From contig NZ_CP109442.1 in the NCBI RefSeq assembly GCF_036227205.1, positions 7,192,001-7,256,000 of the forward strand: 64,000 nt of DNA. Reading direction: 5' to 3'. The notes under the pieces are model-generated. The model saw nothing but the letters and a program-made list of their open reading frames with translations, did not search any database and was not told where the DNA came from. The first letter of the stretch is position 1. Every line of letters starts with the position of its first letter. This document shows positions 1 to 64,000 of this stretch, in pieces. A program made the translations under genes and the position numbers. The stretch is from Amycolatopsis sp. NBC_01480 (GTDB lineage: Bacteria > Actinomycetota > Actinomycetes > Mycobacteriales > Pseudonocardiaceae).

Positions 1-390
1 CTTCGCGTCGAACGGCGTGCCGTCGGCGAACACGATGCCGGTGCGGACGCCGATGGTGACGGTGAGGCCGTCGGGGGAGACCGTCGGCAAGGTGGTCGCC
101 AGCTGCGGGACCACGTCGCCGGCCGAGTTCAGGTCGTAGAGCTTCTCGCAGATCGTGCTCATCACGTAGCGCGTGTAGAGCGAGCTGGACGTGGTCGGGT
201 CGAGGCGGTCGGGCTCCGCGGACAGGCCCATCACCAGCTCGCCCCCGTTCGTCACCCGCTGATCGCCGATCGGGGTGCCGAAGTCGTTGTGGTGCTCGCT
301 GCGACCGCTCACGTGCTGCACCGGCACACAGGCCGTCAGCGTCGCCGCCGCCAGCACGGCGAGGGCCGCGTAAAGGGACCGGGGGGACAT
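1..390 (-). CDS. ABC transporter substrate-binding lipoprotein, family 5 (N-terminal part)
   Basis: The gene runs off the left edge; only the first 130 codons are visible. The start has a lipoprotein signal peptide (MSPRSLYAALAVLAAATL) ending in a lipobox LTAC, so the mature protein would be lipid-anchored outside the membrane. The following GGELVMGLSAEPDRLDPT and the stretch reading LYDLNSAGDVVPQLATTLP are the usual N-terminal pattern of SBP_bac_5 (oligopeptide, dipeptide or nickel) binding proteins, which deliver substrate to an ABC permease. Substrate cannot be told from this fragment. The neighbouring gamma-glutamyltransferase suggests peptide or glutathione-type substrates, but that is inference only. 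Confidence 0.85.
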   Translation of the reverse strand, partial: MSPRSLYAALAVLAAATLTACVPVQHVSGRSEHHNDFGTPIGDQRVTNGGELVMGLSAEPDRLDPTTSSSLYTRYVMSTICEKLYDLNSAGDVVPQLATTLPTVSPDGLTVTIGVRTGIVFADGTPFDAK

Positions 391-433
391 GGCGAACAAA
401 CTACGGCGGTTTTTCCCCGACGTCGTTTCCCTG

Positions 434-470
434 GTGTTAATCCGTGTTAATATCGTTATGCATTAAAATG
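434..470 (-). promoter_or_regulatory. AT-rich promoter region with GTGTTAAT direct repeats
   Basis: In strongly GC-rich surroundings this stretch is markedly AT-rich. It carries two exact GTGTTAAT copies (434-441 and 444-451), 10 bp apart and so on the same helix face, followed by TATCGTTATGCATTAAAA. It lies just upstream of the binding-lipoprotein gene and is the likely promoter/operator for it. The regulator is unknown. Confidence 0.45.
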
Positions 471-475
471 GCAGG

Positions 476-511
476 AAAAACAGCGGACCGGCGATTTCGG
501 CCCGCTGTTTT
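476..511 (-). terminator. Rho-independent terminator of the gamma-glutamyltransferase gene
   Basis: Read on the minus strand, a perfect 10-bp stem (AAAACAGCGG at 477-486 pairing with CCGCTGTTTT at 502-511) with a partly paired 15-nt loop ends in a run of five T. It sits 16 bases beyond the stop codon of the gene, a classical intrinsic terminator and unusual here for having a real T tract. Confidence 0.8.
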
Positions 512-526
512 CCGGCGGTTCGGTCA

Positions 527-2311
527 TTATCTCCCAGCGGCGTATCCCTGCATTCCGCGGGGGTTCGCCGCGCCCGAGAGCACGCCGGTCTCCGGGTCGC
601 GCGCGACGGCGCACAACCGGCCTTCGGACCAGGGTTCTCCCACGGTGACCACGTGTCCGCGGTGCTCCAGGGAGGCGATCACGTCGGCGCCGAACCGCGA
701 TTCCACGGTCACGCTGCCGGGTTCCATCGTGCGCGGGTAGAACGAACTCGGGAAGCTGTCGGTGTGCCAGTTCGGCGCGTCGATCGCGCCTTGCAGGTCG
801 AGTCCGCCGCGCACATTTTCGCGCAGGGCGACGGCGAGCAGGAAATGCGTGCTCCACTGGTCCTGCTGATCGCCGCCGGGGGTGCCGAACGCCATTACCG
901 GGACGCCGTCGCGAAGGGCCAGTGAAGGCGTCAGCGTGGTGCGCGGGCGCTTTCCGGGGGCGAGCGAGTTGGGCAGGCCCGGGTCGAGCCAGGCCATCTG
1001 CAGCCGGGTGCCGAGCGGGAAGCCGAGGCCCGGGATCACCGGGTTGGACTGCAGCCAGCCGCCACTGGGCGTCGCCGCGATCATGTTGCCCCACCGGTCG
1101 ACCACGTCGACGTGGCAGGTGTCACCGCGCGTCGCGCCGTCCTTGGCGACGGTCGGCTCGCCCGCGCCCACCGGCGTCACGACCGCGCCGCCGGCCCCGA
1201 CGTACTCGACGTGCCGGGCCAGCCGCGGCTCCCGGCCGTCCGGACGTCCCGGGCGCAGCTCGTGCGAGGCCTGGTCGCCGATCAGCCGGCGGCGGATTTC
1301 GTTGTACTGCGGGGAAAGCAGGGTCTCCAGCGAGACGTCCGAGCTGTCGCCGTACCACGCTTCGCGGTCGGCCATCACGAGCTTCGTGCCCTCGATGAGC
1401 GTGTGGTAGTAGTCCGGCGTGGCGTAGTCCAGCTCTTCGGGCAGGAGCGCGAGCTGTTGCAGGAGCACGGGACCTTGGCTCCACAGGCCCGCTTTCGCGA
1501 TGGTCCAGCCGTTCCAGGTGTGCGTGACCGGGTCCTCGTACACCGCCTCGTAGGTGGCCAGGTCCTGGCCGGTGAGGGTGCCGGCGTGCCGCTCGCCGGA
1601 GGTGTCCATGGTGGGCCGCGCGGAGAACTCGGCGATGGCCTCGCCGATGAAGCCCTCGCGCCAGACCTTGCGCGCGGCGTCGATCTGCGTCTCGCGGCCC
1701 GGGCCTGCGGCCTCGGCCTCGGCGAGCACCCGGCGCCAGGTGCCGGCGAGCGCGGGGTTCTTGAGCAGCGCGCCCGCCGCCGGCGCCTTGCCGTCGCGCA
1801 GGTAGACCTCGGCCGAGCTGGTCCACTCGGTCTCGAACAGCTCGCGCACGGTCTCGACGGTGGCGCCGACGCGGTCGACCGCGGGATGCCCGTTCGCGGC
1901 GTACCCGATCGCGTAGCCGAGGACGGTGCGCAGGGGCTTGGTGCCGTGGTCGCGCAGCAGGAGCAGCCAGGCGTCGAACGCGCCCGGGATCGCGGCGGCC
2001 AGCGGGCCGGTGCCGGGGACCAGGTCCAGCCCGAGCGAGGTGTAGTGCTCGATGGTCGCCCCGGCGGGCGCGGGCCCCTGTCCACAGAGGACCTTCGGCG
2101 CGCCGCCCGCGGGGGCGACGATCATCGGCACGTCGCCGCCCGGCCCGTTCAGGTGCGGCTCGACCACGTGCAGCACGAAGGCGGCGGCGGTGGCCGCGTC
2201 GTAGGCGTTGCCGCCGTCCTCGAGGACCGCCATCGCGGCGGCGGAGGCGAGCCAGTGGGTGGACGAGACCATGCCGAAGGTGCCCTGCAGGGTGGGACGC
2301 GTCTGGAACAT
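527..2311 (-). CDS. ggt: gamma-glutamyltransferase family protein
   Basis: Ntn-hydrolase fold enzyme of the gamma-glutamyltranspeptidase family (594 residues), which cleaves or transfers gamma-glutamyl groups from glutathione-like or gamma-glutamyl amide substrates. The N-terminal VSSTHWLASAAAMAVLEDGG and DAATAAAF..VEPHLNGPGGD segments are typical of the large subunit. The self-cleavage/nucleophile Thr398 is in GDTCHVDVVDRWGN (family form TTH-x-SVVD). No clear signal peptide is seen, so a cytoplasmic location is possible. The start at 2311 is chosen because GAGGA lies about 8 bases upstream; an upstream in-frame extension would run into the LysR promoter. Divergent from the LysR gene, its likely regulator. 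Confidence 0.9.
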   Translation of the reverse strand: MFQTRPTLQGTFGMVSSTHWLASAAAMAVLEDGGNAYDAATAAAFVLHVVEPHLNGPGGDVPMIVAPAGGAPKVLCGQGPAPAGATIEHYTSLGLDLVPGTGPLAAAIPGAFDAWLLLLRDHGTKPLRTVLGYAIGYAANGHPAVDRVGATVETVRELFETEWTSSAEVYLRDGKAPAAGALLKNPALAGTWRRVLAEAEAAGPGRETQIDAARKVWREGFIGEAIAEFSARPTMDTSGERHAGTLTGQDLATYEAVYEDPVTHTWNGWTIAKAGLWSQGPVLLQQLALLPEELDYATPDYYHTLIEGTKLVMADREAWYGDSSDVSLETLLSPQYNEIRRRLIGDQASHELRPGRPDGREPRLARHVEYVGAGGAVVTPVGAGEPTVAKDGATRGDTCHVDVVDRWGNMIAATPSGGWLQSNPVIPGLGFPLGTRLQMAWLDPGLPNSLAPGKRPRTTLTPSLALRDGVPVMAFGTPGGDQQDQWSTHFLLAVALRENVRGGLDLQGAIDAPNWHTDSFPSSFYPRTMEPGSVTVESRFGADVIASLEHRGHVVTVGEPWSEGRLCAVARDPETGVLSGAANPRGMQGYAAGR

Positions 2312-2369
2312 GCCTGCATCCTCGCGCGCGAGGTGGGTGTACGTCCAAGACATGTGGGACACCATTCCG

Positions 2370-2384
2370 ATAGCGTCATGCTAT
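2370..2384 (+). promoter_or_regulatory. LysR-type box overlapping the lysR start codon
   Basis: ATAGC-gtcat-GCTAT is a perfect dyad that also fits the LysR T-N11-A rule (T2371 to A2383). Its right arm includes the ATG of the LysR gene and it lies between the divergent ggt and lysR genes. No Shine-Dalgarno is seen before that ATG, so the message may be leaderless and the site an autorepression operator. Confidence 0.5.
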
Positions 2385-3273
2385 GGAACGCCGCCAGCTG
2401 GAGTACTTCGTCGCGATCGTCGAGCACGGCGGCTTCACCCACGCCGCGAAGGCATTGCGGGTGGCGCAACCCTCCTTGTCGCGCGCAATCGCCAAGCTGG
2501 AGCACGAACTGGACGTCGAGCTGTTTCACCGGGTCGGCCGCAACGCGGTGCTCTCCAGCGCCGGCCAGCTCATGGCCGACCGGGCCCGCCTGGTCCTACG
2601 CGACCTCGACGCGATGCGCGCCGCGGCCCGCGCAGTCGGCGACGGCCTGGTCGGCCGCGTCGACGTCGCCGCCACCTCGTCCTCGGCACTGGAACCAGTG
2701 ATCAGCATCATCGCCGAACTGCGCGAACGCCATCCGGGGGTACTGGTGAGCACGTCTTCGGCGCTGTCCGCGGCGGAGGTGGTGGCGATGGTGCTGCAGG
2801 GCCGGTGTGAGGCTGGGGTTTGCGGGAGTGCTGAGCGGCCTTCTGGGCAGGGGCTGGTGGCGCACCATTTGCGGGATGAGGAGTTTCTGCTGGTCGCGCC
2901 GCCGGGGACGAGCCTCGGCGGAGGTGCCTCGGATGGCACTGTGGGGTGGCAAGATCTCGAGGGCATGCGGTTCGTGGTGACCAAACCGGCCACCGCGGTA
3001 CGCGCGTTGTTCGACCGCCTGGCCGCGAGTGTCAGCGAAGTGTCCATCGCTGCCGAGGTGGGGGACCGCAGTGTGGTCCTGCCGATGGTCCTGCGCGGCA
3101 TCGGCGCCGGCCTGATGCCGGACGGCTGGGCGGACCTGGCCCGCCGGGCAGGCGCCGAGGTCCACCGTTTCTCCCCGCCGGAACGGCTGCCGCAGTGGCT
3201 CGTGCACCGCTCCGGCCCGATCACCGCGGCGACCCAGGCCTTCCTGGACACCACCCTGGCCCGGCCTGCCTGA
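2383..3273 (+). CDS. LysR family transcriptional regulator
   Basis: 296 residues. The winged HTH is at the N terminus (MERRQLEYFVAIVEHGGFTHAAKALRVAQPSLSRAIAKLE, residues 1-40), followed by the linker helix and a periplasmic-binding-like effector domain from about residue 90 to the end. It is divergent from gamma-glutamyltransferase with 71 bp between starts, the standard LysR layout, so it probably controls that gene in response to a small-molecule inducer. Codons at 2780-2890 end in T or G more often than the rest of the gene. The downstream end is followed directly by the left end of an insertion sequence, which does not interrupt the gene. Confidence 0.92.
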   Translation: MERRQLEYFVAIVEHGGFTHAAKALRVAQPSLSRAIAKLEHELDVELFHRVGRNAVLSSAGQLMADRARLVLRDLDAMRAAARAVGDGLVGRVDVAATSSSALEPVISIIAELRERHPGVLVSTSSALSAAEVVAMVLQGRCEAGVCGSAERPSGQGLVAHHLRDEEFLLVAPPGTSLGGGASDGTVGWQDLEGMRFVVTKPATAVRALFDRLAASVSEVSIAAEVGDRSVVLPMVLRGIGAGLMPDGWADLARRAGAEVHRFSPPERLPQWLVHRSGPITAATQAFLDTTLARPA

Positions 3274-3302
3274 CCACCCGGCCGCTCCCGCCGGGCCCAA
3301 CG

Positions 3303-3327
3303 TGAGGTTCCCCCTGGGCGGTGGACA
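3303..3327 (+). repeat. IS left terminal inverted repeat
   Basis: 25 bp, matching the reverse complement of 4613-4637 except for a few internal positions. It begins TGAGGTTCCCCC. Confidence 0.85.
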
Positions 3328-3360
3328 CCGAGCTAGCAGGACTGCGGTCCTGCTGGAAGG

Positions 3361-3693
3361 ATGTCCGTTATGCCTCCTCGTAAGCGTCGGTCGTACACGG
3401 CCGAGTACAAGATTGAGGCTGCGCATCGTGTGATCGACTCCGACCGCACGATCGCCGAGGTTGCCCGTGAGCTGGGGATCGATCCGGGGATGTTCAGTGT
3501 CTGGGTCAAAGACGAACGGCGGAGGATCGCCGCCGCCGGGGTCCACGGCGAGAAACCCCTGGAAGCTGCAGAGCAAGCCGAACTGCTGCGATTGCGCAGG
3601 CAGGTGGCCGAGCTGGAGAAGGACAACGCGTTCTTGGTAAAAGCGTCGGCGTACTTTGCCGCGATGCAGAAGAACCCGCGAGGTTCGATCTGA
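3361..3693 (+). CDS. IS3-family transposase OrfA (DNA-binding subunit)
   Basis: 110 residues. An N-terminal HTH (about residues 10-50, KRRSYTAEYKIEAAHRVID and TIAEVARELGID) is followed by a leucine-zipper-like coiled coil (about 65-95, LLRLRRQVAELEKDNAFL), as in IS3/IS911 OrfA proteins. It binds the element's inverted repeats and partners with OrfB. Its TGA overlaps the ATG of orfB by one base (TGATG), so orfB could be made by re-initiation. No slippery heptamer of the kind used for a fused OrfAB is obvious at the junction. Confidence 0.9.
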   Translation: MSVMPPRKRRSYTAEYKIEAAHRVIDSDRTIAEVARELGIDPGMFSVWVKDERRRIAAAGVHGEKPLEAAEQAELLRLRRQVAELEKDNAFLVKASAYFAAMQKNPRGSI

Positions 3694-4607
3694 TGGCGAA
3701 GTACGCCGGCCCCGACGAGCCCGCCGGCTCCACACCACCCGAGGGCACACGGTTCTCTGTCCTGCGCATGGCGCGGCTGCTCGGTGTCTCGACGTCCGGC
3801 TACTACGCGTACATGAAACGTTCCGCAGCAACGATGTTGACGCCCCGGCGGCAGCGCCGCGCTGATCTGGCGGTGAAGATCCTCGACGTACACACCGAGT
3901 CCGACGGTACCTACGGGTCCCCGCGGATCACCGCCGAACTACGGGCACGCGGTGAAACAGTGAACGAGAAAACCGTCGCGGCAATCATGGCCGGAATCGG
4001 GATCGAGGGCATCAGTCCCCGCACCTTCAAAGTCCGCACCACGGTGGTTGACCCGGCGGCGTCGTTTCCGCCGGATCTGGTGCGACGCAACTTCGACCAG
4101 GGCAAGCTCGACGCGGTCTGGCTGACCGACATCACCTACCTCACCTGCGGTGAGGGTGATCTGTACTTGTGCGCGATCCGCGACGGGCATTCCCGCCGCG
4201 TGCTCGGGCACATCGTCGCCGACCATATCGGTGCTGACATGGTCTGTGAGGCCATCGACGCGGCGGTGGCCTGCCGCAGCCGCGGTGTCGCCGGCACAGT
4301 GCTGCATTCCGATCGCGGTGGGGAATTCACGGCCGGGTTGACGGCGCGAGCCTGCGACCGGTACGGGTTGAAACGGTCGATGGGTGAGACCGGTATCTGC
4401 TGGGACAACAGCCCCGCGGAATCGTTCTGGTCAACGTTCAAGCACGAGTACTTTTACCGCCACACGTTCACAGTCAAGGCAGAACTTGTTGCTGCAGTTG
4501 ACAAGTGGATCGGTCGGTACAACAATGAGAGGCGTCACTCGGCTATCGGGATGCTCAATCCTGTGTGCTACGAACAGTCCCTGACAGGCGCAGCGAAAGC
4601 TGCTTGA
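3693..4607 (+). CDS. IS3-family transposase OrfB (DDE integrase domain)
   Basis: 304 residues. An N-terminal HTH_21-like region is followed by an rve integrase core. The catalytic triad is visible as D146 (DAVWLTDITYL), D207 (LHSDRGGEF) and E243 (PAESFWSTFKHE); the D-E spacing of 35 residues gives the DD(35)E signature. The C-terminal RYNNERRHSAIGMLNP is the standard ending of IS3 OrfB. All catalytic residues are present and the frame is open, so the protein looks functional. Confidence 0.95.
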   Translation: MAKYAGPDEPAGSTPPEGTRFSVLRMARLLGVSTSGYYAYMKRSAATMLTPRRQRRADLAVKILDVHTESDGTYGSPRITAELRARGETVNEKTVAAIMAGIGIEGISPRTFKVRTTVVDPAASFPPDLVRRNFDQGKLDAVWLTDITYLTCGEGDLYLCAIRDGHSRRVLGHIVADHIGADMVCEAIDAAVACRSRGVAGTVLHSDRGGEFTAGLTARACDRYGLKRSMGETGICWDNSPAESFWSTFKHEYFYRHTFTVKAELVAAVDKWIGRYNNERRHSAIGMLNPVCYEQSLTGAAKAA

Positions 4608-4612
4608 AGACC

Positions 4613-4637
4613 TGTCCACTGTTCGGGGGGAACCTCA
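4613..4637 (+). repeat. IS right terminal inverted repeat
   Basis: 25 bp ending GGGGGGAACCTCA. It starts five bases after the orfB stop codon and pairs with 3303-3327. Confidence 0.85.
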
Positions 4638-4651
4638 CCGCCCGAGTCTCG

Positions 4652-4710
4652 GATGCTCTGAAGGCCACCTTGAGGGCATCTGCGTCTCTGAAGGTGGCCT
4701 TCAGAGCATC
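4652..4710. repeat. Long perfect inverted repeat (20-bp arms, 19-nt loop)
   Basis: Arm GATGCTCTGAAGGCCACCTT at 4652-4671 is exactly complementary to 4691-4710. It lies 14 bp beyond the IS right end, in the 323-bp stretch without a gene (4608-4930) before the protease. The rest of that stretch (4711-4915) shows nothing beyond the protease promoter region. There is no T tract. It belongs to the same structural class as hairpins at 35969, 50268, 56585 and 60314, and probably marks the original 3' end of the LysR transcription unit, displaced by the insertion. Confidence 0.8.
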
Positions 4711-4930
4711 ACCGCGAACCCAACAGGGTGTCCTGACACTGTGGACGGTACCGCCGTTCAGCCGAGCCACCACGAAAACCACAGCCCCCATCGGCTTACG
4801 ACGGAAGTCGCGTTCTTCCTTTACCGACCATCGTCGGGTACCGGGTAATCACTCACAGCCGTGAAAGTGGGCGCGTCCTTCACTGTCCCCGTCGCCGCGT
4901 GGCCTGGCCCGCGGTTGGAGGTAGATCCCA

Positions 4931-5632
4931 GTGCGTAAAGCCCGTGTCGCCGCGGTTCTGTCCGGAGTGGCCCTGTTCTCGCTGGCCGCGGCCGGGACCT
5001 CGGCCGCCGCCCAGCCGCGCATCATCGACGGCGGCAACGCCGACTCGCTGCACGGTGCCGCCCGGATGTTCGCCGGTGGCCAGGAACTCTGCTCGGCGAC
5101 GATCATCGCGCCGGACTGGATCCTCACCGCGCGCCACTGCACCCAGGGCGCCGGCGGCCAGCAGATCAGCTTCCACATCGGCAGCCTCGACCAGACCCAG
5201 GGCACCTCGGTGAACGCGACCGAGGTGCACGAGTCGACCGACGCGGACATCTCGCTGGTGAAGATCGACCAGCAGGTGCAGACCGACTACGCGCCGCTGG
5301 GCAGCGAGGGCGACGTCAAGGTCGGCGACGAGGCCCAGGTCTACGGCTGGGGCGCGACCTGCACGGACAAGCCGGAGATCGAGTGCCAGTCGCAGCAGCT
5401 GAAGGTGGCCAAGGTGAACGTCACCTCCATCGACTGCCCCGACGGCGCGGCCGGCACCTCGGTCTGCGCGAACCGCGGCGACGGCATCACCGCCGGCGGT
5501 GACTCCGGCGGTCCCATGTACGCCAACGGAAAGCAGGTCGGCGTCGCCTCGACGAGCGACCGCCAGTCCTACACCGCCTACATCAACGTCACGCTCTACC
5601 GCGACTGGATCTCCTCCGTCGCGGGCGTCTGA
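4931..5632 (+). CDS. Secreted trypsin-like serine protease (S1 family)
   Basis: 233 residues with a Sec signal peptide (about 1-27, cleavage near GTSAAAQ) and probably a short propeptide, since RIIDGG (residues 30-35) matches the new N terminus of trypsins. The triad is H69 (ILTARHC), D106 (DADISLVK) and S192 (GDSGGP). Cysteines around the His and Ser sites suggest disulfides. The GTG start at 4931 has GGAGGT 8 bases upstream. Extracellular protein digestion is the expected role. It is a single-gene unit with its own terminator. Confidence 0.94.
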   Translation: MRKARVAAVLSGVALFSLAAAGTSAAAQPRIIDGGNADSLHGAARMFAGGQELCSATIIAPDWILTARHCTQGAGGQQISFHIGSLDQTQGTSVNATEVHESTDADISLVKIDQQVQTDYAPLGSEGDVKVGDEAQVYGWGATCTDKPEIECQSQQLKVAKVNVTSIDCPDGAAGTSVCANRGDGITAGGDSGGPMYANGKQVGVASTSDRQSYTAYINVTLYRDWISSVAGV

Positions 5633-5645
5633 GTCACTTTTTCCA

Positions 5646-5676
5646 GTGCCGGCGCCGGTTTTTCCGGCGCCGGCAC
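5646..5676 (+). terminator. Terminator hairpin after the protease gene
   Basis: A perfect 13-bp stem (GTGCCGGCGCCGG at 5646-5658 with its complement at 5664-5676) and a TTTTT loop, 13 bases after the stop. Only weak T-richness follows (CTCCTTTTG). Confidence 0.8.
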
Positions 5677-5755
5677 CGGCGTGTCTCCTTTTGTCGGACC
5701 CCTCCGCTACGGTCATGCGGACCGAACGAGTCGATCTTGAGGAGGACCGGGAAAC

Positions 5756-6148
5756 GTGACCGAACCCGCCGTCCCGCTGCGCGTGCTGTTCTGCATCGGG
5801 GTCAACCAGAACTTCTTCGACCTGCCCACCGACGGGATCGGCGTCGTGTGGCAGGCCTTCTCCGCCATGCTGCGCGACCTCGCCGCGCTGGACGGGGTCA
5901 CGGTGCTCGGCACGATCGACGACGACCAGCACATGGTCGGCCCGTCCGCGGCCTGGCCGTGGACCTGTTACGTGCTGGCCGACGTCGCCGACCAGCCGGC
6001 CGTCGTGCGGGCGTGCAACCTGTTCCGCACCACCCCGGTCGGCGAGCACGCGCTCTGGCGGTACATGCGGATCGAGGCGCGGATGGGCCGCGAGCTGACC
6101 ATCCCGGCCGCCGTCACCCTGCCGGACGCCGCGGCGGGTGACCGGTGA
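5756..6148 (+). CDS. IacB-like conserved protein
   Basis: 130 residues, no signal or membrane segment. Conserved-looking blocks are RVLFCIGVNQNFFDLP, IDDDQHMVGPSAAWPWTCY and CNLFRTTPVGEHALWRYMRIEARMGRELTIP. These resemble, from memory, the small IacB protein of indole-3-acetate catabolism (iac) clusters, whose biochemical role is unsettled. It is translationally coupled to the following SDR (4-bp GTGA overlap), and iac clusters also contain an SDR (IacE), which supports the call. The other iac genes (flavin hydroxylase, dioxygenase) are not here, so the substrate may differ. Confidence 0.5.
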   Translation: MTEPAVPLRVLFCIGVNQNFFDLPTDGIGVVWQAFSAMLRDLAALDGVTVLGTIDDDQHMVGPSAAWPWTCYVLADVADQPAVVRACNLFRTTPVGEHALWRYMRIEARMGRELTIPAAVTLPDAAAGDR

Positions 6149-6891
6149 CGGCGTCGCGGGTCGCGGTCGTGACGGGCGCCGCGCGCGGGCTCGGCCGCGT
6201 GATCGCCGGGCGGCTGCACGAGCAGGGCTACCGCGTCGTGCTGACCGACCGGGCGGAAGAGGCGGTGCGCGAGGCCGCGAACGAGCTCGACCCCGACGGC
6301 ACGACCGCGCTGGCACTCCCGCTCGACGTGCGCGACAAGGCGGCGTTCGAGCGTGCCCGGGATGAGGCGGACCGTCGCTGGGGCCGGATCGACGTGCTGG
6401 TCAACAACGCGGGAATGTCCACAGTGGAGCCACTGATGGAGATCAGCCCGGAGAGCTTCTCCGCGGTGGTGTCGGCCAACCTCGACGGGGCGTTCCTCGG
6501 CAGCCAGGTCTTCGGCGCCTATTTCGCCGAACGGGGTGCCGGCCGCATCGTCAACGTCGCCTCGCTGGCCGGGCAGAACGGCGGGACCGCCACCGGCGCG
6601 CACTACGCCGCGGCCAAAGGCGGAGTGGCCACGCTGACCAAGGTGTTCGCGCGCGAGCTGGCCGGCCGCGGGGTCACGGTGAACGCCGTGTCGCCCGGCC
6701 CGCTCGACCTGCCGGTGGTGCACGAGTCCGTGCCCGCGGACCGGCTCGCGGAGATCAAACGCTCGATTCCCGTCGGCACGCTGGGCTCGCCGCTGTTCGT
6801 GGCCGACATGGTGGCGCTGCTCGCGGCGGAGCACGCCGGCTTCGTGACCGGCGCCTGCTGGGACGTCAACGGTGGCCTGTACCCGCGCTGA
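6145..6891 (+). CDS. Short-chain dehydrogenase/reductase
   Basis: 248 residues, classical SDR. The nucleotide-binding motif is TGAARGLG (10-17), with NNAG at 87-90, catalytic S140, Y154 and K158 (HYAAAKGG), and a C-terminal WDVNGGLYPR. It oxidises or reduces a hydroxyl/ketone with NAD(P). The start overlaps the stop of the IacB-like gene, so the two are co-translated and probably act on the same substrate. The Asp after beta-strand 2 (VVLTDR) suggests NAD(H) preference. Substrate unknown. Confidence 0.9.
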   Translation: MTASRVAVVTGAARGLGRVIAGRLHEQGYRVVLTDRAEEAVREAANELDPDGTTALALPLDVRDKAAFERARDEADRRWGRIDVLVNNAGMSTVEPLMEISPESFSAVVSANLDGAFLGSQVFGAYFAERGAGRIVNVASLAGQNGGTATGAHYAAAKGGVATLTKVFARELAGRGVTVNAVSPGPLDLPVVHESVPADRLAEIKRSIPVGTLGSPLFVADMVALLAAEHAGFVTGACWDVNGGLYPR

Positions 6892-6943
6892 CGTCCTCGC
6901 CTGCGGCCGGTGGCGGGGTATTCTGGCTTGCGGGTGAGCGTCA

Positions 6944-7270
6944 TTGAAGGACGAGCATCGGCCTGACGACGGGTCGGTAGAGGTGCCGAACTTCCGGGGG
7001 CGGCAGGCCCTCGACGCGTGGCTTTCCGGCCACGACGCGGGATTGTTGTTGCAGGGCCCCGATCCCGACAGTCCCCACGCGGTGTTGAACGGGGTCGTGG
7101 TGGCGCAGCTGCCCGCCGCGGGCGCCCGCCTTTCCCGCTGGGACCCGGTGACAGTCTGGGTCACCGACGCCGGCGACCCAGCCGGCGTCCGCGAACCCCG
7201 CCGTCCCCTCCCGGACCTCTGGGAGAACACCGCAGCCCGCGAACCAGACGAGGACCTGGACGAGGCCTGA
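6944..7270 (+). CDS. Small PASTA-like domain protein
   Basis: 108 residues. Residues about 14-73 (VEVPNFRGRQALDAWL ... AGLLLQ ... VVVAQLPAAGARLSRWDPVTVWV) follow the PASTA pattern (VPxxxGxxxxxAxxxLxxAGL ... QxPxAGxxVxxGxxVxxxV). The rest is charged and Pro-rich, ending in DEDLDEA. No signal peptide or membrane segment. The TTG start at 6944 is uncertain; a GTG 39 bases downstream is also possible and neither has a strong ribosome site. PASTA domains normally bind peptidoglycan outside the cell, so a soluble lone copy is odd. Confidence 0.55.
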   Translation: MKDEHRPDDGSVEVPNFRGRQALDAWLSGHDAGLLLQGPDPDSPHAVLNGVVVAQLPAAGARLSRWDPVTVWVTDAGDPAGVREPRRPLPDLWENTAAREPDEDLDEA

Positions 7271-7312
7271 GCCGGGAGTTCCGGCCCGCGGTGATCCTTG
7301 TGTCAGGCAGGG

Positions 7313-8845
<1,533 letters not shown>

Positions 8846-9589
8846 TTACCCGGCGGAACACCCGACGGCGCCGGCGGCTTCCGCGGCCGGGCCGGGTGCC
8901 GGCAGCAGCCATTCGGTGAGCACGCGGGTGGCGGCGGTCGTGAGGGCGGTGCCGGCCCCGGCCGCGGCGTCGCGCAGTGGCTGGGGGTGCAGGCCGAGCG
9001 CGGTGAGGGACTGGGCGTGGCCGATCAGCCACCGTTCCAGCACACGCGGGTCGGCTTCGAGGTGGAACTGGAGGCCGAGCACGTGCGCGCCGACGGCGAA
9101 CGCCTGGTTCGGGCACGCCGGCGTCGAGGCGAGCCGGACCGCGCCAGCCGGGATGTCGAACCGCTCCTGGTGCCAGTGCAGCACCGGGACGTCCGCGAGG
9201 TGCCGCAACGGCGAGCGGAGCCCTTCGTCGGTCAGGGTCAACGGCGTGTAGCCGATTTCGCTGTGCCCGGCGGCCTTGACCGCGGCGCCCAGCGCGCGGG
9301 CGAGCAGTTGCGCGCCCAGGCAGATGCCCAGCGTGCGCCCGCCGCGGCGGACCCGCTCCCGGATGGCCTCGACCTCGGCGGTGAGGAACGGGTAGCGCCC
9401 GGCGTCGGCGGCCCCGATCGGCCCGCCGAGCACCACGAGCAGGTCGGCCTCCGCCGCGGTCTCGGCGCTGATCTCGTGGACCCCGGCGTCGAGGTACAGC
9501 ACGTCGTACCCGAGGCGGTTCAGCACCGGCTCGATCAGGCCGAGGTCCTCGAAGGCGACGTGGCGGACGGCCAGTGCGGTCTGGGTCAT
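8846..9589 (-). CDS. Class I glutamine amidotransferase-like protein
   Basis: 247 residues. The catalytic triad of a GMP-synthase-type GATase1 domain is intact: C90 in TLGICLGAQLLA, H176 and E178 in LQFHLEAD. The oxyanion region VLGGPIGA is at 54-61. No synthetase domain is fused, so it may supply ammonia to a partner or hydrolyse gamma-glutamyl compounds. Such stand-alone proteins are often annotated only as GMP-synthase-like. It is divergent from the glycosyltransferase across a 569-bp gap (9590-10158), where no gene or clear regulatory element could be supported. Confidence 0.85.
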   Translation of the reverse strand: MTQTALAVRHVAFEDLGLIEPVLNRLGYDVLYLDAGVHEISAETAAEADLLVVLGGPIGAADAGRYPFLTAEVEAIRERVRRGGRTLGICLGAQLLARALGAAVKAAGHSEIGYTPLTLTDEGLRSPLRHLADVPVLHWHQERFDIPAGAVRLASTPACPNQAFAVGAHVLGLQFHLEADPRVLERWLIGHAQSLTALGLHPQPLRDAAAGAGTALTTAATRVLTEWLLPAPGPAAEAAGAVGCSAG

Positions 9590-10158
9590 CGGTGGTCCTT
9601 CCGAACGACGCGGCGGGGTCGAGGATCGCGCAGGTGGCCGAAGCCAAGTAGAGCACGGCGACGGCGGCCTCCCCGGAGGTGCCGACCCGCGCCAGCGGGC
9701 GCTATTTCCCCAGGGTTAAGCCATTTTCGGCCGGTTTCCCCGCCGGCTGCCTGGCGATCACGGGCCCCGGCGCGACCGAGGTCACAACGATCACGCGCGC
9801 GACGGCCGTCGACTGTCCGAGCGCGTGCGGCGGCCCGGCTCGCCTCATCGCGCGGTGACGGGAGGGGGCGGGGCATCGGGGCGGCTCCTCGGATCCGGCG
9901 GCTTCATGATCGTGCCGGAGCCGATGTCCGAATGTCAACATTAAAACGGGTGCTGTGAGTGACGCCGCAAGCGCGGTGAGTGGTCCGTTGACGAAAGCGT
10001 CCGAAGTGGACGGTGACCTGCTCAAGAGGGGGATTTCTCTTCCCACTTAACGGTATAGCGCACCCCGGGGCTTGCCGCAAGGCCCGTCGGACGGCGCATA
10101 ATCGCTGCTCCGCGAGCCGCGCGGGCGGTTCGCGGGTCGATGAACGAGGGGATTCCTG

Positions 10159-11355
10159 ATGCGGGCACTGCTGTCGACGATCGGTTCGCGGGGCGACTTC
10201 CAGCCGTTGCTGGCGCTCGGGGTGCAGCTGCGCGAACTCGGGCACGAGGCGCGGCTGTGCGCGCCGCCGGACTTCCGAGGGCTGGCCGAGGAGCACGGCC
10301 TGCCGTTCGTGCCGCTGGGTCCCGAGTTACAGCCCGGCGAAACCGCGAACCAGGCACCGAAGAAGCTCACGATCGACGAGCTGCGGGCGCTGGTGCCGGC
10401 CACCGTCGCCGGTCAGTTCGAGACGGTGGGGGAGGCGGCCGAGGGCTGCGACGTGATCGTGGGCTGCAACCAGCTCCAGGTCGCCGCTCGGTCGGTGGCC
10501 GAGCTGCGGGGCATCCGGTACTTCTTCGCCGACTACAGCCCGGTCAGCCTGCCCTCGCCGCATCACGCGCCGCCGCCGTTGCCCGGGCGCCCACCGGCCG
10601 ACCCGGACGCCGACGACCGCACGCTGTGGGCCCAGGAGATCGAACGCCGCAACGCCACCTGGCGCACCGCGCTCAACGAGCAACGCGCGGCAGTCGGGCT
10701 CGGCCCGGTCGACGACGTCCTCGGCCACATCCTGACCGACCGGCCCCTGCTGGCCGCCGATCCGGCGCTGGCGCCATGGTTGCGACCGTCCGATGTGGAC
10801 GTCGTGCAGACCGGTGCCTGGATCCTGCCCGACCGGCGGCCGCTGCCTGCCGAGGTGACGAACTTCCTCGCGGACGGCGAACCGCCGGTCTACTTCGGCT
10901 TCGGCAGCATGCGCTCGCCGCGGGCCCTGGGCCGGGCGGCGGTCGAGGCGGCCCGGGCGCTCGGGCGTCGCACGATCGTGCTGCGCGGCTGGGCCGGGCT
11001 GGCCTTGCCGGACGACGGGCCGGACTGCCTGGCCGTCACGGAGCTGAACCTGCAGGCGCTGTTCCCGCGCGTCGCCGCCGTTGTGCACCACGGCGGCGCG
11101 GGCACCACGACCACCGCCAGCCGCGGCGGCGCGCCGCAGGTCGTGGTGCCGCACCACTACGACCAGGACTACTTCGCCCGCCGCGTCCAGGATCTCGGCA
11201 TCGGCACTGCGCACGCGGGCGCCGAGCCGACCGCCGATTCCCTGGCCGCGGCGTTGAAGCAGGTCCTTCAGTCCGATGTGGAGAGTCGGGCCCGGTCGTT
11301 CGCCGCCGAGGTGCGCACGGACGGCGCTAAGGTCGCCGCGGAGCTCATCGTCTGA
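10159..11355 (+). CDS. GT1-family glycosyltransferase (glycopeptide/macrolide type)
   Basis: 398 residues, GT-B fold. The N terminus MRALLSTIGSRGDFQPLLALG is the acceptor-domain signature of sugar transferases acting on natural products (GtfA-E, UGT51-like). The C-terminal nucleotide-sugar site contains HHGGAGTTTTASRGGAPQVV and PHHYDQDYFARRV. GAGGGG stands about 8 bases before the ATG. It transfers a hexose or deoxyhexose from NDP-sugar to a small molecule or sterol. No biosynthetic cluster or sugar genes are adjacent, so it may be a detoxifying or resistance glycosyltransferase. The acceptor is unknown. Confidence 0.9.
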   Translation: MRALLSTIGSRGDFQPLLALGVQLRELGHEARLCAPPDFRGLAEEHGLPFVPLGPELQPGETANQAPKKLTIDELRALVPATVAGQFETVGEAAEGCDVIVGCNQLQVAARSVAELRGIRYFFADYSPVSLPSPHHAPPPLPGRPPADPDADDRTLWAQEIERRNATWRTALNEQRAAVGLGPVDDVLGHILTDRPLLAADPALAPWLRPSDVDVVQTGAWILPDRRPLPAEVTNFLADGEPPVYFGFGSMRSPRALGRAAVEAARALGRRTIVLRGWAGLALPDDGPDCLAVTELNLQALFPRVAAVVHHGGAGTTTTASRGGAPQVVVPHHYDQDYFARRVQDLGIGTAHAGAEPTADSLAAALKQVLQSDVESRARSFAAEVRTDGAKVAAELIV

Positions 11356-11359
11356 AGTG

Positions 11360-13174
11360 TTACTGCGCGACGGCCATCACCTGGTCCATCCCGCCGTCCG
11401 CGCGCCATTTCCGCAGCAGTTCCTGCAGCGCCAGCGGCCCGTCGCCGAAGCCGTAGGACCCGCCGCGTGCGCCCGGCCGGCCTTCGTTGTTGTAGTAGCC
11501 GGGCGTGCAGGCGAGCAGGAACTCGGTACGGTCCTTGGCTTTTCCGCGGATCAGCTCGATCCACGCGTCCTCCGCCTCGGCGGTCGGCTCGACCCGGTCC
11601 ACGCCGCGCTTGCGGGCCTCGGCCACGATTTCGCGGATGTGCGTGGCCTGCTGGTCGAGGCCGTGCACGAAGTTGATCGTGCTGGCAGTCTGGAGCTGCC
11701 CGACGTGGAACAGGTTCGGGAAGCCGTGGCTGGAGAAGCCGTGCAGTGTCCGGATGCCGTTCCGCCAGTGCTCCAGCAACGCGACGCCGTCGCGGCCGAC
11801 GACCGGGAGGCGGCCGGTCATCATGTCCGTCGCGCCGAGCTCGAAGCCGGTCGCGAAGATGATGCAGTCGACCTCGTGCTCCTGGCCGCCGGCCACCACG
11901 GTCTTGCCGGTGATCCGCTCGACGCCGCCGGTGTCCGCGGTGTCGACCAGGGTCACGTTGGGGCGGTTGAACGTCTGGAGGTAGTGGTCGCTGAACGTCG
12001 GCCGCTTGCACATGTAGCTGTACCAGGGCTTGAGCGCCTCCGCCGTCGCCGGGTCCCGGACCACGGCTTCGACCCGGTCGCGCAGCTCGTTCATCTTCTG
12101 GAAGTCGACGAGTTCGCCGACGCGGTCGCGTTCCTCCTCGGGCAGATGGGCGTACGCGTCGGTGGGGATGATCTTCTCGAGCAGCCGGGCGCTGCCGGTC
12201 CAGCCGTCGGCGATCAGGTCCTGTTCGACCTGCCCGCCGGTGATGATCGTGAGGAAGTTGTCCCGGCGGGCCTGCTGCCAGCCCGGCGCGAGCGAGCGCG
12301 CCCACTCCGGGTCGGTGCGGCGGTTGCCGCGCACGTCCACAGTGGACGGCGTGCGCTGGAAGACGTACAGGTGCTTGGCATCGCGTCCCAGGTGCGGCAC
12401 GACCTGGATCCCGGTGGCGCCGGTGCCGATGAGCGCGACGCGCTTGTCGGCCAGCCCGGTGAGGCCGCCGTCGGCGGTGCCGCCGGTGTAGCCGTAGTCC
12501 CAGCGGCTGGTGTGGAAGGTGTGCCCCTCGAACGTCTCGATACCCGGGATGCGGGGGAGCTTGGGCCGGTCGAGCACGCCGCTGGTGACGACCGCGTACT
12601 GCGCCCGGATGACGTCCCCGCGGTCGGTGCGGACGGTCCACTGCACCGAGTCCTCGTCCCAGCTCAGCCCTTCGACGGCGGTCTGGAAGCAGGCGTCGCG
12701 GTAGAGGTCGAAGTGCCGGCCGATCGCCTGGCAGTGCCGCAGGATCTCGGCGCCGGGCGCGTACTTCCACTCGGGGAGGTAGCCGAGTTCTTCCAGCAGT
12801 GGCAGGTAGATGTAGGACTCGACGTCGCAGTGGATGCCGGGGTAGCGGTTCCAGTACCAGGTGCCGCCGAAGTCCCCGCCCTTCTCGATCACCCGGACGC
12901 GGGACAGGCCGGCCTCGCGCAGCCGCGCCGCGGCGAGCAGCCCGCCGAAGCCGCCGCCGACGACCACCGCGTCGACCTCGTCCTGCAACGGCTCACGGGT
13001 GAAATCGGCGGCGGTGTACGGGTCCTCGGCGTAGTAGCCGAAGTCGCCTTCGGCCCGCTGGTACTGGGCGCTGCCGTCGGGGCGCAGCCGCCGGTCGCGC
13101 TCGGCACGGTACTTGGCGCGCAGCGCGTCCGGGTCGAAGCCCGGGCCGGACGGCGCCGAGGGGGTGCTGGACAT
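11360..13174 (-). CDS. Baeyer-Villiger monooxygenase (FAD, NADPH)
   Basis: 604 residues. The FAD-binding Rossmann motif is GGGFGG (73-78), the BVMO fingerprint FxGxxxHxxxW[PD] is F215-EGHTFHTSRWD, and the second (NADPH) motif is GTGATG (250-255). The N-terminal extension and length put it with cyclopentadecanone/phenylacetone-type enzymes. It converts a ketone to an ester or lactone with O2 and NADPH. It is divergent from an SDR, an esterase and a TetR regulator, which together form a route alcohol to ketone to ester to acid plus alcohol. It ends 5 bp from the convergent glycosyltransferase stop, leaving no room for a terminator. Confidence 0.95.
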   Translation of the reverse strand: MSSTPSAPSGPGFDPDALRAKYRAERDRRLRPDGSAQYQRAEGDFGYYAEDPYTAADFTREPLQDEVDAVVVGGGFGGLLAAARLREAGLSRVRVIEKGGDFGGTWYWNRYPGIHCDVESYIYLPLLEELGYLPEWKYAPGAEILRHCQAIGRHFDLYRDACFQTAVEGLSWDEDSVQWTVRTDRGDVIRAQYAVVTSGVLDRPKLPRIPGIETFEGHTFHTSRWDYGYTGGTADGGLTGLADKRVALIGTGATGIQVVPHLGRDAKHLYVFQRTPSTVDVRGNRRTDPEWARSLAPGWQQARRDNFLTIITGGQVEQDLIADGWTGSARLLEKIIPTDAYAHLPEEERDRVGELVDFQKMNELRDRVEAVVRDPATAEALKPWYSYMCKRPTFSDHYLQTFNRPNVTLVDTADTGGVERITGKTVVAGGQEHEVDCIIFATGFELGATDMMTGRLPVVGRDGVALLEHWRNGIRTLHGFSSHGFPNLFHVGQLQTASTINFVHGLDQQATHIREIVAEARKRGVDRVEPTAEAEDAWIELIRGKAKDRTEFLLACTPGYYNNEGRPGARGGSYGFGDGPLALQELLRKWRADGGMDQVMAVAQ

Positions 13175-13222
13175 GGGGTGGCCCTCCGGGGTCGGTGATC
13201 TCCGCTGAATTCCAGGTAACCC

Positions 13223-13239
13223 ACTAACGCGGTGTTAGT
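13223..13239. promoter_or_regulatory. TetR-type operator between BVMO and SDR genes
   Basis: ACTAAC-gcggt-GTTAGT is a perfect 6-bp-arm dyad in the 103-bp divergent promoter region, 49 bp from the BVMO start. It is the probable binding site of the TetR protein encoded at 15031, which would switch both arms of the cluster. Confidence 0.6.
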
Positions 13240-13277
13240 CAAGCAGGTGATTTAAACTCGCGGTAGGCTTCCCGCCC

Positions 13278-14096
13278 ATGGACGACACTCCGAACGACAC
13301 CGCGGCGGAGAGGGGAACCGGGTGGCGGGAACGGATCACCCCGGGCCGGTTCGACGGCCGGACGGTGATCGTCACCGGGGCCGGTTCCGGCATCGGCCGG
13401 GCGACCGCCTCACGGATCCTGCGCGAGGGCGGCCGGGTGATCGCGGCCGACGTTTCCGGCGACCGCCTGGACGCGTTCACCACGGAGTTCGCCACGGAAG
13501 CCGGGTCCGCCGCGCTCGTCACCGTGGCCGCGGACATCACCGACGCGGCCGGCGTCGAGCGGATCGTGACCGCGGCCGGGCCCCGGATCGACGGGCTGGC
13601 CAACGTCGCCGGCATCGTCGACGACGACTCGCCGGCCCACGAGATCAGCGACGAGGTCTGGCAGCGGGTCTTCGCGGTCAACGTGGACGGCACGTTCCGC
13701 CTCATCCGCGCGGTCGTGCCCTCGATGCTGGACGCCGGCGCCGGCTCGATCGTGAACGTCGCGTCCGAAGCGGCGCTGCGCGGCTCCACTGCCGGGATCG
13801 CTTACACCGCCTCGAAACACGCGGTCGTGGGCATCACCCGCAGCTGCGCGTTCATGTACGGGCCGCAGGGCCTGCGGGTCAACGCCGTCGCCCCGGGCGC
13901 GGTCGCCACCGGGATCGCGCGGATCGGCACGCCGTCGGAGTTCGGGCAGCGGCGGATCCGAGACTTCCTCCCGCTGATCCCGTCCATCGCGCAGGCCGAG
14001 CAGCTCGCGGCCTCGATCACGTTCCTGCTCAGCGACGACGGGGTCAACGTCAACGGTGCCGTGCTGCCCTCCGACGGCGGATGGGCGGTGCAGTAG
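13278..14096 (+). CDS. Short-chain dehydrogenase of the Baeyer-Villiger cluster
   Basis: 272 residues. Cofactor motif TGAGSGIG (33-40), Asp58 at the end of strand 2 (NAD preference), catalytic S163, Y176, K180 (YTASKHA). The usual NNAG is ANVAG here, a tolerated variant. It likely oxidises a secondary alcohol to the ketone used by the divergent monooxygenase. The esterase starts two bases after its stop codon, so the genes form an operon with the TetR gene behind. Confidence 0.9.
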   Translation: MDDTPNDTAAERGTGWRERITPGRFDGRTVIVTGAGSGIGRATASRILREGGRVIAADVSGDRLDAFTTEFATEAGSAALVTVAADITDAAGVERIVTAAGPRIDGLANVAGIVDDDSPAHEISDEVWQRVFAVNVDGTFRLIRAVVPSMLDAGAGSIVNVASEAALRGSTAGIAYTASKHAVVGITRSCAFMYGPQGLRVNAVAPGAVATGIARIGTPSEFGQRRIRDFLPLIPSIAQAEQLAASITFLLSDDGVNVNGAVLPSDGGWAVQ

Positions 14097-14098
14097 CG

Positions 14099-15001
14099 AT
14101 GAAGCTCGAACAAGTGGCGCCGGAGCTGCGGTCCCGGGCGCGCTGGATGCCGCGCGTCTCGATGCGGCGCCCGTGGGTGCGCCGGCTGGGCCGGGCGCTG
14201 ACCAGGCGGATGCGTGCGGTGGAGGTGCCCGGCGTGCGCCTCGAGACGGCGGACGGGGTCCGGGTCTACCGCCCGGACGACGTCCGCTCGGACGCGGCGC
14301 TGCTGTGGATCCACGGCGGGGGACTGGTGGCCGGAAGCGCGGTGTCGGACGACCGGTTCTGCGGCGAGACCGCCCGTGAGCTGGGGATCACCGTCGTGTC
14401 GGCGGAATACCGGCTGGCGCCCGAAAACCCGTGCCCAGCGGCGATCGACGACTGCCATGCCGCGTGGACGTGGCTGCAGAAGCAGGCCGGGTCCCTCGGC
14501 GTCGACCCGGCCCGGGTGGTGGTCGGCGGGCAGAGTGCCGGTGGCGGACTGGCCGCGGCGCTGGTGCAACGGCTGCACGACGAGGGCGGCCCGCAACCGC
14601 TCGCGCAGTGGCTGTTCTGCCCGATGCTCGACGACCGCACCGCCGCCCGCCGGGACCTCGACCGCGTCGGGCACCTGGTGTGGGACAACCGGCTGAACCA
14701 CTTCGGCTGGCAGTCCTACCTCGCCGCCGAGCCCGGGGTGTCGAAGGTGCCGCGTTACGCCGTGCCCGCGCGGCGCGGCGACCTCAGTGGACTGCCGCCC
14801 GCCTGGATCGGCGTCGGCGACATCGACCTGTTCCACGACGAAGACCACGCGTACGCCGAACAACTGCTCGAGGACGGGGTCGAGACGCGGTTCCACCTCG
14901 TGCCCGGCGCGCCGCACGGGTTCGAGGCCTGGGCGCCCGGCACCGACCTGGCCCGGGCGTATCTGGCCGCGGCCCGAACGTGGCTGCGGGCGCGCACGTA
15001 G
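14099..15001 (+). CDS. Alpha/beta-hydrolase esterase (hormone-sensitive-lipase family)
   Basis: 300 residues. The oxyanion motif HGGG is at 72-75 (LLWIHGGGLVAG), nucleophile S146 in GGQSAGGGLA, acid D243 in GDIDLFHDE, and base H273 in APHGFE. EYRLAPENPCPAA is the HSL/bacterial family IV esterase signature. It would hydrolyse the ester or lactone made by the Baeyer-Villiger enzyme. The ATG at 14099 follows the SDR stop by 2 bases, so it is translated by coupling. Confidence 0.92.
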   Translation: MKLEQVAPELRSRARWMPRVSMRRPWVRRLGRALTRRMRAVEVPGVRLETADGVRVYRPDDVRSDAALLWIHGGGLVAGSAVSDDRFCGETARELGITVVSAEYRLAPENPCPAAIDDCHAAWTWLQKQAGSLGVDPARVVVGGQSAGGGLAAALVQRLHDEGGPQPLAQWLFCPMLDDRTAARRDLDRVGHLVWDNRLNHFGWQSYLAAEPGVSKVPRYAVPARRGDLSGLPPAWIGVGDIDLFHDEDHAYAEQLLEDGVETRFHLVPGAPHGFEAWAPGTDLARAYLAAARTWLRART

Positions 15002-15030
15002 GATCTTCCCCGGCGAAAAGGTGGTGGTTT

Positions 15031-15675
15031 ATGACCGAGAGAACCGTCCGGATGGACCGGGCCGGCGCGACGCGGGAGGCGATCCTCGGCACGGCGGAAC
15101 AGCTGTTCGCCGAGCACGGGGTGCACGCGGTGTCCAACCGGCACATCAGCGAGGCCGCGGGCCAGGGCAACAACGCCGCGGTGAACTACCACTTCGGCAC
15201 CAAAGTGGACCTGGTCCGCGCGATCATGCGCAAGCACACCGCGCGGATCGAGGTGCTGCGCACGGAGATGGTCGACGCGATGCCCGCTGGCCCCGGCCTG
15301 CGCGAGTGGGTGGCCTGCCTGGTCCGGCCGACCACCACCTACCTCGACGAGCTCGGCGTGCCGAGCTGGTTCGCCCGGTTCGGCGCGCAGATCATGACCG
15401 ACCCCGCGCTGCGCGAGATCATGGTCACGGAGTCGCTTTCCTCGCCGGTGCTGGCCCACGCGGTCGACGGGCTGAACCGCTGCCTGCCCCAGCTGCCGCC
15501 GGAGGTCCGCGCCGAGCGCGCGGACATGATCCGCCAGCTGATGATCCACGTGACCGCCGAACGCGAGCGCGCCCTCGCCGAGGGCACGCCTACTCCGCGA
15601 GCGACCTGGGCGGACGCCGCGACGGGCCTGATCGACGGCATCACCGGGCTGGCGCTGGCGCCGGTCACGCGCTGA
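15031..15675 (+). CDS. TetR family regulator of the Baeyer-Villiger cluster
   Basis: 214 residues. The N-terminal HTH (AILGTAEQLFAEHGVHAVSNRHISEAAG, about 18-45) is followed by NAAVNYHFGTKVDLV, the typical second half of a TetR_N domain; the C-terminal ligand domain is divergent. AAAGGTGG precedes the ATG. It is the last gene of the SDR-esterase operon, so it probably represses its own operon and the divergent monooxygenase through the dyad at 13223-13239, released by a ketone or alcohol substrate. Confidence 0.9.
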   Translation: MTERTVRMDRAGATREAILGTAEQLFAEHGVHAVSNRHISEAAGQGNNAAVNYHFGTKVDLVRAIMRKHTARIEVLRTEMVDAMPAGPGLREWVACLVRPTTTYLDELGVPSWFARFGAQIMTDPALREIMVTESLSSPVLAHAVDGLNRCLPQLPPEVRAERADMIRQLMIHVTAERERALAEGTPTPRATWADAATGLIDGITGLALAPVTR

Positions 15676-15676
15676 G

Positions 15677-15715
15677 CCCGGCCCGGTACGTCCACAGTGG
15701 ACGCACCGGGCCGGG
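15677..15715. terminator. Bidirectional terminator hairpin between TetR and GH92 genes
   Basis: An 11-bp stem CCCGGCCCGGT (15677-15687) with its perfect complement at 15705-15715, enclosing a second 6-bp stem GTCCAC/GTGGAC (15690-15702). It starts one base after the TetR stop and ends 8 bases before the convergent mannosidase stop. No T tract on either strand. Confidence 0.7.
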
Positions 15716-15723
15716 GACCACCG

Positions 15724-18700
15724 TCAGGCGAGGGTGATCGCGTACAGCTCGGCCCTGGGGTCGTTCGGCAGCGTCAGCGACTGGAGCGTCTTGCCCGGGT
15801 CCAGGGCGGCCTGGACCCCGAAGAGCCGGACCGGCGGGCCGTCCACCCCGCTGCCCGCCTTGATCCGGTGCGGCAGGTCGAGCACGACGGTGCTGCCCGC
15901 CGGCGTCGAGCCCGCCCAGTCGCCGAGCGTCACGCCGAGGGCCGCGCTGCTGCCGTCGGTGTAGTGCGCGGTCAGCGTGGTCGTCACCGGGCCGCTGTGC
16001 GAGGAGCCGACGATCCGCAGCGACCCGTGGCTGCCCGCCGGGACCAGCAGCGACTGGCCGCGGGCCTCGACGAAGTTCGCCGCGGTGCCGCTCGCGTCCG
16101 GGGCGGCGTAGGTGACGCCGTCCCACACGACCGGTCCGGCCGGCGGCAGCAGGTCCGCGTCGTAACTCCAGCCGGAGCCGTCGAAGTTGCCCTCGGTGGA
16201 CGCGGCGACTGTGGCCGTGCCGTCGTGGTTGCGGTCCCGGCTCAGGTCGACCGCGCACGCCGTGCCGGACGTCGCCGCGCAGACCGCAGGCGCCCGCACT
16301 TCGACGCTCACCGGCCGTGTGACGGTGTTCGCGCCCAGCCCGGAAGCCTTGACCTGCAACGGATAGCTGCCCAATGGGGTCCCCGCCGGCACCGTCACGG
16401 CCAGCGAAACCGGTTGCTGCACCGGCAATCGGCCCGACCACTGGAGCAGCGGGTTCCGTGGCTTCGTGGTCACCTTCCAGCCCTGCGGCGCGGTGGTGGT
16501 CACCGTGACCGGCTGCACCAGCGGGCTTTGCGTCAGCACGTCCAGGTTCAGGTTCACCTGCTGCGCCTGGTCCGACGCGGGGATCACGACCGAGCTTTGG
16601 CCCAGCGAAGCGTCGACGTGGCTGCGCAGATCACCGACCGCGTTGTTCACCGAAGGCGGCTCGGCGTTCGCCGACGTGCCCCACTTCGACGGGATGGCGC
16701 CGACTTTGTGCGTCAGCGTGCCGCCGTGGGAGATCGCGGACCAGTCCAGCCAGGTCTGCCGGACGTCACGGCCGTTCAGCGAAACGCTCTGCACGTACCG
16801 GTTCGTGTCGCTCGCGCCCGGCGCGGAAACCGTGAGCGTGCCGCCCTGCGAGCTGCCGTACTGTCCGATCCGGACGGTCGCCGAATCGAACTGCGGGCTG
16901 GACACCGCGAGGAAGTTCGAGCCGCTCATCGTCGGGTACAGCCCGAGCGAGGAGAACACGTACCAGGCCGACATGGTGCCGAGGTCGTCGTTGCCGGTCA
17001 TGCCGTCCGGGCCGGTGGTGAACAGCGTCATCGCCGCCCGGACCACGGTCGCGGTCTTGGCCGGCGCGCCGACCCAGTTGTACATGTACGGCGCCAGCAG
17101 GTCCGGCTCGTTGTTCGGGTTGTAGGTGGGCTTGCCGTAGTAGTCGTACGGGCTGGCGATCCAGTCGTTGCGCGCGGTGCCCGCCGGGTCGGCGAGCAGC
17201 TTGTCGTAGGCGAAGAAGGAGTCCAGCCGCTTCTGCGTCGTCGCGCGCCCGCCCATCAGCGACACCAGCCCGGCCGGGTCCTGCGGCACGAGCCACTGGT
17301 ACTGGTAGGCGCCGCCCTCGTGGAACTGCTGGTCGGCGTCGACCGGGTTGTACGGCGTCAGCCAGGTGCCTTCGGTGGTGCGCGGGCGGAACGCCTGCGT
17401 CGAGGAGTCCCAGAGGTTCTTGTACCACTGGCCGCGGTCGGCGAACATCCGCGCGTCGGCGGTGTGGCCGAGGCCCTTGGCCATCAGCGCGAGGGCCGCG
17501 TCGGCCGCGGAGTACTCCATCGTCGCCGAGGCCGGGTGGTTGCAGTCGTTGTCGCCGCCCTTGGCCGCGCAGTCCGTGCCGAGGGTCAGGCCGCTGGGGA
17601 TGTAACCGCGGTCGTTGTAGTAGTTCACGCCGGAGCGCCCGTTGTACGGCGAATCGGCGGGCGGCGTGCTCGTGGCGTTCTTCTTGAGCAGCGCGTACGC
17701 CTCTTCCTCATGCCCGGCGAGCAGGCCCTTGGACCAAGCCTCGACGAGGAACGGCGTCACCGGGTCACCGGTCATGATGTTGGTCTCGCTGCCGGCCAGC
17801 GCCCAGCGCGGCAGCCAGCCGCCGTCACGCCCGATCGCCACCACGGACAGCGCGACGTCTTTCGCCACTTGAGGTTCGAGCATCTCCAGCAATTGGTTCT
17901 GCGGCCGATAGGTGTCCCAGAGCGAGAAGTTCTGGTACGGCGTGTAACCGCTCGCGGTGTGCACCTTGCCGTCGAAGCCCGTGTACGCGCCGTCGGTGTC
18001 GCCGGCCAGGTTCGGGTGCAGCTGCGAGTGGTAGAGAGCGGTGTAGAACGCCGTCTGCCGGTCCGCGGTGCCGCCGGAGATCTTGACCGCGCCGAGCCGG
18101 TCGGCCCAGGCCTGGTGCAGCGCCGTGCGGGTGGCGTCGAAGTCGTACGAGTCACCGGTTTCCGCGGTGAGGTTCTTCCGCGCGCCCTCGGGGCCGGTGT
18201 AGGACAGGCCGACCTTGACCGTGACGTCGCGGTCGGTCGTCGCGTCGAAGCTCGCCCACGCGCCGTTGCCGCCGGTGCCCGCCGCGTCCCGGCTGCCCGG
18301 CGTGCGCGTCGAGCCGCGCCAGGTGCCGAAGGAGCTGAACGGCCGGTCGAACGTCGCGGTGAAGTACACCGTGTGCTCGTCGTGCCCGGCGCAGAACCCG
18401 CCCGCGCGCACGCGGCCCTCCAGCGTCCGGTCGCCGACCACGTGGATCTCGGAGTCCTTGACCGACTGATTGGCCTGGCCGGTGTTGAACAGGACGTTCG
18501 CGGCGCCGGTCGAGGGGAAGGTGTAGCGCTGCCAGCCGGTGCGCGCGGTGGCGGTCAGCTCGGCGTTGATGTCGTACTTTTTGAGGCCCACGCGGTAATA
18601 ACCGGGCTCGGCGTGCTCGTCGTCGTGCGTGTAATCGGACTTGTAGACGTCCTTGTCGACGCTGTCGACGGCGCCGGTGGTCGGCATGATCGGCAGCTCG

Positions 18701-18996
18701 CCCATCACCCCGCAGCCGACGCCGGACAGGTGCGTCTGGCTGAAGCCGTAGATGGCGTTCTGCTGGTAGTCGTAGCCGCCCTGGCCGCCGGTGTCGGGGC
18801 TGACCTGCACCATCCCGAACGGCGCGCTGGCCCCGGGGAAGGTGTTGCCGAAGTTCTCCGTGCCGACGAACGGGTTCACCTGCGCCACCGGATCGGCGGC
18901 CGGGGCGGGTTGCGCCCCGGCCGTGGCGGGCGCCAGCGCGGCGAACACCAGGCCCGCGACCGCGAGCGCGGCCGCCCGTCTGCTCTGCGTCCTCAT
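15724..18996 (-). CDS. Secreted GH92 family alpha-mannosidase
   Basis: 1,090 residues. A Sec signal peptide (about 1-28, ending TAGAQPA) is followed by the GH92 N-terminal beta-sandwich (VNPFVGTENFGNTFPGAS, GFSQTHLSG) and the (alpha/alpha)6 catalytic domain. Likely catalytic groups are E560 (HEGGAYQYQW) and D670/D671 (GNDDLGTMSAWYVFSSLG). After about residue 760 come an NPCBM-associated NEW3-type beta domain and a C-terminal beta domain, probably for carbohydrate attachment. The enzyme trims alpha-1,2-linked mannose from fungal or plant mannoproteins outside the cell, Ca2+-dependent in the family. GGGAGG lies 8 bases upstream of the ATG. Confidence 0.95.
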   Translation of the reverse strand: MRTQSRRAAALAVAGLVFAALAPATAGAQPAPAADPVAQVNPFVGTENFGNTFPGASAPFGMVQVSPDTGGQGGYDYQQNAIYGFSQTHLSGVGCGVMGELPIMPTTGAVDSVDKDVYKSDYTHDDEHAEPGYYRVGLKKYDINAELTATARTGWQRYTFPSTGAANVLFNTGQANQSVKDSEIHVVGDRTLEGRVRAGGFCAGHDEHTVYFTATFDRPFSSFGTWRGSTRTPGSRDAAGTGGNGAWASFDATTDRDVTVKVGLSYTGPEGARKNLTAETGDSYDFDATRTALHQAWADRLGAVKISGGTADRQTAFYTALYHSQLHPNLAGDTDGAYTGFDGKVHTASGYTPYQNFSLWDTYRPQNQLLEMLEPQVAKDVALSVVAIGRDGGWLPRWALAGSETNIMTGDPVTPFLVEAWSKGLLAGHEEEAYALLKKNATSTPPADSPYNGRSGVNYYNDRGYIPSGLTLGTDCAAKGGDNDCNHPASATMEYSAADAALALMAKGLGHTADARMFADRGQWYKNLWDSSTQAFRPRTTEGTWLTPYNPVDADQQFHEGGAYQYQWLVPQDPAGLVSLMGGRATTQKRLDSFFAYDKLLADPAGTARNDWIASPYDYYGKPTYNPNNEPDLLAPYMYNWVGAPAKTATVVRAAMTLFTTGPDGMTGNDDLGTMSAWYVFSSLGLYPTMSGSNFLAVSSPQFDSATVRIGQYGSSQGGTLTVSAPGASDTNRYVQSVSLNGRDVRQTWLDWSAISHGGTLTHKVGAIPSKWGTSANAEPPSVNNAVGDLRSHVDASLGQSSVVIPASDQAQQVNLNLDVLTQSPLVQPVTVTTTAPQGWKVTTKPRNPLLQWSGRLPVQQPVSLAVTVPAGTPLGSYPLQVKASGLGANTVTRPVSVEVRAPAVCAATSGTACAVDLSRDRNHDGTATVAASTEGNFDGSGWSYDADLLPPAGPVVWDGVTYAAPDASGTAANFVEARGQSLLVPAGSHGSLRIVGSSHSGPVTTTLTAHYTDGSSAALGVTLGDWAGSTPAGSTVVLDLPHRIKAGSGVDGPPVRLFGVQAALDPGKTLQSLTLPNDPRAELYAITLA

Positions 18997-19019
18997 GGGG
19001 CCGCACCTCCCAGAAGCGA

Positions 19020-19033
19020 TGACATCGTTGTCA
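19020..19033. promoter_or_regulatory. LacI-type operator upstream of the GH92 gene
   Basis: TGACA-tcgt-TGTCA, a dyad 24 bp upstream of the mannosidase start. It closely resembles the TGACAACGTTGTCA-like operators of LacI-family regulators in front of actinomycete glycosidase genes. No LacI gene is in the window, so the regulator acts from elsewhere. Confidence 0.55.
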
Positions 19034-19165
19034 AAACCGAACCCGGTGCCGGGTTCGCGAACGGAGAGCAGCTTTACATCTCGAGGGGCATTTGCAAACC
19101 CCGTGACCGGTCAATCCGTTGTCAGGACTGACGGGACACGGGGTTTGGCTGTCGCGGCGGGGTGG

Positions 19166-19696
19166 CTACGCGTCGATCGGCTCGCGGAGGCGGCCGCCGT
19201 CGACTTCCCAATTCTGCAAGGCTTTCTCGCCCGCGGTGAGCAGCTCCGGACCCGGGTCGCCCTCGAGCAGTGCTTCGGGACTGCGGTGGTCGTCGCGGTG
19301 GGCTGCGGTCATCAGGATGCCATGCGCGACAACAGGATCTGTCTCCGGCGGCACGACGAGCAGGGTCAAGCGGTGCCGCTCCCACGCGCCGATCACGGTC
19401 ACCGTGGCGGCGGGCTGCGACCGGAAGCCCTCCAGACGGACGTCGGCGTCCTCGATGCGGAGACGGCGCGGTGTCCTTGGCCAGGCGGCGAGGTTGAAGG
19501 TCACGCGTTCGACCTGTTCCAGCCGCACGGCCAGCACCGTCAGCAGGGACGGCAGCTCGGCGGCCAGGTCGCGGGAACGGGGCCACCACGCGCCGTCCAC
19601 GTACCCGGTCCGGGGCGCTTTCGGCTTGAGGCGCAGGCGGACCTGGTGGCGGGGCGACTCGGGCACCGGTGTTTCGGTGCAGGGATCCGGCTTCAT
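19166..19696 (-). CDS. DUF5994 family protein
   Basis: 176 residues, soluble. The segments RLRLKPKAPRTGYVDGAWWPRSRDL, ERVTFNLAAWPRTPRRLRI and HRLTLLVVPPETDPVVAHGILM are the conserved blocks of DUF5994, a family of unknown function common in mycobacteria and other actinomycetes. The start at 19696 lies 7 bases after the stop of the slipin gene and a GAAGGA just before that stop can serve it, so it is the last gene of a BON-slipin-DUF5994 operon. Confidence 0.85.
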   Translation of the reverse strand: MKPDPCTETPVPESPRHQVRLRLKPKAPRTGYVDGAWWPRSRDLAAELPSLLTVLAVRLEQVERVTFNLAAWPRTPRRLRIEDADVRLEGFRSQPAATVTVIGAWERHRLTLLVVPPETDPVVAHGILMTAAHRDDHRSPEALLEGDPGPELLTAGEKALQNWEVDGGRLREPIDA

Positions 19697-19703
19697 GGTG
19701 GGT

Positions 19704-20606
19704 TCACTGTCCTTCGCGGCCGGAGCTTCCGTTGCCGGACGCCGCCAGCGGGACGATCGCACCGGTCTCCGCGGGCTTCGGTACAGCAGGATTCGGTACA
19801 GCGGGATTCGGTGCAGCAGGGTTCAGCGCAGCAGGGTTCGCCGCGGCCGTCTCGCGGGCCAGGAACGAGCCCAGCTCCCCGATGGTGCTCATCAGCGGCG
19901 CGGGGAACACGACGGTGGTGTTCTTGTCCACGCCGATCTCCACCAGGCTCTGCAGATTGCGCAGCTGCAAGGCGAGCGGGTGCGCCATCATGGTGTCCGA
20001 CGCGTCGCCCAGCGCGGCCGCGGCCAGCGACTCGCCCTCGGCGCTGATGATCTTGGCGCGCTTCTCGCGCTCGGCCTCGGCCTGCCGGGCCATCGCGCGT
20101 TTCATGGTGTCGGGCAGCTGGATGTCCTTCAGCTCCACGAGCGTGACCTCCACGCCCCAGTCGAGCGTGGTGACGTCGAGGATCTCGCGAATGCCGGAGT
20201 TGATGCTGTCGGTCTCGGACAGCGTCTCGTCCAGCGTGTGCCGGCCGACGACCTTGCGCAGGGTGGTCTGGGCGATCTGGTCGATCGCGGCGTAGACGTT
20301 CTCGATCGCGACCACGGACTTCACCGCGTCGGTGACCCGGAAGTACGCGACGGCCGAGACGTCGACGCTGACGTTGTCGCGGGTGATGATGCCCTGCGAC
20401 TGGATCGGCATGGTGATGATCCGCAGCGGGACCCGGCGCAGCACGTCGACCACGGGGATGATCAGCCGCAGCCCGGGCTCGCGCACGCCCTGCACCCGGC
20501 CGAGCCGGAACAGCACCCCGCGCTCGTACTGCTTGATCACCCGCACCGTGGCGGCCAGCAGGATCAGCAGCACCACGACGATGACGACGATGATGACGAT
20601 GTTCAT
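19704..20606 (-). CDS. Slipin / stomatin-like SPFH domain membrane protein
   Basis: 300 residues. One N-terminal membrane helix ([20 protein letters not shown]), then a Band 7/SPFH domain (about 25-185: [38 protein letters not shown]) and an [14 protein letters not shown] helix for oligomerisation. Slipins scaffold membrane microdomains and often pair with NfeD proteases, but no nfeD is adjacent. The C-terminal tail contains five degenerate NPAxP pentapeptide repeats, unusual for the family. Middle gene of a three-gene minus-strand operon. Confidence 0.92.
19774..19848. repeat. 15-bp coding tandem repeat (5 units) in the slipin tail
   Basis: Five 15-bp units of the form GGATTCGGTACAGCA at 19774, 19789, 19804, 19819 and 19834, with 1-5 changes each. 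They encode repeated N/K-P-A-x-P on the minus strand and probably arose by slippage. Confidence 0.75.
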
Positions 20607-20627
20607 GGCGCTCCTTACGAAATGGCG

Positions 20628-21302
20628 TCAGTCGGTGATGGTCATCCGGTTGTCGACGGCGGTCACGCCGGGGGCGAACCAGGCGGTCTGCTCGGCCGAG
20701 CGCCGTTCGGCGGCGGTGGGCACGTCGCCGGTCAGGGTGACCTGGGTGCCGTCCACGCCGACCTCGACGTGCTGGGACATCTCGGGCATGTGCCGGGTCA
20801 GCGCGGCGGTGATCTTCGCCTGCATCTCGGCGGGCGCGGCGGTGGCCGCGGGCCGCAGCGAGATCAGGTTCCGCACGCCGCTGATGCCGGGCAGGCCGGC
20901 CACGGCGTTGCGGGCGGCTTCGCGCTGGAACTGCCACGGCACGGCGCCGCGCAGGGTGAGCACGTGGTCGCGGACCTCGACCTGCACGGAGTTCTTCGGC
21001 ACCACCACGGAACGGCGGTCGAAGATGATCATGGCCTCGCGGGTGAGGTCCGCGTCGTCGGGGACGTCGTGGCCGTGGCGCACCACGATCTTGTCCGCGG
21101 TCACGGTCACGCCGTGGACCCGGGTCGCGGCGCGCAGTGCCTCTTCCTTCTCCGGATAGGTCCCCACGTGCCCCGACAGCGTCGCCTCGCCGTCGGTGAC
21201 GGCCACGCCGATCTCCTCGGCGTTCACACTCGGAGTCCAGGCGAGCTCCTCGTTGACGTCGGTCCGGAGCTGGTGGTCGGGCCGGTGCTGGGTCTGGGTC
21301 AT
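20628..21302 (-). CDS. Triple BON-domain protein
   Basis: 224 residues, no signal peptide. Three BON-type beta-alpha-beta units are visible: about 12-75 (TDGEATLSGHVGTYPEKEEA), 85-145 (VEVRDHVLTLRGAVPWQFQREAA) and 150-220 (VGVDGTQVTLTGDVPTAAERRSAEQ). BON domains bind lipids or stabilise membranes under stress. The start at 21302 begins MTQTQHR, with GTGAAGGA directly before it. It is first in the operon with slipin and DUF5994, and divergent from the DosR-like regulator, so it is probably a target of it. Confidence 0.88.
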   Translation of the reverse strand: MTQTQHRPDHQLRTDVNEELAWTPSVNAEEIGVAVTDGEATLSGHVGTYPEKEEALRAATRVHGVTVTADKIVVRHGHDVPDDADLTREAMIIFDRRSVVVPKNSVQVEVRDHVLTLRGAVPWQFQREAARNAVAGLPGISGVRNLISLRPAATAAPAEMQAKITAALTRHMPEMSQHVEVGVDGTQVTLTGDVPTAAERRSAEQTAWFAPGVTAVDNRMTITD

Positions 21303-21336
21303 TCCTTCACGGTGGCCTCGCCCGCTCCCGCGGCGT

Positions 21337-21351
21337 AGGGCCGCTGGGCCT
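21337..21351. promoter_or_regulatory. Possible Dos-box-like site between BON operon and devR
   Basis: AGGGCCGCTGGGCCT matches about 9 of 13 informative positions of the mycobacterial DosR consensus read in reverse (AGGGCCnnAAGTCCC). It lies in the 91-bp divergent promoter region. Weak on its own; supported by a stronger site at 22975. Confidence 0.3.
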
Positions 21352-21393
21352 TTCTTGCAGGGCCCTTCGGCGCGCCGGGCGTAACCTGGCGGG

Positions 21394-22059
21394 GTGGCCG
21401 ACCCGCGCGTGATCACGGTGTTCCTGGTCGACGACCACGAGCTGGTGCGCCGTGGCGTCGCCGAGCTGATCGACGACGAGGACGACCTGACGGTGGCCGG
21501 CCAGGCCTCTTCGGCCGCCGAGGCGCTGGCCCGGGTGCCCGCGCTCCGCCCGGACGTCGCGGTGCTGGACGTCCGGCTGCCCGACGGCGACGGCGTCGAG
21601 CTGTGCCGCGAGCTGCGGGCCAAACTGCCCGGGCTGCGCTGCCTGATGCTCACCTCGTTCACCGACGAGCAGTCGATGGTCGACGCGGTGCTCGCGGGCG
21701 CCGACGGGTACGTGATCAAGGACGTCAAGGGACTCCAGCTGGTCGAGGCCATCCGCCGGGTCGGCGCGGGTGGGAGCCTGCTCGACGAGCGCGCGGTGGC
21801 GGCGCTGGTGGCGAAGCTGCGTCAGGGCGCGGGGGAGCCGGGCCCGCTGGCCGGGCTGACCGCGCAGGAGCGGGTGCTGCTCGACCTGATCGGCGAGAGC
21901 CTGACCAACCGCGAGATCGCCGAGCGGATGTTCCTGGCCGAAAAGACCGTGAAGAACTACGTTTCGCGGCTGCTGGCCAAGCTGGGCATGGAACGGCGGA
22001 CCCAGGCCGCGGTGCTCGTCACCGGGATCCACGACGAGCAGCGCCGCCCGGGCGGCTGA
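21394..22059 (+). CDS. devR: DosR/DevR-like NarL-family response regulator
   Basis: 221 residues. Receiver domain with phospho-acceptor D59 ([13 protein letters not shown]), acidic pair D13/D14 and the lysine in YVIKDVKG; LuxR-type HTH at about 150-210. The run [19 protein letters not shown] followed by [14 protein letters not shown] is almost the same as the DNA-recognition region of mycobacterial DosR, including the K-x-x-KN contacts, so the DNA site should be similar. It would activate a hypoxia/NO dormancy regulon after phosphorylation by the DosS-like kinase at 23053. It converges with the Acg-like gene with no gap. Start is GTG. Confidence 0.9.
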
Positions 22060-22911
22060 TCACCGCAGGCCCGCGGAGAACGGGTGCTCGTCACTGGTCA
22101 CGACGTCCTCCAGCCGGACCGGGGTGAACGGCTCGACCGGCGCGCCGTGCCCGAGCCGCAACATGACCTGGGGCCACAGGCCGCCGCCGAGCAGTTGCCG
22201 TAGCTCGCGCCGCGGCCCGGGCTGGGCCATCACGGTGGACCACAGCACCGAAGACAGGCCCGAAGCCGTCGCGGTCAGCAGGACGCGCTGCATGGCCTGG
22301 CCCGCCTGAAGCAGCGCGAGATTGGTGTCGTGCAAGGAACCCACGACCACGAGCAGGCGGTCCGGCTGCACGTCGAAGTCCGTCCGGTCGCCGGTTTCCG
22401 GCGCCGCGCGGTCCATGATTTCGCGCAGCAGCGGGATTTGCCCGGGCTCGACGGTGGCGAGCCACGACCGCTCGATCTCCGCGGCCCGGCGCAGTTCCCG
22501 CTGGACCTCCGGCGGGACGGCCGCGGAGGTGAACGGGGGCCGGTTGCCGCGGCGGACCGGGATCGCCTCGGCCAGCCGGCGGTCCACCGGCGAGACCGGC
22601 TCGTGCCCGCGGGGGCACACGACCGCCAGCAGGTCCGGGCGTCCCGCCATCGGCAGCAGCCGCACGTCGGGGTGGCTGCCGTGGGCCTTGATCGCCGCCC
22701 GGAGGTTCAGCAGCGCCACCCCGCAGCTCAGGAGCTGCTCACGCCGCTGCGGGCCGTCGTCGATGTCCGCGTACAGCTCGATCGCCCCCGGCGTGCACTG
22801 GAACCGCCAGGGCCGGGCGCCCCGCAACGGCGGCGGGGTGGTCGCCATGACGAGGATCTGCCGTACCTGCTCGGTGCTCAGGTGCCCCACGGGCATCACG
22901 CCGGTTTTCAT
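22060..22911 (-). CDS. Acg-like nitroreductase-fold protein
   Basis: 283 residues. Two half-nitroreductase repeats as in Rv2032 (Acg), the DosR-controlled FMN-sequestering protein: LSTEQVRQILVMATTPPPLRGARPWRF at the N terminus, RRGNRPPFTSAAVPPEV in the middle, and LQAGQAMQRVLLTATASGLSS before the C-terminal LRLGHGAPVEPFTPVR. The normally conserved PS(V/A)HNTQPW is replaced by PPPLRGARPW, so flavin contacts may differ. AGGGAG precedes the ATG. Divergent from the DosS-like kinase and preceded by a good Dos-box match. Confidence 0.88.
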   Translation of the reverse strand: MKTGVMPVGHLSTEQVRQILVMATTPPPLRGARPWRFQCTPGAIELYADIDDGPQRREQLLSCGVALLNLRAAIKAHGSHPDVRLLPMAGRPDLLAVVCPRGHEPVSPVDRRLAEAIPVRRGNRPPFTSAAVPPEVQRELRRAAEIERSWLATVEPGQIPLLREIMDRAAPETGDRTDFDVQPDRLLVVVGSLHDTNLALLQAGQAMQRVLLTATASGLSSVLWSTVMAQPGPRRELRQLLGGGLWPQVMLRLGHGAPVEPFTPVRLEDVVTSDEHPFSAGLR

Positions 22912-22974
22912 CCACTGCTCCCTGGATCGTGTGAAGTTCGGGCTGACCATCCGCCACGGCGGCGCCGGGGGCCC

Positions 22975-22989
22975 AGTGCCGAACGTCCC
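22975..22989 (-). promoter_or_regulatory. DosR box upstream of the Acg-like gene
   Basis: On the minus strand GGGACGTTCGGCACT agrees with 11 of 13 informative positions of the DosR consensus GGGACTTnnGGCCCT. It lies 64 bp upstream of the Acg-like start and 64 bp upstream of the divergent kinase gene, the right distance for activation of either. Confidence 0.55.
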
Positions 22990-23052
22990 GCGTCGCGCGG
23001 CGAAGGTCGCCGGTTTCCGGTCGGGCCCGCTCCGGTGTGCGAGGGTGGGCCC

Positions 23053-24678
23053 ATGGCCGACGCCGATTTCCGGCCGGCCGGGCCGCCCTTCGACCGGGGC
23101 GAGGCCTCGTCGGTGCGCGCCCGGATGGACGCGCTGCTTTCGGCCGTGCTGGCGTTCTCCGCGCGCCCGGAGCTGGAGCACACCGCCGACCGGATCGTGG
23201 CCACGGCCGTGGACCTGGTCGGCGCCCGGTACGGCGCGCTGGCCGTGCTCGACGAGGACGGGACGACCACCGAGTTCGCCGTCGCGGGCCTGGACGACGA
23301 GGCCCGCGACCGCGTCGGGCCGCCGCCGTCCGGGCACGGGGTGCTCGCCGAGATCGCCGACGGCCCGCTGCGCGTGGACGACCTCGGTCCGCTCGAGCTG
23401 CCCGCGGGCCATCCGCCGGTGCGGACTTTCCTCGGCGCTCCGTTACGGGCCCGCGGCGTCCTGCTCGGCCGGCTTTACTTGGCGGGCAAGCGATCCGGGC
23501 CGGGATTCACCGAGGACGACGAGCGCGCGATCGTCGCGCTCGCGGGCGCGGCCTCGATCGCGGTGGACAACGCGCGGCTGCACGCGGAGGCCCGCGACCG
23601 GCAGCGGTGGCTGGAGGCGACCGGCGAGATCTCCTCGGCGTTGCTGAGCGGCACCGACGTGGTCGAGGTGCTGCGCCTGGTCGCCAGCCGCGCGGTCGAG
23701 CTCACCGGCGCCGACGACGCGTTGATCGCGCTGCCGGTCGAGCCGTCCGGCGCCCTCGTCGTGACGGTGTGCGCCGGCCCGCACGCCGACGCGCTGACCG
23801 GCCGCCGGATCCCGCTGGAGGGGTCCACCTCCGGCGCGGTGCTGCGCGATCACGCGCCGCGCAACGTGCCCCGCCTGGAGTTCGACCTGACCGGCGCCGC
23901 GGGCCTGGGCCCCGCGCTGGCGGTCCGGCTGCGGTCGGGGGAGTCGACCGCCGGCGTGCTGCTGGCCGTCCGCGCGCCCGGCGCGGCGAGGTTCGACGAG
24001 CACCAGCTGCAGATCGTCTCCGCTTTCGCCGACCAGGCGGCGCTGGCGCTGCGGGACGCGGAGAGCCAGTCCGCGCGCCGGGAGCTGGCGCTGGTGGTGG
24101 ACCGCGACCGGATCGCCCGCGACCTGCACGACCACGTGGTGCAGCGGCTGTTCGCGGTCGGCCTGTCGATGCAAGGGACCCACCGGCGCACGGACTCGCC
24201 GGTCGTGGCCGAGCGGCTGACCCAGCACATCGGGCAGCTCCAGGAGGTCATCGAGGAGATCCGCAGCGCGATCTTCGACCTGCACGCCGCGCCGGGCCGC
24301 AAGCAGGGCCTGCGCGCGAGCCTGCAGCACGCCGTCAGCGACACGACCGGCGATGCGGACATCCGGACCACAGTGCGGATTTCCGGTGCGCTCGACCGCG
24401 TGCCCGCCGGGCTGGCCGAGCACGCCGAGGCGGTGGTCCGGGAGGCGGTCAGCAACGTGCTGCGGCACGCGAACGCGGCCGAGCTGGCCATCACCGTGTC
24501 GCTGGACGACAACCTCGTCATCGACGTCTCCGACACCGGGTCCGGCCTGCCGCCGGCCGTCGTGCGCAGCGGGCTGCGCTACCTCGAACAGCGGGCGGCC
24601 GAGGCGGGCGGCAGCTTCCGGCTGGAGCGCCGCGAGTCCGGCGGGACCCGTCTCGTGTGGACGGTCCCGGTTCCCTGA
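23053..24678 (+). CDS. devS: DosS/DevS-like GAF-GAF sensor histidine kinase
   Basis: 541 residues: GAF-A about 40-180, GAF-B about 190-335, HisKA_3 dimerisation domain with H359 (DRIARDLHDHVVQRLFAVG) and a C-terminal HATPase (N box about 455, G box DTGSGLPP). GAF-A contains LRVDDLG...AGHPPVRTFLGAPLRAR, aligning with the haem-liganding region of mycobacterial DosS; H120 is the candidate haem ligand, so it may sense O2, NO or CO. It would phosphorylate the DosR-like regulator at 21394, from which it is separated by the Acg-like gene. GAGGGTGGG precedes the ATG. Confidence 0.9.
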   Translation: MADADFRPAGPPFDRGEASSVRARMDALLSAVLAFSARPELEHTADRIVATAVDLVGARYGALAVLDEDGTTTEFAVAGLDDEARDRVGPPPSGHGVLAEIADGPLRVDDLGPLELPAGHPPVRTFLGAPLRARGVLLGRLYLAGKRSGPGFTEDDERAIVALAGAASIAVDNARLHAEARDRQRWLEATGEISSALLSGTDVVEVLRLVASRAVELTGADDALIALPVEPSGALVVTVCAGPHADALTGRRIPLEGSTSGAVLRDHAPRNVPRLEFDLTGAAGLGPALAVRLRSGESTAGVLLAVRAPGAARFDEHQLQIVSAFADQAALALRDAESQSARRELALVVDRDRIARDLHDHVVQRLFAVGLSMQGTHRRTDSPVVAERLTQHIGQLQEVIEEIRSAIFDLHAAPGRKQGLRASLQHAVSDTTGDADIRTTVRISGALDRVPAGLAEHAEAVVREAVSNVLRHANAAELAITVSLDDNLVIDVSDTGSGLPPAVVRSGLRYLEQRAAEAGGSFRLERRESGGTRLVWTVPVP

Positions 24679-24787
24679 ACCCGTTCGGCGGCAACGGATC
24701 GACGGCACCATTGAGCACGCGCTGGCCGGGATCTCAGTGGTCTTGCCTCCCAGCGCTGGTGACCGCGCTGGTGCCGTGACACACTGG

Positions 24788-24802
24788 AGGTCCAACGTTC
24801 CC
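24788..24802 (-). promoter_or_regulatory. Possible Dos-box-like site upstream of the GAF-ANTAR genes
   Basis: The minus strand reads GGGAACGTTGGACCT, about 9 of 13 matches to the DosR consensus, in the 296-bp gap after the kinase gene and 84 bp before the small ORF. Only suggestive. An 8-bp inverted repeat CGGCACCA/TGGTGCCG (24703-24710, 24769-24776) is in the same gap. Confidence 0.25.
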
Positions 24803-24885
24803 ATGGCGCCCCCACGGCGCCGGCTCCGGACCGCGGCGGGGACGCCGACGCCGCTACCACCGGATTGCCGAAGGGGATCGCGCCG

Positions 24886-24978
24886 ATGCCGAGCACTGCC
24901 GTGCCGTCGTATGGCCTGCCGGGCGTGCCTCGCGAGACCCTGACCGGGCGTGCAGCGGAAGTTCCCGGTGCCCGGTGA
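24886..24978 (+). CDS. Possible 30-residue leader ORF coupled to GAF-ANTAR gene
   Basis: ATG at 24886 is preceded by AAGGGG 9 bases upstream, and the reading frame of 30 codons ends in TGA at 24976, overlapping the GTG of the next gene by four bases (GTGA). The peptide begins MPSTAVPSYGLPGVPRE and has no recognised features. The following gene has no ribosome site of its own, so translation of this ORF could be what delivers ribosomes to it. It may instead be an N-terminal regulatory leader with no peptide function. Confidence 0.4.
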   Translation: MPSTAVPSYGLPGVPRETLTGRAAEVPGAR

Positions 24979-25712
24979 CCGAGGTCGAGGTGCTGCGGGC
25001 GAGTGTGCTGGCCGCGCTCGGCGAGGGCGGGGCCGGTCGCGGGGTCGACACCGTCGGACGGGTGTGCCGCGCCTGCGTCCGGCTGTTGCCGGTGGACGGG
25101 GCCGCGGTGTCGGTGATGGCCGACGCCGGACGGCGGGAGCTGGTCTACGCCAGCGACGAGGTGAGCACCGCATTGGCCGAGCTGCAGTTCTCCCTCGGCG
25201 AGGGCCCGTGTTTCGAGGCCCACCGCACCGGCGGCCCGGTGCTGGTGCCCGACCTCGCGGCCGGGCTGGTGTCCGGCTGGCCGATGTTTGCCGCCGAGGC
25301 GGCGGGGCACCCGGTGGGGGCGCTGTTCACCTTCCCGCTGCAGATCGGCGCGGTCCGGGTGGCGACCCTGGACACCTACCGCGCGACGCCCGGTCCGCTC
25401 ACCCCGGCGGAGCTCGCCACGGCACTGCGGGTGGCCGACGTGGCCGCGCTCGCCTTGTCCGGGCTGCAGGCCGACGGCACGGGCTGGCTGGACGGCGACG
25501 GGCCGTGGCTCGCGGCGTCGGTCATGCGGCACCGGGAGGTGCACCAGGCCACCGGCATGCTGATCGCGCAGCTGGACGTTTCGGCCGCCGGCGCGCTGGC
25601 GCGGATGCGGGCCTATGCGTTCGGCCACGGCCGTCCGCTGGCCGAGGTCGCCGCCGACATCGTCGCCGGGCGGCTGGAGTTGGACGCCGACCCGGGGCAG
25701 GGACCACTATGA
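24975..25712 (+). CDS. GAF and ANTAR domain protein (first)
   Basis: 245 residues. A GAF domain occupies about 10-160 (VRLLPVDGAAVSVMAD, QFSLGEGPCFEAHRTGGPVLVPDL); a C-terminal ANTAR RNA-binding domain follows about 180-235 (MRHREVHQATGMLIAQLDVSAAGALARMRAYA). ANTAR domains bind paired hairpins in nascent RNA and prevent termination; the GAF presumably senses a ligand or redox state. Start GTG 24975 overlaps the upstream small ORF. A second GAF-ANTAR gene follows after about 20 bp. Confidence 0.88.
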   Translation: MTEVEVLRASVLAALGEGGAGRGVDTVGRVCRACVRLLPVDGAAVSVMADAGRRELVYASDEVSTALAELQFSLGEGPCFEAHRTGGPVLVPDLAAGLVSGWPMFAAEAAGHPVGALFTFPLQIGAVRVATLDTYRATPGPLTPAELATALRVADVAALALSGLQADGTGWLDGDGPWLAASVMRHREVHQATGMLIAQLDVSAAGALARMRAYAFGHGRPLAEVAADIVAGRLELDADPGQGPL

Positions 25713-25733
25713 AGGCAGCGAGCAGGAATCCAG

Positions 25734-26489
25734 GTGATGGCAGGCATGGCCGATCGTGAACGACAGGTGACCCGGGCGTTCGTCGCGCTGGCCGACACAC
25801 TGGTCGACGACTACGACATCGCCGATCTGCTGCACACGCTGGTCGGGCAGTGCGTGGCGCTGCTCGACGTCGCCGCGGCCGGGCTGACGCTGGCCGACGA
25901 GCGCGGCAGCCTGCAGGTGCTGGCCTCCTCCACCGAGCAGGCCCGGCTGATCGAGCTGTTCCAGCTCAACATCGACGAGGGCCCGTGTGTCGACTGCTTC
26001 ACCGGCCAGGTGCCGGTGCTGGTCGCCGACATCGCCGCCCAGTCCGCACGCTGGCCACGGTTCGCGGCCGAGGCGGCCCGCGACGGGTTCGCCTCGGTGC
26101 ACGCGCTGCCGCTGCGGCTGCGGAAGCAGACCATCGGCGCGCTGAACCTGTTCGGCCACCGTCCGGGCGAGCTCGGGGCCGACGATCTCGGGCTGGCGCA
26201 GGGCCTGGCCGACACGGCGACCATCGGCATCCTGCAGGAGCGGGCCATCCGGCGCGGGGAGATCCTGTCCGAGCAGCTGCAGACCGCGTTGAACAGCCGG
26301 GTGATCATCGAGCAGGCCAAGGGCGTGCTCTCGGTGGTCGGCGGGCTGGCCATGGACGACGCGTTCAGCGTCCTGCGCGACTACTCCCGCAGCACCAACT
26401 CCCGGCTGAGCGAGGTCGCCCGCGCCCTCGCCGACCGGACACTCGATCCGAGGGTCTTGCTGACCCGTTCGGCGGCGCGCGAGCGCTGA
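25734..26489 (+). CDS. GAF and ANTAR domain protein (second)
   Basis: 251 residues from GTG 25734; ATG codons at 25737 and 25746 are equally possible and only a loose AGGA is seen. GAF about 15-165 (FQLNIDEGPCVDCFTGQVPVLVADI, FASVHALPLRLRKQTIGALNLF) and ANTAR about 185-240 (LNSRVIIEQAKGVLSVVGGLAMDDAFSVLRDYSR), the latter closer to the family consensus than in the preceding protein. Likely an RNA-binding antiterminator responding to the same signal as its neighbour. The pair may form heterodimers; this is inference. Confidence 0.9.
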   Translation: MMAGMADRERQVTRAFVALADTLVDDYDIADLLHTLVGQCVALLDVAAAGLTLADERGSLQVLASSTEQARLIELFQLNIDEGPCVDCFTGQVPVLVADIAAQSARWPRFAAEAARDGFASVHALPLRLRKQTIGALNLFGHRPGELGADDLGLAQGLADTATIGILQERAIRRGEILSEQLQTALNSRVIIEQAKGVLSVVGGLAMDDAFSVLRDYSRSTNSRLSEVARALADRTLDPRVLLTRSAARER

Positions 26490-26518
26490 GGCGGGATCGG
26501 GCCTTCGAAGGGAACATC

Positions 26519-26878
26519 ATGGAAGTCCAGATCAGCACCGACAACAACGTGCACGGCGGGGACGAGCTGAACCAGTACGTCGAAGCCGAGCTGCGGTCGG
26601 CGCTGTCGAGGTTCAGCGACCACCTGACCCGGCTCGAAGTCCACCTGGGTGACGAAATCGCTTCCGGCGCCGAAGGCGTGGACCGCCGATGCGTGATCGA
26701 AGCCCGCCCCGCCGGCCGCCCGCCCGTCGCGGTCACCCACCACGCCGGCTCGGTCGACGAGGCCCTCGGCGGCGCGGTGCGCAAACTCGAAAGCCTGCTC
26801 GAGACCAAATACGGCCGCACCGACCACCGCAAAGGCGGCGACTCCATCCGCCACAGCCCCACCGGCGATCCACGATGA
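26519..26878 (+). CDS. HPF/RaiA-family ribosome-associated protein
   Basis: 119 residues, the size of the short, N-domain-only ribosome hibernation/inhibition factors. MEVQISTDNNVHGGDELNQYVEAELR and LTRLEVHLGDE match the beta-alpha-beta-beta-beta-alpha fold of sigma-54-modulation/S30EA proteins, ending in the helix SVDEALGGAVRKLESLLETK. It would bind the 30S subunit under starvation or hypoxia. GAAGGG precedes the ATG. Its position behind DosS-like and GAF-ANTAR genes fits a dormancy role like that of DosR-regulated ribosome factors. Confidence 0.8.
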   Translation: MEVQISTDNNVHGGDELNQYVEAELRSALSRFSDHLTRLEVHLGDEIASGAEGVDRRCVIEARPAGRPPVAVTHHAGSVDEALGGAVRKLESLLETKYGRTDHRKGGDSIRHSPTGDPR

Positions 26879-27083
26879 GATCGCGCGCCCGCGCGCGGCA
26901 GGCGTAGGCTTCGGCCAAGACCCCAGACCTCGGTACCACCGATCGGCCGCCCCGCGGCAGCCGACGACCGAGGAGGGCCGGACCTTGGGGAGAAACCCAC
27001 GTTGGCCGAGCCCTGCCGGACCATGAGCCGGGCATTGGTGACTGGGCGGTCGCACTCGCGCGGGGTGGCTGTTGCGGGTGGAC

Positions 27084-27345
27084 GGGTCTTTGTTCGCGAC
27101 GCGCTCGTTTGGCTGGATGCCGCTCGCGCCAGGATCCGCGGTGATACCGATGAGGGCCCGGTCGTCGTCTGGCCGGGCGCCGTTCGCGCCGTGGCCAAGA
27201 TCCGCGGCGACACTGGCGGGACCCTCGCGCTCGTCTGGCCGGATATCCGTTCTGCTGCGCCGAGGATTCGCCGCGACACCGGCGGGACCTTCGCGCCTGC
27301 GCGACCGGGCGCCGTTCGCGTTGTGGCCAAGATCCGCCGCGCCAA
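27084..27345. repeat. Imperfect ~66-bp tandem repeat in a 668-bp gene-free stretch
   Basis: Between the HPF-like gene and the desaturase (26879-27546) no gene is convincing. Units start with CCAGGATCCGCGG (27129), CCAAGATCCGCGG (27195), CCGAGGATTCGCCGCG (27260) and a partial CCAAGATCCGCCGCG (27327), with a decayed unit before 27129. The 66-bp period equals 22 codons, and both strands stay open across it (plus frame IRGDTGGTLALVWP-like, minus frame PVSxRILA-like repeats), so either a decayed repeat protein or a non-coding repeat is possible. Nothing else was recognised in 26879-27080 or 27346-27520. Confidence 0.6.
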
Positions 27346-27546
27346 CCGGCGCCCCATTTCCGGCACGCCACAGGCGCTCCGGCCGAGACCGGCCGGCCTC
27401 GGCCACGAGCCCCGCACCGGGCACCCACCCCCGGCGCCGCACGTGATCTCCCCCTGACACCCCGGACCGACCACCGCATCCACCGCACCCCTCGCGGTGC
27501 CCGGCCGTCGCCGGCTTCCGGCACCCGTTCTACTCGGAGGTCCACA

Positions 27547-28602
27547 ATGGACTACGTCATACCCGCCGCCCGCCCGGAGCCGGGCCGGACCCGGGGCAGC
27601 GATTACGCCGAGCTGTCCGAACTGGTGAAGGAAGCCGGGCTGCTGCGCCGCCGTCCGTACTACTACGCGCTGCGGGGCGGGGTGACCCTGCTGGTGTTCG
27701 CCGGCGCCTGGGTGCTGTTCGCGTTGCTGGGCGGCACCTGGTGGCAGATGGGCACGGCGGTGCTGCTGGCCGTGGCGTACACGCAGCTGTCGTTCCTCGG
27801 CCACGATGCCGGGCACAAGCAGATCTTCCGCGGCCGCCGCGCCAACGACGCGGTCGGCTCGGGACTGGCCGGACTGGTCGGCCTCAGCTACGGCTGGTGG
27901 GTCGGCAAGCACAACCGCCATCACGCGAACCCGAACGTCGAGGGCGCCGACCCGGACATCGACATGCCCGCGCTCGCGTTCAGCGCCCCGCAGGGCCAGG
28001 GCCGGACGGGGTTCCTGCGCTGGATGGCGAAATACCAGGCGTTCCTGTTCTTCCCGCTGCTCCTGCTGGAAGGCCTCGACCTGCACTGGTCCGGCATCAA
28101 AGCGGTCTGGAACGGGGGACTGCGAGCCCGGCGGCTCGAGGCGGCACTGCTGACCGTCCACATCGGAGGGTACCTGGCCGCGGTGTTCCTGGTCCTGCCG
28201 CTCGGCCAGGCTTTGGTGTTCATCGCGGTGCACCAGGCCCTGTGGGGTGTCTACATGGGATGCTCCTTCGCGCCCAACCACAAGGCCATGCCGCACCTGG
28301 AGGAAGGCCACCAGCTGGACTTCCTGCGCCGCCAGGTGCTGACCTCCCACAACGTCAACGGCGGCCGCTGGGTGGTCGTCGCCCTCGGCGGCCTGAACTA
28401 CCAGATCGAGCACCACCTGTTCCCGAGCATGCCGATGTCGACGCTGCGCCGGGCCCAGCCGCTCGTCCGCGAGTTCTGCGCCGCGCACGGCATCAGCTAC
28501 AGCCAGGGCGGACTGCTGGCCTCCTACCGGCAGATCCTGCGTCACCTGCACGAGGTCGGCGCCCCCTTGCGCGCCGCCGACGCCGCCCGGCCACGGCCCT
28601 AG
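27547..28602 (+). CDS. Membrane fatty-acid (acyl-CoA/phospholipid) desaturase
   Basis: 351 residues. Three histidine boxes for the di-iron centre: HDAGH (86-90), HNRHH (122-126) and QIEHH (286-290). Four hydrophobic segments (about 45-80 and 195-225 as helical pairs). It introduces a double bond using O2 and reductant from a ferredoxin or oxidoreductase, adjusting membrane fluidity. QIEHH as third box is typical of front-end and DesA3-like enzymes. GGAGG precedes the ATG. Its place in a hypoxia-type block is notable since it needs O2. Confidence 0.93.
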   Translation: MDYVIPAARPEPGRTRGSDYAELSELVKEAGLLRRRPYYYALRGGVTLLVFAGAWVLFALLGGTWWQMGTAVLLAVAYTQLSFLGHDAGHKQIFRGRRANDAVGSGLAGLVGLSYGWWVGKHNRHHANPNVEGADPDIDMPALAFSAPQGQGRTGFLRWMAKYQAFLFFPLLLLEGLDLHWSGIKAVWNGGLRARRLEAALLTVHIGGYLAAVFLVLPLGQALVFIAVHQALWGVYMGCSFAPNHKAMPHLEEGHQLDFLRRQVLTSHNVNGGRWVVVALGGLNYQIEHHLFPSMPMSTLRRAQPLVREFCAAHGISYSQGGLLASYRQILRHLHEVGAPLRAADAARPRP

Positions 28603-28719
28603 CCCGGTCCACCCCAACCGATTCCGTCTGACCGTCCCGCCCGTCGATCGTCGCCAGCCGATCCCAGCCTCCCTTCCCGCTCCGCCGATTCCGGCCCGAT
28701 CCGAACGTTGAGGTGCGCC

Positions 28720-29346
28720 ATGCTCACTCGAACCGTCGTCACCGTTCTGGTCGTGCTGGCGGTCGCGTTCGGGGCGGTGGGGCTGGTGGCGATCCCGCCC
28801 GGCGCGCTGGCCGGGTGGGTGCTGCTGGCCGGGGCAGTGGGCCTGATCGTCTGGCAGGGGGTCGGGCATCTGCCGGAGAATCGGTTCGTGGCGCGGCCCC
28901 GGCGGCCGGCCTGGTGGGCCGGCGTCGCAGCGGCGGCGTTGTGCTTGACCTTCTGCCTGGCGGTCACCGGTCTGGTCGCGGTGGCCGGCGCTGCCACGGC
29001 CGTGAGTTCGACGTTGCTGCTCCTGGCCGTCGCGGCCTGGGCCGGGTGGCGTTCCACGCCGGCGAAGACACCTCGGGCCGAGGTGCCGCCCGTGCGCTTC
29101 TCGGTGGTCCCGCCGCCGCTCGTGGCCGCGGACCTTGCCACCGACGAACTGTGCGTCGCCTGGCGCCGGAGTTACCTGGAGTTGCTGCGGGCCGTCGACG
29201 AGCCGACGCGGCAGCGGGTCGTCGTGCAGCGGCAGGAGTACCTCGACGAGCTGGAACGCCGTGACAGTCTCGGCTTCGCCCGCTGGCTCGACAGCGGCGC
29301 CCGCGCCGGCAGCGACCCCCGGCGATTCCTCACCAGCGGCGGCTGA
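28720..29346 (+). CDS. Membrane protein of unknown function
   Basis: 208 residues, family not recognised. Four hydrophobic segments (about 5-25, 30-47, 65-85 and 88-108) are followed by a soluble acidic C-terminal domain (120-208) rich in Arg and Glu (AWRRSYLELLRAVDEPTRQRVVVQRQ). GAGGTG is 6 bases before the ATG. It is followed after 2 bp by an Acg-like gene, so the two form an operon. The C-terminal part resembles short stress-operon domains of actinomycetes but no function is assigned. Confidence 0.75.
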   Translation: MLTRTVVTVLVVLAVAFGAVGLVAIPPGALAGWVLLAGAVGLIVWQGVGHLPENRFVARPRRPAWWAGVAAAALCLTFCLAVTGLVAVAGAATAVSSTLLLLAVAAWAGWRSTPAKTPRAEVPPVRFSVVPPPLVAADLATDELCVAWRRSYLELLRAVDEPTRQRVVVQRQEYLDELERRDSLGFARWLDSGARAGSDPRRFLTSGG

Positions 29347-29348
29347 CG

Positions 29349-30041
29349 GTGACCGAACTCGAAGCCTGGGCGACCGCGAGACCCTTGGCCTGGAGCGACA
29401 GCAGCCGCGCAGTACTCCACGACGCTCTGGCCCGGGCCACGCCGCAACCGTGGCCCGTCGACCTCGGCGACCAGGAAGTCGTGTTCCGCGAGCCATCCGG
29501 CGGGCAAGCCCTCGACAGCGCGGCTTTGTATCGCTGTGGTGCCGCGCTGGCAGCAGCGTGGACGGTCCTGCGAGTCCTCGGCCACGACCTCGTCGCCGAA
29601 TTCCCCCAGGAGCCGGGACAGCTCGCCGTCCTGCGCGTGATCGGCCGCAGCTCACCGGCCGCCCAGGATTGGCGGCGCTACGCGGCGATCAGGGACCTAA
29701 CCACGCCAGACGCCGTCCTGACACCCGCACCGCCGGCCGCAGTGCAGGCGATCATCGACGACGGCGCGTGGCCGGAAACTGCGCTGGAGATCGTGGACGA
29801 CAGCGCCTGGCCGGACCCGGACCGTCCACAATGGCCATTCACGCCCGGGTCCGCGATCCTGGTGCTCACGAACGGCAACGCCCGCTGCCACCACGTCCTG
29901 GCCGGGGCCGCGGTGCACCGGGCACGGCTTTCGGCCGCCGCGTCCGGCTTCCGCGCCGAGGTGATCACCGGCCCACGGCCGCGCGCTGTGGCACTGCCCG
30001 GCTTCCCCCACGCGCTGCTGCGGTTCGGCGCCCCCGGCTGA
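29349..30041 (+). CDS. Degenerate Acg-like nitroreductase-fold protein
   Basis: 230 residues, shorter than Acg (about 330). The N-terminal SRAVLHDALARATPQPWPVDLGD and SAALYRCGAALAAAWTVLRVLGHDL resemble the (RAPSVHNTQPWxW ... CGAALxxAR) pattern of Acg/Rv3131-type proteins. The C-terminal ILVLTNGNARCHHVLAGAAVHRARLSAA is like their second flavin-site helix, but the middle segment is missing. Start GTG 29349, 2 bp after the membrane protein. It probably does not reduce nitro compounds; a flavin or ligand store is conceivable. The assignment rests on pattern resemblance only. Confidence 0.5.
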   Translation: MTELEAWATARPLAWSDSSRAVLHDALARATPQPWPVDLGDQEVVFREPSGGQALDSAALYRCGAALAAAWTVLRVLGHDLVAEFPQEPGQLAVLRVIGRSSPAAQDWRRYAAIRDLTTPDAVLTPAPPAAVQAIIDDGAWPETALEIVDDSAWPDPDRPQWPFTPGSAILVLTNGNARCHHVLAGAAVHRARLSAAASGFRAEVITGPRPRAVALPGFPHALLRFGAPG

Positions 30042-30099
30042 ATCCGCGGGCCGAACCCGCATCCCCGCGCGTGATGCCTGATGGGACGTCGGCGATGCT

Positions 30100-30945
30100 G
30101 TGTGTGTGGAGTACGTGTCGAGAGTGCCGCGACCGCCGCTGGACGGGCTGATCGACGACCTCTACTACCTCGACGGCGCACCCCCGTACGCGCGGCTGAC
30201 CTTGCCGCCGATGCCGTCGGCGTTCCTCATCGTCAACCTCGGGGCTCCGTTCCGCATCCGCGCCGGCACCGACCTCGAGACGGCCGAGTACGCCGACGGC
30301 TGCGTGGTCACCACGCCCACCCGCGCGTTGGAATTCGGCTACCCGCTCCGGACGCGGTCCATCGGCGTGCACTTCAAGCCCTGGGGGCCGGCGCCGTTCC
30401 TGCCGATGCCCGCGGCCGAGCTGTGCGACCGGCCGGTGACCTTGGAGCAGGTCTGGGGCCGGCCCGCCACCACCGAGCTGCGCGACCGGCTGGCCACGGC
30501 GGACGGACCGCAGGAGATGCTGACCCTGCTCGAGGAAGAGCTGATGCGACGGCTGCGCGAGACCGACGGCCTGGGGCTGGTCCGCCACGCGAGCAGCGTC
30601 ATCGCGACGACCAGCGGGGCGGTGGCGATCGGCGACCTGAGCGTCGCGGCCGGGGTCAGCACCACTCATCTGGCGCAGCGGTTCAAGGAACTCATCGGTG
30701 TCACGCCGAAGCGGCTGGCCCGCACCCACCGCTTCGCCGCCACCGTGTTCGCGATCGACCCCGCCGGGCCGATCGACTGGGGCGCCCTCGCCGGTGGCGC
30801 GGGCTACTTCGACCAGGCCCACTTCGGCCACGAGTTCCGCGCGTTCACCGGGCTCACGCCGACCCGGTACCTCGAAGTCCGGCGCCGGTTCCTGCTCGAA
30901 CATCCCGGCCACGTGCTGGACAGCTGGCCGCTGCCGGTCGATTGA
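30100..30945 (+). CDS. AraC family transcriptional regulator
   Basis: About 280 residues. An N-terminal DUF6597-like/cupin sensor part (PPMPSAFLIVNLGAPFRI, GVHFKPWGPAPFL) is followed by a C-terminal double HTH (about 175-275: VAIGDLSVAAGVSTTHLAQRFKELIGVTPKRLAR ... DQAHFGHEFRAFTGLTPTRY). Start could be GTG 30100 or GTG 30106. The target is unknown; the DHFR-like gene 64 bp downstream on the same strand is the nearest candidate. Confidence 0.88.
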   Translation: MCVEYVSRVPRPPLDGLIDDLYYLDGAPPYARLTLPPMPSAFLIVNLGAPFRIRAGTDLETAEYADGCVVTTPTRALEFGYPLRTRSIGVHFKPWGPAPFLPMPAAELCDRPVTLEQVWGRPATTELRDRLATADGPQEMLTLLEEELMRRLRETDGLGLVRHASSVIATTSGAVAIGDLSVAAGVSTTHLAQRFKELIGVTPKRLARTHRFAATVFAIDPAGPIDWGALAGGAGYFDQAHFGHEFRAFTGLTPTRYLEVRRRFLLEHPGHVLDSWPLPVD

Positions 30946-31009
30946 ATTCTTACAAGAGCGGCAGCTCGCGACGCGCTAGTTTGGGGCACCCGAAACAGAG
31001 GAGAGCCCC

Positions 31010-31588
31010 GTGGGCAAGGTCGTCATGTACAGCTCGGTGTCGGTGGACGGCTTCGTCGCGGACGAGCACGACCAGCCCGGGCCGCTGTTCGACTGGCTGT
31101 CCGGCGGTGACATCCCGCTGGACGAGAGCGGCTACGTGAAGGTGTCGCAGACCTCCTACGACTACACCCGGCCGTACTGGGACCAGATCGGGACGACCAT
31201 CGTCGGCCGCCACGTCTTCGACCTGACGGACGGCTGGGACGGGAAGCCGCCGAGCGGGATCGACCACGTGGTCGTCGTGACCCACCGGCCGGCGCCCGAG
31301 GGCTGGGACCCCGGGGCGCCGTTCCACTTCGTCGACGGCGTCGAGGCAGCCGTGGCCAAGGCGCAGGAGCTTGCGGGGGACCGCATCGTCGAGGTCGCCG
31401 CCGGCGACGTCGGTGGCCAGGTGCTGGCCGCGGGCCTGGTCGACGAGGTGCGGATGGACGTCGTGCCCGTCGTGTTCGGCTCCGGCAAGCGCTACTTCGG
31501 GTCGGTCGAGGCGCAGCACCTGCTGGAGGATCCTGACGTGGTTCAGGGGAACCGGGTGCTTCACCTGCGCTACCAGGTGAAGCCCTAG
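31010..31588 (+). CDS. Dihydrofolate-reductase-family (RibD C-terminal) protein
   Basis: 192 residues. KVVMYSSVSVDGFVADEHDQPGPLFDWL at the N terminus, TTIVGRHVFDLTDGW, and the C-terminal GGQVLAAGLVDEVRMDVVPVVFGSGKRYF are standard for the DHFR-like/RibD_C family (YyaP/YwjB type), which bind NADPH and a pterin-like or flavin-precursor substrate. True folate reduction is not implied. GAGGAG precedes the GTG start. Transcription ends at the strong hairpin at 31631. Confidence 0.9.
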   Translation: MGKVVMYSSVSVDGFVADEHDQPGPLFDWLSGGDIPLDESGYVKVSQTSYDYTRPYWDQIGTTIVGRHVFDLTDGWDGKPPSGIDHVVVVTHRPAPEGWDPGAPFHFVDGVEAAVAKAQELAGDRIVEVAAGDVGGQVLAAGLVDEVRMDVVPVVFGSGKRYFGSVEAQHLLEDPDVVQGNRVLHLRYQVKP

Positions 31589-31630
31589 CCGGACGGGGTT
31601 TAGACGCCAAGCCGGGGCCCGGAAACAAGA

Positions 31631-31661
31631 CCGGGCGAGCCGCACAGCGCGGCTCGCCCGG
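31631..31661. terminator. Bidirectional terminator hairpin
   Basis: CCGGGCGAGCCGC (31631-31643) pairs perfectly with 31649-31661 across a 5-nt loop, between the convergent DHFR-like and lipoprotein genes (stops 31588 and 31679). No T tract. Confidence 0.75.
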
Positions 31662-31678
31662 ACAACCCAGCCGGAAAC

Positions 31679-32410
31679 TCAGGCTCCGGGACCGGAGTAG
31701 ATCTCGCTCTGCGGCGGGTCCGTCACGGTGACCGGCTTGTCCCAGTCGCTGAAGTTCATCGTGCCCTTGCCCGCCTGCTGCAGGAGCAGCAGGTAGTGCG
31801 GCTCGTCGGCGGCGACGTACGCGGTGCCCTCCGAGCTGTTGTACTTCAGCACCGAGGCGCCGTTGACGGTGCTCTTCTCGCCGCCGCTGAAGGTCGTCGT
31901 GCCGAGGGAGCCGACGGTGCCGTTGATGAAGGTGCTGTAGTCCAGGAACTCCTTGAAGGCGTCGCCGATGCCCGCGCCGATCTGGGAGGTCGACGGGACC
32001 CACTTGTCCTTCAGCTGCGCCACCACGCTGGACCCGGCCGGGATCCCGGCCTCCTTGATCAGCGAGTCGGTGAACCGGAAGTAGTACTTGTCCTTGATGC
32101 GCAGGACCGGCACCGCGACGCCGTCCTTGTCGACCGTGCCGCTCGCGCCGTCCTTGCTGAGCTTCAGGTCGAGCTTCACGGTGCCCGCGTCCGAGACGGT
32201 GCCCGAGACGTGCACCGAGGAGGCCTGCTTCGCGGCGTCGCTCACCGCGGTGCCGACCTTCGAGGCGGCCAGCACGGCCGGGGCGGCGGACGACGAGGCG
32301 GCGGCCGGGGCGGCGGACGGCGTCCCGTTGGTGGGCGAGCCGGCGCAGGCCGTGCAGAGGACGGCGATGGCTCCGGCGGCGGCGAGCGCGCCCGGGCGTA
32401 GACGGATCAT
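31679..32410 (-). CDS. LppX/LprG-like lipoprotein
   Basis: 243 residues. A signal peptide with Cys22 in VLCTACAGS (a non-ideal lipobox because the -3 residue is Cys) is followed by a Ser/Ala/Pro-rich linker to about residue 48. The body is one LolA-like half-barrel domain: VGTAVSDAAKQASSVHVSGTV, KLDLKLSKDGASGTV, IKDKYYFRFTDSL, YSTFINGTVG. LprG/LppX relatives carry lipids across the cell envelope. The next gene is divergent across a 299-bp control region. Good match in pattern to actinomycete LpqN/LprG-type sequences; ligand unknown. Confidence 0.7.
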   Translation of the reverse strand: MIRLRPGALAAAGAIAVLCTACAGSPTNGTPSAAPAAASSSAAPAVLAASKVGTAVSDAAKQASSVHVSGTVSDAGTVKLDLKLSKDGASGTVDKDGVAVPVLRIKDKYYFRFTDSLIKEAGIPAGSSVVAQLKDKWVPSTSQIGAGIGDAFKEFLDYSTFINGTVGSLGTTTFSGGEKSTVNGASVLKYNSSEGTAYVAADEPHYLLLLQQAGKGTMNFSDWDKPVTVTDPPQSEIYSGPGA

Positions 32411-32520
32411 GTGCGGAAATCCATTCGTGAAAGCCCAGGTACTCCCCCGGGACCCGATCGAGTATCGCCCATAACGGTGATTCGTTACCGATCGGCCGTA
32501 CTGAGGGTGACCACGGGGCT

Positions 32521-32564
32521 GTTCTCCACCCCTCGGCCCGCCGGGTGGAGACGGTTCTCCACCC
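32521..32564. promoter_or_regulatory. Alternating direct/inverted repeats in the divergent control region
   Basis: GTTCTCCACCC occurs twice (32521-32531 and 32554-32564, 33 bp apart) with the inverted copy GGGTGGAG between them (32543-32550). The middle copy can pair with either outer one, giving two mutually exclusive hairpins, or the three form a multi-site operator. It lies between the lipoprotein gene and the operon that leads to the two-component system at 34150. The rest of 32411-32709 holds only presumed promoters. Confidence 0.55.
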
Positions 32565-32709
32565 GGGATACGGCCTCGGGCGCACGACTCGCGCGGCCCG
32601 GATCCCTAGCGTTGTCCGCATGACGGGGACACCAAGGATCGCGACCATCCGAAAAGGACAGTCGCCGGGGTGCGGGCCCGTGGAAACCACCGAGCGAAGG
32701 GGAATTCCC

Positions 32710-33384
32710 GTGGTTGAGACAACCGACACGGCAGTGGGGCGCACCGAGGGCACGGCGGGCCGGTCGCTCCGGAACCCGGCGACCAAGACCATGCTGAAGA
32801 CCTTCTTCTGGGACTTCGGCCCGCCGGTGATCGTGTACTTCCTCGCGCAGCTGTTCGGGGCGAGCACCTACGTCGCCCTGCTGGCCGGCACGGTCGTGTC
32901 GGGGGCGCGGGTGCTCTGGGTCGCGGCCCGGCAGCGGCAGCTCGACCCGTTCGCCCTGTTCCTGCTGATCATGTTCGGCGTGGGCCTGCTGCTGACCTTC
33001 GTGACCGGCGACGTCCGCTTCATGCTGGCCAAGGACTCGGCCACCTCGGCCGTCTCCGGGCTGATCCTGCTGGGCAGCTGCGTGATCGGCCGCCCCCTCG
33101 TCTACTACGCGGCCAAGCGGATGGCCGTGTCGTCCGGGCGGCAGGCGGAGTTCGCCGCGACCGCGCAGACGCCGCCGATGCGGCAGCGCTGGCTCCGCAT
33201 CTGCCTGGTCTGGGGCTTCGGGCTGCTCGCCGAGTCCGCCGTCCGGATCCTGGGCATCTACGTGCTGCCGCTGGACGTCGCGGCCGACCTCTCACAGGTG
33301 CTGCAGATCGGCGTCATCGCCGCGCTGCTGTTCTGGACCGTCCGCTCGGCGAAGCGGCCGATCGCCGTCCCGGCCGCGCGCTGA
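32710..33384 (+). CDS. VC0807-type integral membrane protein
   Basis: 224 residues from GTG 32710, which has GAAGGGG 8 bases upstream; the frame is open further upstream but lacks a start signal. About six hydrophobic segments: 36-50, 55-72, 82-100, 115-130, 163-180 and 195-212. FFWDFGPPVIVYFLAQLFG and ALLAGTVVSGARVLWVAARQRQLD are the hallmark blocks of VC0807-family proteins, related to septation protein A, with no established function. It is followed by a DUF1453-like gene at 37 bp, then a histidine kinase, possibly all one unit. Confidence 0.8.
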   Translation: MVETTDTAVGRTEGTAGRSLRNPATKTMLKTFFWDFGPPVIVYFLAQLFGASTYVALLAGTVVSGARVLWVAARQRQLDPFALFLLIMFGVGLLLTFVTGDVRFMLAKDSATSAVSGLILLGSCVIGRPLVYYAAKRMAVSSGRQAEFAATAQTPPMRQRWLRICLVWGFGLLAESAVRILGIYVLPLDVAADLSQVLQIGVIAALLFWTVRSAKRPIAVPAAR

Positions 33385-33421
33385 CCCGGCCCCACCCACT
33401 CAGGAAGACGGGAACGAAGAA

Positions 33422-33976
33422 ATGAGCGGAACCCTGCAAGTGGTGCTGATCGTCGCGGCGATCGCCTACATGCTGATCCGGCGGCTGGCCGGGGAGCCGG
33501 CCGAAGCCAAGCGGATGCTGATCCTGCCGGCGATCCTGACCGTCATCGGCATCACCAACCTCGACGGCCTGAGCCACTCCGGCACGGCGGTCCTGTTCCT
33601 CGTCGGGACGCTGCTGATCAGCGTGGTCCTCGGCGCCCTGCGCGGCGCCAGCATCCGGCTTTCGCGGCGGAACGGCATCGTTTTCATGCGCTACACCTGG
33701 GTGACCGTCGTGCTCTGGGTCGCCAACATCGCGGTGAAGTTCGGCGGGAACCTGCTGCTCGGCGCGATCGACAAGAGCGACGCGGCGGCCCTGGGCAACA
33801 CGGTGCTCCTGACCCTCGGCGTCGGCATGCTGCTGGAGGGCGTGGTGGTGCTGGGCCGGGCGCTGCGCAGCGGCGAGCAGGTCATCTGGGCCCAGGGCCG
33901 GGACGGCGCGCCGCACCAGACCTCGCCCTGGCTCGACGACCTCCAGCGGCAGTTCGCCCGCCGCGGCCGCGACTGA
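33422..33976 (+). CDS. DUF1453/CcdC-like membrane protein
   Basis: 184 residues with four to five hydrophobic segments (about 5-20, 32-50, 55-72, 92-112, 125-145). LIRRLAGEPAEAKRMLILPAIL and ALRGASIRLSRRNGIVFMRYTWVTV resemble the DUF1453/CcdC pattern. Function unknown. It is located between a VC0807-type membrane protein and a NarL-type two-component pair whose kinase has membrane segments, so these membrane proteins may modulate that sensor (inference). Confidence 0.7.
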   Translation: MSGTLQVVLIVAAIAYMLIRRLAGEPAEAKRMLILPAILTVIGITNLDGLSHSGTAVLFLVGTLLISVVLGALRGASIRLSRRNGIVFMRYTWVTVVLWVANIAVKFGGNLLLGAIDKSDAAALGNTVLLTLGVGMLLEGVVVLGRALRSGEQVIWAQGRDGAPHQTSPWLDDLQRQFARRGRD

Positions 33977-34007
33977 CGAGCCCGCCCGGCGGGGCGGCGC
34001 CCAGCCG

Positions 34008-34099
34008 TTGCCAATCCGACCGGAAGCAGGCGGATACGCATCCGCCGCCGATCTGCTCGCAGGGACCTGTTTCCGCCGTGGCTGTAGTCGGATTGGCAA
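34008..34099. repeat. 13-bp inverted repeats flanking a nested hairpin before the kinase gene
   Basis: TTGCCAATCCGAC (34008-34020) and its exact complement (34087-34099) enclose 66 bp that contain a further hairpin GGCGGAT-acgc-ATCCGCC (34029-34046). The whole lies between the DUF1453-like stop and the kinase start, as either a terminator/attenuator or a two-site operator. Confidence 0.65.
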
Positions 34100-34149
34100 T
34101 GAACAGCACAGTAGGCTGTGAAACGACCGAGACGACATCGAGGACGGCC

Positions 34150-35286
34150 ATGGAGCAGGTGCGGACGCCGCGGACGCGGCCGGGCCGGAGCGCCGAGGAC
34201 CTGCTCCGGCCGTTCGTCCTCGCCGCGCTGGTCGTGATCACCTCGGTCCAGTTCGCCACCCGCCAGGTCGTTTCCCCGGCGCTCGCGGCCACGCTGCTCG
34301 CGGTCGTCGTGCTGCTGCTGGCCGCCGCTTTCCTTCCCTGGACCCGGATCCCGGTGGCCGGCCAGGTCGCCCTCGCGCTGACCACCTCGATCCTTTCCGC
34401 GATCCTGCTGCCACTGGCGCAGTCGACGATCGCGCCGGGCTTCGCGTTCATCGCGTCGGTGGTCGCGGGCGAGAAGCTCGCCTCCCGCCGCGCGGCGGCC
34501 GTGGTCGCCGCCGTCGGCGCCGTCACCACGGCCGTCGCCGTCTGGCTGGTCGAGGACATCGACCCGGTGGACTCGGGCTGGCCGTGGTGGCTCGGCCTCG
34601 CCGTGGCCGCGCCGGTCTACCTCGGCATCTCCCGCCAGAACCACCGTGACGCGGTGCGGAACGCGGAACGGGCGTACCGCTCGGAGGCCCGCGAAGTGGC
34701 GCTGCTGGAGCGTGGCCGGATCGCCCGCGAGATCCACGACGTGCTGGGGCACTCGCTCTCGGGCATCTCGCTGCAGCTGGACCTGGCCGATGCGTTGCAC
34801 GGCAAGGGCCGTGACGGTGAGGCGAACCTGGCCGTCCGGCGGGCCCGCGCGCTGGCCGTCGACAGCATCGCCGAGACCCGGCACGCGATCGAGGCCCTGC
34901 GTGAGGACTCCCTGCCGTTGAGCCGGACGCTGGAGCTGATGGCGCTCGGCGACTCCGTCCCGCTGGCGGTGACGGGGGAGCAGTGGCCGGTGCCGACCGA
35001 GATCGCGCACGCGGTGATCCGGGCCGCTCAGGAAGCACTGGTCAACGCCGCGAAACACGCGCCCGGCGCGGACCGGTCGATGACGCTCCGGTACACCCCC
35101 GGCACGGTCGGCCTGACCGTCGCGAACGGTCCCGCGGCGCGTGAGCCCCGCCCGGGCCCCGCGGCCGGCGGCGGCATGGGGCTGGTCGGCATGCGGGAGC
35201 GGATCGCGCTGCTGGGCGGCACATTGAAAGCCGGTCCGGGCGCGGACGGGGCGGGCTGGATCGTCGAACTGGAGATACCGAAGTGA
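34150..35286 (+). CDS. NarL-type sensor histidine kinase
   Basis: 378 residues. Four to five membrane helices occupy 20-155 with short loops, so sensing is probably intramembrane. The HisKA_3 motif has H196 (GRIAREIHDVLGHSLSGISLQ); the HATPase domain covers about 270-375 (AAQEALVNAAKHA, GGGMGLVGMRERIALLGG). The ATG at 34150 is chosen for GAGGA 7 bases before it; an earlier ATG at 34099 lies in the inverted repeat. Overlaps the regulator gene by 4 bp (GTGA). Confidence 0.9.
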   Translation: MEQVRTPRTRPGRSAEDLLRPFVLAALVVITSVQFATRQVVSPALAATLLAVVVLLLAAAFLPWTRIPVAGQVALALTTSILSAILLPLAQSTIAPGFAFIASVVAGEKLASRRAAAVVAAVGAVTTAVAVWLVEDIDPVDSGWPWWLGLAVAAPVYLGISRQNHRDAVRNAERAYRSEAREVALLERGRIAREIHDVLGHSLSGISLQLDLADALHGKGRDGEANLAVRRARALAVDSIAETRHAIEALREDSLPLSRTLELMALGDSVPLAVTGEQWPVPTEIAHAVIRAAQEALVNAAKHAPGADRSMTLRYTPGTVGLTVANGPAAREPRPGPAAGGGMGLVGMRERIALLGGTLKAGPGADGAGWIVELEIPK

Positions 35287-35942
35287 CTCTTTCCCTTGTC
35301 GTGGTGGACGACCAGGCCTCGGTGCGGGAGGCGCTGGCGGTGATGCTGGACCTCGCGGACGGCATCAGCGTGGTCGCGACCGCCACCCACGGGGGTGAGG
35401 CGGTGGAGGCCGTCGAGCGGCACCAGCCGGACGTGGTGCTGATGGACCTGCACATGCCCGTGATGGACGGCGTCGAGGCGACCGGGCGGATCAAGGCCGC
35501 CCGGCCGTCGGTGCAGGTGGTCGTGCTGACCACCTTCGACGACGACGAGTCCATCCTGGCCGCGCTCGAGGCCGGTGCCAGCGGCTACCTGACCAAGGAG
35601 GCCGACCGCGCGAAGATCGAGCAGGCGGTGCGCAGCGCGGGCGCCGGCCAGGTCGTGCTGGCCCCGGAGGTGCAGCGCCGTCTGCTTTCCCTGGCCACGC
35701 GCCGGTCCCGGCCCGCCGAGGAGCCGGAATTCGGCTTCACCGCACGGGAAACCGAGATCCTGGGCCTGATCGGCGAGGGCCTGCGCAACCCGGAGATCGC
35801 GGGACGGCTGTTCATCAGCGAGGCCACCGTCAAGACCCACATCAACAACCTCTTCGCCAAAGCGGGCTTCCACTCCCGCGCCGACGCCGTCCGCTACGCC
35901 CTGAACACCGCCGAGCCGGGCGGGTACCGGCGCCAGGACTGA
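35283..35942 (+). CDS. NarL/LuxR-family response regulator
   Basis: 219 residues. Receiver with phospho-acceptor D55 (VVLMDLHMPVMDG) and conserved T/K positions (LTTF, YLTKEA); LuxR HTH about 150-210 (FTARETEILGLIGEGLRNPEIAGRLFISEATVKTHI). Partner of the kinase directly upstream through a 4-bp overlap. Possible DNA targets are the repeats at 32521-32564 upstream of the membrane-protein genes, since NarL-type regulators bind repeated short sites. Confidence 0.93.
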   Translation: MTLSLVVVDDQASVREALAVMLDLADGISVVATATHGGEAVEAVERHQPDVVLMDLHMPVMDGVEATGRIKAARPSVQVVVLTTFDDDESILAALEAGASGYLTKEADRAKIEQAVRSAGAGQVVLAPEVQRRLLSLATRRSRPAEEPEFGFTARETEILGLIGEGLRNPEIAGRLFISEATVKTHINNLFAKAGFHSRADAVRYALNTAEPGGYRRQD

Positions 35943-35968
35943 CCCCGGGCGGCGCCCGGCCGAAGCGC

Positions 35969-36045
35969 CCCAACGTGGCGTTGGTTGCGTCCAGCGCACC
36001 GAACGCCACATTGGGTGCGTCCAGCGCACCGAACGCCGCATTGGG
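35969..36045. repeat. Intergenic hairpin with 30-bp direct repeat
   Basis: CCCAACGTGGCGTT (35969-35982) pairs 13 of 14 with 36002-36015 across a 19-nt loop, 26 bp after the response-regulator stop. The loop plus right arm is then repeated: 30-bp units at 35986-36015 and 36016-36045 differ at one base, giving an alternative second hairpin partner. Confidence 0.75.
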
Positions 36046-36096
36046 GCGGGTCCGCGTGCGGAGGCGAGCGGCCCGGAGATCTGCGAAGCTGCGGCC

Positions 36097-37197
36097 ATGA
36101 CCTCTCGGAAGTCTTCCCCGTGGCTCAGCTGGACCACGCTGGCGCCGGTGATCGCGGTGGTCGCGCTGCTGCTGACCTGGGGCCGCACGCTCGGGACCCT
36201 GCCGGTGGTCGTGGTCGCGGTGGTGCTCGCGGCCGCCGTGCTGGCGGCGGTGCACCACGCGGAGGTGGTGGCGCACCGGGTGGGGGAGCCGTTCGGGTCA
36301 CTGGTGCTGGCGGTCGCGGTGACGGTGATCGAGGTGGCGCTGATCATCACGCTGATGATCTCCGGCGGCCCGAAAACCGGCTCGCTGGCGCGGGACACCG
36401 TGTTCGCCGCCGTCATGATCACCTGCAACGGGATCCTCGGGCTGTCGCTCCTGGTGGGCGCGTGGCGCAATCCGGTGACCGTGTTCAACGCTGAGGGCTC
36501 GGGCTCCGCGCTCGGCACCGTCGCGGCGCTGGCGACGCTCTGCCTGGTGCTGCCCAGTTTCACCTCCGCCCGGCCGGGGCCGGAGTTCTCGCCGACGCAG
36601 CTGGGCTTCGCCGCGATCGCCTCGCTGATCCTGTACGGCATGTTCGTGCTCACCCAGACGGTGCGGCACCGCGACTTCTTCCTGCCCGTCGACGCCGAGG
36701 GCGCGGTGCTGGAGGACGACGAGCACGTCGCCCCGCCGACCACGAAAGCCGCCCTGACCAGCCTCGGGCTGCTGCTGGTGGCGCTGGTCGCGGTGGTCGG
36801 GCTGGCGAAGGTGGAGTCGCCGGCGATCGAGTCCGCGGTGGCCGCGCTGGGGTTCCCGCAGTCGTTCGTCGGCGTGGTGATCGCGCTGCTCGTGCTGCTG
36901 CCCGAGACGATCGCCGCGGCCAACGCCGCCCGCCGTGGCCGCGTCCAGGTGAGCCTCAACCTGGCGCTGGGCTCGGCGATGGCCAGCATCGGGCTGACCA
37001 TCCCGGCGATCGCGATGGCGTCGATCTGGCTGTCCGGGCCGTTGGAGCTCGGCCTGGACCCGACCCAGATCGTGCTGCTGGTGATCACCGTGGTGGTGGG
37101 GGTGCTGACGGTCGTGCCCGGCCGCGCCACCCGGCTGCAGGGCGGCGTGCACCTGGTGCTGCTGGCGGCGTTCGTGTTCCTCGCGGCGCTGCCCTGA
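36097..37197 (+). CDS. chaA: Calcium/proton antiporter, ChaA type
   Basis: 366 residues with about eleven membrane helices. The two alpha-repeat signatures of the Ca2+:cation antiporter family are visible: AHRVGEPFGSLVLAVAVTVIE (about 60-80) and VVIALLVLLPETIAAANAARR (about 265-285), each with the essential Glu. The acidic loop VDAEGAVLEDDEHVAPP lies between halves. It exports Ca2+ or Na+/K+ in exchange for H+ across the cytoplasmic membrane. Single-gene unit; start ATG with only weak ribosome site. Confidence 0.93.
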   Translation: MTSRKSSPWLSWTTLAPVIAVVALLLTWGRTLGTLPVVVVAVVLAAAVLAAVHHAEVVAHRVGEPFGSLVLAVAVTVIEVALIITLMISGGPKTGSLARDTVFAAVMITCNGILGLSLLVGAWRNPVTVFNAEGSGSALGTVAALATLCLVLPSFTSARPGPEFSPTQLGFAAIASLILYGMFVLTQTVRHRDFFLPVDAEGAVLEDDEHVAPPTTKAALTSLGLLLVALVAVVGLAKVESPAIESAVAALGFPQSFVGVVIALLVLLPETIAAANAARRGRVQVSLNLALGSAMASIGLTIPAIAMASIWLSGPLELGLDPTQIVLLVITVVVGVLTVVPGRATRLQGGVHLVLLAAFVFLAALP

Positions 37198-37251
37198 CCG
37201 GGGCCGCCGTAAACTCGCCCGTACCGGCGGGTTTCCAGGAGGACAAGGCGC

Positions 37252-37896
37252 ATGGCACGACGCGGTGACGCGCTGCGGGAGCACATCCTGTGGGCGGCGA
37301 AGGACGTCTTCATCGAGACCGGCTTCGAACGCGCGTCGATGGACGTCGTGGCCGCGCGGGCCGAGACGTCGAAGCGCTCGCTGTACGCGCACTTCGAGAG
37401 CAAGGACAAACTGTTCCTCGCCGTGCTCGACCTGGTGCGCGAGCTGTACTTCGAGCAGCTCAAGACCCCGCGTGACTACGCCGCGGACGCGACCGAGGCG
37501 ACCGTGCTGTTCTGCGGCCGTTTCCTGCAACTGCTGCTGTGGCGCTCCGCGCTCCGCACCTGCCGGCTGAGCATGACCGAGGCCGAGCGCCTGCCGGAGG
37601 CGGCGGCCCGCTACTACGACGCGATCTTCGCCACGCCGCAGGAGCGCCTCGCGGCCTTCGCCGGGGAGTCGTTCGACCTCGGCCCGGACGCGGCCGCGAA
37701 TCTGGCCCGCGAACTGCTCGGGCGCACGGTCTACCCGCGGCTCTTCCGGGCCCTGCTCGGCGTCGAGCCGCCGCTGGACGAGCGGCCTGACGAGGGGTCG
37801 ATCGCCGCAGACGTCGACCTCGGCGCGATCCGGCGGGCGCTGGCGGACCTGCTGGCGGGAACCGCGCTAGGGTCGTGCGCGTTGGAAAAGCAGTGA
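37252..37896 (+). CDS. TetR family transcriptional regulator
   Basis: 214 residues. HTH in residues about 10-55 (LREHILWAAKDVFIETGFERASMDVVAARAETSKRSLYAHF), with an AefR-like ligand domain. GGAGGACAAGG precedes the ATG. It lies between the antiporter and the alarmone synthetase on the same strand with 54 and 13 bp gaps, so it may be cotranscribed with the latter. The target is unknown. Confidence 0.9.
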   Translation: MARRGDALREHILWAAKDVFIETGFERASMDVVAARAETSKRSLYAHFESKDKLFLAVLDLVRELYFEQLKTPRDYAADATEATVLFCGRFLQLLLWRSALRTCRLSMTEAERLPEAAARYYDAIFATPQERLAAFAGESFDLGPDAAANLARELLGRTVYPRLFRALLGVEPPLDERPDEGSIAADVDLGAIRRALADLLAGTALGSCALEKQ

Positions 37897-37909
37897 TCAA
37901 GACACCGGA

Positions 37910-38599
37910 GTGAAGGACGAAGTGCAGGGGATGGCGACGACGAGGGAGTCCGGCTCCGCGGTGGACGGCGACGCGGACGGGTTCACGGTGCCCGCCGGGT
38001 TCCTGATGGTGTACAAGTTCGCCATCGAGGAGCTGATGACGAAGCTGCGCATCCTCAGCGAGGAGTTCGACTTCGCCCACCGGCACGACCCGATCGAGCA
38101 CATCAGCAGCCGGGTCAAGCGGCCCGCGGCCATCGGGCAGAAGCTGCGCCGGCGCGGCCTGGGCACCGACCCCGCGACCATCACCGAGCAGCTCGACGAC
38201 ATCGCCGGCGTGCGCGTGGTCTGCCCGTTCCTGTCCGACGTCTACCACGTCGCGCGGATGCTGACCGGCCAGGACGACGTGGAGCTGGTGCGCAGCAAGG
38301 ACTACGTGGCGAACCCGAAGGACAACGGCTACCGCAGCCTGCACCTGATCGTGCGGATCCCGGTGTTCCTGTCCGACCGGGTGGAGAAGGTCAAGGTCGA
38401 GGTGCAGCTGCGCACCATCGCGATGGACTTCTGGGCCACCCTCGAGCACAAGCTGAACTACAAGTACACCGACCGGCTGCCCGAGGACTTCGCCGGCGAG
38501 CTGGCCAGCACCGCGGTGGTGGCCGCGCAGCTGGACACCCGGATGCAGCAGCTGCACGAGCGCATGCGCGGCGCGAACAGCTTCCTCGCCCCGCTCTGA
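37910..38599 (+). CDS. Small alarmone synthetase (RelQ/YjbM-type (p)ppGpp synthetase)
   Basis: About 229 residues. Only the RelA/SpoT synthetase domain is present, with no HD hydrolase or TGS/ACT parts. Motifs: SSRVKRPAAIGQKLRRRG (ATP binding), DIAGVRVVCPF, the G loop KDYVANPKDNGYRSLHL, and EVQLRTIAMDFWATLEHKLNYK with the catalytic Glu. It makes ppGpp/pppGpp from ATP and GDP/GTP and is usually controlled at the transcriptional level. Start is uncertain between GTG 37910, GTG 37922 and ATG 37931. Confidence 0.93.
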   Translation: MKDEVQGMATTRESGSAVDGDADGFTVPAGFLMVYKFAIEELMTKLRILSEEFDFAHRHDPIEHISSRVKRPAAIGQKLRRRGLGTDPATITEQLDDIAGVRVVCPFLSDVYHVARMLTGQDDVELVRSKDYVANPKDNGYRSLHLIVRIPVFLSDRVEKVKVEVQLRTIAMDFWATLEHKLNYKYTDRLPEDFAGELASTAVVAAQLDTRMQQLHERMRGANSFLAPL

Positions 38600-38711
38600 C
38601 CGTCCTTTTCGGACTGGCCGGTTTTCTGGGACACTGGGTGCTGCTCGGTGTGACGGCAGCGGCACGGAGCGCGACAGGGTCGCTCGGCTGCGGCCGGGGA
38701 TGGGGGAGCGC

Positions 38712-39098
38712 GTGGGCAGGTTCGTGCAGGTCGGGCTGGTTGTTGTGATGCTCGGGTCTTTGGCCGGGGCGTGCGGGCAGCCGCCGGGGTCTGGGTCCAG
38801 CCAGACGACCGTCACGCAGACCGTCACCGAAACGGCCGGTCCCTCCGCGGCCCCGGTGCCGTCGGCGGAGGGGGACATCGTGGTGCCGGACGTCTCCGGC
38901 ATGAACCACCAGGACGCGCAGAACAAGATGCAGGCCGCGGGCCTCTACAACCTCCGCGAGGTCGATTCCACCGGCAAGCACCGGGCGATGATCCTCGACC
39001 GCAACTGGTGCCAGACCGGCCAGGACCCCAAGCCGGGCGCCAAGGTCGGGAAGCAAGCAGTGATCACCCTGTACGCCCGCAAGTGCGACGAGCACTGA
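38712..39098 (+). CDS. PASTA-domain lipoprotein
   Basis: About 128 residues from GTG 38712 (GGGGGAG 3 bases before); ATG 38700 is also possible. A lipoprotein signal peptide ends in LAGAC, followed by a Thr/Ser/Pro linker (about 25-55). One PASTA domain follows: IVVPDVSGMNHQDAQNKMQAAGLYNL through GQDPKPGAKVGKQAVITLYARK, with an extra Cys pair (NWCQ and KCDEH) that may form a disulfide. Surface-exposed, probably muropeptide-binding. Confidence 0.85.
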   Translation: MGRFVQVGLVVVMLGSLAGACGQPPGSGSSQTTVTQTVTETAGPSAAPVPSAEGDIVVPDVSGMNHQDAQNKMQAAGLYNLREVDSTGKHRAMILDRNWCQTGQDPKPGAKVGKQAVITLYARKCDEH

Positions 39099-39106
39099 AC
39101 CCGGCG

Positions 39107-39127
39107 CTGTCCGTCCCTATCGGACAG
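39107..39127 (+). terminator. Hairpin after the PASTA lipoprotein gene
   Basis: CTGTCCG (39107-39113) and CGGACAG (39121-39127) with a 7-nt loop, 8 bases after the stop. Short stem, no T tract. Confidence 0.5.
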
Positions 39128-39331
39128 TGAACGGGCGGCCGGGTCTGCGACCGTGGCGGCGTGTCCCGAGTGACTCTGGCGTGACTGTGTGCCTGCTCAC
39201 GGTGACGCGCCGTTTTTGTCGGTGGTGACCCGTATCCTGATCCGGTGAGCAGTCGACGGGTTCGATCCCCGCCTGCGCCCCCCATTCTTCCCGTGAGCGC
39301 CCCACGGCGCGGATCTGCAGGAGCCCCACGC

Positions 39332-40807
39332 ATGACGCACACCACGAACGCCTCCTCACCGGCCAGAGAGCGCGCACCGTCCGCGCCCGGGCTGTTGATC
39401 GCGGTGCTGGTCGGATCGGCCTTCGTGATGATCCTCAACGAGACGATCCTCAGCGTCGCGCTGCGCGACCTCACCGCCGACCTCGGCGTGCCCACCACCA
39501 CGATCCAGTGGCTGACCAGCGGATTCCTGCTCACCATGGCGGTGGTCATCCCGACCACGGGCTTCCTGCTCGAACGGTTCAGCCCGCGCAGCGTGTTCCT
39601 CTTCTCGATCTCGGCGTTCAGCCTCGGCACGCTGCTGTGCGGCGTGGCGCCCGGGTTCGGGCTGCTGCTGGTCGGCCGGATCGTGCAGGCCTGCGGCACA
39701 GCGGTGATGCTGCCGCTGCTGATGACCACGGTGATGCGGCTGGTGCCGGTGCACCGCCGGGGCGCGATGATGGGCACGATCAGCATCGTCATCGCCGTCG
39801 CGCCGGCGATCGGGCCGACCATCGGCGGCGCGGTGCTGTCCTCGCTGGGCTGGCGCTGGATGTTCTGGATCGTGCTGCCGCTCTCGCTCGCCGCGCTGGT
39901 GATCGGCGCGGTGCGGCTGCGGATCAGCAGCGAGACCCGCGCGGTGCCGCTCGACCTGGTGTCGGTGCTGCTGTCCGCGATCGGGTTCGGCGGGGTGCTG
40001 TACGGGCTGTCGACGGCCGGTGAATCCGCTGGCGCGAAGCCGTTTGTGCCGCCGTGGGTGGCCATCGTGGTCGGGGTGGTCTCGCTGGTGGTGTTCACCT
40101 GGCGCCAGCTCCGGCTGCAGCGCCGTGACCGGGCGCTGCTGGACCTGCGGCCGTTCACGCACCGCGGGTTCGTGGTGGCGCTGGTGCTGACCGCGCTGCT
40201 GTTCATGTGCCTGATCGGCGCGGGCGCGATCCTGCTGCCGCTGTACCTGCAGACCGTGCTGCACACCTCGACCCTGGTGAGCGGCCTGGCCGTGCTGCCC
40301 GGCGGCCTGGTCCTCGGCCTGCTCGGCCGCCCGGTCGGCGCCTGGTTCGACAAGGTCGGCTCCCGCCCGCTGGTCATCCCGGGCTCGGCGGCCATGGCGG
40401 TCGCGCTGTGGCTGTTCACCACGCTCGGCCCGGGCTCGCCGCTGATCGCGGTGATCGCCATCCACGTGCTGCTGATGGCCGGGCTGGGCCTGATGATGAC
40501 CCCGCTGATGACCGAGTCCCTCGGCGTCCTGCCCGACCACCTGTACTCCCACGGCAGCGCGATCCTCTCGACCCTGCAGCAGGTCGCCGGCGCCCTCGGC
40601 ACCACCGTTTTCGTCACCGTCGCCACCCTCGCGAGCGCGAACGGCTCCGCGGCCAGCCCGGACTCCTCAGGCCTGCACGCGTCGTTCATCGTGGCCGGCT
40701 GCATCGGCGTCGCGGCCTTCGGCATGTCCTGGCTGGTGCGCTCCACCGGCGGCACCTCGGAGCCCGCACCCGAGCCTGAGCCGGAACTGGAGGCGAAACA
40801 GTCCTGA
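39332..40807 (+). CDS. DHA2-type (14-TM) MFS multidrug exporter
   Basis: 491 residues, about fourteen membrane helices. Motif A-like GFLLERFSPRSVF (about 85-97), motif C GIVIAVAPAIGPTIGGAV in helix 5, and the first-helix ILNETILSVALRDL pattern (D/E in helix 1) are typical of EmrB/QacA and Lde-like drug:H+ antiporters. The ATG at 39332 has AGGAG 8 bases upstream. The C-terminal tail TSEPAPEPEPELEAKQS is acidic and repetitive, and its coding sequence is repeated downstream in the 40.8-41.5 kb array. No dedicated regulator is adjacent on this strand. Confidence 0.93.
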   Translation: MTHTTNASSPARERAPSAPGLLIAVLVGSAFVMILNETILSVALRDLTADLGVPTTTIQWLTSGFLLTMAVVIPTTGFLLERFSPRSVFLFSISAFSLGTLLCGVAPGFGLLLVGRIVQACGTAVMLPLLMTTVMRLVPVHRRGAMMGTISIVIAVAPAIGPTIGGAVLSSLGWRWMFWIVLPLSLAALVIGAVRLRISSETRAVPLDLVSVLLSAIGFGGVLYGLSTAGESAGAKPFVPPWVAIVVGVVSLVVFTWRQLRLQRRDRALLDLRPFTHRGFVVALVLTALLFMCLIGAGAILLPLYLQTVLHTSTLVSGLAVLPGGLVLGLLGRPVGAWFDKVGSRPLVIPGSAAMAVALWLFTTLGPGSPLIAVIAIHVLLMAGLGLMMTPLMTESLGVLPDHLYSHGSAILSTLQQVAGALGTTVFVTVATLASANGSAASPDSSGLHASFIVAGCIGVAAFGMSWLVRSTGGTSEPAPEPEPELEAKQS

Positions 40808-41555
40808 GTGGTGCGCCTGCCTCGGCAACGGCCCCCGCCGCCGTTGCTGGGCACCCCGTCTCGAGCGGTGTGCCCGCTCGGTAACGGCCACTGTTGCCGA
40901 GACCGAGGCACGCCGTCTTTTGCGGCCCTGCCTAGCCGCCCTGCCCAGCGGCCGTACCCGGCTACGGCGGCCGTACCTGATGCGCCGCAACAGAATTCTC
41001 GGCCGCGCGGCACGTCGGGGCCTACGCCTACGCCGGAGCAGTCCTGAGTGGTGAGGCCCGGCAACGGCCACTGCCGCCGCTGCCGAGGCCCACTGCCCTT
41101 AGCGGCCTTGCCTAGCCACCGTCCTTAGCGGCCGTATCTGGCCGCGGTGGCCATACCTGATGCGCCGCAACAGAATCTTGGCCGCGTGGCGCCTCGGAGC
41201 CTGTGCCTGAGCCGGAGCTGGAGGCGAAACAGTTCTGAGCGGTGAGCCTCGGCGACGGTCATCGTCGCCGTTGCCGAGGGCCACTGCCCTTAGCGGCTTT
41301 GCCTAGCCGCCGTATTTAGCGGCCGTACCTGACCGCGGTGGCCGTACTTGATGCGCCGCAACAGAATCTCCGGCGCGCGGCACTTCAGAGCCCGAGCGCG
41401 AGCCGGAGTTGGGGGGCGAAAGTGAAACAGTCCTGAGTGGCGAGCCTCGGCAACGAGCACGACTGCCGTCGCCGAGGCCTACCACTTTTGGCGGCCTTGC
41501 CTGGCCACCGTACCTAGCGTTGGCGACCGTAAGTGAGGCGCCGCAACAGGATCTC
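40770..41555. repeat. Array of four units duplicating the 3' ends of two convergent genes
   Basis: The 706 bp between the exporter and DUF418 stops hold no gene. Instead about 190-240 bp units are repeated. Each has a copy of the exporter's last codons (CTGAGCCGGA...GAAACAGTCCTGA-like; stops at 40805, 41045, 41236 and 41434), a stem-loop of GGCAACGGC...GCCGTTGCC type, then GCGGCCTTGCCTAGCC. Last comes a reversed copy of the DUF418 gene's last codons (TGATGCGCCGCAACAGAATC, at 40979, 41159 and 41350; real gene end at 41514). The first unit is about 48 bp longer in the hairpin. Copies are diverged by tens of changes, so the duplication is not recent. Confidence 0.85.
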
Positions 41556-42740
41556 GGCTGGGCCGCGGCAGGAGCGGCGTTGCATGAGATACGCGCCCAC
41601 CACGGACAACACCCACACGCCCAGTCCGCAGCCGGCGGCGATGAACGTTGTGCTGCCCCGGCCGTCGCCGAGGGCGAGCAGGAACGGTGAAGCCAGGACC
41701 AGCCACGCCACCGTCTGGAAGAGGTAGCCGCTGAGCGAGCGCTGGCCCAGTGCCGCGACGGCGCCGATCACCAAGTTGTCGCGCGGTGCCGCCATGGTCT
41801 TCGACAGCCGGTGCGCGAGCAGTCCGAACAGGCAGAGGTAGCCGATGCCACCGAAGAAGCCGGAACCTTCGTAGAGCAGCTTGATCGCCGGGCCGATGGC
41901 CGGGTCGACGGTCAGGAACCCGCCGCCGAGCAGGCCCATCGGCAGCCCGCCCAGCACGGCGACACCGAGGCCGAAAACCGCCCCGAGGCGCAGCCCGCGC
42001 AGGTGCTTCGCGGGCTCCTCCAGCACGCGCCGTCGTGCGGCCCAGGCGCCGACCCATACGAACAGGATGAACGGCAGCATGCTGAGCACGGTCCCCGGCC
42101 ATTCCGTGAGCCGGTCCGCCACCGCCGTGCCGAAGCTGCCGGCCGCCATCGAGGGAGAGTCCTGGGTGGGGGCCGTGGACAGCCCGGACGTGCCGGTCGC
42201 CAGTCCGGTCACCACGACCACAGCCAGCACGACGACGGCGCAGGCGGCGAAGCCGAGATACCAGAGCGGCACCCGGTAGAGCCGGTCCCCGCGGCGCAGC
42301 AGGAGCAGGGTGAACACGATCCCGACCAGTCCGTACGCGCCGAGGATGTCCCCGGCGAACAGCAGGATCCCGTGCACCAGCCCGAAAACGAACAGCCACG
42401 CGTTGCGCCGGACCAGCACGCGGCGCACCGCGGCCGGCGCGCTCCCCGCCGCCTCCTGCCGTCGCGCGAGCTGGACCAGCGCGTAGCCGAACATGATCGC
42501 GAACAGCGGGATTCCCCTGGAGTGCACGAACAGGAACAGGAACACCGTGTAGACGCCCTCCGCGCCGTCGGGTGTCTTGTCCAGCCCTGGCCCGGTCGCG
42601 AAGAAGACCGAAGCGCTGTTGGCCAGCGCGATGATCAGCAGCATCGCCCCACGCGCCAGGTCGGGCGCCAGAGCGCGTTCGCCCGGGCGCACCGGGCCGC
42701 GGACGGCTCTCGGCGCGGCGGGATGGGTCTCAGTAGCCAT
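41514..42740 (-). CDS. DUF418 family membrane protein (YeiB-like)
   Basis: 408 residues, about ten membrane helices. LAPDLARGAMLLIIALAN at the N terminus (the RG-hallmark), SRGIPLFAIMFGYALVQL, LLFAGDILGAYGLVG and the C-terminal GQRSLSGYLFQTV...GPAEILLRRLTYG are the conserved blocks of YeiB/DUF418 proteins, distant relatives of membrane acyltransferases with unsettled function. Its last about 12 codons are repeated in the array beyond its 3' end. Divergent from a TetR regulator, its likely repressor. Confidence 0.92.
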   Translation of the reverse strand: MATETHPAAPRAVRGPVRPGERALAPDLARGAMLLIIALANSASVFFATGPGLDKTPDGAEGVYTVFLFLFVHSRGIPLFAIMFGYALVQLARRQEAAGSAPAAVRRVLVRRNAWLFVFGLVHGILLFAGDILGAYGLVGIVFTLLLLRRGDRLYRVPLWYLGFAACAVVVLAVVVVTGLATGTSGLSTAPTQDSPSMAAGSFGTAVADRLTEWPGTVLSMLPFILFVWVGAWAARRRVLEEPAKHLRGLRLGAVFGLGVAVLGGLPMGLLGGGFLTVDPAIGPAIKLLYEGSGFFGGIGYLCLFGLLAHRLSKTMAAPRDNLVIGAVAALGQRSLSGYLFQTVAWLVLASPFLLALGDGRGSTTFIAAGCGLGVWVLSVVGAYLMQRRSCRGPAEILLRRLTYGRQR

Positions 42741-42759
42741 GGTTTCCCCCGATAGTCAT

Positions 42760-42792
42760 TAGTGTACGTCGGATACTATCCCATGGATACTA
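42760..42792. promoter_or_regulatory. TetR-type operator between DUF418 and TetR genes
   Basis: TAGTGTACGTCGGATACTA (42760-42778) is an imperfect 19-bp dyad (outer TAGT/ACTA arms exact), followed by another GGATACTA at 42785-42792. It is AT-rich and central in the 107-bp divergent region. Confidence 0.5.
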
Positions 42793-42847
42793 AGTCGTGC
42801 GCAATGATGGCCGGCAGAGGTCGTCGATTCACCGGAGGAAGCGGACC

Positions 42848-43615
42848 GTGACGGAGACAGGGAAGGTGCCCGCGGTGCTGGCGCGCCTGTGGCGGCTGCC
42901 GGCCGGGCCGCGGCTCGGCCGTCCCGCCGAGCTGGACGTGGACCGGGTCGTGCGCGCGGCGGTGGACCTGGCCGACCGCGACGGGCTGGACGGCGTCACG
43001 CTGCTGAAGGTCGCGCAGGAACTGGGTGTCACGAAGATGTCCCTGTACCGGCACGTCGGCTCGAAGGGCGAGCTGTTCGGGCTGATGGCGGACTTCGCCA
43101 CCGGCGCGCCCCCGGAGATCGACGCCCCGGACTGGCGCGAGGAGGCCCGCCAGTGGGCGCGCGCCCACCGCGACATCTACCGGCGACGGCCGTGGATGGT
43201 GCACCTGCCCGTTTCGGGCCCGCCCGGTGGTCCCCACGCGATCGGCTGGATGGACACCCTGCTGCGCGTGCTGCGCGGCACCGGCCTCGACTGGGCGACA
43301 AAGGTGAGCGTGCTGAACCTGCTCGGCGGCTACGTCCGCCAGTCCGCCCTGGTGACGCAGCAGTTGGCCGAGGGCCGCCGAGACTCCGGCCGCGAACAGG
43401 CCGAGATCGAACAGGACTACGGCCGGTCACTGATCCACCTGGTAGACCACAACCGCTTCCCGGACGCGGCGGAGCTCTTCGCCTCCACCCTGTTCGAAGC
43501 GCCCGGTGCCGCGGCTGGAGACACAGACCCGGGGGGCCGGGAGTTCGAATTCGGCCTGGACCTGATCCTCGACGGCCTCGCCGCAACCATCGCCAGGGTC
43601 TCCGCCGCCGGATGA
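42848..43615 (+). CDS. TetR family regulator (TetR_C_11-like)
   Basis: 255 residues from GTG 42848, with GGAGGAAG 5 bases before. The HTH is offset from the N terminus (about 30-70: DVDRVVRAAVDLADRDGLDGVTLLKVAQELGVTKMSLYRHVGSK), as in TetR_C_11 regulators such as those of macrolide or exporter genes. Divergent from the DUF418 gene; the operator at 42760-42792 is the expected site for both. Confidence 0.9.
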   Translation: MTETGKVPAVLARLWRLPAGPRLGRPAELDVDRVVRAAVDLADRDGLDGVTLLKVAQELGVTKMSLYRHVGSKGELFGLMADFATGAPPEIDAPDWREEARQWARAHRDIYRRRPWMVHLPVSGPPGGPHAIGWMDTLLRVLRGTGLDWATKVSVLNLLGGYVRQSALVTQQLAEGRRDSGREQAEIEQDYGRSLIHLVDHNRFPDAAELFASTLFEAPGAAAGDTDPGGREFEFGLDLILDGLAATIARVSAAG

Positions 43616-43618
43616 CGG

Positions 43619-43890
43619 CTGCGCGGACCGCCCGCAGCGGCCGGATCGGCCTGCGTTGGCGGAACCGCCCTCCGGCGGCGGGATCAGCCTGCGGTGCGGG
43701 ATCGGCCTGCGGCGGCGGGAGCGGGACTGGCCCGGGGTGGCTGAACCGGCCCGTGGCGGTGGGGACTGGCCTGCGGCAGCTGCGGCGGGACAGGCCTGGG
43801 GGGTGGCGGTTCGGACCGCCGTGGCGGGATCGGGCGCGTGTTGGCGGGATCGGGCGGGGGGCGGTGCGGAACTGGGCCGCGTCCCGAATG
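43619..43890. repeat. G-rich degenerate repeat tract, no gene seen
   Basis: The 400-bp gap between the TetR gene and katG is dominated by variants of GCGGGATCGGCCTGCGG, for example near 43640, 43678, 43695, 43720, 43765, 43820 and 43840, with runs such as GGGGGGTGGCGG. One strand is strongly G-biased. No start-codon/ribosome-site combination or conserved protein pattern is seen. From 43954 short CCTCAGAAC/TTCAA direct repeats lead up to the katG stop. Confidence 0.6.
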
Positions 43891-43904
43891 CCTTGCGTGT
43901 CAAC

Positions 43905-43946
43905 AAAAAAAGCCCGGGCCGGCCGGCGCAGTGCCGACCGGCCCGG
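43905..43946 (-). terminator. Rho-independent terminator of the furA-katG operon
   Basis: On the minus strand a 14-bp stem with one mismatch (43946-43933 pairing with 43927-43914, GC-rich, 5-nt loop) is followed by seven T (43911-43905). It lies about 70 bases beyond the katG stop. A textbook intrinsic terminator. Confidence 0.85.
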
Positions 43947-44015
43947 ACCGGGCCTCAGAACCTCAAAGCCTCAGAACTTCAAGAGCCTCAAGACCACCAA
44001 CCGCAGAACTCAAAC

Positions 44016-46729
<2,714 letters not shown>

Positions 46730-46865
46730 TTTCTGGAGTCAATCAAGTTCAGCGGCCGATGCGCGAGTCGTTCGGGTGACATACGGGCGTGGATTCGCGA
46801 GCTTTCGGCCGTGATGTCCGGCGAGCGGCCGGACCAGACGACTCAAGCAATGCGGCGCGGCCGGC

Positions 46866-47156
46866 TCAGTCGGAAGGCCCGCGCAGGGTCAGCATCACCC
46901 GGAGCACGTGCTCGACGGCGGCCGGGAACACCGCGGCGCGCAGCTCGCCGCGGGTGGCCAGGTTCCGGGCGGCGAAGTCCAGCATGTGGTCCGGACCCAG
47001 CCGCCGGACCAGCACCGCGGCCAGTTCCTCCAGCTCCAGGCCCGGGTGGTCCAGCCGGGTCAGGGCGAGCTCGACGATGAGTTCCTCGTCGGTCATCGTC
47101 CCCGGTTCCGAGCCGGGCGGCCCACCCGGGCCTGTTTCGCCTTGGTCCTGTTCCAC
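46866..47156 (-). CDS. Small hypothetical protein
   Basis: 96 residues from GTG 47156, or 76 residues from ATG 47096, which has GGGGA close before it. The first 20 residues are Gly/Pro-rich and probably not translated. The body DEELIVELALTRLDHPGLELEELAAVLVRRLGPDHMLDFAARNL is helical and amphipathic, with no signal peptide. Family not recognised. It is flanked by furA upstream on the same strand (136 bp gap) and by an NPP1 gene whose direction is the same. Coding is supported mainly by codon pattern and length. Confidence 0.5.
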   Translation of the reverse strand: MEQDQGETGPGGPPGSEPGTMTDEELIVELALTRLDHPGLELEELAAVLVRRLGPDHMLDFAARNLATRGELRAAVFPAAVEHVLRVMLTLRGPSD

Positions 47157-47195
47157 ACCGTCGAGCTTAGCGATTTTCCGGCGGTGGCCGGTCGG

Positions 47196-47981
47196 TCAGG
47201 CGCGCGGGTCGAACGGGATGCCGCTGGGCTTGGCCGCGGTGAGCAGGTCCTCGAACCGGCCGTCGCTGATCTTGATGGTGGCGGCGCCGAAGTCCGCGCT
47301 CATCAGCTTGTCCCGCAGCGCGGTGCTGGGCCAGCCGTCCCAGCCGACGATCGGGGGCTGGCGCCAGGTGTGGTAGTAGTTCTCCGGCGGCTCGTCGTTC
47401 CCGTTGGCCAGGCGGAAGAAGTGCGTGCCGATGCCGTCCTTGTGGTAGACGGCCTTGGGGTGCGTGCCGTCGAAGAGCACCTGCGAGCGCGGGTAGGTGA
47501 CCTGGCTGCTGTGCTGGGTGGTGCTCACGTACTCGACCTGGTTGGTCGACTGGTTGATCCAGGAGATCACGTGCTCCCAGTCGTGCCGGTGGCCGCCGAG
47601 GCCGCTGCCGTCGACGGCCTGGTCCTTCTCGAAGTAGCTGGCGTAGATCACCGCGCACCAGCCCTGGTTGCACTTCGACCGGGCGTAGGTCTGCGAGTTG
47701 TCCAGGTCGGACTGGTCGTGGCAGTTGCCGTTGACCGCGCCGGTGGTGTTCAGCCCCGGCGCGAGGGTGCCGTCCGGCCCGATGGCGGGGGTGGCGTAAC
47801 AGCCGTCGCCGTCGTAGTCGTAGGCCGGGGAGAACGAGGCCTCGTAGCCGTTCGCGTTCTGCGGCAGGTTGTGCGGCGGGTCGGCGTACGCCGCCGACAC
47901 GGGGACCAGCACCGCCAGTGCGGTGAGGCCGAGCACCGTCCCGATCCGGGAGCGCACGCGCCTGGCCGATAGCTTCGTCAT
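47196..47981 (-). CDS. Secreted NPP1/NLP-family (necrosis-inducing-like) protein
   Basis: 261 residues with a Sec signal peptide (about 1-33, cut near SAAYA). The family heptapeptide region appears as GHRHDWEHV (130-138), the Mg2+-binding site of Nep1-like proteins. Also present are AYDYDGDGCYATPAIG, NGNCHDQSDLDNSQTYARS and GWCAVIYASYFEKDQ, with four Cys in the N-terminal half. NLPs of plant-associated microbes bind glycosyl inositol phosphorylceramide and lyse plant membranes; soil actinomycete members have unknown targets. The start at 47981 has AAGGAAA 5 bases before. It is an isolated gene. Confidence 0.9.
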   Translation of the reverse strand: MTKLSARRVRSRIGTVLGLTALAVLVPVSAAYADPPHNLPQNANGYEASFSPAYDYDGDGCYATPAIGPDGTLAPGLNTTGAVNGNCHDQSDLDNSQTYARSKCNQGWCAVIYASYFEKDQAVDGSGLGGHRHDWEHVISWINQSTNQVEYVSTTQHSSQVTYPRSQVLFDGTHPKAVYHKDGIGTHFFRLANGNDEPPENYYHTWRQPPIVGWDGWPSTALRDKLMSADFGAATIKISDGRFEDLLTAAKPSGIPFDPRA

Positions 47982-48071
47982 GTCTGTTTCCTTGCCTCGA
48001 CGCCGTTTTACCTGGGTCCTTTCTCCCGGTCCGGCGGCGGTCCTGTCCAGGCCAGGCCCGCTCAGCGGGAA

Positions 48072-48105
48072 TGAAAAAACGGCCAACCCCAGTGAAACGG
48101 CCGGG
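48072..48105 (-). terminator. Possible terminator of the GNAT gene
   Basis: Minus strand: CGGCC, a 14-nt loop and GGCCG, followed by six T (GGCCGTTTTTTCATTCC). The stem is short but the T run is clear, about 20 bases after the stop. Confidence 0.45.
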
Positions 48106-48612
48106 TCAGGCCCGGTCGGCCGGCGCGAGGTCGATCCAGTAACGGCGCACCGGGCGGGCGGTTTCGAGCACCCCGCCGTTGAGCTCGATCGTCTTGGCGG
48201 AGGCCAGGTTTCCCGCCTCGCAGACCAGCAGGACCCGGCGCAGGCCCGCGGCGCGCGCGAGGCCGAGCATGCGGCCCAGCGCCCACGAGGCCAGGCCGCG
48301 GCGGCGCGCGGACGGGCGGATGCCGTAGCCGATGTGGCCGGCCCGGCGGGTGAAGTCGTCGTCGCGGTGCCGCAGCGCGATCCCGCCGAGCACCCGGCCG
48401 TCCTCGACGATCCACCGGAACGTGCAGCGCGCGCGGGCCGGGTCCGGCTCGTCGGCGAGCGACGCCACCCAGGCCGCGAATCCGGACGGCGACTCGACTT
48501 CGTCGTCGGGGTCCAGCCCGAACCCGTCCTCGTGCGTGCCGGGGCCCCACTCGTGGTGCGCCTCCAGCCAGGCCGCGTGCAGCCGGGCGGTGGGCGCGAT
48601 CAGCTCGGGCAT
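48106..48612 (-). CDS. GNAT family N-acetyltransferase
   Basis: 168 residues. Acetyl-CoA-binding motif A is YGIRPSARRRGLASWALGRML (about 96-116), with a preceding beta-bulge RRAGHIGY, and motif B near LRRVLLVCEAGNLASAKTIELNGG. The layout is that of RimJ/RimL-like or YesJ-like acetyltransferases acting on a small molecule or protein N terminus. Substrate unknown. It is 31 bp downstream of the quinone-oxidoreductase-like gene on the same strand and may be cotranscribed. Confidence 0.9.
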   Translation of the reverse strand: MPELIAPTARLHAAWLEAHHEWGPGTHEDGFGLDPDDEVESPSGFAAWVASLADEPDPARARCTFRWIVEDGRVLGGIALRHRDDDFTRRAGHIGYGIRPSARRRGLASWALGRMLGLARAAGLRRVLLVCEAGNLASAKTIELNGGVLETARPVRRYWIDLAPADRA

Positions 48613-48643
48613 GAGCCGAGGCTACCGGGGCAGGGGCGGGGTT

Positions 48644-49591
48644 TCAGTGCACCAGCACGATCTTCCCGCGCGCGTGCCGGCTTTCGCTCAGTTCGTGCGC
48701 GGCCGCGGCTTCGGTGAGCGGGAACGCCGCGGCGACCGGGATCCGCAGCCGTCCCTCGTCGGCGAGTTTCACTGCCAGCGCCAGCGCGTGCACGGCGAGG
48801 GGATCGGCGTTGCCCATGGTCTTGCCGGTTTCGTCGGACGGCGCGCCGTGCGACAGGTGCACGCCGTGGGCCGCCGCGGTGGTGTCGGCGATCGTCACGA
48901 CCCGCGCGGCGCCCGCGATGGCGACGAGGTCGGGCAGAGAACCGCCGGCGCAGTCGAACACCGCGTCCACTCCGGACGGTGCCAGCGCGTGGATTCGTTG
49001 CTGCAGACCGGTTCCATAGGTCGTCGGCACCGCGCCGAGGGAACGGAGGAACTCGTGGTTGCGTTCGCTCGCCGTGCCGATGACGGTGGCCCCGCGGGCG
49101 ACCGCGAGCTGGACGGCGACCGTGCCGACCCCGCCGGCCGCGCCCTGCACCAGCACGGTGTGCCCGGCGCCGACTCCCAGCCGGTCCAATACCCGGGTGG
49201 CCGACTCGACGGCTCCCGCGGCGCCGCCCGCTTCTGCCCAGCTCCACGCGGACGGTTTGGGGGCCCAGGCGGACAGGGCGGCGAAGTCGGCGTTGGCGCC
49301 GCGCGCGGTCATCGTGGTCCAGCCGAACACCTCGTCGCCGATGGCCACGCCGGTGACGCCTTCGCCGACCTCGTCCACGACTCCCGCGGCGTCGAACCCG
49401 GTCCGGTAGGGGAACTCCGGCGTCACCGCGTCCCGCATCGCCCCGGAGCGGATACGGACCTCGCCGGCCGAAAGCCCGGAGGCCCGTACGGCGATGCGGA
49501 TTTCACCCGGTCCGGCGTGCGGCTCCGCCACTTCGGCGACGCGTATTACTTGGGTGGCCGGACCGTAACCGGTGAATTCGATGGCTCTCAT
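48644..49591 (-). CDS. NADP-dependent quinone oxidoreductase-like MDR protein
   Basis: 315 residues, medium-chain dehydrogenase without catalytic zinc ligands. Substrate domain 1-120 (MRAIEFTGYGPATQVIRVAEV, GFDAAGVVDEVGEGV); cofactor motif VQGAAGGVGTVAVQLA (about 148-163). QOR/zeta-crystallin-like enzymes reduce quinones or enones with NADPH. Divergent from a TetR gene with 49 bp between starts, the usual arrangement for an inducible detoxification reductase. Confidence 0.9.
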   Translation of the reverse strand: MRAIEFTGYGPATQVIRVAEVAEPHAGPGEIRIAVRASGLSAGEVRIRSGAMRDAVTPEFPYRTGFDAAGVVDEVGEGVTGVAIGDEVFGWTTMTARGANADFAALSAWAPKPSAWSWAEAGGAAGAVESATRVLDRLGVGAGHTVLVQGAAGGVGTVAVQLAVARGATVIGTASERNHEFLRSLGAVPTTYGTGLQQRIHALAPSGVDAVFDCAGGSLPDLVAIAGAARVVTIADTTAAAHGVHLSHGAPSDETGKTMGNADPLAVHALALAVKLADEGRLRIPVAAAFPLTEAAAAHELSESRHARGKIVLVH

Positions 49592-49640
49592 GAATCGAAC
49601 GTAACCAGGGCACTCCGCCCGGTTGGCTAAAGTGAGAGTG

Positions 49641-50276
49641 GTGACGGCTCAAGTGGGAACGCGGCTCCGCTCGGACGCCCGCGACAACCGCGGGCGCATC
49701 CTCGCCGCTGCCCGCGCCGCCTTCGCCGCGGAGGGCTTCGCGGTGCCGATCCGCGAGATCGCCCGCCGTGCCGGGGTCGGCGTCGCGACCGTCTACCGGC
49801 ACTTCGAGACCAAGGAAGCCCTGCTGGCCCAAGCTTTCGCCGACGAGCTGACGCCGTGCTCGGCGATCGTCGAGGAGGGCCTCGCCGCGGCCGACCCGTG
49901 GCGCGGGTTCAGCCTGGTGATCGAGCGGCTGATGGAGGTCCACGCCCTCGACCGGGGCCTCGCGCGTGTGTTCACGGCGCGGTTCCCGGCCCCGGCCGAA
50001 TTCGCCGAGGACCGCAACCGGACGCTGCGCCTGCTGCTCGAACTGGTGCGGCGCGCCAAGGAAACGGGCGCCCTGCGCGCGGACTTCGTGCTGGAGGACA
50101 TCAGCCTGGCCCTGATGGCGAACGAGGGCATCCGCGCCGAGTCGCCGCAGGCCAGAGTGGCGGCTTCGCGGCGGTTCGCTGCGCTGATGATCCAGTCCTT
50201 CCAGGCGGAACCGGTGGTGGCCGCGCTTCCGCCGGCGGTGCGGTTGCCGGTTTCGCGGCGCACCAAGAGCTCGTGA
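49641..50276 (+). CDS. TetR family regulator of the reductase gene
   Basis: About 211 residues from GTG 49641; TTG 49623 is an alternative in-frame start, neither with a clear ribosome site. HTH about 18-60 (NRGRILAAARAAFAAEGFAVPIREIARRAGVGVATVYRHFETKEALL). Divergent from the reductase at 48644-49591, which it most likely represses. Its stop codon lies inside the left arm of the long hairpin at 50268. Confidence 0.88.
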   Translation: MTAQVGTRLRSDARDNRGRILAAARAAFAAEGFAVPIREIARRAGVGVATVYRHFETKEALLAQAFADELTPCSAIVEEGLAAADPWRGFSLVIERLMEVHALDRGLARVFTARFPAPAEFAEDRNRTLRLLLELVRRAKETGALRADFVLEDISLALMANEGIRAESPQARVAASRRFAALMIQSFQAEPVVAALPPAVRLPVSRRTKSS

Positions 50277-50317
50277 GTGTTCAGGACGGTTAGAACCGTC
50301 CTGAACACTCACGAGCT
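50268..50317. terminator. 24-bp perfect hairpin between convergent genes
   Basis: Arms 50268-50291 (beginning AGCTCGTGAGTGTTCAGG) and 50294-50317 are exactly complementary with only AG between, so 48 of 50 bases are in a palindrome. It contains the last three codons of the TetR gene and ends one base before the stop of the convergent IclR gene. No T tract. Presumably a bidirectional terminator; as DNA it could also extrude a cruciform. Confidence 0.8.
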
Positions 50318-51028
50318 TTACTTCAGCTGCGCCCCCAGCCGCTGGGCCGCGGCGACGACCAATCGCCCCAGCCGGTCCGGGTCCGGGGCCTCGAACAGCG
50401 AGAGCCCGATGCTGGTCTCGGCCGTGTCGCGGCCGGTCGGGACCACGGCGGAGATCCCGGTGATGCCCGGCGCTATCTCCCCGGTCGACACGGCGTAACC
50501 GCGTTCACGCGCCCGCGCCACCTCTTCGCGCTCGTCCGGGAGCGCGGGGTGGGCCGCGAGCATGGCCAGCCCGGCCGAGCCGCGGCCGATCGGGTCCAGC
50601 TGGCCGGAGCGGAAGGCGACGTGCATTCGCGCCTGGCGCGGCTCGACGATCATCAGCATCCGGACCTGGTCCGCGTTCTCGCGCACGACCAGGTGCGCCG
50701 AGGCCTCGGCCGCGTCCGTCAGCTCCTCCAGCACGGGGCGGGCGAGCGTCCGCAGGTCCTGCTCGACCGGCTCGGCCAGGCGCACCAGGCCGGTGCCCAG
50801 CGAGATTCGCTTGAACCGGTCCCGGCGGCAGAGGTGGTGCGCCTCGAGCGTGCGGACCAGCCGGTGCGCGACCGTCCGGTGCACCCCGATGCCCTCGGCG
50901 ATCTCGGTCAGCGACAGCCCCTGCGGGTGCGTGACCAGCAGCTCCAGCACCTGCAGCCCGTGGTGCAGCGTTTTGGACGTGCCCGACGCCGGAGCGTCCA
51001 AGGCCCCGCCCGGATCCGGAATGGACAC
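50318..51028 (-). CDS. IclR family transcriptional regulator
   Basis: 236 residues from GTG 51028 (AGGGAG 9 bases before). N-terminal winged HTH about 20-75 (HHGLQVLELLVTHPQGLSLTEIAEGIGVHRTVAHRLVRTL); C-terminal IclR ligand domain about 95-230 (SAHLVVRENADQVRMLMIVEP, IGRGSAGLAMLAAHPA, GEIAPGITGISAVVPTG). Divergent from the NTF2/SDR/flavoprotein/MFS operon, with a perfect operator between them, so it controls that catabolic operon. Confidence 0.93.
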   Translation of the reverse strand: MSIPDPGGALDAPASGTSKTLHHGLQVLELLVTHPQGLSLTEIAEGIGVHRTVAHRLVRTLEAHHLCRRDRFKRISLGTGLVRLAEPVEQDLRTLARPVLEELTDAAEASAHLVVRENADQVRMLMIVEPRQARMHVAFRSGQLDPIGRGSAGLAMLAAHPALPDEREEVARARERGYAVSTGEIAPGITGISAVVPTGRDTAETSIGLSLFEAPDPDRLGRLVVAAAQRLGAQLK

Positions 51029-51074
51029 ACGACTCCCTTGACTACCGCCGATGGCGCGACCTACTGTCTCCATC

Positions 51075-51099
51075 ATATTCGCACACTGCGTGCGAATAT
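51075..51099. promoter_or_regulatory. IclR operator palindrome
   Basis: ATATTCGCAC (51075-51084), a 5-bp spacer and its perfect complement at 51090-51099. It lies 38 bp upstream of the NTF2-like start and 47 bp upstream of the iclR start. The size and spacing fit an IclR dimer site, and the AT-rich arms probably overlap the promoters. Confidence 0.75.
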
Positions 51100-51136
51100 A
51101 GCACGTTCGCCGGCGACGGGACAACGGAGGTTCCGC

Positions 51137-51550
51137 ATGACAGAAGAAGTCGCAGCCGCGGACGTGCTTGCGGTGCACCAGCTCTACGGCCGCCAGAGCC
51201 ACGCGATCGACTCGGGCCGCGCGCACGAGTGGGCCGCGACCTTCACCCCGGACGGCGAGTTCGTCTCGCCCAGTTACCCGGCGCCGTCGGTCGGAACGGC
51301 GGAGCTGGTCGCGTTCGCTGAGCGGTTCCACGCCGGTTGCCTGGCTTCGGGCGAGACGCTGCGGCATGTGATCAGCACCGTCGACGTCCGCCCGGGCTCC
51401 ACAGAGGACGAGCTGTCCGCCCGCGGGTACCTGCAGATCATCGGCGGGTCCCCGTCGCGGCTGCACCGGCTGACCGTGGTCGCCGACGAACTGCGCCGCA
51501 CCGCCGACGGCTGGCGGATCCGGCGTCGCACCGTCCACCGCGACGCTTGA
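51137..51550 (+). CDS. NTF2/SnoaL-like protein
   Basis: 137 residues. A single cone-shaped NTF2 fold: VLAVHQLYGRQSHAIDSGRAHEWAATFTPDGEF at the N terminus and a C-terminal strand TADGWRIRRRTVHRD. Such proteins act as isomerases, hydratases or small subunits in steroid and polyketide pathways. D26 and H31 are in the position of typical active-site acids and bases. GGAGG precedes the ATG. It is the first gene of the IclR-controlled operon. Confidence 0.85.
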   Translation: MTEEVAAADVLAVHQLYGRQSHAIDSGRAHEWAATFTPDGEFVSPSYPAPSVGTAELVAFAERFHAGCLASGETLRHVISTVDVRPGSTEDELSARGYLQIIGGSPSRLHRLTVVADELRRTADGWRIRRRTVHRDA

Positions 51551-51587
51551 ACAGCCGCAGTACCAAAGAAAAAGGAGAACAAGAGCC

Positions 51588-52415
51588 ATGACGAGCTACG
51601 AGCCCACCGGCCCCGGGCGGGTGCTGCACCAGCCGGTGACCGCCCGCTACCCGGAGCTGCCGGGCAAGGTCGCGGTGATCACCGGCGCGGCCCGCGGGAT
51701 GGGCGCCCGGTTCGCGGCCGGACTCGCGACGCAGGGCGTCGACGTCGTCGCGGGCGATATCAACGGCGAAGCCATGACCGCCACCGCGGAAGAACTCAAC
51801 GCGGCTACCGATTCGCTGGAGGACAAGCCCGGCCGGATCGTCGCGTCCACTGTGGACGTCACGAAGCCCGGGGACCACCTCGCGCTGGCGCAACGGGCGG
51901 TCGAGGAGTTCGGCCGCATCGACTTCTGGGTCAACAACGCCGGGATCTTCCCGTTCGCGGAGGTCGCGGACATCTCCGCCGAGCAGATCCGCGCGACCCT
52001 GTCGGTGAACGTCGAGGGCGTGCTGTTCGGCGCCCAGGCGGCGGCCGCGCACCTACCGCCCGGCGGCGCGATCGTGAACATGTCCTCGGTGTCCGCCGTC
52101 CGCGTGCGCCGGGGCCGCGGCGCCTATTGCAGCTCCAAGGCCGCGGTCGCGCACCTGACCGAATCGCTCGCGGTCGAGCTGGGGGACCAGGGGATCCGCG
52201 TCAACGCGATCGCGCCCGGCTACATCGACACCGAGATGACGCGGTGGATCCAGGACGACGCCCCGGCGCTGGCGAAGGCGCTCGAAGCCGTGCCGCTGCA
52301 CCGGATCGGCTCACCGGAGGAGGTCTTCGGGGTGCTGCTGTTCCTGCTTTCGGACAGCGCGCGGTACGTCACCGGGCACAGCATCGCGGTCGACGGCGGC
52401 TCCCGGCATGTCTGA
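51588..52415 (+). CDS. Short-chain dehydrogenase (IclR operon, first)
   Basis: 275 residues with an N-terminal extension of about 25. Cofactor motif TGAARGMG (32-39), D57 for NAD, NNAG (116-119), catalytic S167, Y180, K184 (YCSSKAA). Likely oxidises a ring or side-chain hydroxyl. AAAGGAGAA precedes the ATG. It overlaps the next SDR gene by 8 bp, so the two are produced together and could be consecutive or alternative-stereochemistry enzymes. Confidence 0.92.
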
Positions 52416-53202
52416 GGCCCGCGAAGCGGTGCGTTACCCGGACGTCGTGCTGGTCACCGGCGCGGCGAACGGGATGGGCGCCGGCCACGCCCGCGCGCTC
52501 GGCGCCCGCGGGGTGCACGTGTGCGCCGCGGACGTGGCCGACGCGTCCGGGGTCGTCGGGGAGATCACCGCCGCGGGCGGCTCGGCGTCGGCGCACTCGC
52601 TCGACGTCACCGATCCCGCGCGGTGGGCGGCGCTGGTCGACGAGATCCGCGTCGACCACGGCTCGCTCGGCGGGCTGGTCAACAACGCCGGCATCTCCCG
52701 GCGGCTGGAGTTCATGGACACCACCACCGAGGTCTGGGACCGGGTGCTGGCGGTCAACCTGTCCGGCCCGTTCCACGGAATACGGGCCGCGGCGCCGCTG
52801 ATCCGCGACTCCGGCGGCGGCTCGATCGTCAACATCTCGTCGATCTCCGGGCAGATCGGCTACTTCTCGCCCGCGTACTCCTCGAGCAAGTGGGGCCTGA
52901 CCGGGTTGTCGAAATCCGCGGCCGGAAACCTGGCCAGCTGGGGCATCCGGGTCAACTCGGTGCACCCCGGCCTGGTCGGCACCGCCCTGCTGGCCACAGC
53001 GGAGGCGTTCGTCGAGTCCGCTGTGGACAGTATCCCCGCGGGCCGGATGGGCACGCCGGAGGAGATCACCGACGCGGTGCTCTTCCTGCTCTCGGACCGC
53101 TCCACCTACCTGACCGGGAGCGAGGTCACGGTCGACGGCGGCCTGGTCTCCAACGGTCTCTACCACCGCATCCTCGCGGGAGCCGGAGGTGACCTCGGAT
53201 GA
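52408..53202 (+). CDS. Short-chain dehydrogenase (IclR operon, second)
   Basis: 264 residues. TGAANGMG (17-24), D42 for NAD, NNAG (92-95), S144, Y157, K161 (YSSSKWG). The last part [19 protein letters not shown] is standard. It differs clearly from its upstream neighbour (different active-site surroundings), so it is not a recent duplicate. Its stop overlaps the flavoprotein start by 4 bp (ATGA). Confidence 0.92.
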
Positions 53203-54626
53203 GCGAGAACCAGGTCGACGTCGTGGTGATCGGGGGCGGCGGGGCGGGGCTCGCCGCCGCCGTCTCCGCGGCCGAGCACGGCGCGTCCGTGCTGCTGTTC
53301 GAAGCCGAGCGCGAGCTGGGCGGTTCGACGCAGCTGTCCGCGGGCATGCTGACCGCGGCCGGCACCAGCGTGCAGGCCGGGCTCGGCGTCGAGGACAGCG
53401 CGGAGAAGTTCTTCCAGCACTACCAGGACCTCAACCAGTGGCTGCTGAAACCCGGCCTGGTGCGCGCGTTCTGCGAGCACGCCGGGCCTTCGGTCGAATG
53501 GCTGCTCGGGCTCGGCGTCGAGATTCCCGCGAAGGTGTCGCACGACGCGCACACGCCGGGGCTGACCCGGGCGGGCGTGGAGGACGTCTGGCGCGGGCAC
53601 GTGCCGAAGGACCAGGGGTACGGGCTGGTCCAGGTGCTCGACCGGGCGCGGCGGCGGCTCGGCGTCGAGGCGGTGCTGAACACCCGCGTCGAACGGTTGC
53701 TGGTCGACCGCGGCCGGGTCACCGGCGTGGTCGCGGACGGGATCGACGTGCGGGCCGGCGCGGTGGTCGTGACCACCGGCGGGTTCGCCCAGGATCCCGC
53801 GCTGCGCGCCCGGTACTACCCGGACGCCGAGGCGGCGGGGGAAGACCTGTTCGTCGTCGCGGCCCCGGGTTCGCGCGGCGACCACTTCGGGTTCGGCGAG
53901 CAGGTCGGCGCGTCCGTCACGGGTGAGGACTGGGGCCTGCTGCTGCCCACGGCCTACTTCCAGCGGCTGCACCACTGGCAGTCCGGATTCCCGCCGCTGT
54001 CCCGGGTCCTGGTCAACTCCCGCGGCCGCCGCTTCATGGACGAGGACGCCTCGTACGCGGTGTCCAGCGGCATCATCACCGCCCAGAACGGTCCCGTGTG
54101 GACGGTCTTCGACGAGCGCGCGCGGGCCGGTCTGCCCCCGGGGTACGCGCACTGGGACGCCGCGCACGTGCTCGCCGAAGCCGACGCCGGGCGCACCTTG
54201 CGCGCGGACACCCTCGAGGAGCTGGCCGGGAAGATGGGCGTGCCCGCGGACGCCCTGCGCGCGACCGTCGAGCGCTGGAACACCCAGCTCCCGGCCGGCG
54301 GCGAGGACCCGGAGTTCCTGCGGCACCGCACCTTGGCGGCCAAGGGCGTGACCCGGCCGCCGGAGCCGATCGGGCAGCCGCCGTTCCACGCGGCGCGCAC
54401 GTTGCCCGCCGAGCTGGTCTGCACCCACGCGGGCCTGGAGATCAACGCCGGTGCCGAAGTCCTCGACGAGCGGGGGAACCGGGTCCCCGGGCTGTTCGCC
54501 GCGGGGGAGGCGGGCGCCGGGGTGCTCGGCCCGCGGTACGTCGGGGGCGGCAACGCCGTCGCCAACGCCATCACCATGGGCCGGATCGCCGGCCGCGCCG
54601 CTTCGGGAACTGCTTCGGGAACTTGA
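53199..54626 (+). CDS. FAD-binding dehydrogenase (3-ketosteroid dehydrogenase / fumarate reductase-like)
   Basis: 475 residues. FAD motif [21 protein letters not shown] (about 8-28) and [12 protein letters not shown] (about 40-51); C-terminal [35 protein letters not shown]. The fold is that of flavocytochrome-type fumarate reductases and KstD enzymes, which introduce a C=C next to a carbonyl. The active-site Tyr residues of true KstD could not be placed with certainty, so the substrate may be another cyclic enone or ketone. Coupled to the second SDR. Confidence 0.88.
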
Positions 54627-54667
54627 GCGCCACCCAGAGTTTTCACTCACCGTCGAGGAGAAACCAC

Positions 54668-55993
54668 ATGTCCGTGCACACCGGCCCCGCCCCGGCCGAC
54701 AGCGAGCTGGGGAGGCGCACCGTCCGCAAGGTCGCGGTGCGGATCATGCCGATCATCGGCCTGCTCTACGTCTTCAACTACATGGACCGGGCCAACATCG
54801 GCTACGCCCAGCTCGGCATGGCCAAGGAGCTGACCATCACCGCCGCGACGTTCGGCGCCGCGTCGGCGATCTTCTTCCTGGCCTACGTCGTGTTCGAGAT
54901 CCCCAGCAACATGGTGATGAAGAAGGTCGGCGCGCGGCTGTGGCTGAGCCGCATCGCGGTCAGCTGGGGCATCGTGACCGTGCTGACCGGGTTCGTCGCG
55001 AGCGTGACGCACCTGGTCATCGCGCGGATCCTGCTCGGCGTCGCCGAGGCCGGGCTGTTCCCGGGGCTGCTGCTGTACCTGACCCTGTGGTTCCGCGGCA
55101 AGGAGCGCGGCCGCGCCATCGCCGCGCTCGCGCTGGCCCAGCCGATCGCGCTGATCCTGGGCAGCCTCACCGGCGGCTGGATCCTCGACCACGTGCACTG
55201 GCTGAACCTGAGCAGCTGGCAGTGGGTGTTCGTGCTGCAGGGCGTGCCCGCGGTGCTGATCGGCGTGGTCACGTTCTTCTACCTGCCGGACCGGCCCGCC
55301 GGCGCGCGGTTCCTGACCAAGGAAGAAAGCACTTGGCTGCAGGCCGAGATCGACAAGGAGTACGTGCCGGAGGAGAAGGAGACCTTCCTCGGCCAGCTGC
55401 GCGCGATCCGCGACGGCAAGGTGCTGCACCTGGCGTTCTCGAACCTGTTCATCGCCTGCGGCCTGTACGGGCTGACGTTTTTCCTGCCGCTGATCGTCAA
55501 ACAGCTCGACCCGAAGTACGCGTCGACCAACATCGGCCTGCTGGGCGCGATCCCGTACGTGGTGGGGGCGGTGGGCATGCTGCTGCTGGCCCGCAACTCC
55601 GACCGGACAGGCGAGCGCAAGGGCCACGTGATCGCGCTGGTGCTCGTCGCCGCGGTCGGGTTCTTCGGCGCCATCCAGTTCAAGTCCGTGCCGGTGCTGT
55701 CGCTGGTCAGCCTTTCGCTCGCGGCGATCGGCGTGCTCGGCTACCTCGCGCCGTACTGGGCGATGGCGTCGAAGGTGCTGTCGAAGGAGCACACGGCGGT
55801 CGGACTGGCGGCGATCAACTCGATCGCCGCGCTGGGCGGGTTCTTCGGGCCCTACGCGATCGGGCTGGCCGCGACCGACACCGACGTCACGGTCGGGCTG
55901 TACTTCCCGATCGGCTGCCTGGTGCTGTCGGCGATCATGCTCGCCTTCCTCAAGGTGCCGCGGGAGACCGGGACCCGGGGCGAGCGAAAGTAA
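54668..55993 (+). CDS. MFS transporter, anion:cation symporter (ACS) type
   Basis: 441 residues, twelve membrane helices. VFNYMDRANIGYA in helix 1 (D-R pair) and LLGVAEAGLFPGLLLYLTLWFRGKERGRA (motif of the ACS/tartrate-phthalate group) identify the family, which imports organic acids with H+ or Na+. As last gene of the IclR operon it probably imports the compound degraded by the upstream enzymes, suggesting a carboxylated substrate. GAGGAG precedes the ATG. Confidence 0.92.
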   Translation: MSVHTGPAPADSELGRRTVRKVAVRIMPIIGLLYVFNYMDRANIGYAQLGMAKELTITAATFGAASAIFFLAYVVFEIPSNMVMKKVGARLWLSRIAVSWGIVTVLTGFVASVTHLVIARILLGVAEAGLFPGLLLYLTLWFRGKERGRAIAALALAQPIALILGSLTGGWILDHVHWLNLSSWQWVFVLQGVPAVLIGVVTFFYLPDRPAGARFLTKEESTWLQAEIDKEYVPEEKETFLGQLRAIRDGKVLHLAFSNLFIACGLYGLTFFLPLIVKQLDPKYASTNIGLLGAIPYVVGAVGMLLLARNSDRTGERKGHVIALVLVAAVGFFGAIQFKSVPVLSLVSLSLAAIGVLGYLAPYWAMASKVLSKEHTAVGLAAINSIAALGGFFGPYAIGLAATDTDVTVGLYFPIGCLVLSAIMLAFLKVPRETGTRGERK

Positions 55994-56041
55994 TTCAGAC
56001 CTTGACTTTCTCGCGGGGCCGGTCCGGGTTAGGGTTCGCCC

Positions 56042-56572
56042 ATGCCCGAGTCGCCCGCCGAGCTGGACTTCTGGTCGTTCGTCGCGCTCGCCAACCGGCG
56101 GCTGCACGAGGAGTACGGCTTCCGCCACCAGCTGGCCACCGAGGTGCTGCTGACCCTGAACCGGGCCTCGGACCTGGTCACCTACGACCTCGAGGCGGCG
56201 GTGCACCGGCCCCGCGGGCGGTCTTGGTCGGGCTTCCGGCTGCTGTTCGTGGTCTGGCTGGCCGGCCCGCTCGAGCCCAAGGAAGCGGCCCGGCTGACCG
56301 GAATGAGCCGCGCCGCCGTGTCGAACCTGGTGAAAACGCTCGTCGCGGACGGCCTGCTGGACCGGACCCCGGCCGAGCACGACGGGCGCTCCGTGCGGCT
56401 TTCCCTGACTGAGGCCGGGCACACCGAGATGGTCGAGGTGTTCCGTGAGCACAACGAGCGCGAGTTCAGCTGGACGAACGCGCTGACCGAAGCCGAGCAG
56501 CGTGTGCTGGTGATGCTGCTGGACAAGCTGATCACCAGCCGCGCGGAGTTCGACGCCCGCAGCCGCAGCTAG
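56042..56572 (+). CDS. MarR family regulator (probable hmg operon regulator)
   Basis: 176 residues. Winged HTH at about 65-135 (SGFRLLFVVWLAGPLEPKEAARLTGMSRAAVSNLVKTLVADGLLDRTPAEHDGRSVRLSLTEAG), with flanking helices for dimerisation. Located directly upstream of and parallel to the homogentisate operon with a MarR-like dyad at 56697-56730 in front of hmgA, so it likely represses that operon and is relieved by an aromatic acid such as homogentisate. No other target is near. Confidence 0.9.
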   Translation: MPESPAELDFWSFVALANRRLHEEYGFRHQLATEVLLTLNRASDLVTYDLEAAVHRPRGRSWSGFRLLFVVWLAGPLEPKEAARLTGMSRAAVSNLVKTLVADGLLDRTPAEHDGRSVRLSLTEAGHTEMVEVFREHNEREFSWTNALTEAEQRVLVMLLDKLITSRAEFDARSRS

Positions 56573-56584
56573 CGCGGACGCCCT

Positions 56585-56641
56585 GTGCAGCGGATGACGC
56601 TTTCCCTGCGCTGAGTGCGGCGAAAGCGTCATCCGCTGCAC
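56585..56641. terminator. 20-bp perfect hairpin after the MarR gene
   Basis: GTGCAGCGGATGACGCTTTC (56585-56604) pairs exactly with 56622-56641 across a 17-nt loop, 12 bp after the MarR stop. No T tract. Same class as the hairpins at 4652, 35969, 50268 and 60314. Confidence 0.75.
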
Positions 56642-56696
56642 TCGGGCCGGCTCGGCCCTTTCGGTAGGAGCCGCGCGGGGCTAGCCTGGGTTCGGG

Positions 56697-56730
56697 GTAG
56701 TTAATACTTTGATCAGTTGGTTTTTACTAC
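56697..56730. promoter_or_regulatory. MarR-type dyad in the hmgA promoter
   Basis: GTAGTTAATAC (56697-56707) and GTTTTTACTAC (56720-56730) are inverted repeats matching at 9 of 11 positions across 12 bp, in a conspicuously AT-rich island 15 bp before the hmgA start. Confidence 0.55.
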
Positions 56731-56745
56731 AGTGGAAAGGCGGCC

Positions 56746-57945
56746 ATGGCCTACTACCGCAGTGCGGGCAGCATCCCGCCGAAGCGCCACACCCAGCACC
56801 GCACGCCCGAGGGTGGGCTCTACCGCGAGGAGCTGATGGGGGAGGAGGGCTTCTCCTCGGACTCGTCGCTGCTGTACCACTGCGGGGTGCCGTCGGCGAT
56901 CGTCGACGCGACGCCGTGGGAGCTGCCGGACCAGACGCTCACCGAGAACCGCCCGCTGGTCCCGCGCCACCTGAAGCTGCACACGCTGTTCCCCGGCGAG
57001 GACTGGAAAAGCACCGACGCGGTGACCGGCCGCCGGCTGGTGCTGGGCAACGGGGACGTGCGGATCTCCTACGTCGCCGCCGGGGAGTCCTCGCCGCTCT
57101 ACCGCAACGCGATCGGCGACGAGTGCGTGTACGTCGAGTCCGGCGAGGCGCGCGTCGAGACGGTGTTCGGCGTGCTCACCGCGCGGCCCGGCGACTACGT
57201 GATCCTGCCCCGCGCGACCACCCACCGCTGGGTGCCGACCGGGACGGAACCGTTGCGCGCCTATGCGATCGAGGCGAACTCGCACATCGCGCCGCCCAAG
57301 CGCTACCTCTCGCGCTACGGCCAGCTGCTGGAGCACTCGCCGTACTGCGAGCGGGACATGCACGGCCCGTCCGAGCCGCTGGTGGCCGAGGACGGCGGTG
57401 ACGTCGAGGTGCTGGTGAAGCACCGCAGCACCCGCGGCATCACCGGCACTCGCTACGTCTACCCGACGCACCCGTTCGACGTGGTCGGCTGGGACGGCTG
57501 CCTCTACCCGTACACCTTCAACGTGGCCGATTTCGAGCCGATCACCGGGCGGGTCCACCAGCCGCCGCCCGTGCACCAGGTGTTCGAGGGCAACAACTTC
57601 GTGATCTGCAACTTCGTGCCGCGCAAGGTCGACTACCACCCGCTGGCCGTGCCCGTGCCGTACTACCATTCCAATGTGGACTCCGACGAGGTGATGTTCT
57701 ACTGCGGCGGGAACTACGAGGCGCGCAGGGGATCCGGCATCGGCCAGGGCTCGATCAGCCTGCACCCGGGCGGGCACAGCCACGGCCCGCAGCCGGGCGC
57801 GATGGAACGCTCCCTGGGCGCCGAGTTCTTCGACGAGCTGGCCGTCATGGTCGACACCTTCCGCCCGCTGGACCTCGGCGAGGGCGGCCTGGCGAGCGAG
57901 GACCCCGGGTACGCCTGGACCTGGGCCGGCCGGGGCCCCGCATGA
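56746..57945 (+). CDS. hmgA: Homogentisate 1,2-dioxygenase
   Basis: 399 residues. Fe(II) ring-cleaving dioxygenase of tyrosine/phenylalanine catabolism, converting homogentisate to maleylacetoacetate. Likely iron ligands are H308 and E315 in YYHSNVDSDEVMFY and H346 in HPGGHSHGPQPG. The N-terminal MAYYRSAGSIPPKRHTQHR and HPFDVVGWDGCLYPYTFN are family blocks. It is somewhat shorter than the about 430-residue proteobacterial form, as usual in actinomycetes. The next gene overlaps by 4 bp (ATGA). Confidence 0.95.
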   Translation: MAYYRSAGSIPPKRHTQHRTPEGGLYREELMGEEGFSSDSSLLYHCGVPSAIVDATPWELPDQTLTENRPLVPRHLKLHTLFPGEDWKSTDAVTGRRLVLGNGDVRISYVAAGESSPLYRNAIGDECVYVESGEARVETVFGVLTARPGDYVILPRATTHRWVPTGTEPLRAYAIEANSHIAPPKRYLSRYGQLLEHSPYCERDMHGPSEPLVAEDGGDVEVLVKHRSTRGITGTRYVYPTHPFDVVGWDGCLYPYTFNVADFEPITGRVHQPPPVHQVFEGNNFVICNFVPRKVDYHPLAVPVPYYHSNVDSDEVMFYCGGNYEARRGSGIGQGSISLHPGGHSHGPQPGAMERSLGAEFFDELAVMVDTFRPLDLGEGGLASEDPGYAWTWAGRGPA

Positions 57946-59135
57946 CCGGGCCGCTCCCGCTGTTCGCCCGCGGGATGCTCGACGACGCCGCGGTGTTCCC
58001 GCCCGGGCTGGCCCCGCTGCCGGACGCGGTGGTGGCGCACCGTGGGCACGAGGCCGCTTGGTACGGCGGACTGGTGGGGCCGTTGGTGATTGCGGGTTCC
58101 GCACTGGGCGAGCTGGCTGAGGTGCTGCGTGCGGATGGTGCCGCGGGTGGTCCGGCCCGCGGCTCCGGCGATGGGGACTCGGCTGCCGGAGGCTCTGGGG
58201 CTGAGGGTTCGGCGGCGGGCGGTGCTGCTGCTGCGGTTTCGGCTGCTGGAGGCGCTGCCGTTGAGGCTTCGGTGGCGGGCGGTGCTGCTGCGGTTTCGGC
58301 GGCCGGAGGCTCTGCGGCCGGCGGCCAGTTGCGGCTCGCACTGACCTTCCCCGGCGGGCCAGCGCGGGTCGCCGAGGCGCTGGAGGCTTGTGCGGCGCTG
58401 CCGGTTTCCTTGGCGGCGCTGGAAATCGCCGTCCCGGAGGGGATGGAGCCGGGTGAACTGCTTGCGGCGCTTGACACTGCGATACCTGAGGCGGCCGAAG
58501 CCGCGGGGCTCGAGGTCTTCGTCGAGATTCCCCGTGACGCGCGGCGGGATCCGTTGCTCGCCGCGCTCGCGGGCACCCGGTACCGGGCGAAGTTCCGGAC
58601 CGGCGGGGTACGGGCGGAGCTCTACCCCGACGAAGCCGAGCTGGCCGCCGCCGTCCTCGTGGCCGTCGAGGCCGGAGTGCCGTTCAAGGCGACCGCCGGG
58701 CTGCACCACGCCCTGCGCAACACCGACCCGGAAACCGGCTTCGAGCAACACGGATTCCTCAACCTCCTGCTCGCCGCCGACGCCGCCGGCCGCGCCACCG
58801 AGGAGGCTGCCGCCGATCGCAGTGGCGTTGCCGGTGAGACCGCGGCCGCCCAAGCGGCCGACCAAGCGGGTGCCGACCGAGCCAGCGCTGCTGGTGCCGG
58901 TGAGGCTGCTGCCGCCCAAGCCGCCGCCGATCGCACCGGCGCCGTCGAAACCATCCGGGACCTGCTCGCCGAGCGGGACGGCGCCGTCGTCGCGGGGCGG
59001 GTGCGGGAGCTGGGGCCGGAGCGGACCGCCGCGGCGCGCGCCCGGTTCACCTCGTTCGGCACCTGTAGTGTCACCGACCCGCTGACCGAGCTGGCCGGAC
59101 TCGGCCTGCTCACCGAACCCGGAGGAGCCGCATGA
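57942..59135 (+). CDS. Unknown protein between hmgA and fahA, with two low-complexity insertions
   Basis: 397 residues, family not recognised. Conserved-looking parts: MTGPLPLFARGMLDDAAVFPPGLAPLPDAV (1-30), LRLALTFPGGPARVAEALEA, YRAKFRTGGVRAELYPDEAELAAAVLVAVEAGVPFKATAGLHHALRN, and TRARFTSFGTCSVTDPLTEL-like C terminus. Two Ala/Gly-rich stretches interrupt it (about 65-128 and 285-330), with T-ending codons unlike neighbouring genes, apparently expanded by slippage. It overlaps hmgA and fahA by 4 bp each, so it must work in homogentisate breakdown. Because no maleylacetoacetate isomerase gene is present, an isomerase or accessory role is conceivable, not shown. Confidence 0.8.
   Translation: MTGPLPLFARGMLDDAAVFPPGLAPLPDAVVAHRGHEAAWYGGLVGPLVIAGSALGELAEVLRADGAAGGPARGSGDGDSAAGGSGAEGSAAGGAAAAVSAAGGAAVEASVAGGAAAVSAAGGSAAGGQLRLALTFPGGPARVAEALEACAALPVSLAALEIAVPEGMEPGELLAALDTAIPEAAEAAGLEVFVEIPRDARRDPLLAALAGTRYRAKFRTGGVRAELYPDEAELAAAVLVAVEAGVPFKATAGLHHALRNTDPETGFEQHGFLNLLLAADAAGRATEEAAADRSGVAGETAAAQAADQAGADRASAAGAGEAAAAQAAADRTGAVETIRDLLAERDGAVVAGRVRELGPERTAAARARFTSFGTCSVTDPLTELAGLGLLTEPGGAA
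58133..58325 (+). repeat. Gly/Ala/Ser-coding low-complexity expansion (first)
   Basis: Repeated variants of GGCGGTGCTGCTGCGGTTTCG and GCTGGAGGC encoding A/G/S/V runs inside the gene between hmgA and fahA. Period is mostly 3 or 6-9 bp, with near repeats at 58216-58240 and 58276-58300. Confidence 0.7.
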
Positions 59136-60307
59136 CCGCGCTCGACCTTCCCGCCGGCTCGCTGTTCGGGCCGGAAAACCTGCCCTACGGCGTCTTTTCC
59201 GTCGGCGGGGACAGCCCGCGTGTCGGGGTGCGCGTGGGCGATTCGGTGGTCGACCTGGCCGTGGCGCTCGGTGACGAGGTGTTCGCCGCGCCGACGCTGA
59301 ACCCGTTCATGGCGCAGGGTTACGAGCGCTGGGTGGCGGTCCGCGAGCAGGTCACCGCACTCATCGCCGGGGACGTCCCGGACCGCGCCGTCCACCCGGT
59401 CGACAGCGTGCGGCTGCACCTGCCGTTCGAGGTCGCCGACTACGTGGACTTCTACGCTTCCGAGCACCACGCGTCGAACGTCGGACGGCTGTTCCGGCCG
59501 GACGCCGAGCCGCTGCTGCCGAACTGGAAGCACCTGCCGGTCGGCTACCACGGGCGGGCCGGCACCGTACTGGTGTCCGGCACGGACATCGTGCGCCCGA
59601 GCGGGCAGCGCAAGGCGCCCGGTGACGCGCTGCCGTCGTTCGGGCCCAGCATCCGGCTGGACATCGAGGCGGAGCTGGGATTCGTCGTCGGCACCGGCAC
59701 CCCGCTGAACACCCCGGTCCCGGTCGACGAGTTCGCCCGGCACGTGTTCGGCGCGGTCCTGCTCAACGACTGGTCCGCCCGCGACATCCAGGCCTGGGAG
59801 TACGTGCCGCTCGGCCCGAACCTCGGCAAGAGCTTCGCCACGTCGATCTCGCCGTGGGTGGTGCCGATCCTGGCGCTGGAGGCCGCGCGCGTGCCGCTGC
59901 CCGGCCAGACCGACCCGGAGCCGTTGCCGTACCTGCGGGAAAGCCGCCCGTGGGGGCTCGACATCGACCTGGCCGTCGAGTGGAACGGCGAGGAGGTCAG
60001 CCGCCCGCCGTACCGCGAGATGTACTGGTCGCCCGCGCAGATGCTGGCGCACATGACGGTGAACGGCGCTTCGTCGCGCACCGGCGACCTCTACGGCTCC
60101 GGCACGATTTCCGGGCCGGCCAAGAATCAGCGCGGCGCCTTCCTCGAGCTGACCTGGGGCGGCAAGGAACCGGTCACGGTCAAGGGCGAGGAGCGCAGCT
60201 TCCTGCTCGACGGCGACGAGGTCGTCATCACCGGCACCGCCCCCGGCGTGAACGGCGGCCGCATCGGCTTCGGCGAGGTCCGCGGGCGGATTCTGCCTGC
60301 GGGGTAA
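59132..60307 (+). CDS. fahA: Fumarylacetoacetase
   Basis: 391 residues. Last step of homogentisate degradation: fumarylacetoacetate hydrolysed to fumarate and acetoacetate. N-terminal SH3-like part (FGPENLPYGVFS), then the FAH domain with DFYASEHHASNVGRLFR (catalytic His and first metal-binding Asp), HLPVGYHGRAGT, and Ca/Mg ligands around EAELGFVVGTG and LLNDWSARDIQAWEYVPLGP. Overlaps the upstream gene by 4 bp; last gene of the operon, followed 6 bases after its stop by a long hairpin. Confidence 0.96.
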   Translation: MTALDLPAGSLFGPENLPYGVFSVGGDSPRVGVRVGDSVVDLAVALGDEVFAAPTLNPFMAQGYERWVAVREQVTALIAGDVPDRAVHPVDSVRLHLPFEVADYVDFYASEHHASNVGRLFRPDAEPLLPNWKHLPVGYHGRAGTVLVSGTDIVRPSGQRKAPGDALPSFGPSIRLDIEAELGFVVGTGTPLNTPVPVDEFARHVFGAVLLNDWSARDIQAWEYVPLGPNLGKSFATSISPWVVPILALEAARVPLPGQTDPEPLPYLRESRPWGLDIDLAVEWNGEEVSRPPYREMYWSPAQMLAHMTVNGASSRTGDLYGSGTISGPAKNQRGAFLELTWGGKEPVTVKGEERSFLLDGDEVVITGTAPGVNGGRIGFGEVRGRILPAG

Positions 60308-60313
60308 GCCAAA

Positions 60314-60364
60314 CCGTCAAGGACTCCTTAGCCGCGTCCCACGCCGGCAAGGAGTCCTTGACGG
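60314..60364. terminator. 16-bp perfect hairpin between convergent fahA and TetR genes
   Basis: CCGTCAAGGACTCCTT (60314-60329) pairs exactly with 60349-60364 across a 19-nt loop that itself is GC-rich. It fills nearly the whole 61-bp gap between the two stops. No T tract. Confidence 0.75.
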
Positions 60365-60368
60365 CGGA

Positions 60369-60956
60369 TCAGCGGTCGTCGCAGCAAGGGCGCGCGCACA
60401 TGCCGCGCCACAGCAGGTCGGCCAGATCGGCCGCGAGGCTGCGCCATTCGCTTTCCGGGTTGAGGAACAGCATCCCGACCAGCCCGCGCAGCACCGTCTC
60501 CGGGGCCAGGCCCGGGCGGACGGTGCCCGCCTCGACGTTCGCCGCCAGCAGCGTGCCGACCGCGTCGACCATGGCCAGGTACGGGTCCATCGGCAGCTCG
60601 CCGCGGGACGCGGTCGCGGTGCGCAGGGCGTTGGCCAGGCCGCGCTTGGTCATCATGTAGTGCGCCACGTGGTCGGTGGCCCAGAGCCGGAACGCCTGCT
60701 CCGGCGGGTGCTGTTCGAGCAGCCGCGGCACGATGTCCACGATCTGCTGCACCTCGCGCCGGTAGACCGCCAGGATCAGCGCCTCCGGGGTGGGGAAGTG
60801 CCGGTACACGGTGCCGACGCCCACCTCGGCCCGCTTCGCGATGGCGTTGAACGAGACCTCTTCCGACCGGGCCAGCGAGTCCGCCGCCACGGTGAGGATG
60901 CGCTCGTGGTTGCGCCGGGTGTCCGCGCGCCGCGGGCTGACCGATCCGGTTGTCAT
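60369..60956 (-). CDS. TetR family regulator (divergent from aldehyde oxidoreductase)
   Basis: 195 residues. HTH about 14-58 (RRNHERILTVAADSLARSEEVSFNAIAKRAEVGVGTVYRHFPTPEAL); TetR_C_25-like ligand domain with a Cys-containing C terminus (MCARPCCDDR) that could be redox-sensitive. GGGAGG precedes the ATG. Divergent from the three-subunit molybdenum oxidoreductase operon, with two matching dyads in the intervening 192 bp, so it is the likely local repressor. Confidence 0.9.
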   Translation of the reverse strand: MTTGSVSPRRADTRRNHERILTVAADSLARSEEVSFNAIAKRAEVGVGTVYRHFPTPEALILAVYRREVQQIVDIVPRLLEQHPPEQAFRLWATDHVAHYMMTKRGLANALRTATASRGELPMDPYLAMVDAVGTLLAANVEAGTVRPGLAPETVLRGLVGMLFLNPESEWRSLAADLADLLWRGMCARPCCDDR

Positions 60957-61041
60957 CGTCCCTCCCGTTGATCTCCGCTCCGGTGAGATGTTAGTCCACG
61001 CAAGCACTTGACCTGGAGCAACTCGAGGGTGAGAAGGTTCA

Positions 61042-61070
61042 TTGCGAAGCGGATTCGGATCCGCTAACCT
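61042..61070 (+). promoter_or_regulatory. Promoter of the aldehyde oxidoreductase operon with operator 1
   Basis: TTGCGA (61042-61047), a 17-bp spacer and TAACCT (61065-61070) form a plausible sigma-A promoter. The spacer is filled by the perfect dyad AGCGGAT-tcgg-ATCCGCT (61048-61065), so repressor binding would block polymerase. Confidence 0.6.
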
Positions 61071-61087
61071 CGCGTCGAGGGGTCGAC

Positions 61088-61101
61088 CGGATAAATATCC
61101 G
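61088..61101 (+). promoter_or_regulatory. Operator 2 of the aldehyde oxidoreductase operon
   Basis: CGGAT-aaat-ATCCG, the same CGGAT-N4-ATCCG core as in operator 1, 38 bp further downstream and about 48 bp before the first gene. Confidence 0.6.
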
Positions 61102-61148
61102 ATCTGCGAGGGGCGATCTGCCCGGACGTTCTGCGGGAAAGAGATGTA

Positions 61149-61601
61149 GTGGACATCGTACTCGAAGTCAATGGCGCGACGGAGCGCCTCAACGTCGATC
61201 CGGGAGTCACCCTGCTGGACGCGCTGCGGGAGCGGCTGTCGGTCACCGGCCCGAAGAAGGGCTGCGACCGCGGCCAGTGCGGGGCCTGCACGGTGCACGT
61301 CGGCGGCCGCCCGGTGCTGGCCTGCCTCACCCTCGCCGCCTCGGTCCGGGAGCCGGTGACCACGGTCGAAGCACTGTCCACAGAGGACGAGCTGCACCCG
61401 GTCCAGCAGGCCTTCCTCGACCAGGACGCACTGCAGTGCGGGTTCTGCACCTCGGGCCAGCTGATGTCGGCCGTGGCCGCGGTGGAGCAGGACGTCGAAG
61501 ACGTGCGGGAGTTCATGTCCGGCAACCTCTGCCGCTGCTCGGCGTACCCGAACATCGTCGCGGCGATCGAGCAGGCGAGGCGGGCCGATGCGTCCGTTTG
61601 A
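61149..61601 (+). CDS. Aldehyde oxidoreductase, [2Fe-2S] small subunit (PaoA-like)
   Basis: 150 residues. Xanthine-oxidase-family iron-sulfur subunit: plant-ferredoxin-type cluster ligands C39, C44, C47, C59 (KGCDRGQCGACTVHVGG) and second cluster ligands C97, C100, C128, C130 (CGFCTSGQ, NLCRC). It passes electrons from the molybdenum subunit to FAD. No Tat signal is seen, unlike periplasmic PaoA of E. coli, so this enzyme is probably cytoplasmic. It overlaps the FAD-subunit gene by 14 bp. Confidence 0.94.
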   Translation: MDIVLEVNGATERLNVDPGVTLLDALRERLSVTGPKKGCDRGQCGACTVHVGGRPVLACLTLAASVREPVTTVEALSTEDELHPVQQAFLDQDALQCGFCTSGQLMSAVAAVEQDVEDVREFMSGNLCRCSAYPNIVAAIEQARRADASV

Positions 61602-62547
61602 GCTGACTGCCCCCACCACCGTCGAAGACGCGCTCGCCGGGAGCGGCACCTTCCTGGCCGGCGGCACCACGCTGGTCGACCTGATGAAGCTGAACGTGCT
61701 GACCCCGCAGCACGTACTGGACATCAACCAGGTCCCGTTGCTGGGCATCGAAACCGGCGACGGGCTGCGGTTCGGCGCGCTGGAGCGGATGGCCGACATC
61801 GCCGCGCACCCCGGCGTGTACCCGATGATCTCCCGGGCGCTGCTGCTGAGTGCTTCGCAGCAGATCCGGAACATGGCCAGCATCGGCGGGAACCTGTTGC
61901 AGCGCACCCGCTGCTCGTACTTCCGCGACGTCGCCATGCCGTGCAACAAGCGGGAGCCCGGCAGCGGCTGCCCGGCGATCTCCGGCGCCAACCGGATGCA
62001 CGCCGTGCTCGGCACCAGCGACGCCTGCGTGGCCACCCACGCCAGTGACGTGGCCGTCGCGCTGGTCGCGCTCGACGCCGAGCTCGTGCTCGCCGCCGGG
62101 GACGGCACCCGCGTGGTGAAGCTGGCCGACTTCTACCGGGAACCCGGCGAGACCCCCGAGGTGGAGAACGACCTGCGCCCCGGCGAGCTGATCACCGAGG
62201 TCCGGGTGCCGCGGCTGGACTGGGCCGGGAACTCGACCTACGTCAAGGTGCGGGACCGGCAGTCGTACGAGTTCGCGCTGTGCTCCATCGCGGTCGCGCT
62301 GGACGTGCAGGACGGCCGGATCGCCGACGCCCGCGTGGCGGCCGGCGGGGTCGGGACCGTGCCGTGGCGGCTGCCCCGGGTGGAGGCTGCCCTGCGGGGC
62401 GCGCCGGTCACCCAGGAGTCCTTCGAAGCCGCCGCCGCGGTGGCCGCCGAGGGCGCGCGTCCGTTGTCCGCCAACGGTTTCAAACTGCCACTGCTGCGCC
62501 GGACGATCGTCCGCGCGCTGCTCGAACTGACCGAGGGGAACCGCTGA
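61588..62547 (+). CDS. Aldehyde oxidoreductase, FAD subunit with extra [4Fe-4S] site (PaoB-like)
   Basis: 319 residues. FAD_binding_5 and CO_deh_flav_C domains (AGGTTLVDLMKLNV, SASQQIRNMASIGGNLLQRTRC). Cys109, 119, 128 and 147 lie in the insert RTRCSYFRDVAMPCNKREPG and onward, the pattern that carries an additional [4Fe-4S] cluster in E. coli PaoB and 4-hydroxybenzoyl-CoA-reductase-like subunits. It transfers electrons to the final acceptor. The 1-bp TGATG overlap couples it to the large subunit. Confidence 0.93.
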   Translation: MRPFELTAPTTVEDALAGSGTFLAGGTTLVDLMKLNVLTPQHVLDINQVPLLGIETGDGLRFGALERMADIAAHPGVYPMISRALLLSASQQIRNMASIGGNLLQRTRCSYFRDVAMPCNKREPGSGCPAISGANRMHAVLGTSDACVATHASDVAVALVALDAELVLAAGDGTRVVKLADFYREPGETPEVENDLRPGELITEVRVPRLDWAGNSTYVKVRDRQSYEFALCSIAVALDVQDGRIADARVAAGGVGTVPWRLPRVEAALRGAPVTQESFEAAAAVAAEGARPLSANGFKLPLLRRTIVRALLELTEGNR

Positions 62548-64000
62548 TGCTCGCTCGGGTGGACGGGCCGCTGAAGGTCACCGGCCGGGCCGGCTACGGG
62601 CTGGATCGCACCTTGCCCGGCATGGTCTACGGCTACGTCGTGGTCAGCACGATCGCCCACGGCGAGATCGAGTCCATGGACGTGACCGCGGCCAAGAGCG
62701 CGCCCGGGGTGGTCGGCGTGTACTCGCCGTTCGACCCGCTGGCGCTGCGCACCGCCAGCTCGCCGATGTTCGGCGAGACCTGGGTTCCGTTGCAGGACAA
62801 GGAAGTCACCTACTACGGCCAGCCGATCGGCTTTGTCGTGGCGGAGAGTTTCGAGCAGGCCCGCGACGCGGCGATGCTGGTCCGCGTCTCGTACCGTCCG
62901 CTGCCGGCACTGACCTCACTGGCCGAGGGCCTGGCCACGGCCGAGGACGCGCCGGAGTCGCGTGGGGTGCCCTCGTCGCTGGCCGTGCTCGCGCCGGACG
63001 TCGAGTCCATTGAGGACGCACTGGCCGCGAGCCCGGTGGTCGTCGAGGCGACGTACTCCACCGCGACCCAGAACCACGCCGCGATGGAGCCGCACTCCGC
63101 GGTCGCGGTGTGGGAAGACGGCGTCATGACGGTGTACAGCGGGAACCAGGCCTCCCACCTGCACGCGATGGAGCTGGCCAGCGCGCTGGAGCTGGAGCCG
63201 TCCGCGGTCCACTCGGTGAACCCGTTCGTGGGCGGGGCCTTCGGCGGCAAGGGGCGGACGGCCTCGCCGGCGTTCCTGGCGGCGGCCGCGGCGCGGGCGC
63301 TCGGCCGTCCGGTCAAGGCCGCGCTCACCCGGGAACAGGTCTTCACCGCGACCGCCGGCCGCGCGGCGACGGTGCAGAAGATCGCCCTCGGCGCGGAGCG
63401 GGACGGCACGCTGATCGCGCTGCGCCACGACTCGTGGTGCAGCACCGACGCGCAGCGGTCGTTCGTCGAGCCGACCTCGCACGGCACCTCGCGCGAGTGG
63501 TACGCCACGCGGAACCTGGCCATCAGCCAGAAGATGGTGCCGCTGAACATCCCGCCGACCACGTTCATGCGCGCGCCGGGCGAGGCGCCCGGCTCGTTCG
63601 CGCTGGAGAGCGCGATCGACGAGCTGGCCGTCGCGCTGGAGATGGACCCGATCGAGCTGCGGCAGCGCAACAGTTCGACCGCGCCGCCCGGCAAGGACCT
63701 GCAGTGGTCGAGCAAGCACCTGGACGAGTGCTTCCGCGTCGGCGCGGCGCAGTTCGGCTGGACGCACCGGCGGCCGGGCGGGCGCACCGAGGGCGACTGG
63801 CTGGTCGGCATGGGCGCGGCCACCGCGATGTTCCCCGCCCTGCGCTTCCCGGCCACGGTCGGGATCACGCTGCGGGACGACGACACGGCCGAGGTCGCGA
63901 CCAGCGGCGCGGACCCGGGGACCGGCCTGCTGACCGTGCTTTCCTTGGTGGGCGCGGAATCCCTGGACATCGCGGCGGAGCGGATCGTCCCGCTGCTCGG
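62547..64000 (+). CDS. Aldehyde oxidoreductase, molybdenum-cofactor large subunit (PaoC-like), partial
   Basis: The gene runs off the right edge; 484 codons are visible of an expected about 700-730. It begins MLARVDGPLKVTGRAGYGLD, the usual start of YagR/PaoC-type subunits. The molybdopterin-domain blocks NPFVGGAFGGKGR and NIPPTTFMRAPGEAPGSFALESAID (with the conserved active-site Arg) are present; the C-terminal catalytic Glu lies beyond the window. PaoABC-type enzymes oxidise aromatic or aliphatic aldehydes to acids with the molybdopterin-cytosine cofactor. Maturation genes may follow outside. Confidence 0.92.
   Translation, partial: MLARVDGPLKVTGRAGYGLDRTLPGMVYGYVVVSTIAHGEIESMDVTAAKSAPGVVGVYSPFDPLALRTASSPMFGETWVPLQDKEVTYYGQPIGFVVAESFEQARDAAMLVRVSYRPLPALTSLAEGLATAEDAPESRGVPSSLAVLAPDVESIEDALAASPVVVEATYSTATQNHAAMEPHSAVAVWEDGVMTVYSGNQASHLHAMELASALELEPSAVHSVNPFVGGAFGGKGRTASPAFLAAAAARALGRPVKAALTREQVFTATAGRAATVQKIALGAERDGTLIALRHDSWCSTDAQRSFVEPTSHGTSREWYATRNLAISQKMVPLNIPPTTFMRAPGEAPGSFALESAIDELAVALEMDPIELRQRNSSTAPPGKDLQWSSKHLDECFRVGAAQFGWTHRRPGGRTEGDWLVGMGAATAMFPALRFPATVGITLRDDDTAEVATSGADPGTGLLTVLSLVGAESLDIAAERIVPLL

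Follow-up and report, generated by a model that had tools for sequence, protein, structure and literature searches.

The whole of the gap between two convergent genes of Amycolatopsis sp. NBC_01480, from the stop codon of an exporter gene at 40807 (plus strand) to that of a DUF418 gene at 41514 (minus strand), consists of repeats made from the 3' ends of these same two genes. Coordinates refer to the window, that is, the whole stretch of 64 000 nucleotides that was analysed. A sister species carries an array at the same junction with another number of units and other joins, and further duplications of gene 3' ends occur in both genomes. The best reading, to which we give a probability of about 60%, is a local tandem array that arose by illegitimate duplication, was then shaped by unequal recombination and drift, and has been tolerated at a convergent junction.

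The 3'-3' junction is present four times, each unit starting at an exporter-type TGA (Table 1), and the distances from one TGA to the next (240, 191 and 198 bp) agree with the four units of roughly 190-240 bp given in the preliminary description of this DNA. The left donor of the repeat is the final ~60 nt of the exporter gene, the start of which is uncertain (39245 or 39395), and the right donor is the final ~45 nt of the DUF418 gene. Every unit contains a predicted G+C-rich hairpin, or two in the case of unit 1, followed by a reversed DUF418 end, which in unit 4 is the genuine one; a copy of the exporter end precedes each of units 2-4. Unit 1 is longer because of the second hairpin inside it. 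That the array duplicates the 3' ends of both genes, as had been claimed, is borne out by several routes. A repeat search gave one family (D5) with copies at 40819, 41055, 41246 and 41444 (spacing 236, 191 and 198), TRF reported 41039-41519 with period 191 and score 551, and self-BLAST, a self-comparison of the kind that had been proposed as a check, aligned 40876-41370 with 41056-41555 at 75% identity (E 4e-98). BLAST of the two gene ends recovered all copies except the exporter-end copy at about 41012-41047, which is shorter than the others. Units 1-3 are 75-83% alike, the last unit of each array, here and in the sister species, having been left out of the comparison; the whole junction has thus been amplified and has since diverged. 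With four head-to-tail copies at a single place, this is a locus-specific tandem array of the kind called a VNTR or prokaryotic satellite. An assembly artefact is thought unlikely, since a 10-Mb contig encloses the array and a different array is found in the assembly of another species.

Table 1. Genes, repeat units, gene-end copies and predicted hairpins at the exporter-DUF418 junction (positions in the window; fold, predicted folding energy).
Feature	Position	Strand	Basis or content
MFS exporter gene	39395..40807	+	ORF, gene call; Pfam MFS_1, E 4.8e-51; sister-species orthologue 95% aa
DUF418 protein gene	41514..42740	-	ORF; Pfam DUF418, E 5.3e-22; sister-species orthologue 93% aa
Unit 1, 240 bp	40805..41044		exporter TGA, hairpins a and b, copies of the DUF418 end and (shortened) of the exporter end
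Unit 2, 191 bp	41045..41235		repeat search, TRF, BLAST of gene ends, unit comparison
Unit 3, 198 bp	41236..41433		repeat search, TRF, BLAST of gene ends, unit comparison
Unit 4	41434..41558		final exporter-type TGA, hairpin, then genuine DUF418 end; repeat search, BLAST, self-BLAST
DUF418 3'-end copy	40966..41011	-	BLAST, 80% to the gene's own end
DUF418 3'-end copy	41146..41211	-	BLAST, 71%
DUF418 3'-end copy	41337..41381	-	BLAST, 76%
Exporter 3'-end copy with TGA, shortened	41012..41047 (about)	+	read from sequence and unit alignment
Exporter 3'-end copy with TGA	41188..41238	+	BLAST, 81%
Exporter 3'-end copy with TGA	41368..41436	+	BLAST, 72%
Hairpin a	40810..40855		fold -25.5 kcal/mol
Hairpin b, second of unit 1	40863..40917		fold -37.3 kcal/mol
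Hairpin c	41048..41095		fold -29.9 kcal/mol
Hairpin d	41239..41286		fold -32.6 kcal/mol
Hairpin e	41437..41484		fold -26.4 kcal/mol

When 80 genomes of the genus were searched, the window's own included, the only other genome with the exporter and DUF418 genes adjacent, among the matches listed, was that of the sister species Amycolatopsis saalfeldensis DSM 44993 (G034). There the two genes are likewise convergent, 1356 bp apart, and the junction holds seven units of ~216 bp with a higher-order period of 433 bp, units S2 and S4 being 96% alike. The unit number, which it had been proposed to compare in related genomes, is therefore four in one species and seven in the other. Five further genomes carry the exporter (G099, G003, G073, G028 and G005); the DUF418 gene was not found in 7-kb stretches of them, and their sequences gave no match to the arrays. 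In A. antarctica (G061) the DUF418 gene is present together with a TetR gene, and ~100 bp separate it from another convergent reading frame; the exporter was not found in the 9-kb stretch compared. None of these six genomes has a tandem repeat past the end of the gene concerned. The arrays match A. antarctica in the DUF418 coding end only, and so that end existed without an array. This bears on the idea that a dispersed element of the MIRU or REP type was inserted at the junction and supplied the genes with new ends. Such elements resemble the array in outline, in that they too show tandem hairpins, but array DNA occurs at one place in the window's own genome rather than at many, and an origin of this kind was ruled out as highly improbable.

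The history of the array can be approached through the joins between DUF418-end and exporter-end copies, although the mapping is rough and depends on the donor ends that are used. With their own donor ends, units 2 and 3 of the window join ~45 nt of DUF418 to ~61 nt of exporter; in the sister species all six joins connect 69-81 nt of DUF418 to 86-124 nt of exporter. For unit 1 the join falls at 81/14 by its own donor ends and at ~45/52 by those of the sister, which place the joins of units 2 and 3 at 63/34 and 39/58, respectively. The different joins fit separate amplifications in the two lineages, or one old array that was homogenised within each species and later altered by a deletion. A tree built on the shared core of the units clusters them by species (support 85/88) and sets units 1-3 of the window apart from the unit with the genuine DUF418 end (94/98), with no branch reaching the threshold for strong support. 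Clustering by species would also be expected from concerted evolution, and therefore the tree leaves undecided whether there was a single ancestral array or separate amplification. We consider an array predating the species split, homogenised in each species and with one join changed by deletion, to be a serious possibility, if somewhat short of an even chance. It would account for the junction common to both species and for the window copies being 20-30% different from the genuine gene ends, when orthologous gene ends differ by ~10% between the species; the species-wise grouping and the differing joins speak against it. It should be noted that such an ancestry is compatible with the duplication and drift that we prefer.

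A predicted hairpin occurs in every unit in both species, and the part of the preliminary description that placed a stem-loop in each unit is thus upheld. Their strength is less uniform than was described: against 400 random 50-mers of the window (mean -18.4 kcal/mol, 5% point -26.6, 1% point -28.6; the hairpin pieces have 48-55 nt), three of the five window hairpins fall below the 1% point and two stop short of the 5% point. Over all twelve, the seven of the sister included, energies run from -24.9 to -37.3 kcal/mol, with 7/12 past the 1% point and 5/12 short of the 5% point. A terminator scan of 40500-41800 found no hairpin followed by a T-run, the form of an intrinsic terminator that was sought, where shuffled sequences gave a mean of 0.6. 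Terminators of actinobacteria may dispense with the T-run. Its absence is for that reason only a weak point against termination, and a terminator role for the predicted hairpins is plausible. No Rfam match reached its gathering score; the four candidates (the HDV ribozyme, Ms_IGR-4 and two miRNAs) scored 21.8-24 bits against gathering scores of 50-79 and were dismissed.

It has been suggested, in the preliminary description, that the array may act as a multi-step barrier to transcription, and in its fullest form this reading holds that selection has kept extra copies of a shared bidirectional terminator for lowering read-through into the gene opposite. Besides the hairpin in every unit, the variation of the stems can be cited in its favour: in alignments of five, four and three window hairpins, letters vary at 25/188, 11/112 and 14/114 in stem columns and at 14/50, 24/80 and 6/30 in unpaired columns, and in a rougher alignment of four window hairpins column variation is 0.075 in stems and 0.283 outside them (0.118 and 0.143 in the sister). 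This comparison is, however, biased towards lower variation in stems, since the structure was predicted from those very rows. Pairing itself is no better kept than under random substitution. Paired cells number 126/140 in the sister (null mean 122.6; 15% of nulls as high) and 37/40 in the window (null mean 36.6; 52% as high), the window set here comprising four of the five hairpins, a left out, with one row out of register. Double-sided changes in these alignments number none in the sister and one in the window; after realignment the window sets of five, four and three hairpins have 80/93, 52/56 and 49/57 paired cells with one, two and no double-sided changes, so that two is the most in any window alignment. 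Nor does the hairpin have a clear advantage in whole-segment identity in the window (0.756, against 0.780, 0.867 and 0.760 for the other segments); in the sister it is marginally the best conserved (0.835, against 0.800 over three sites, 0.820 and 0.737). Thus, lower stem variation in the window is retained in favour of the barrier, and the lack of a T-run and the pairing tests count against it. We regard a selected barrier as unlikely, and the extra copies may simply be redundant.

How often gene ends are duplicated in this way was surveyed in the window and 60 further 20-kb stretches of its genome (G000), and in the locus and 20 further stretches of the sister genome, 1.67 Mb in all with 1441 gene calls, made by our own codon-usage script instead of an annotation pipeline. 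The last 75 nt of each gene together with 60 nt beyond was searched for in the next 2 kb. Copies were found for 14/1419 3' ends, or 10/1415 once the four matches of the studied locus in the two species are removed, and for 2/1356 5' ends in the equivalent test, a borderline difference (Fisher p 0.039 for 10/1415 against 2/1356; 0.066 without the weak case L122, whose 69% match lies beyond 1.2 kb and past the near end of the neighbouring gene). Seven of the ten outside cases have a convergent neighbour (7/542 ends) and three a co-directional one (3/849; p 0.054). These enrichment p values, of 0.04-0.07, come from tests framed after the first cases had been seen. In 400-kb samples from another member of the genus (G013) and from another family of the order (G047), copies were found at 0/334 and 0/333 3' ends and at 0/326 and 0/314 5' ends. 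Among gaps of at least 30 bp, a tandem repeat of whatever kind is present in 7/134 convergent, 14/386 co-directional and 6/179 divergent ones in G000; the corresponding counts are 7/36, 5/115 and 2/51 in G034, 2/26, 2/87 and 0/48 in G013, and 1/30, 1/92 and 1/54 in G047. Arrays of any kind are somewhat commoner in other convergent gaps (12/168) than in the remaining gaps (27/731; p 0.058), which may be added to what favours a barrier.

These counts bear also on the possibility of a mutational hotspot, at which replication stalled by head-on transcription or by the hairpin itself would lead to repeated local duplication at convergent junctions. The different joins at one junction in two species, the excess of copies at 3' over 5' ends and the seven convergent cases among ten would all be in keeping with this. 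Against it, the joins sit within the ends of the genes and not near the hairpin, and duplications across 5' ends are probably also removed by selection, so that the 3' excess needs no hotspot. Although compatible with our preferred reading, a hotspot seems rather unlikely. A wider proposal is that convergent junctions are hotspots in this Amycolatopsis lineage, and that arrays have formed there repeatedly and independently from shared transcription ends, whether through collision-driven duplication, through selection for stacked bidirectional terminators or through both, giving a class of 3'-end satellites; this we judge quite unlikely.

Illegitimate duplication followed by drift, the reading preferred here, would have begun with a segment whose two breakpoints lay inside the 3' ends of the convergent genes. 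Later enlargement and partial homogenisation would have come about by unequal recombination between units, as is suggested by the two-unit blocks of the sister array. The duplication would be tolerated, the outermost copies keeping both genes intact and no promoter being added; this is an argument from reasoning. The repeat may correspond exactly to the shared end region because a convergent 3'-3' duplication spares both genes and adds no promoter, and a function is not needed for it. Surplus 3' ends, stop codons and hairpins would be mostly drifting passengers, and at the RNA level the hairpins may, as redundant copies, halt or stabilise transcripts arriving from either gene. We infer the mechanism of duplication, its near-neutrality and any effect on transcription. 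Against this reading stand the arrays at the same junction in both species, when only 6/168 other convergent gaps hold an array that reaches a gene end; shared ancestry, a hotspot or selection may lie behind this. The lower variation of the stems, the marginal lead of the hairpin segment in the sister, the hairpin predicted in every unit, the dependence of the joins on the donor ends and the borderline enrichment count against it as well.

Amongst known systems, prokaryotic satellites (PMC6749651) are likewise local tandem arrays; a row for Amycolatopsis mediterranei in that paper gives 23 for 10.2 Mb, which we take as 23 satellites. The words convergent, terminator and downstream are absent from its text, and in the part available duplication of gene ends does not appear. 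Mycobacterial MIRU-VNTRs, such as that of the rnc-fpg1 spacer, are also tandem intergenic arrays of actinobacteria that vary in number between relatives; the available text describes the rnc-fpg1 array as beginning 40 bp past the stop of one gene, ending at the start of the next and missing in species outside the complex (PMC2734929). The MIRUs are, however, elements of 40-100 bp at 41 scattered places according to the same portion, whereas the present array occupies a single locus and is built from the ends of the two genes that flank it. The tandem repeats of Borg elements are described, in the part of the paper available, as starting within gene ends, turning over rapidly and arising independently, with one example missing in a close relative (PMC9879509). 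Their units are ~20 nt and perfectly repeated in that part (PMC9879509), in contrast to the diverged units of ~190-240 bp described here, which extend across two convergent gene ends. A literature search over titles and abstract openings found no description of arrays built from two convergent gene ends. Duplication of the junction had been presented as a stand-alone case outside any known class, and this is not supported, given the other 3'-end tandem duplications in both genomes and, on the text available, the Borg repeats that start in gene ends (PMC9879509). The locus suggests how small satellites could arise and persist in a gene-dense bacterial genome: at a convergent junction, tandem duplication with both breakpoints in coding DNA need not break any gene. 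Since the survey found repeated cases of 3'-end duplication in two sister species and none in the samples of two other genomes, the choice between hotspot, tolerance and selection becomes testable.

The closest parallel in the survey lies in the sister genome (L137 9605-9922, or C27 ~39605-39922), where a gene without a Pfam match and a LysR gene converge and the ends of both are repeated, in three copies (region 9526-9939, C27 ~39526-39939). In G000, neither a self-repeat nor matching sequence lies beyond the stop of the left gene's orthologue. A second case, in which the end of a DUF1905 gene is repeated within a convergent gap (L077 6440-6642), is confined to G000; both genes are adjacent in G034 too, where the counterpart has a different, weak repeat (69%) and the DUF1905-end repeat was not found. 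A duplication of almost 300 bp (86%) that takes in the end of the minus-strand gene is found in a convergent gap of the window's own genome as well (L111 18091-18736); for this and for L143 no orthologous junction was found in the comparison between the two species. Some survey cases are weak: Pfam gave no match for L122, L128, L147 3190-3651 or L137 8880-9605, and for L111 and L142 only matches below the curated cut-off. Several further repeats were seen in passing. In the sister, an array lies 3' of the gene for a large DUF7507/DUF11 protein (L155 7276-7976), with six matches to its 3' end within 2 kb, and near-identical (96%) tandem repeats with a 108-bp offset occupy a divergent gap, possibly a promoter region (L148 7539-7947). 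In the window's own genome, a diverged array of ~1.9 kb fills part of a convergent gap and does not reach the gene ends (L117 12361-14297), and within the window itself a diverged tandem repeat (offset 126, 75%) lies at 27100-27344 between two co-directional gene calls.
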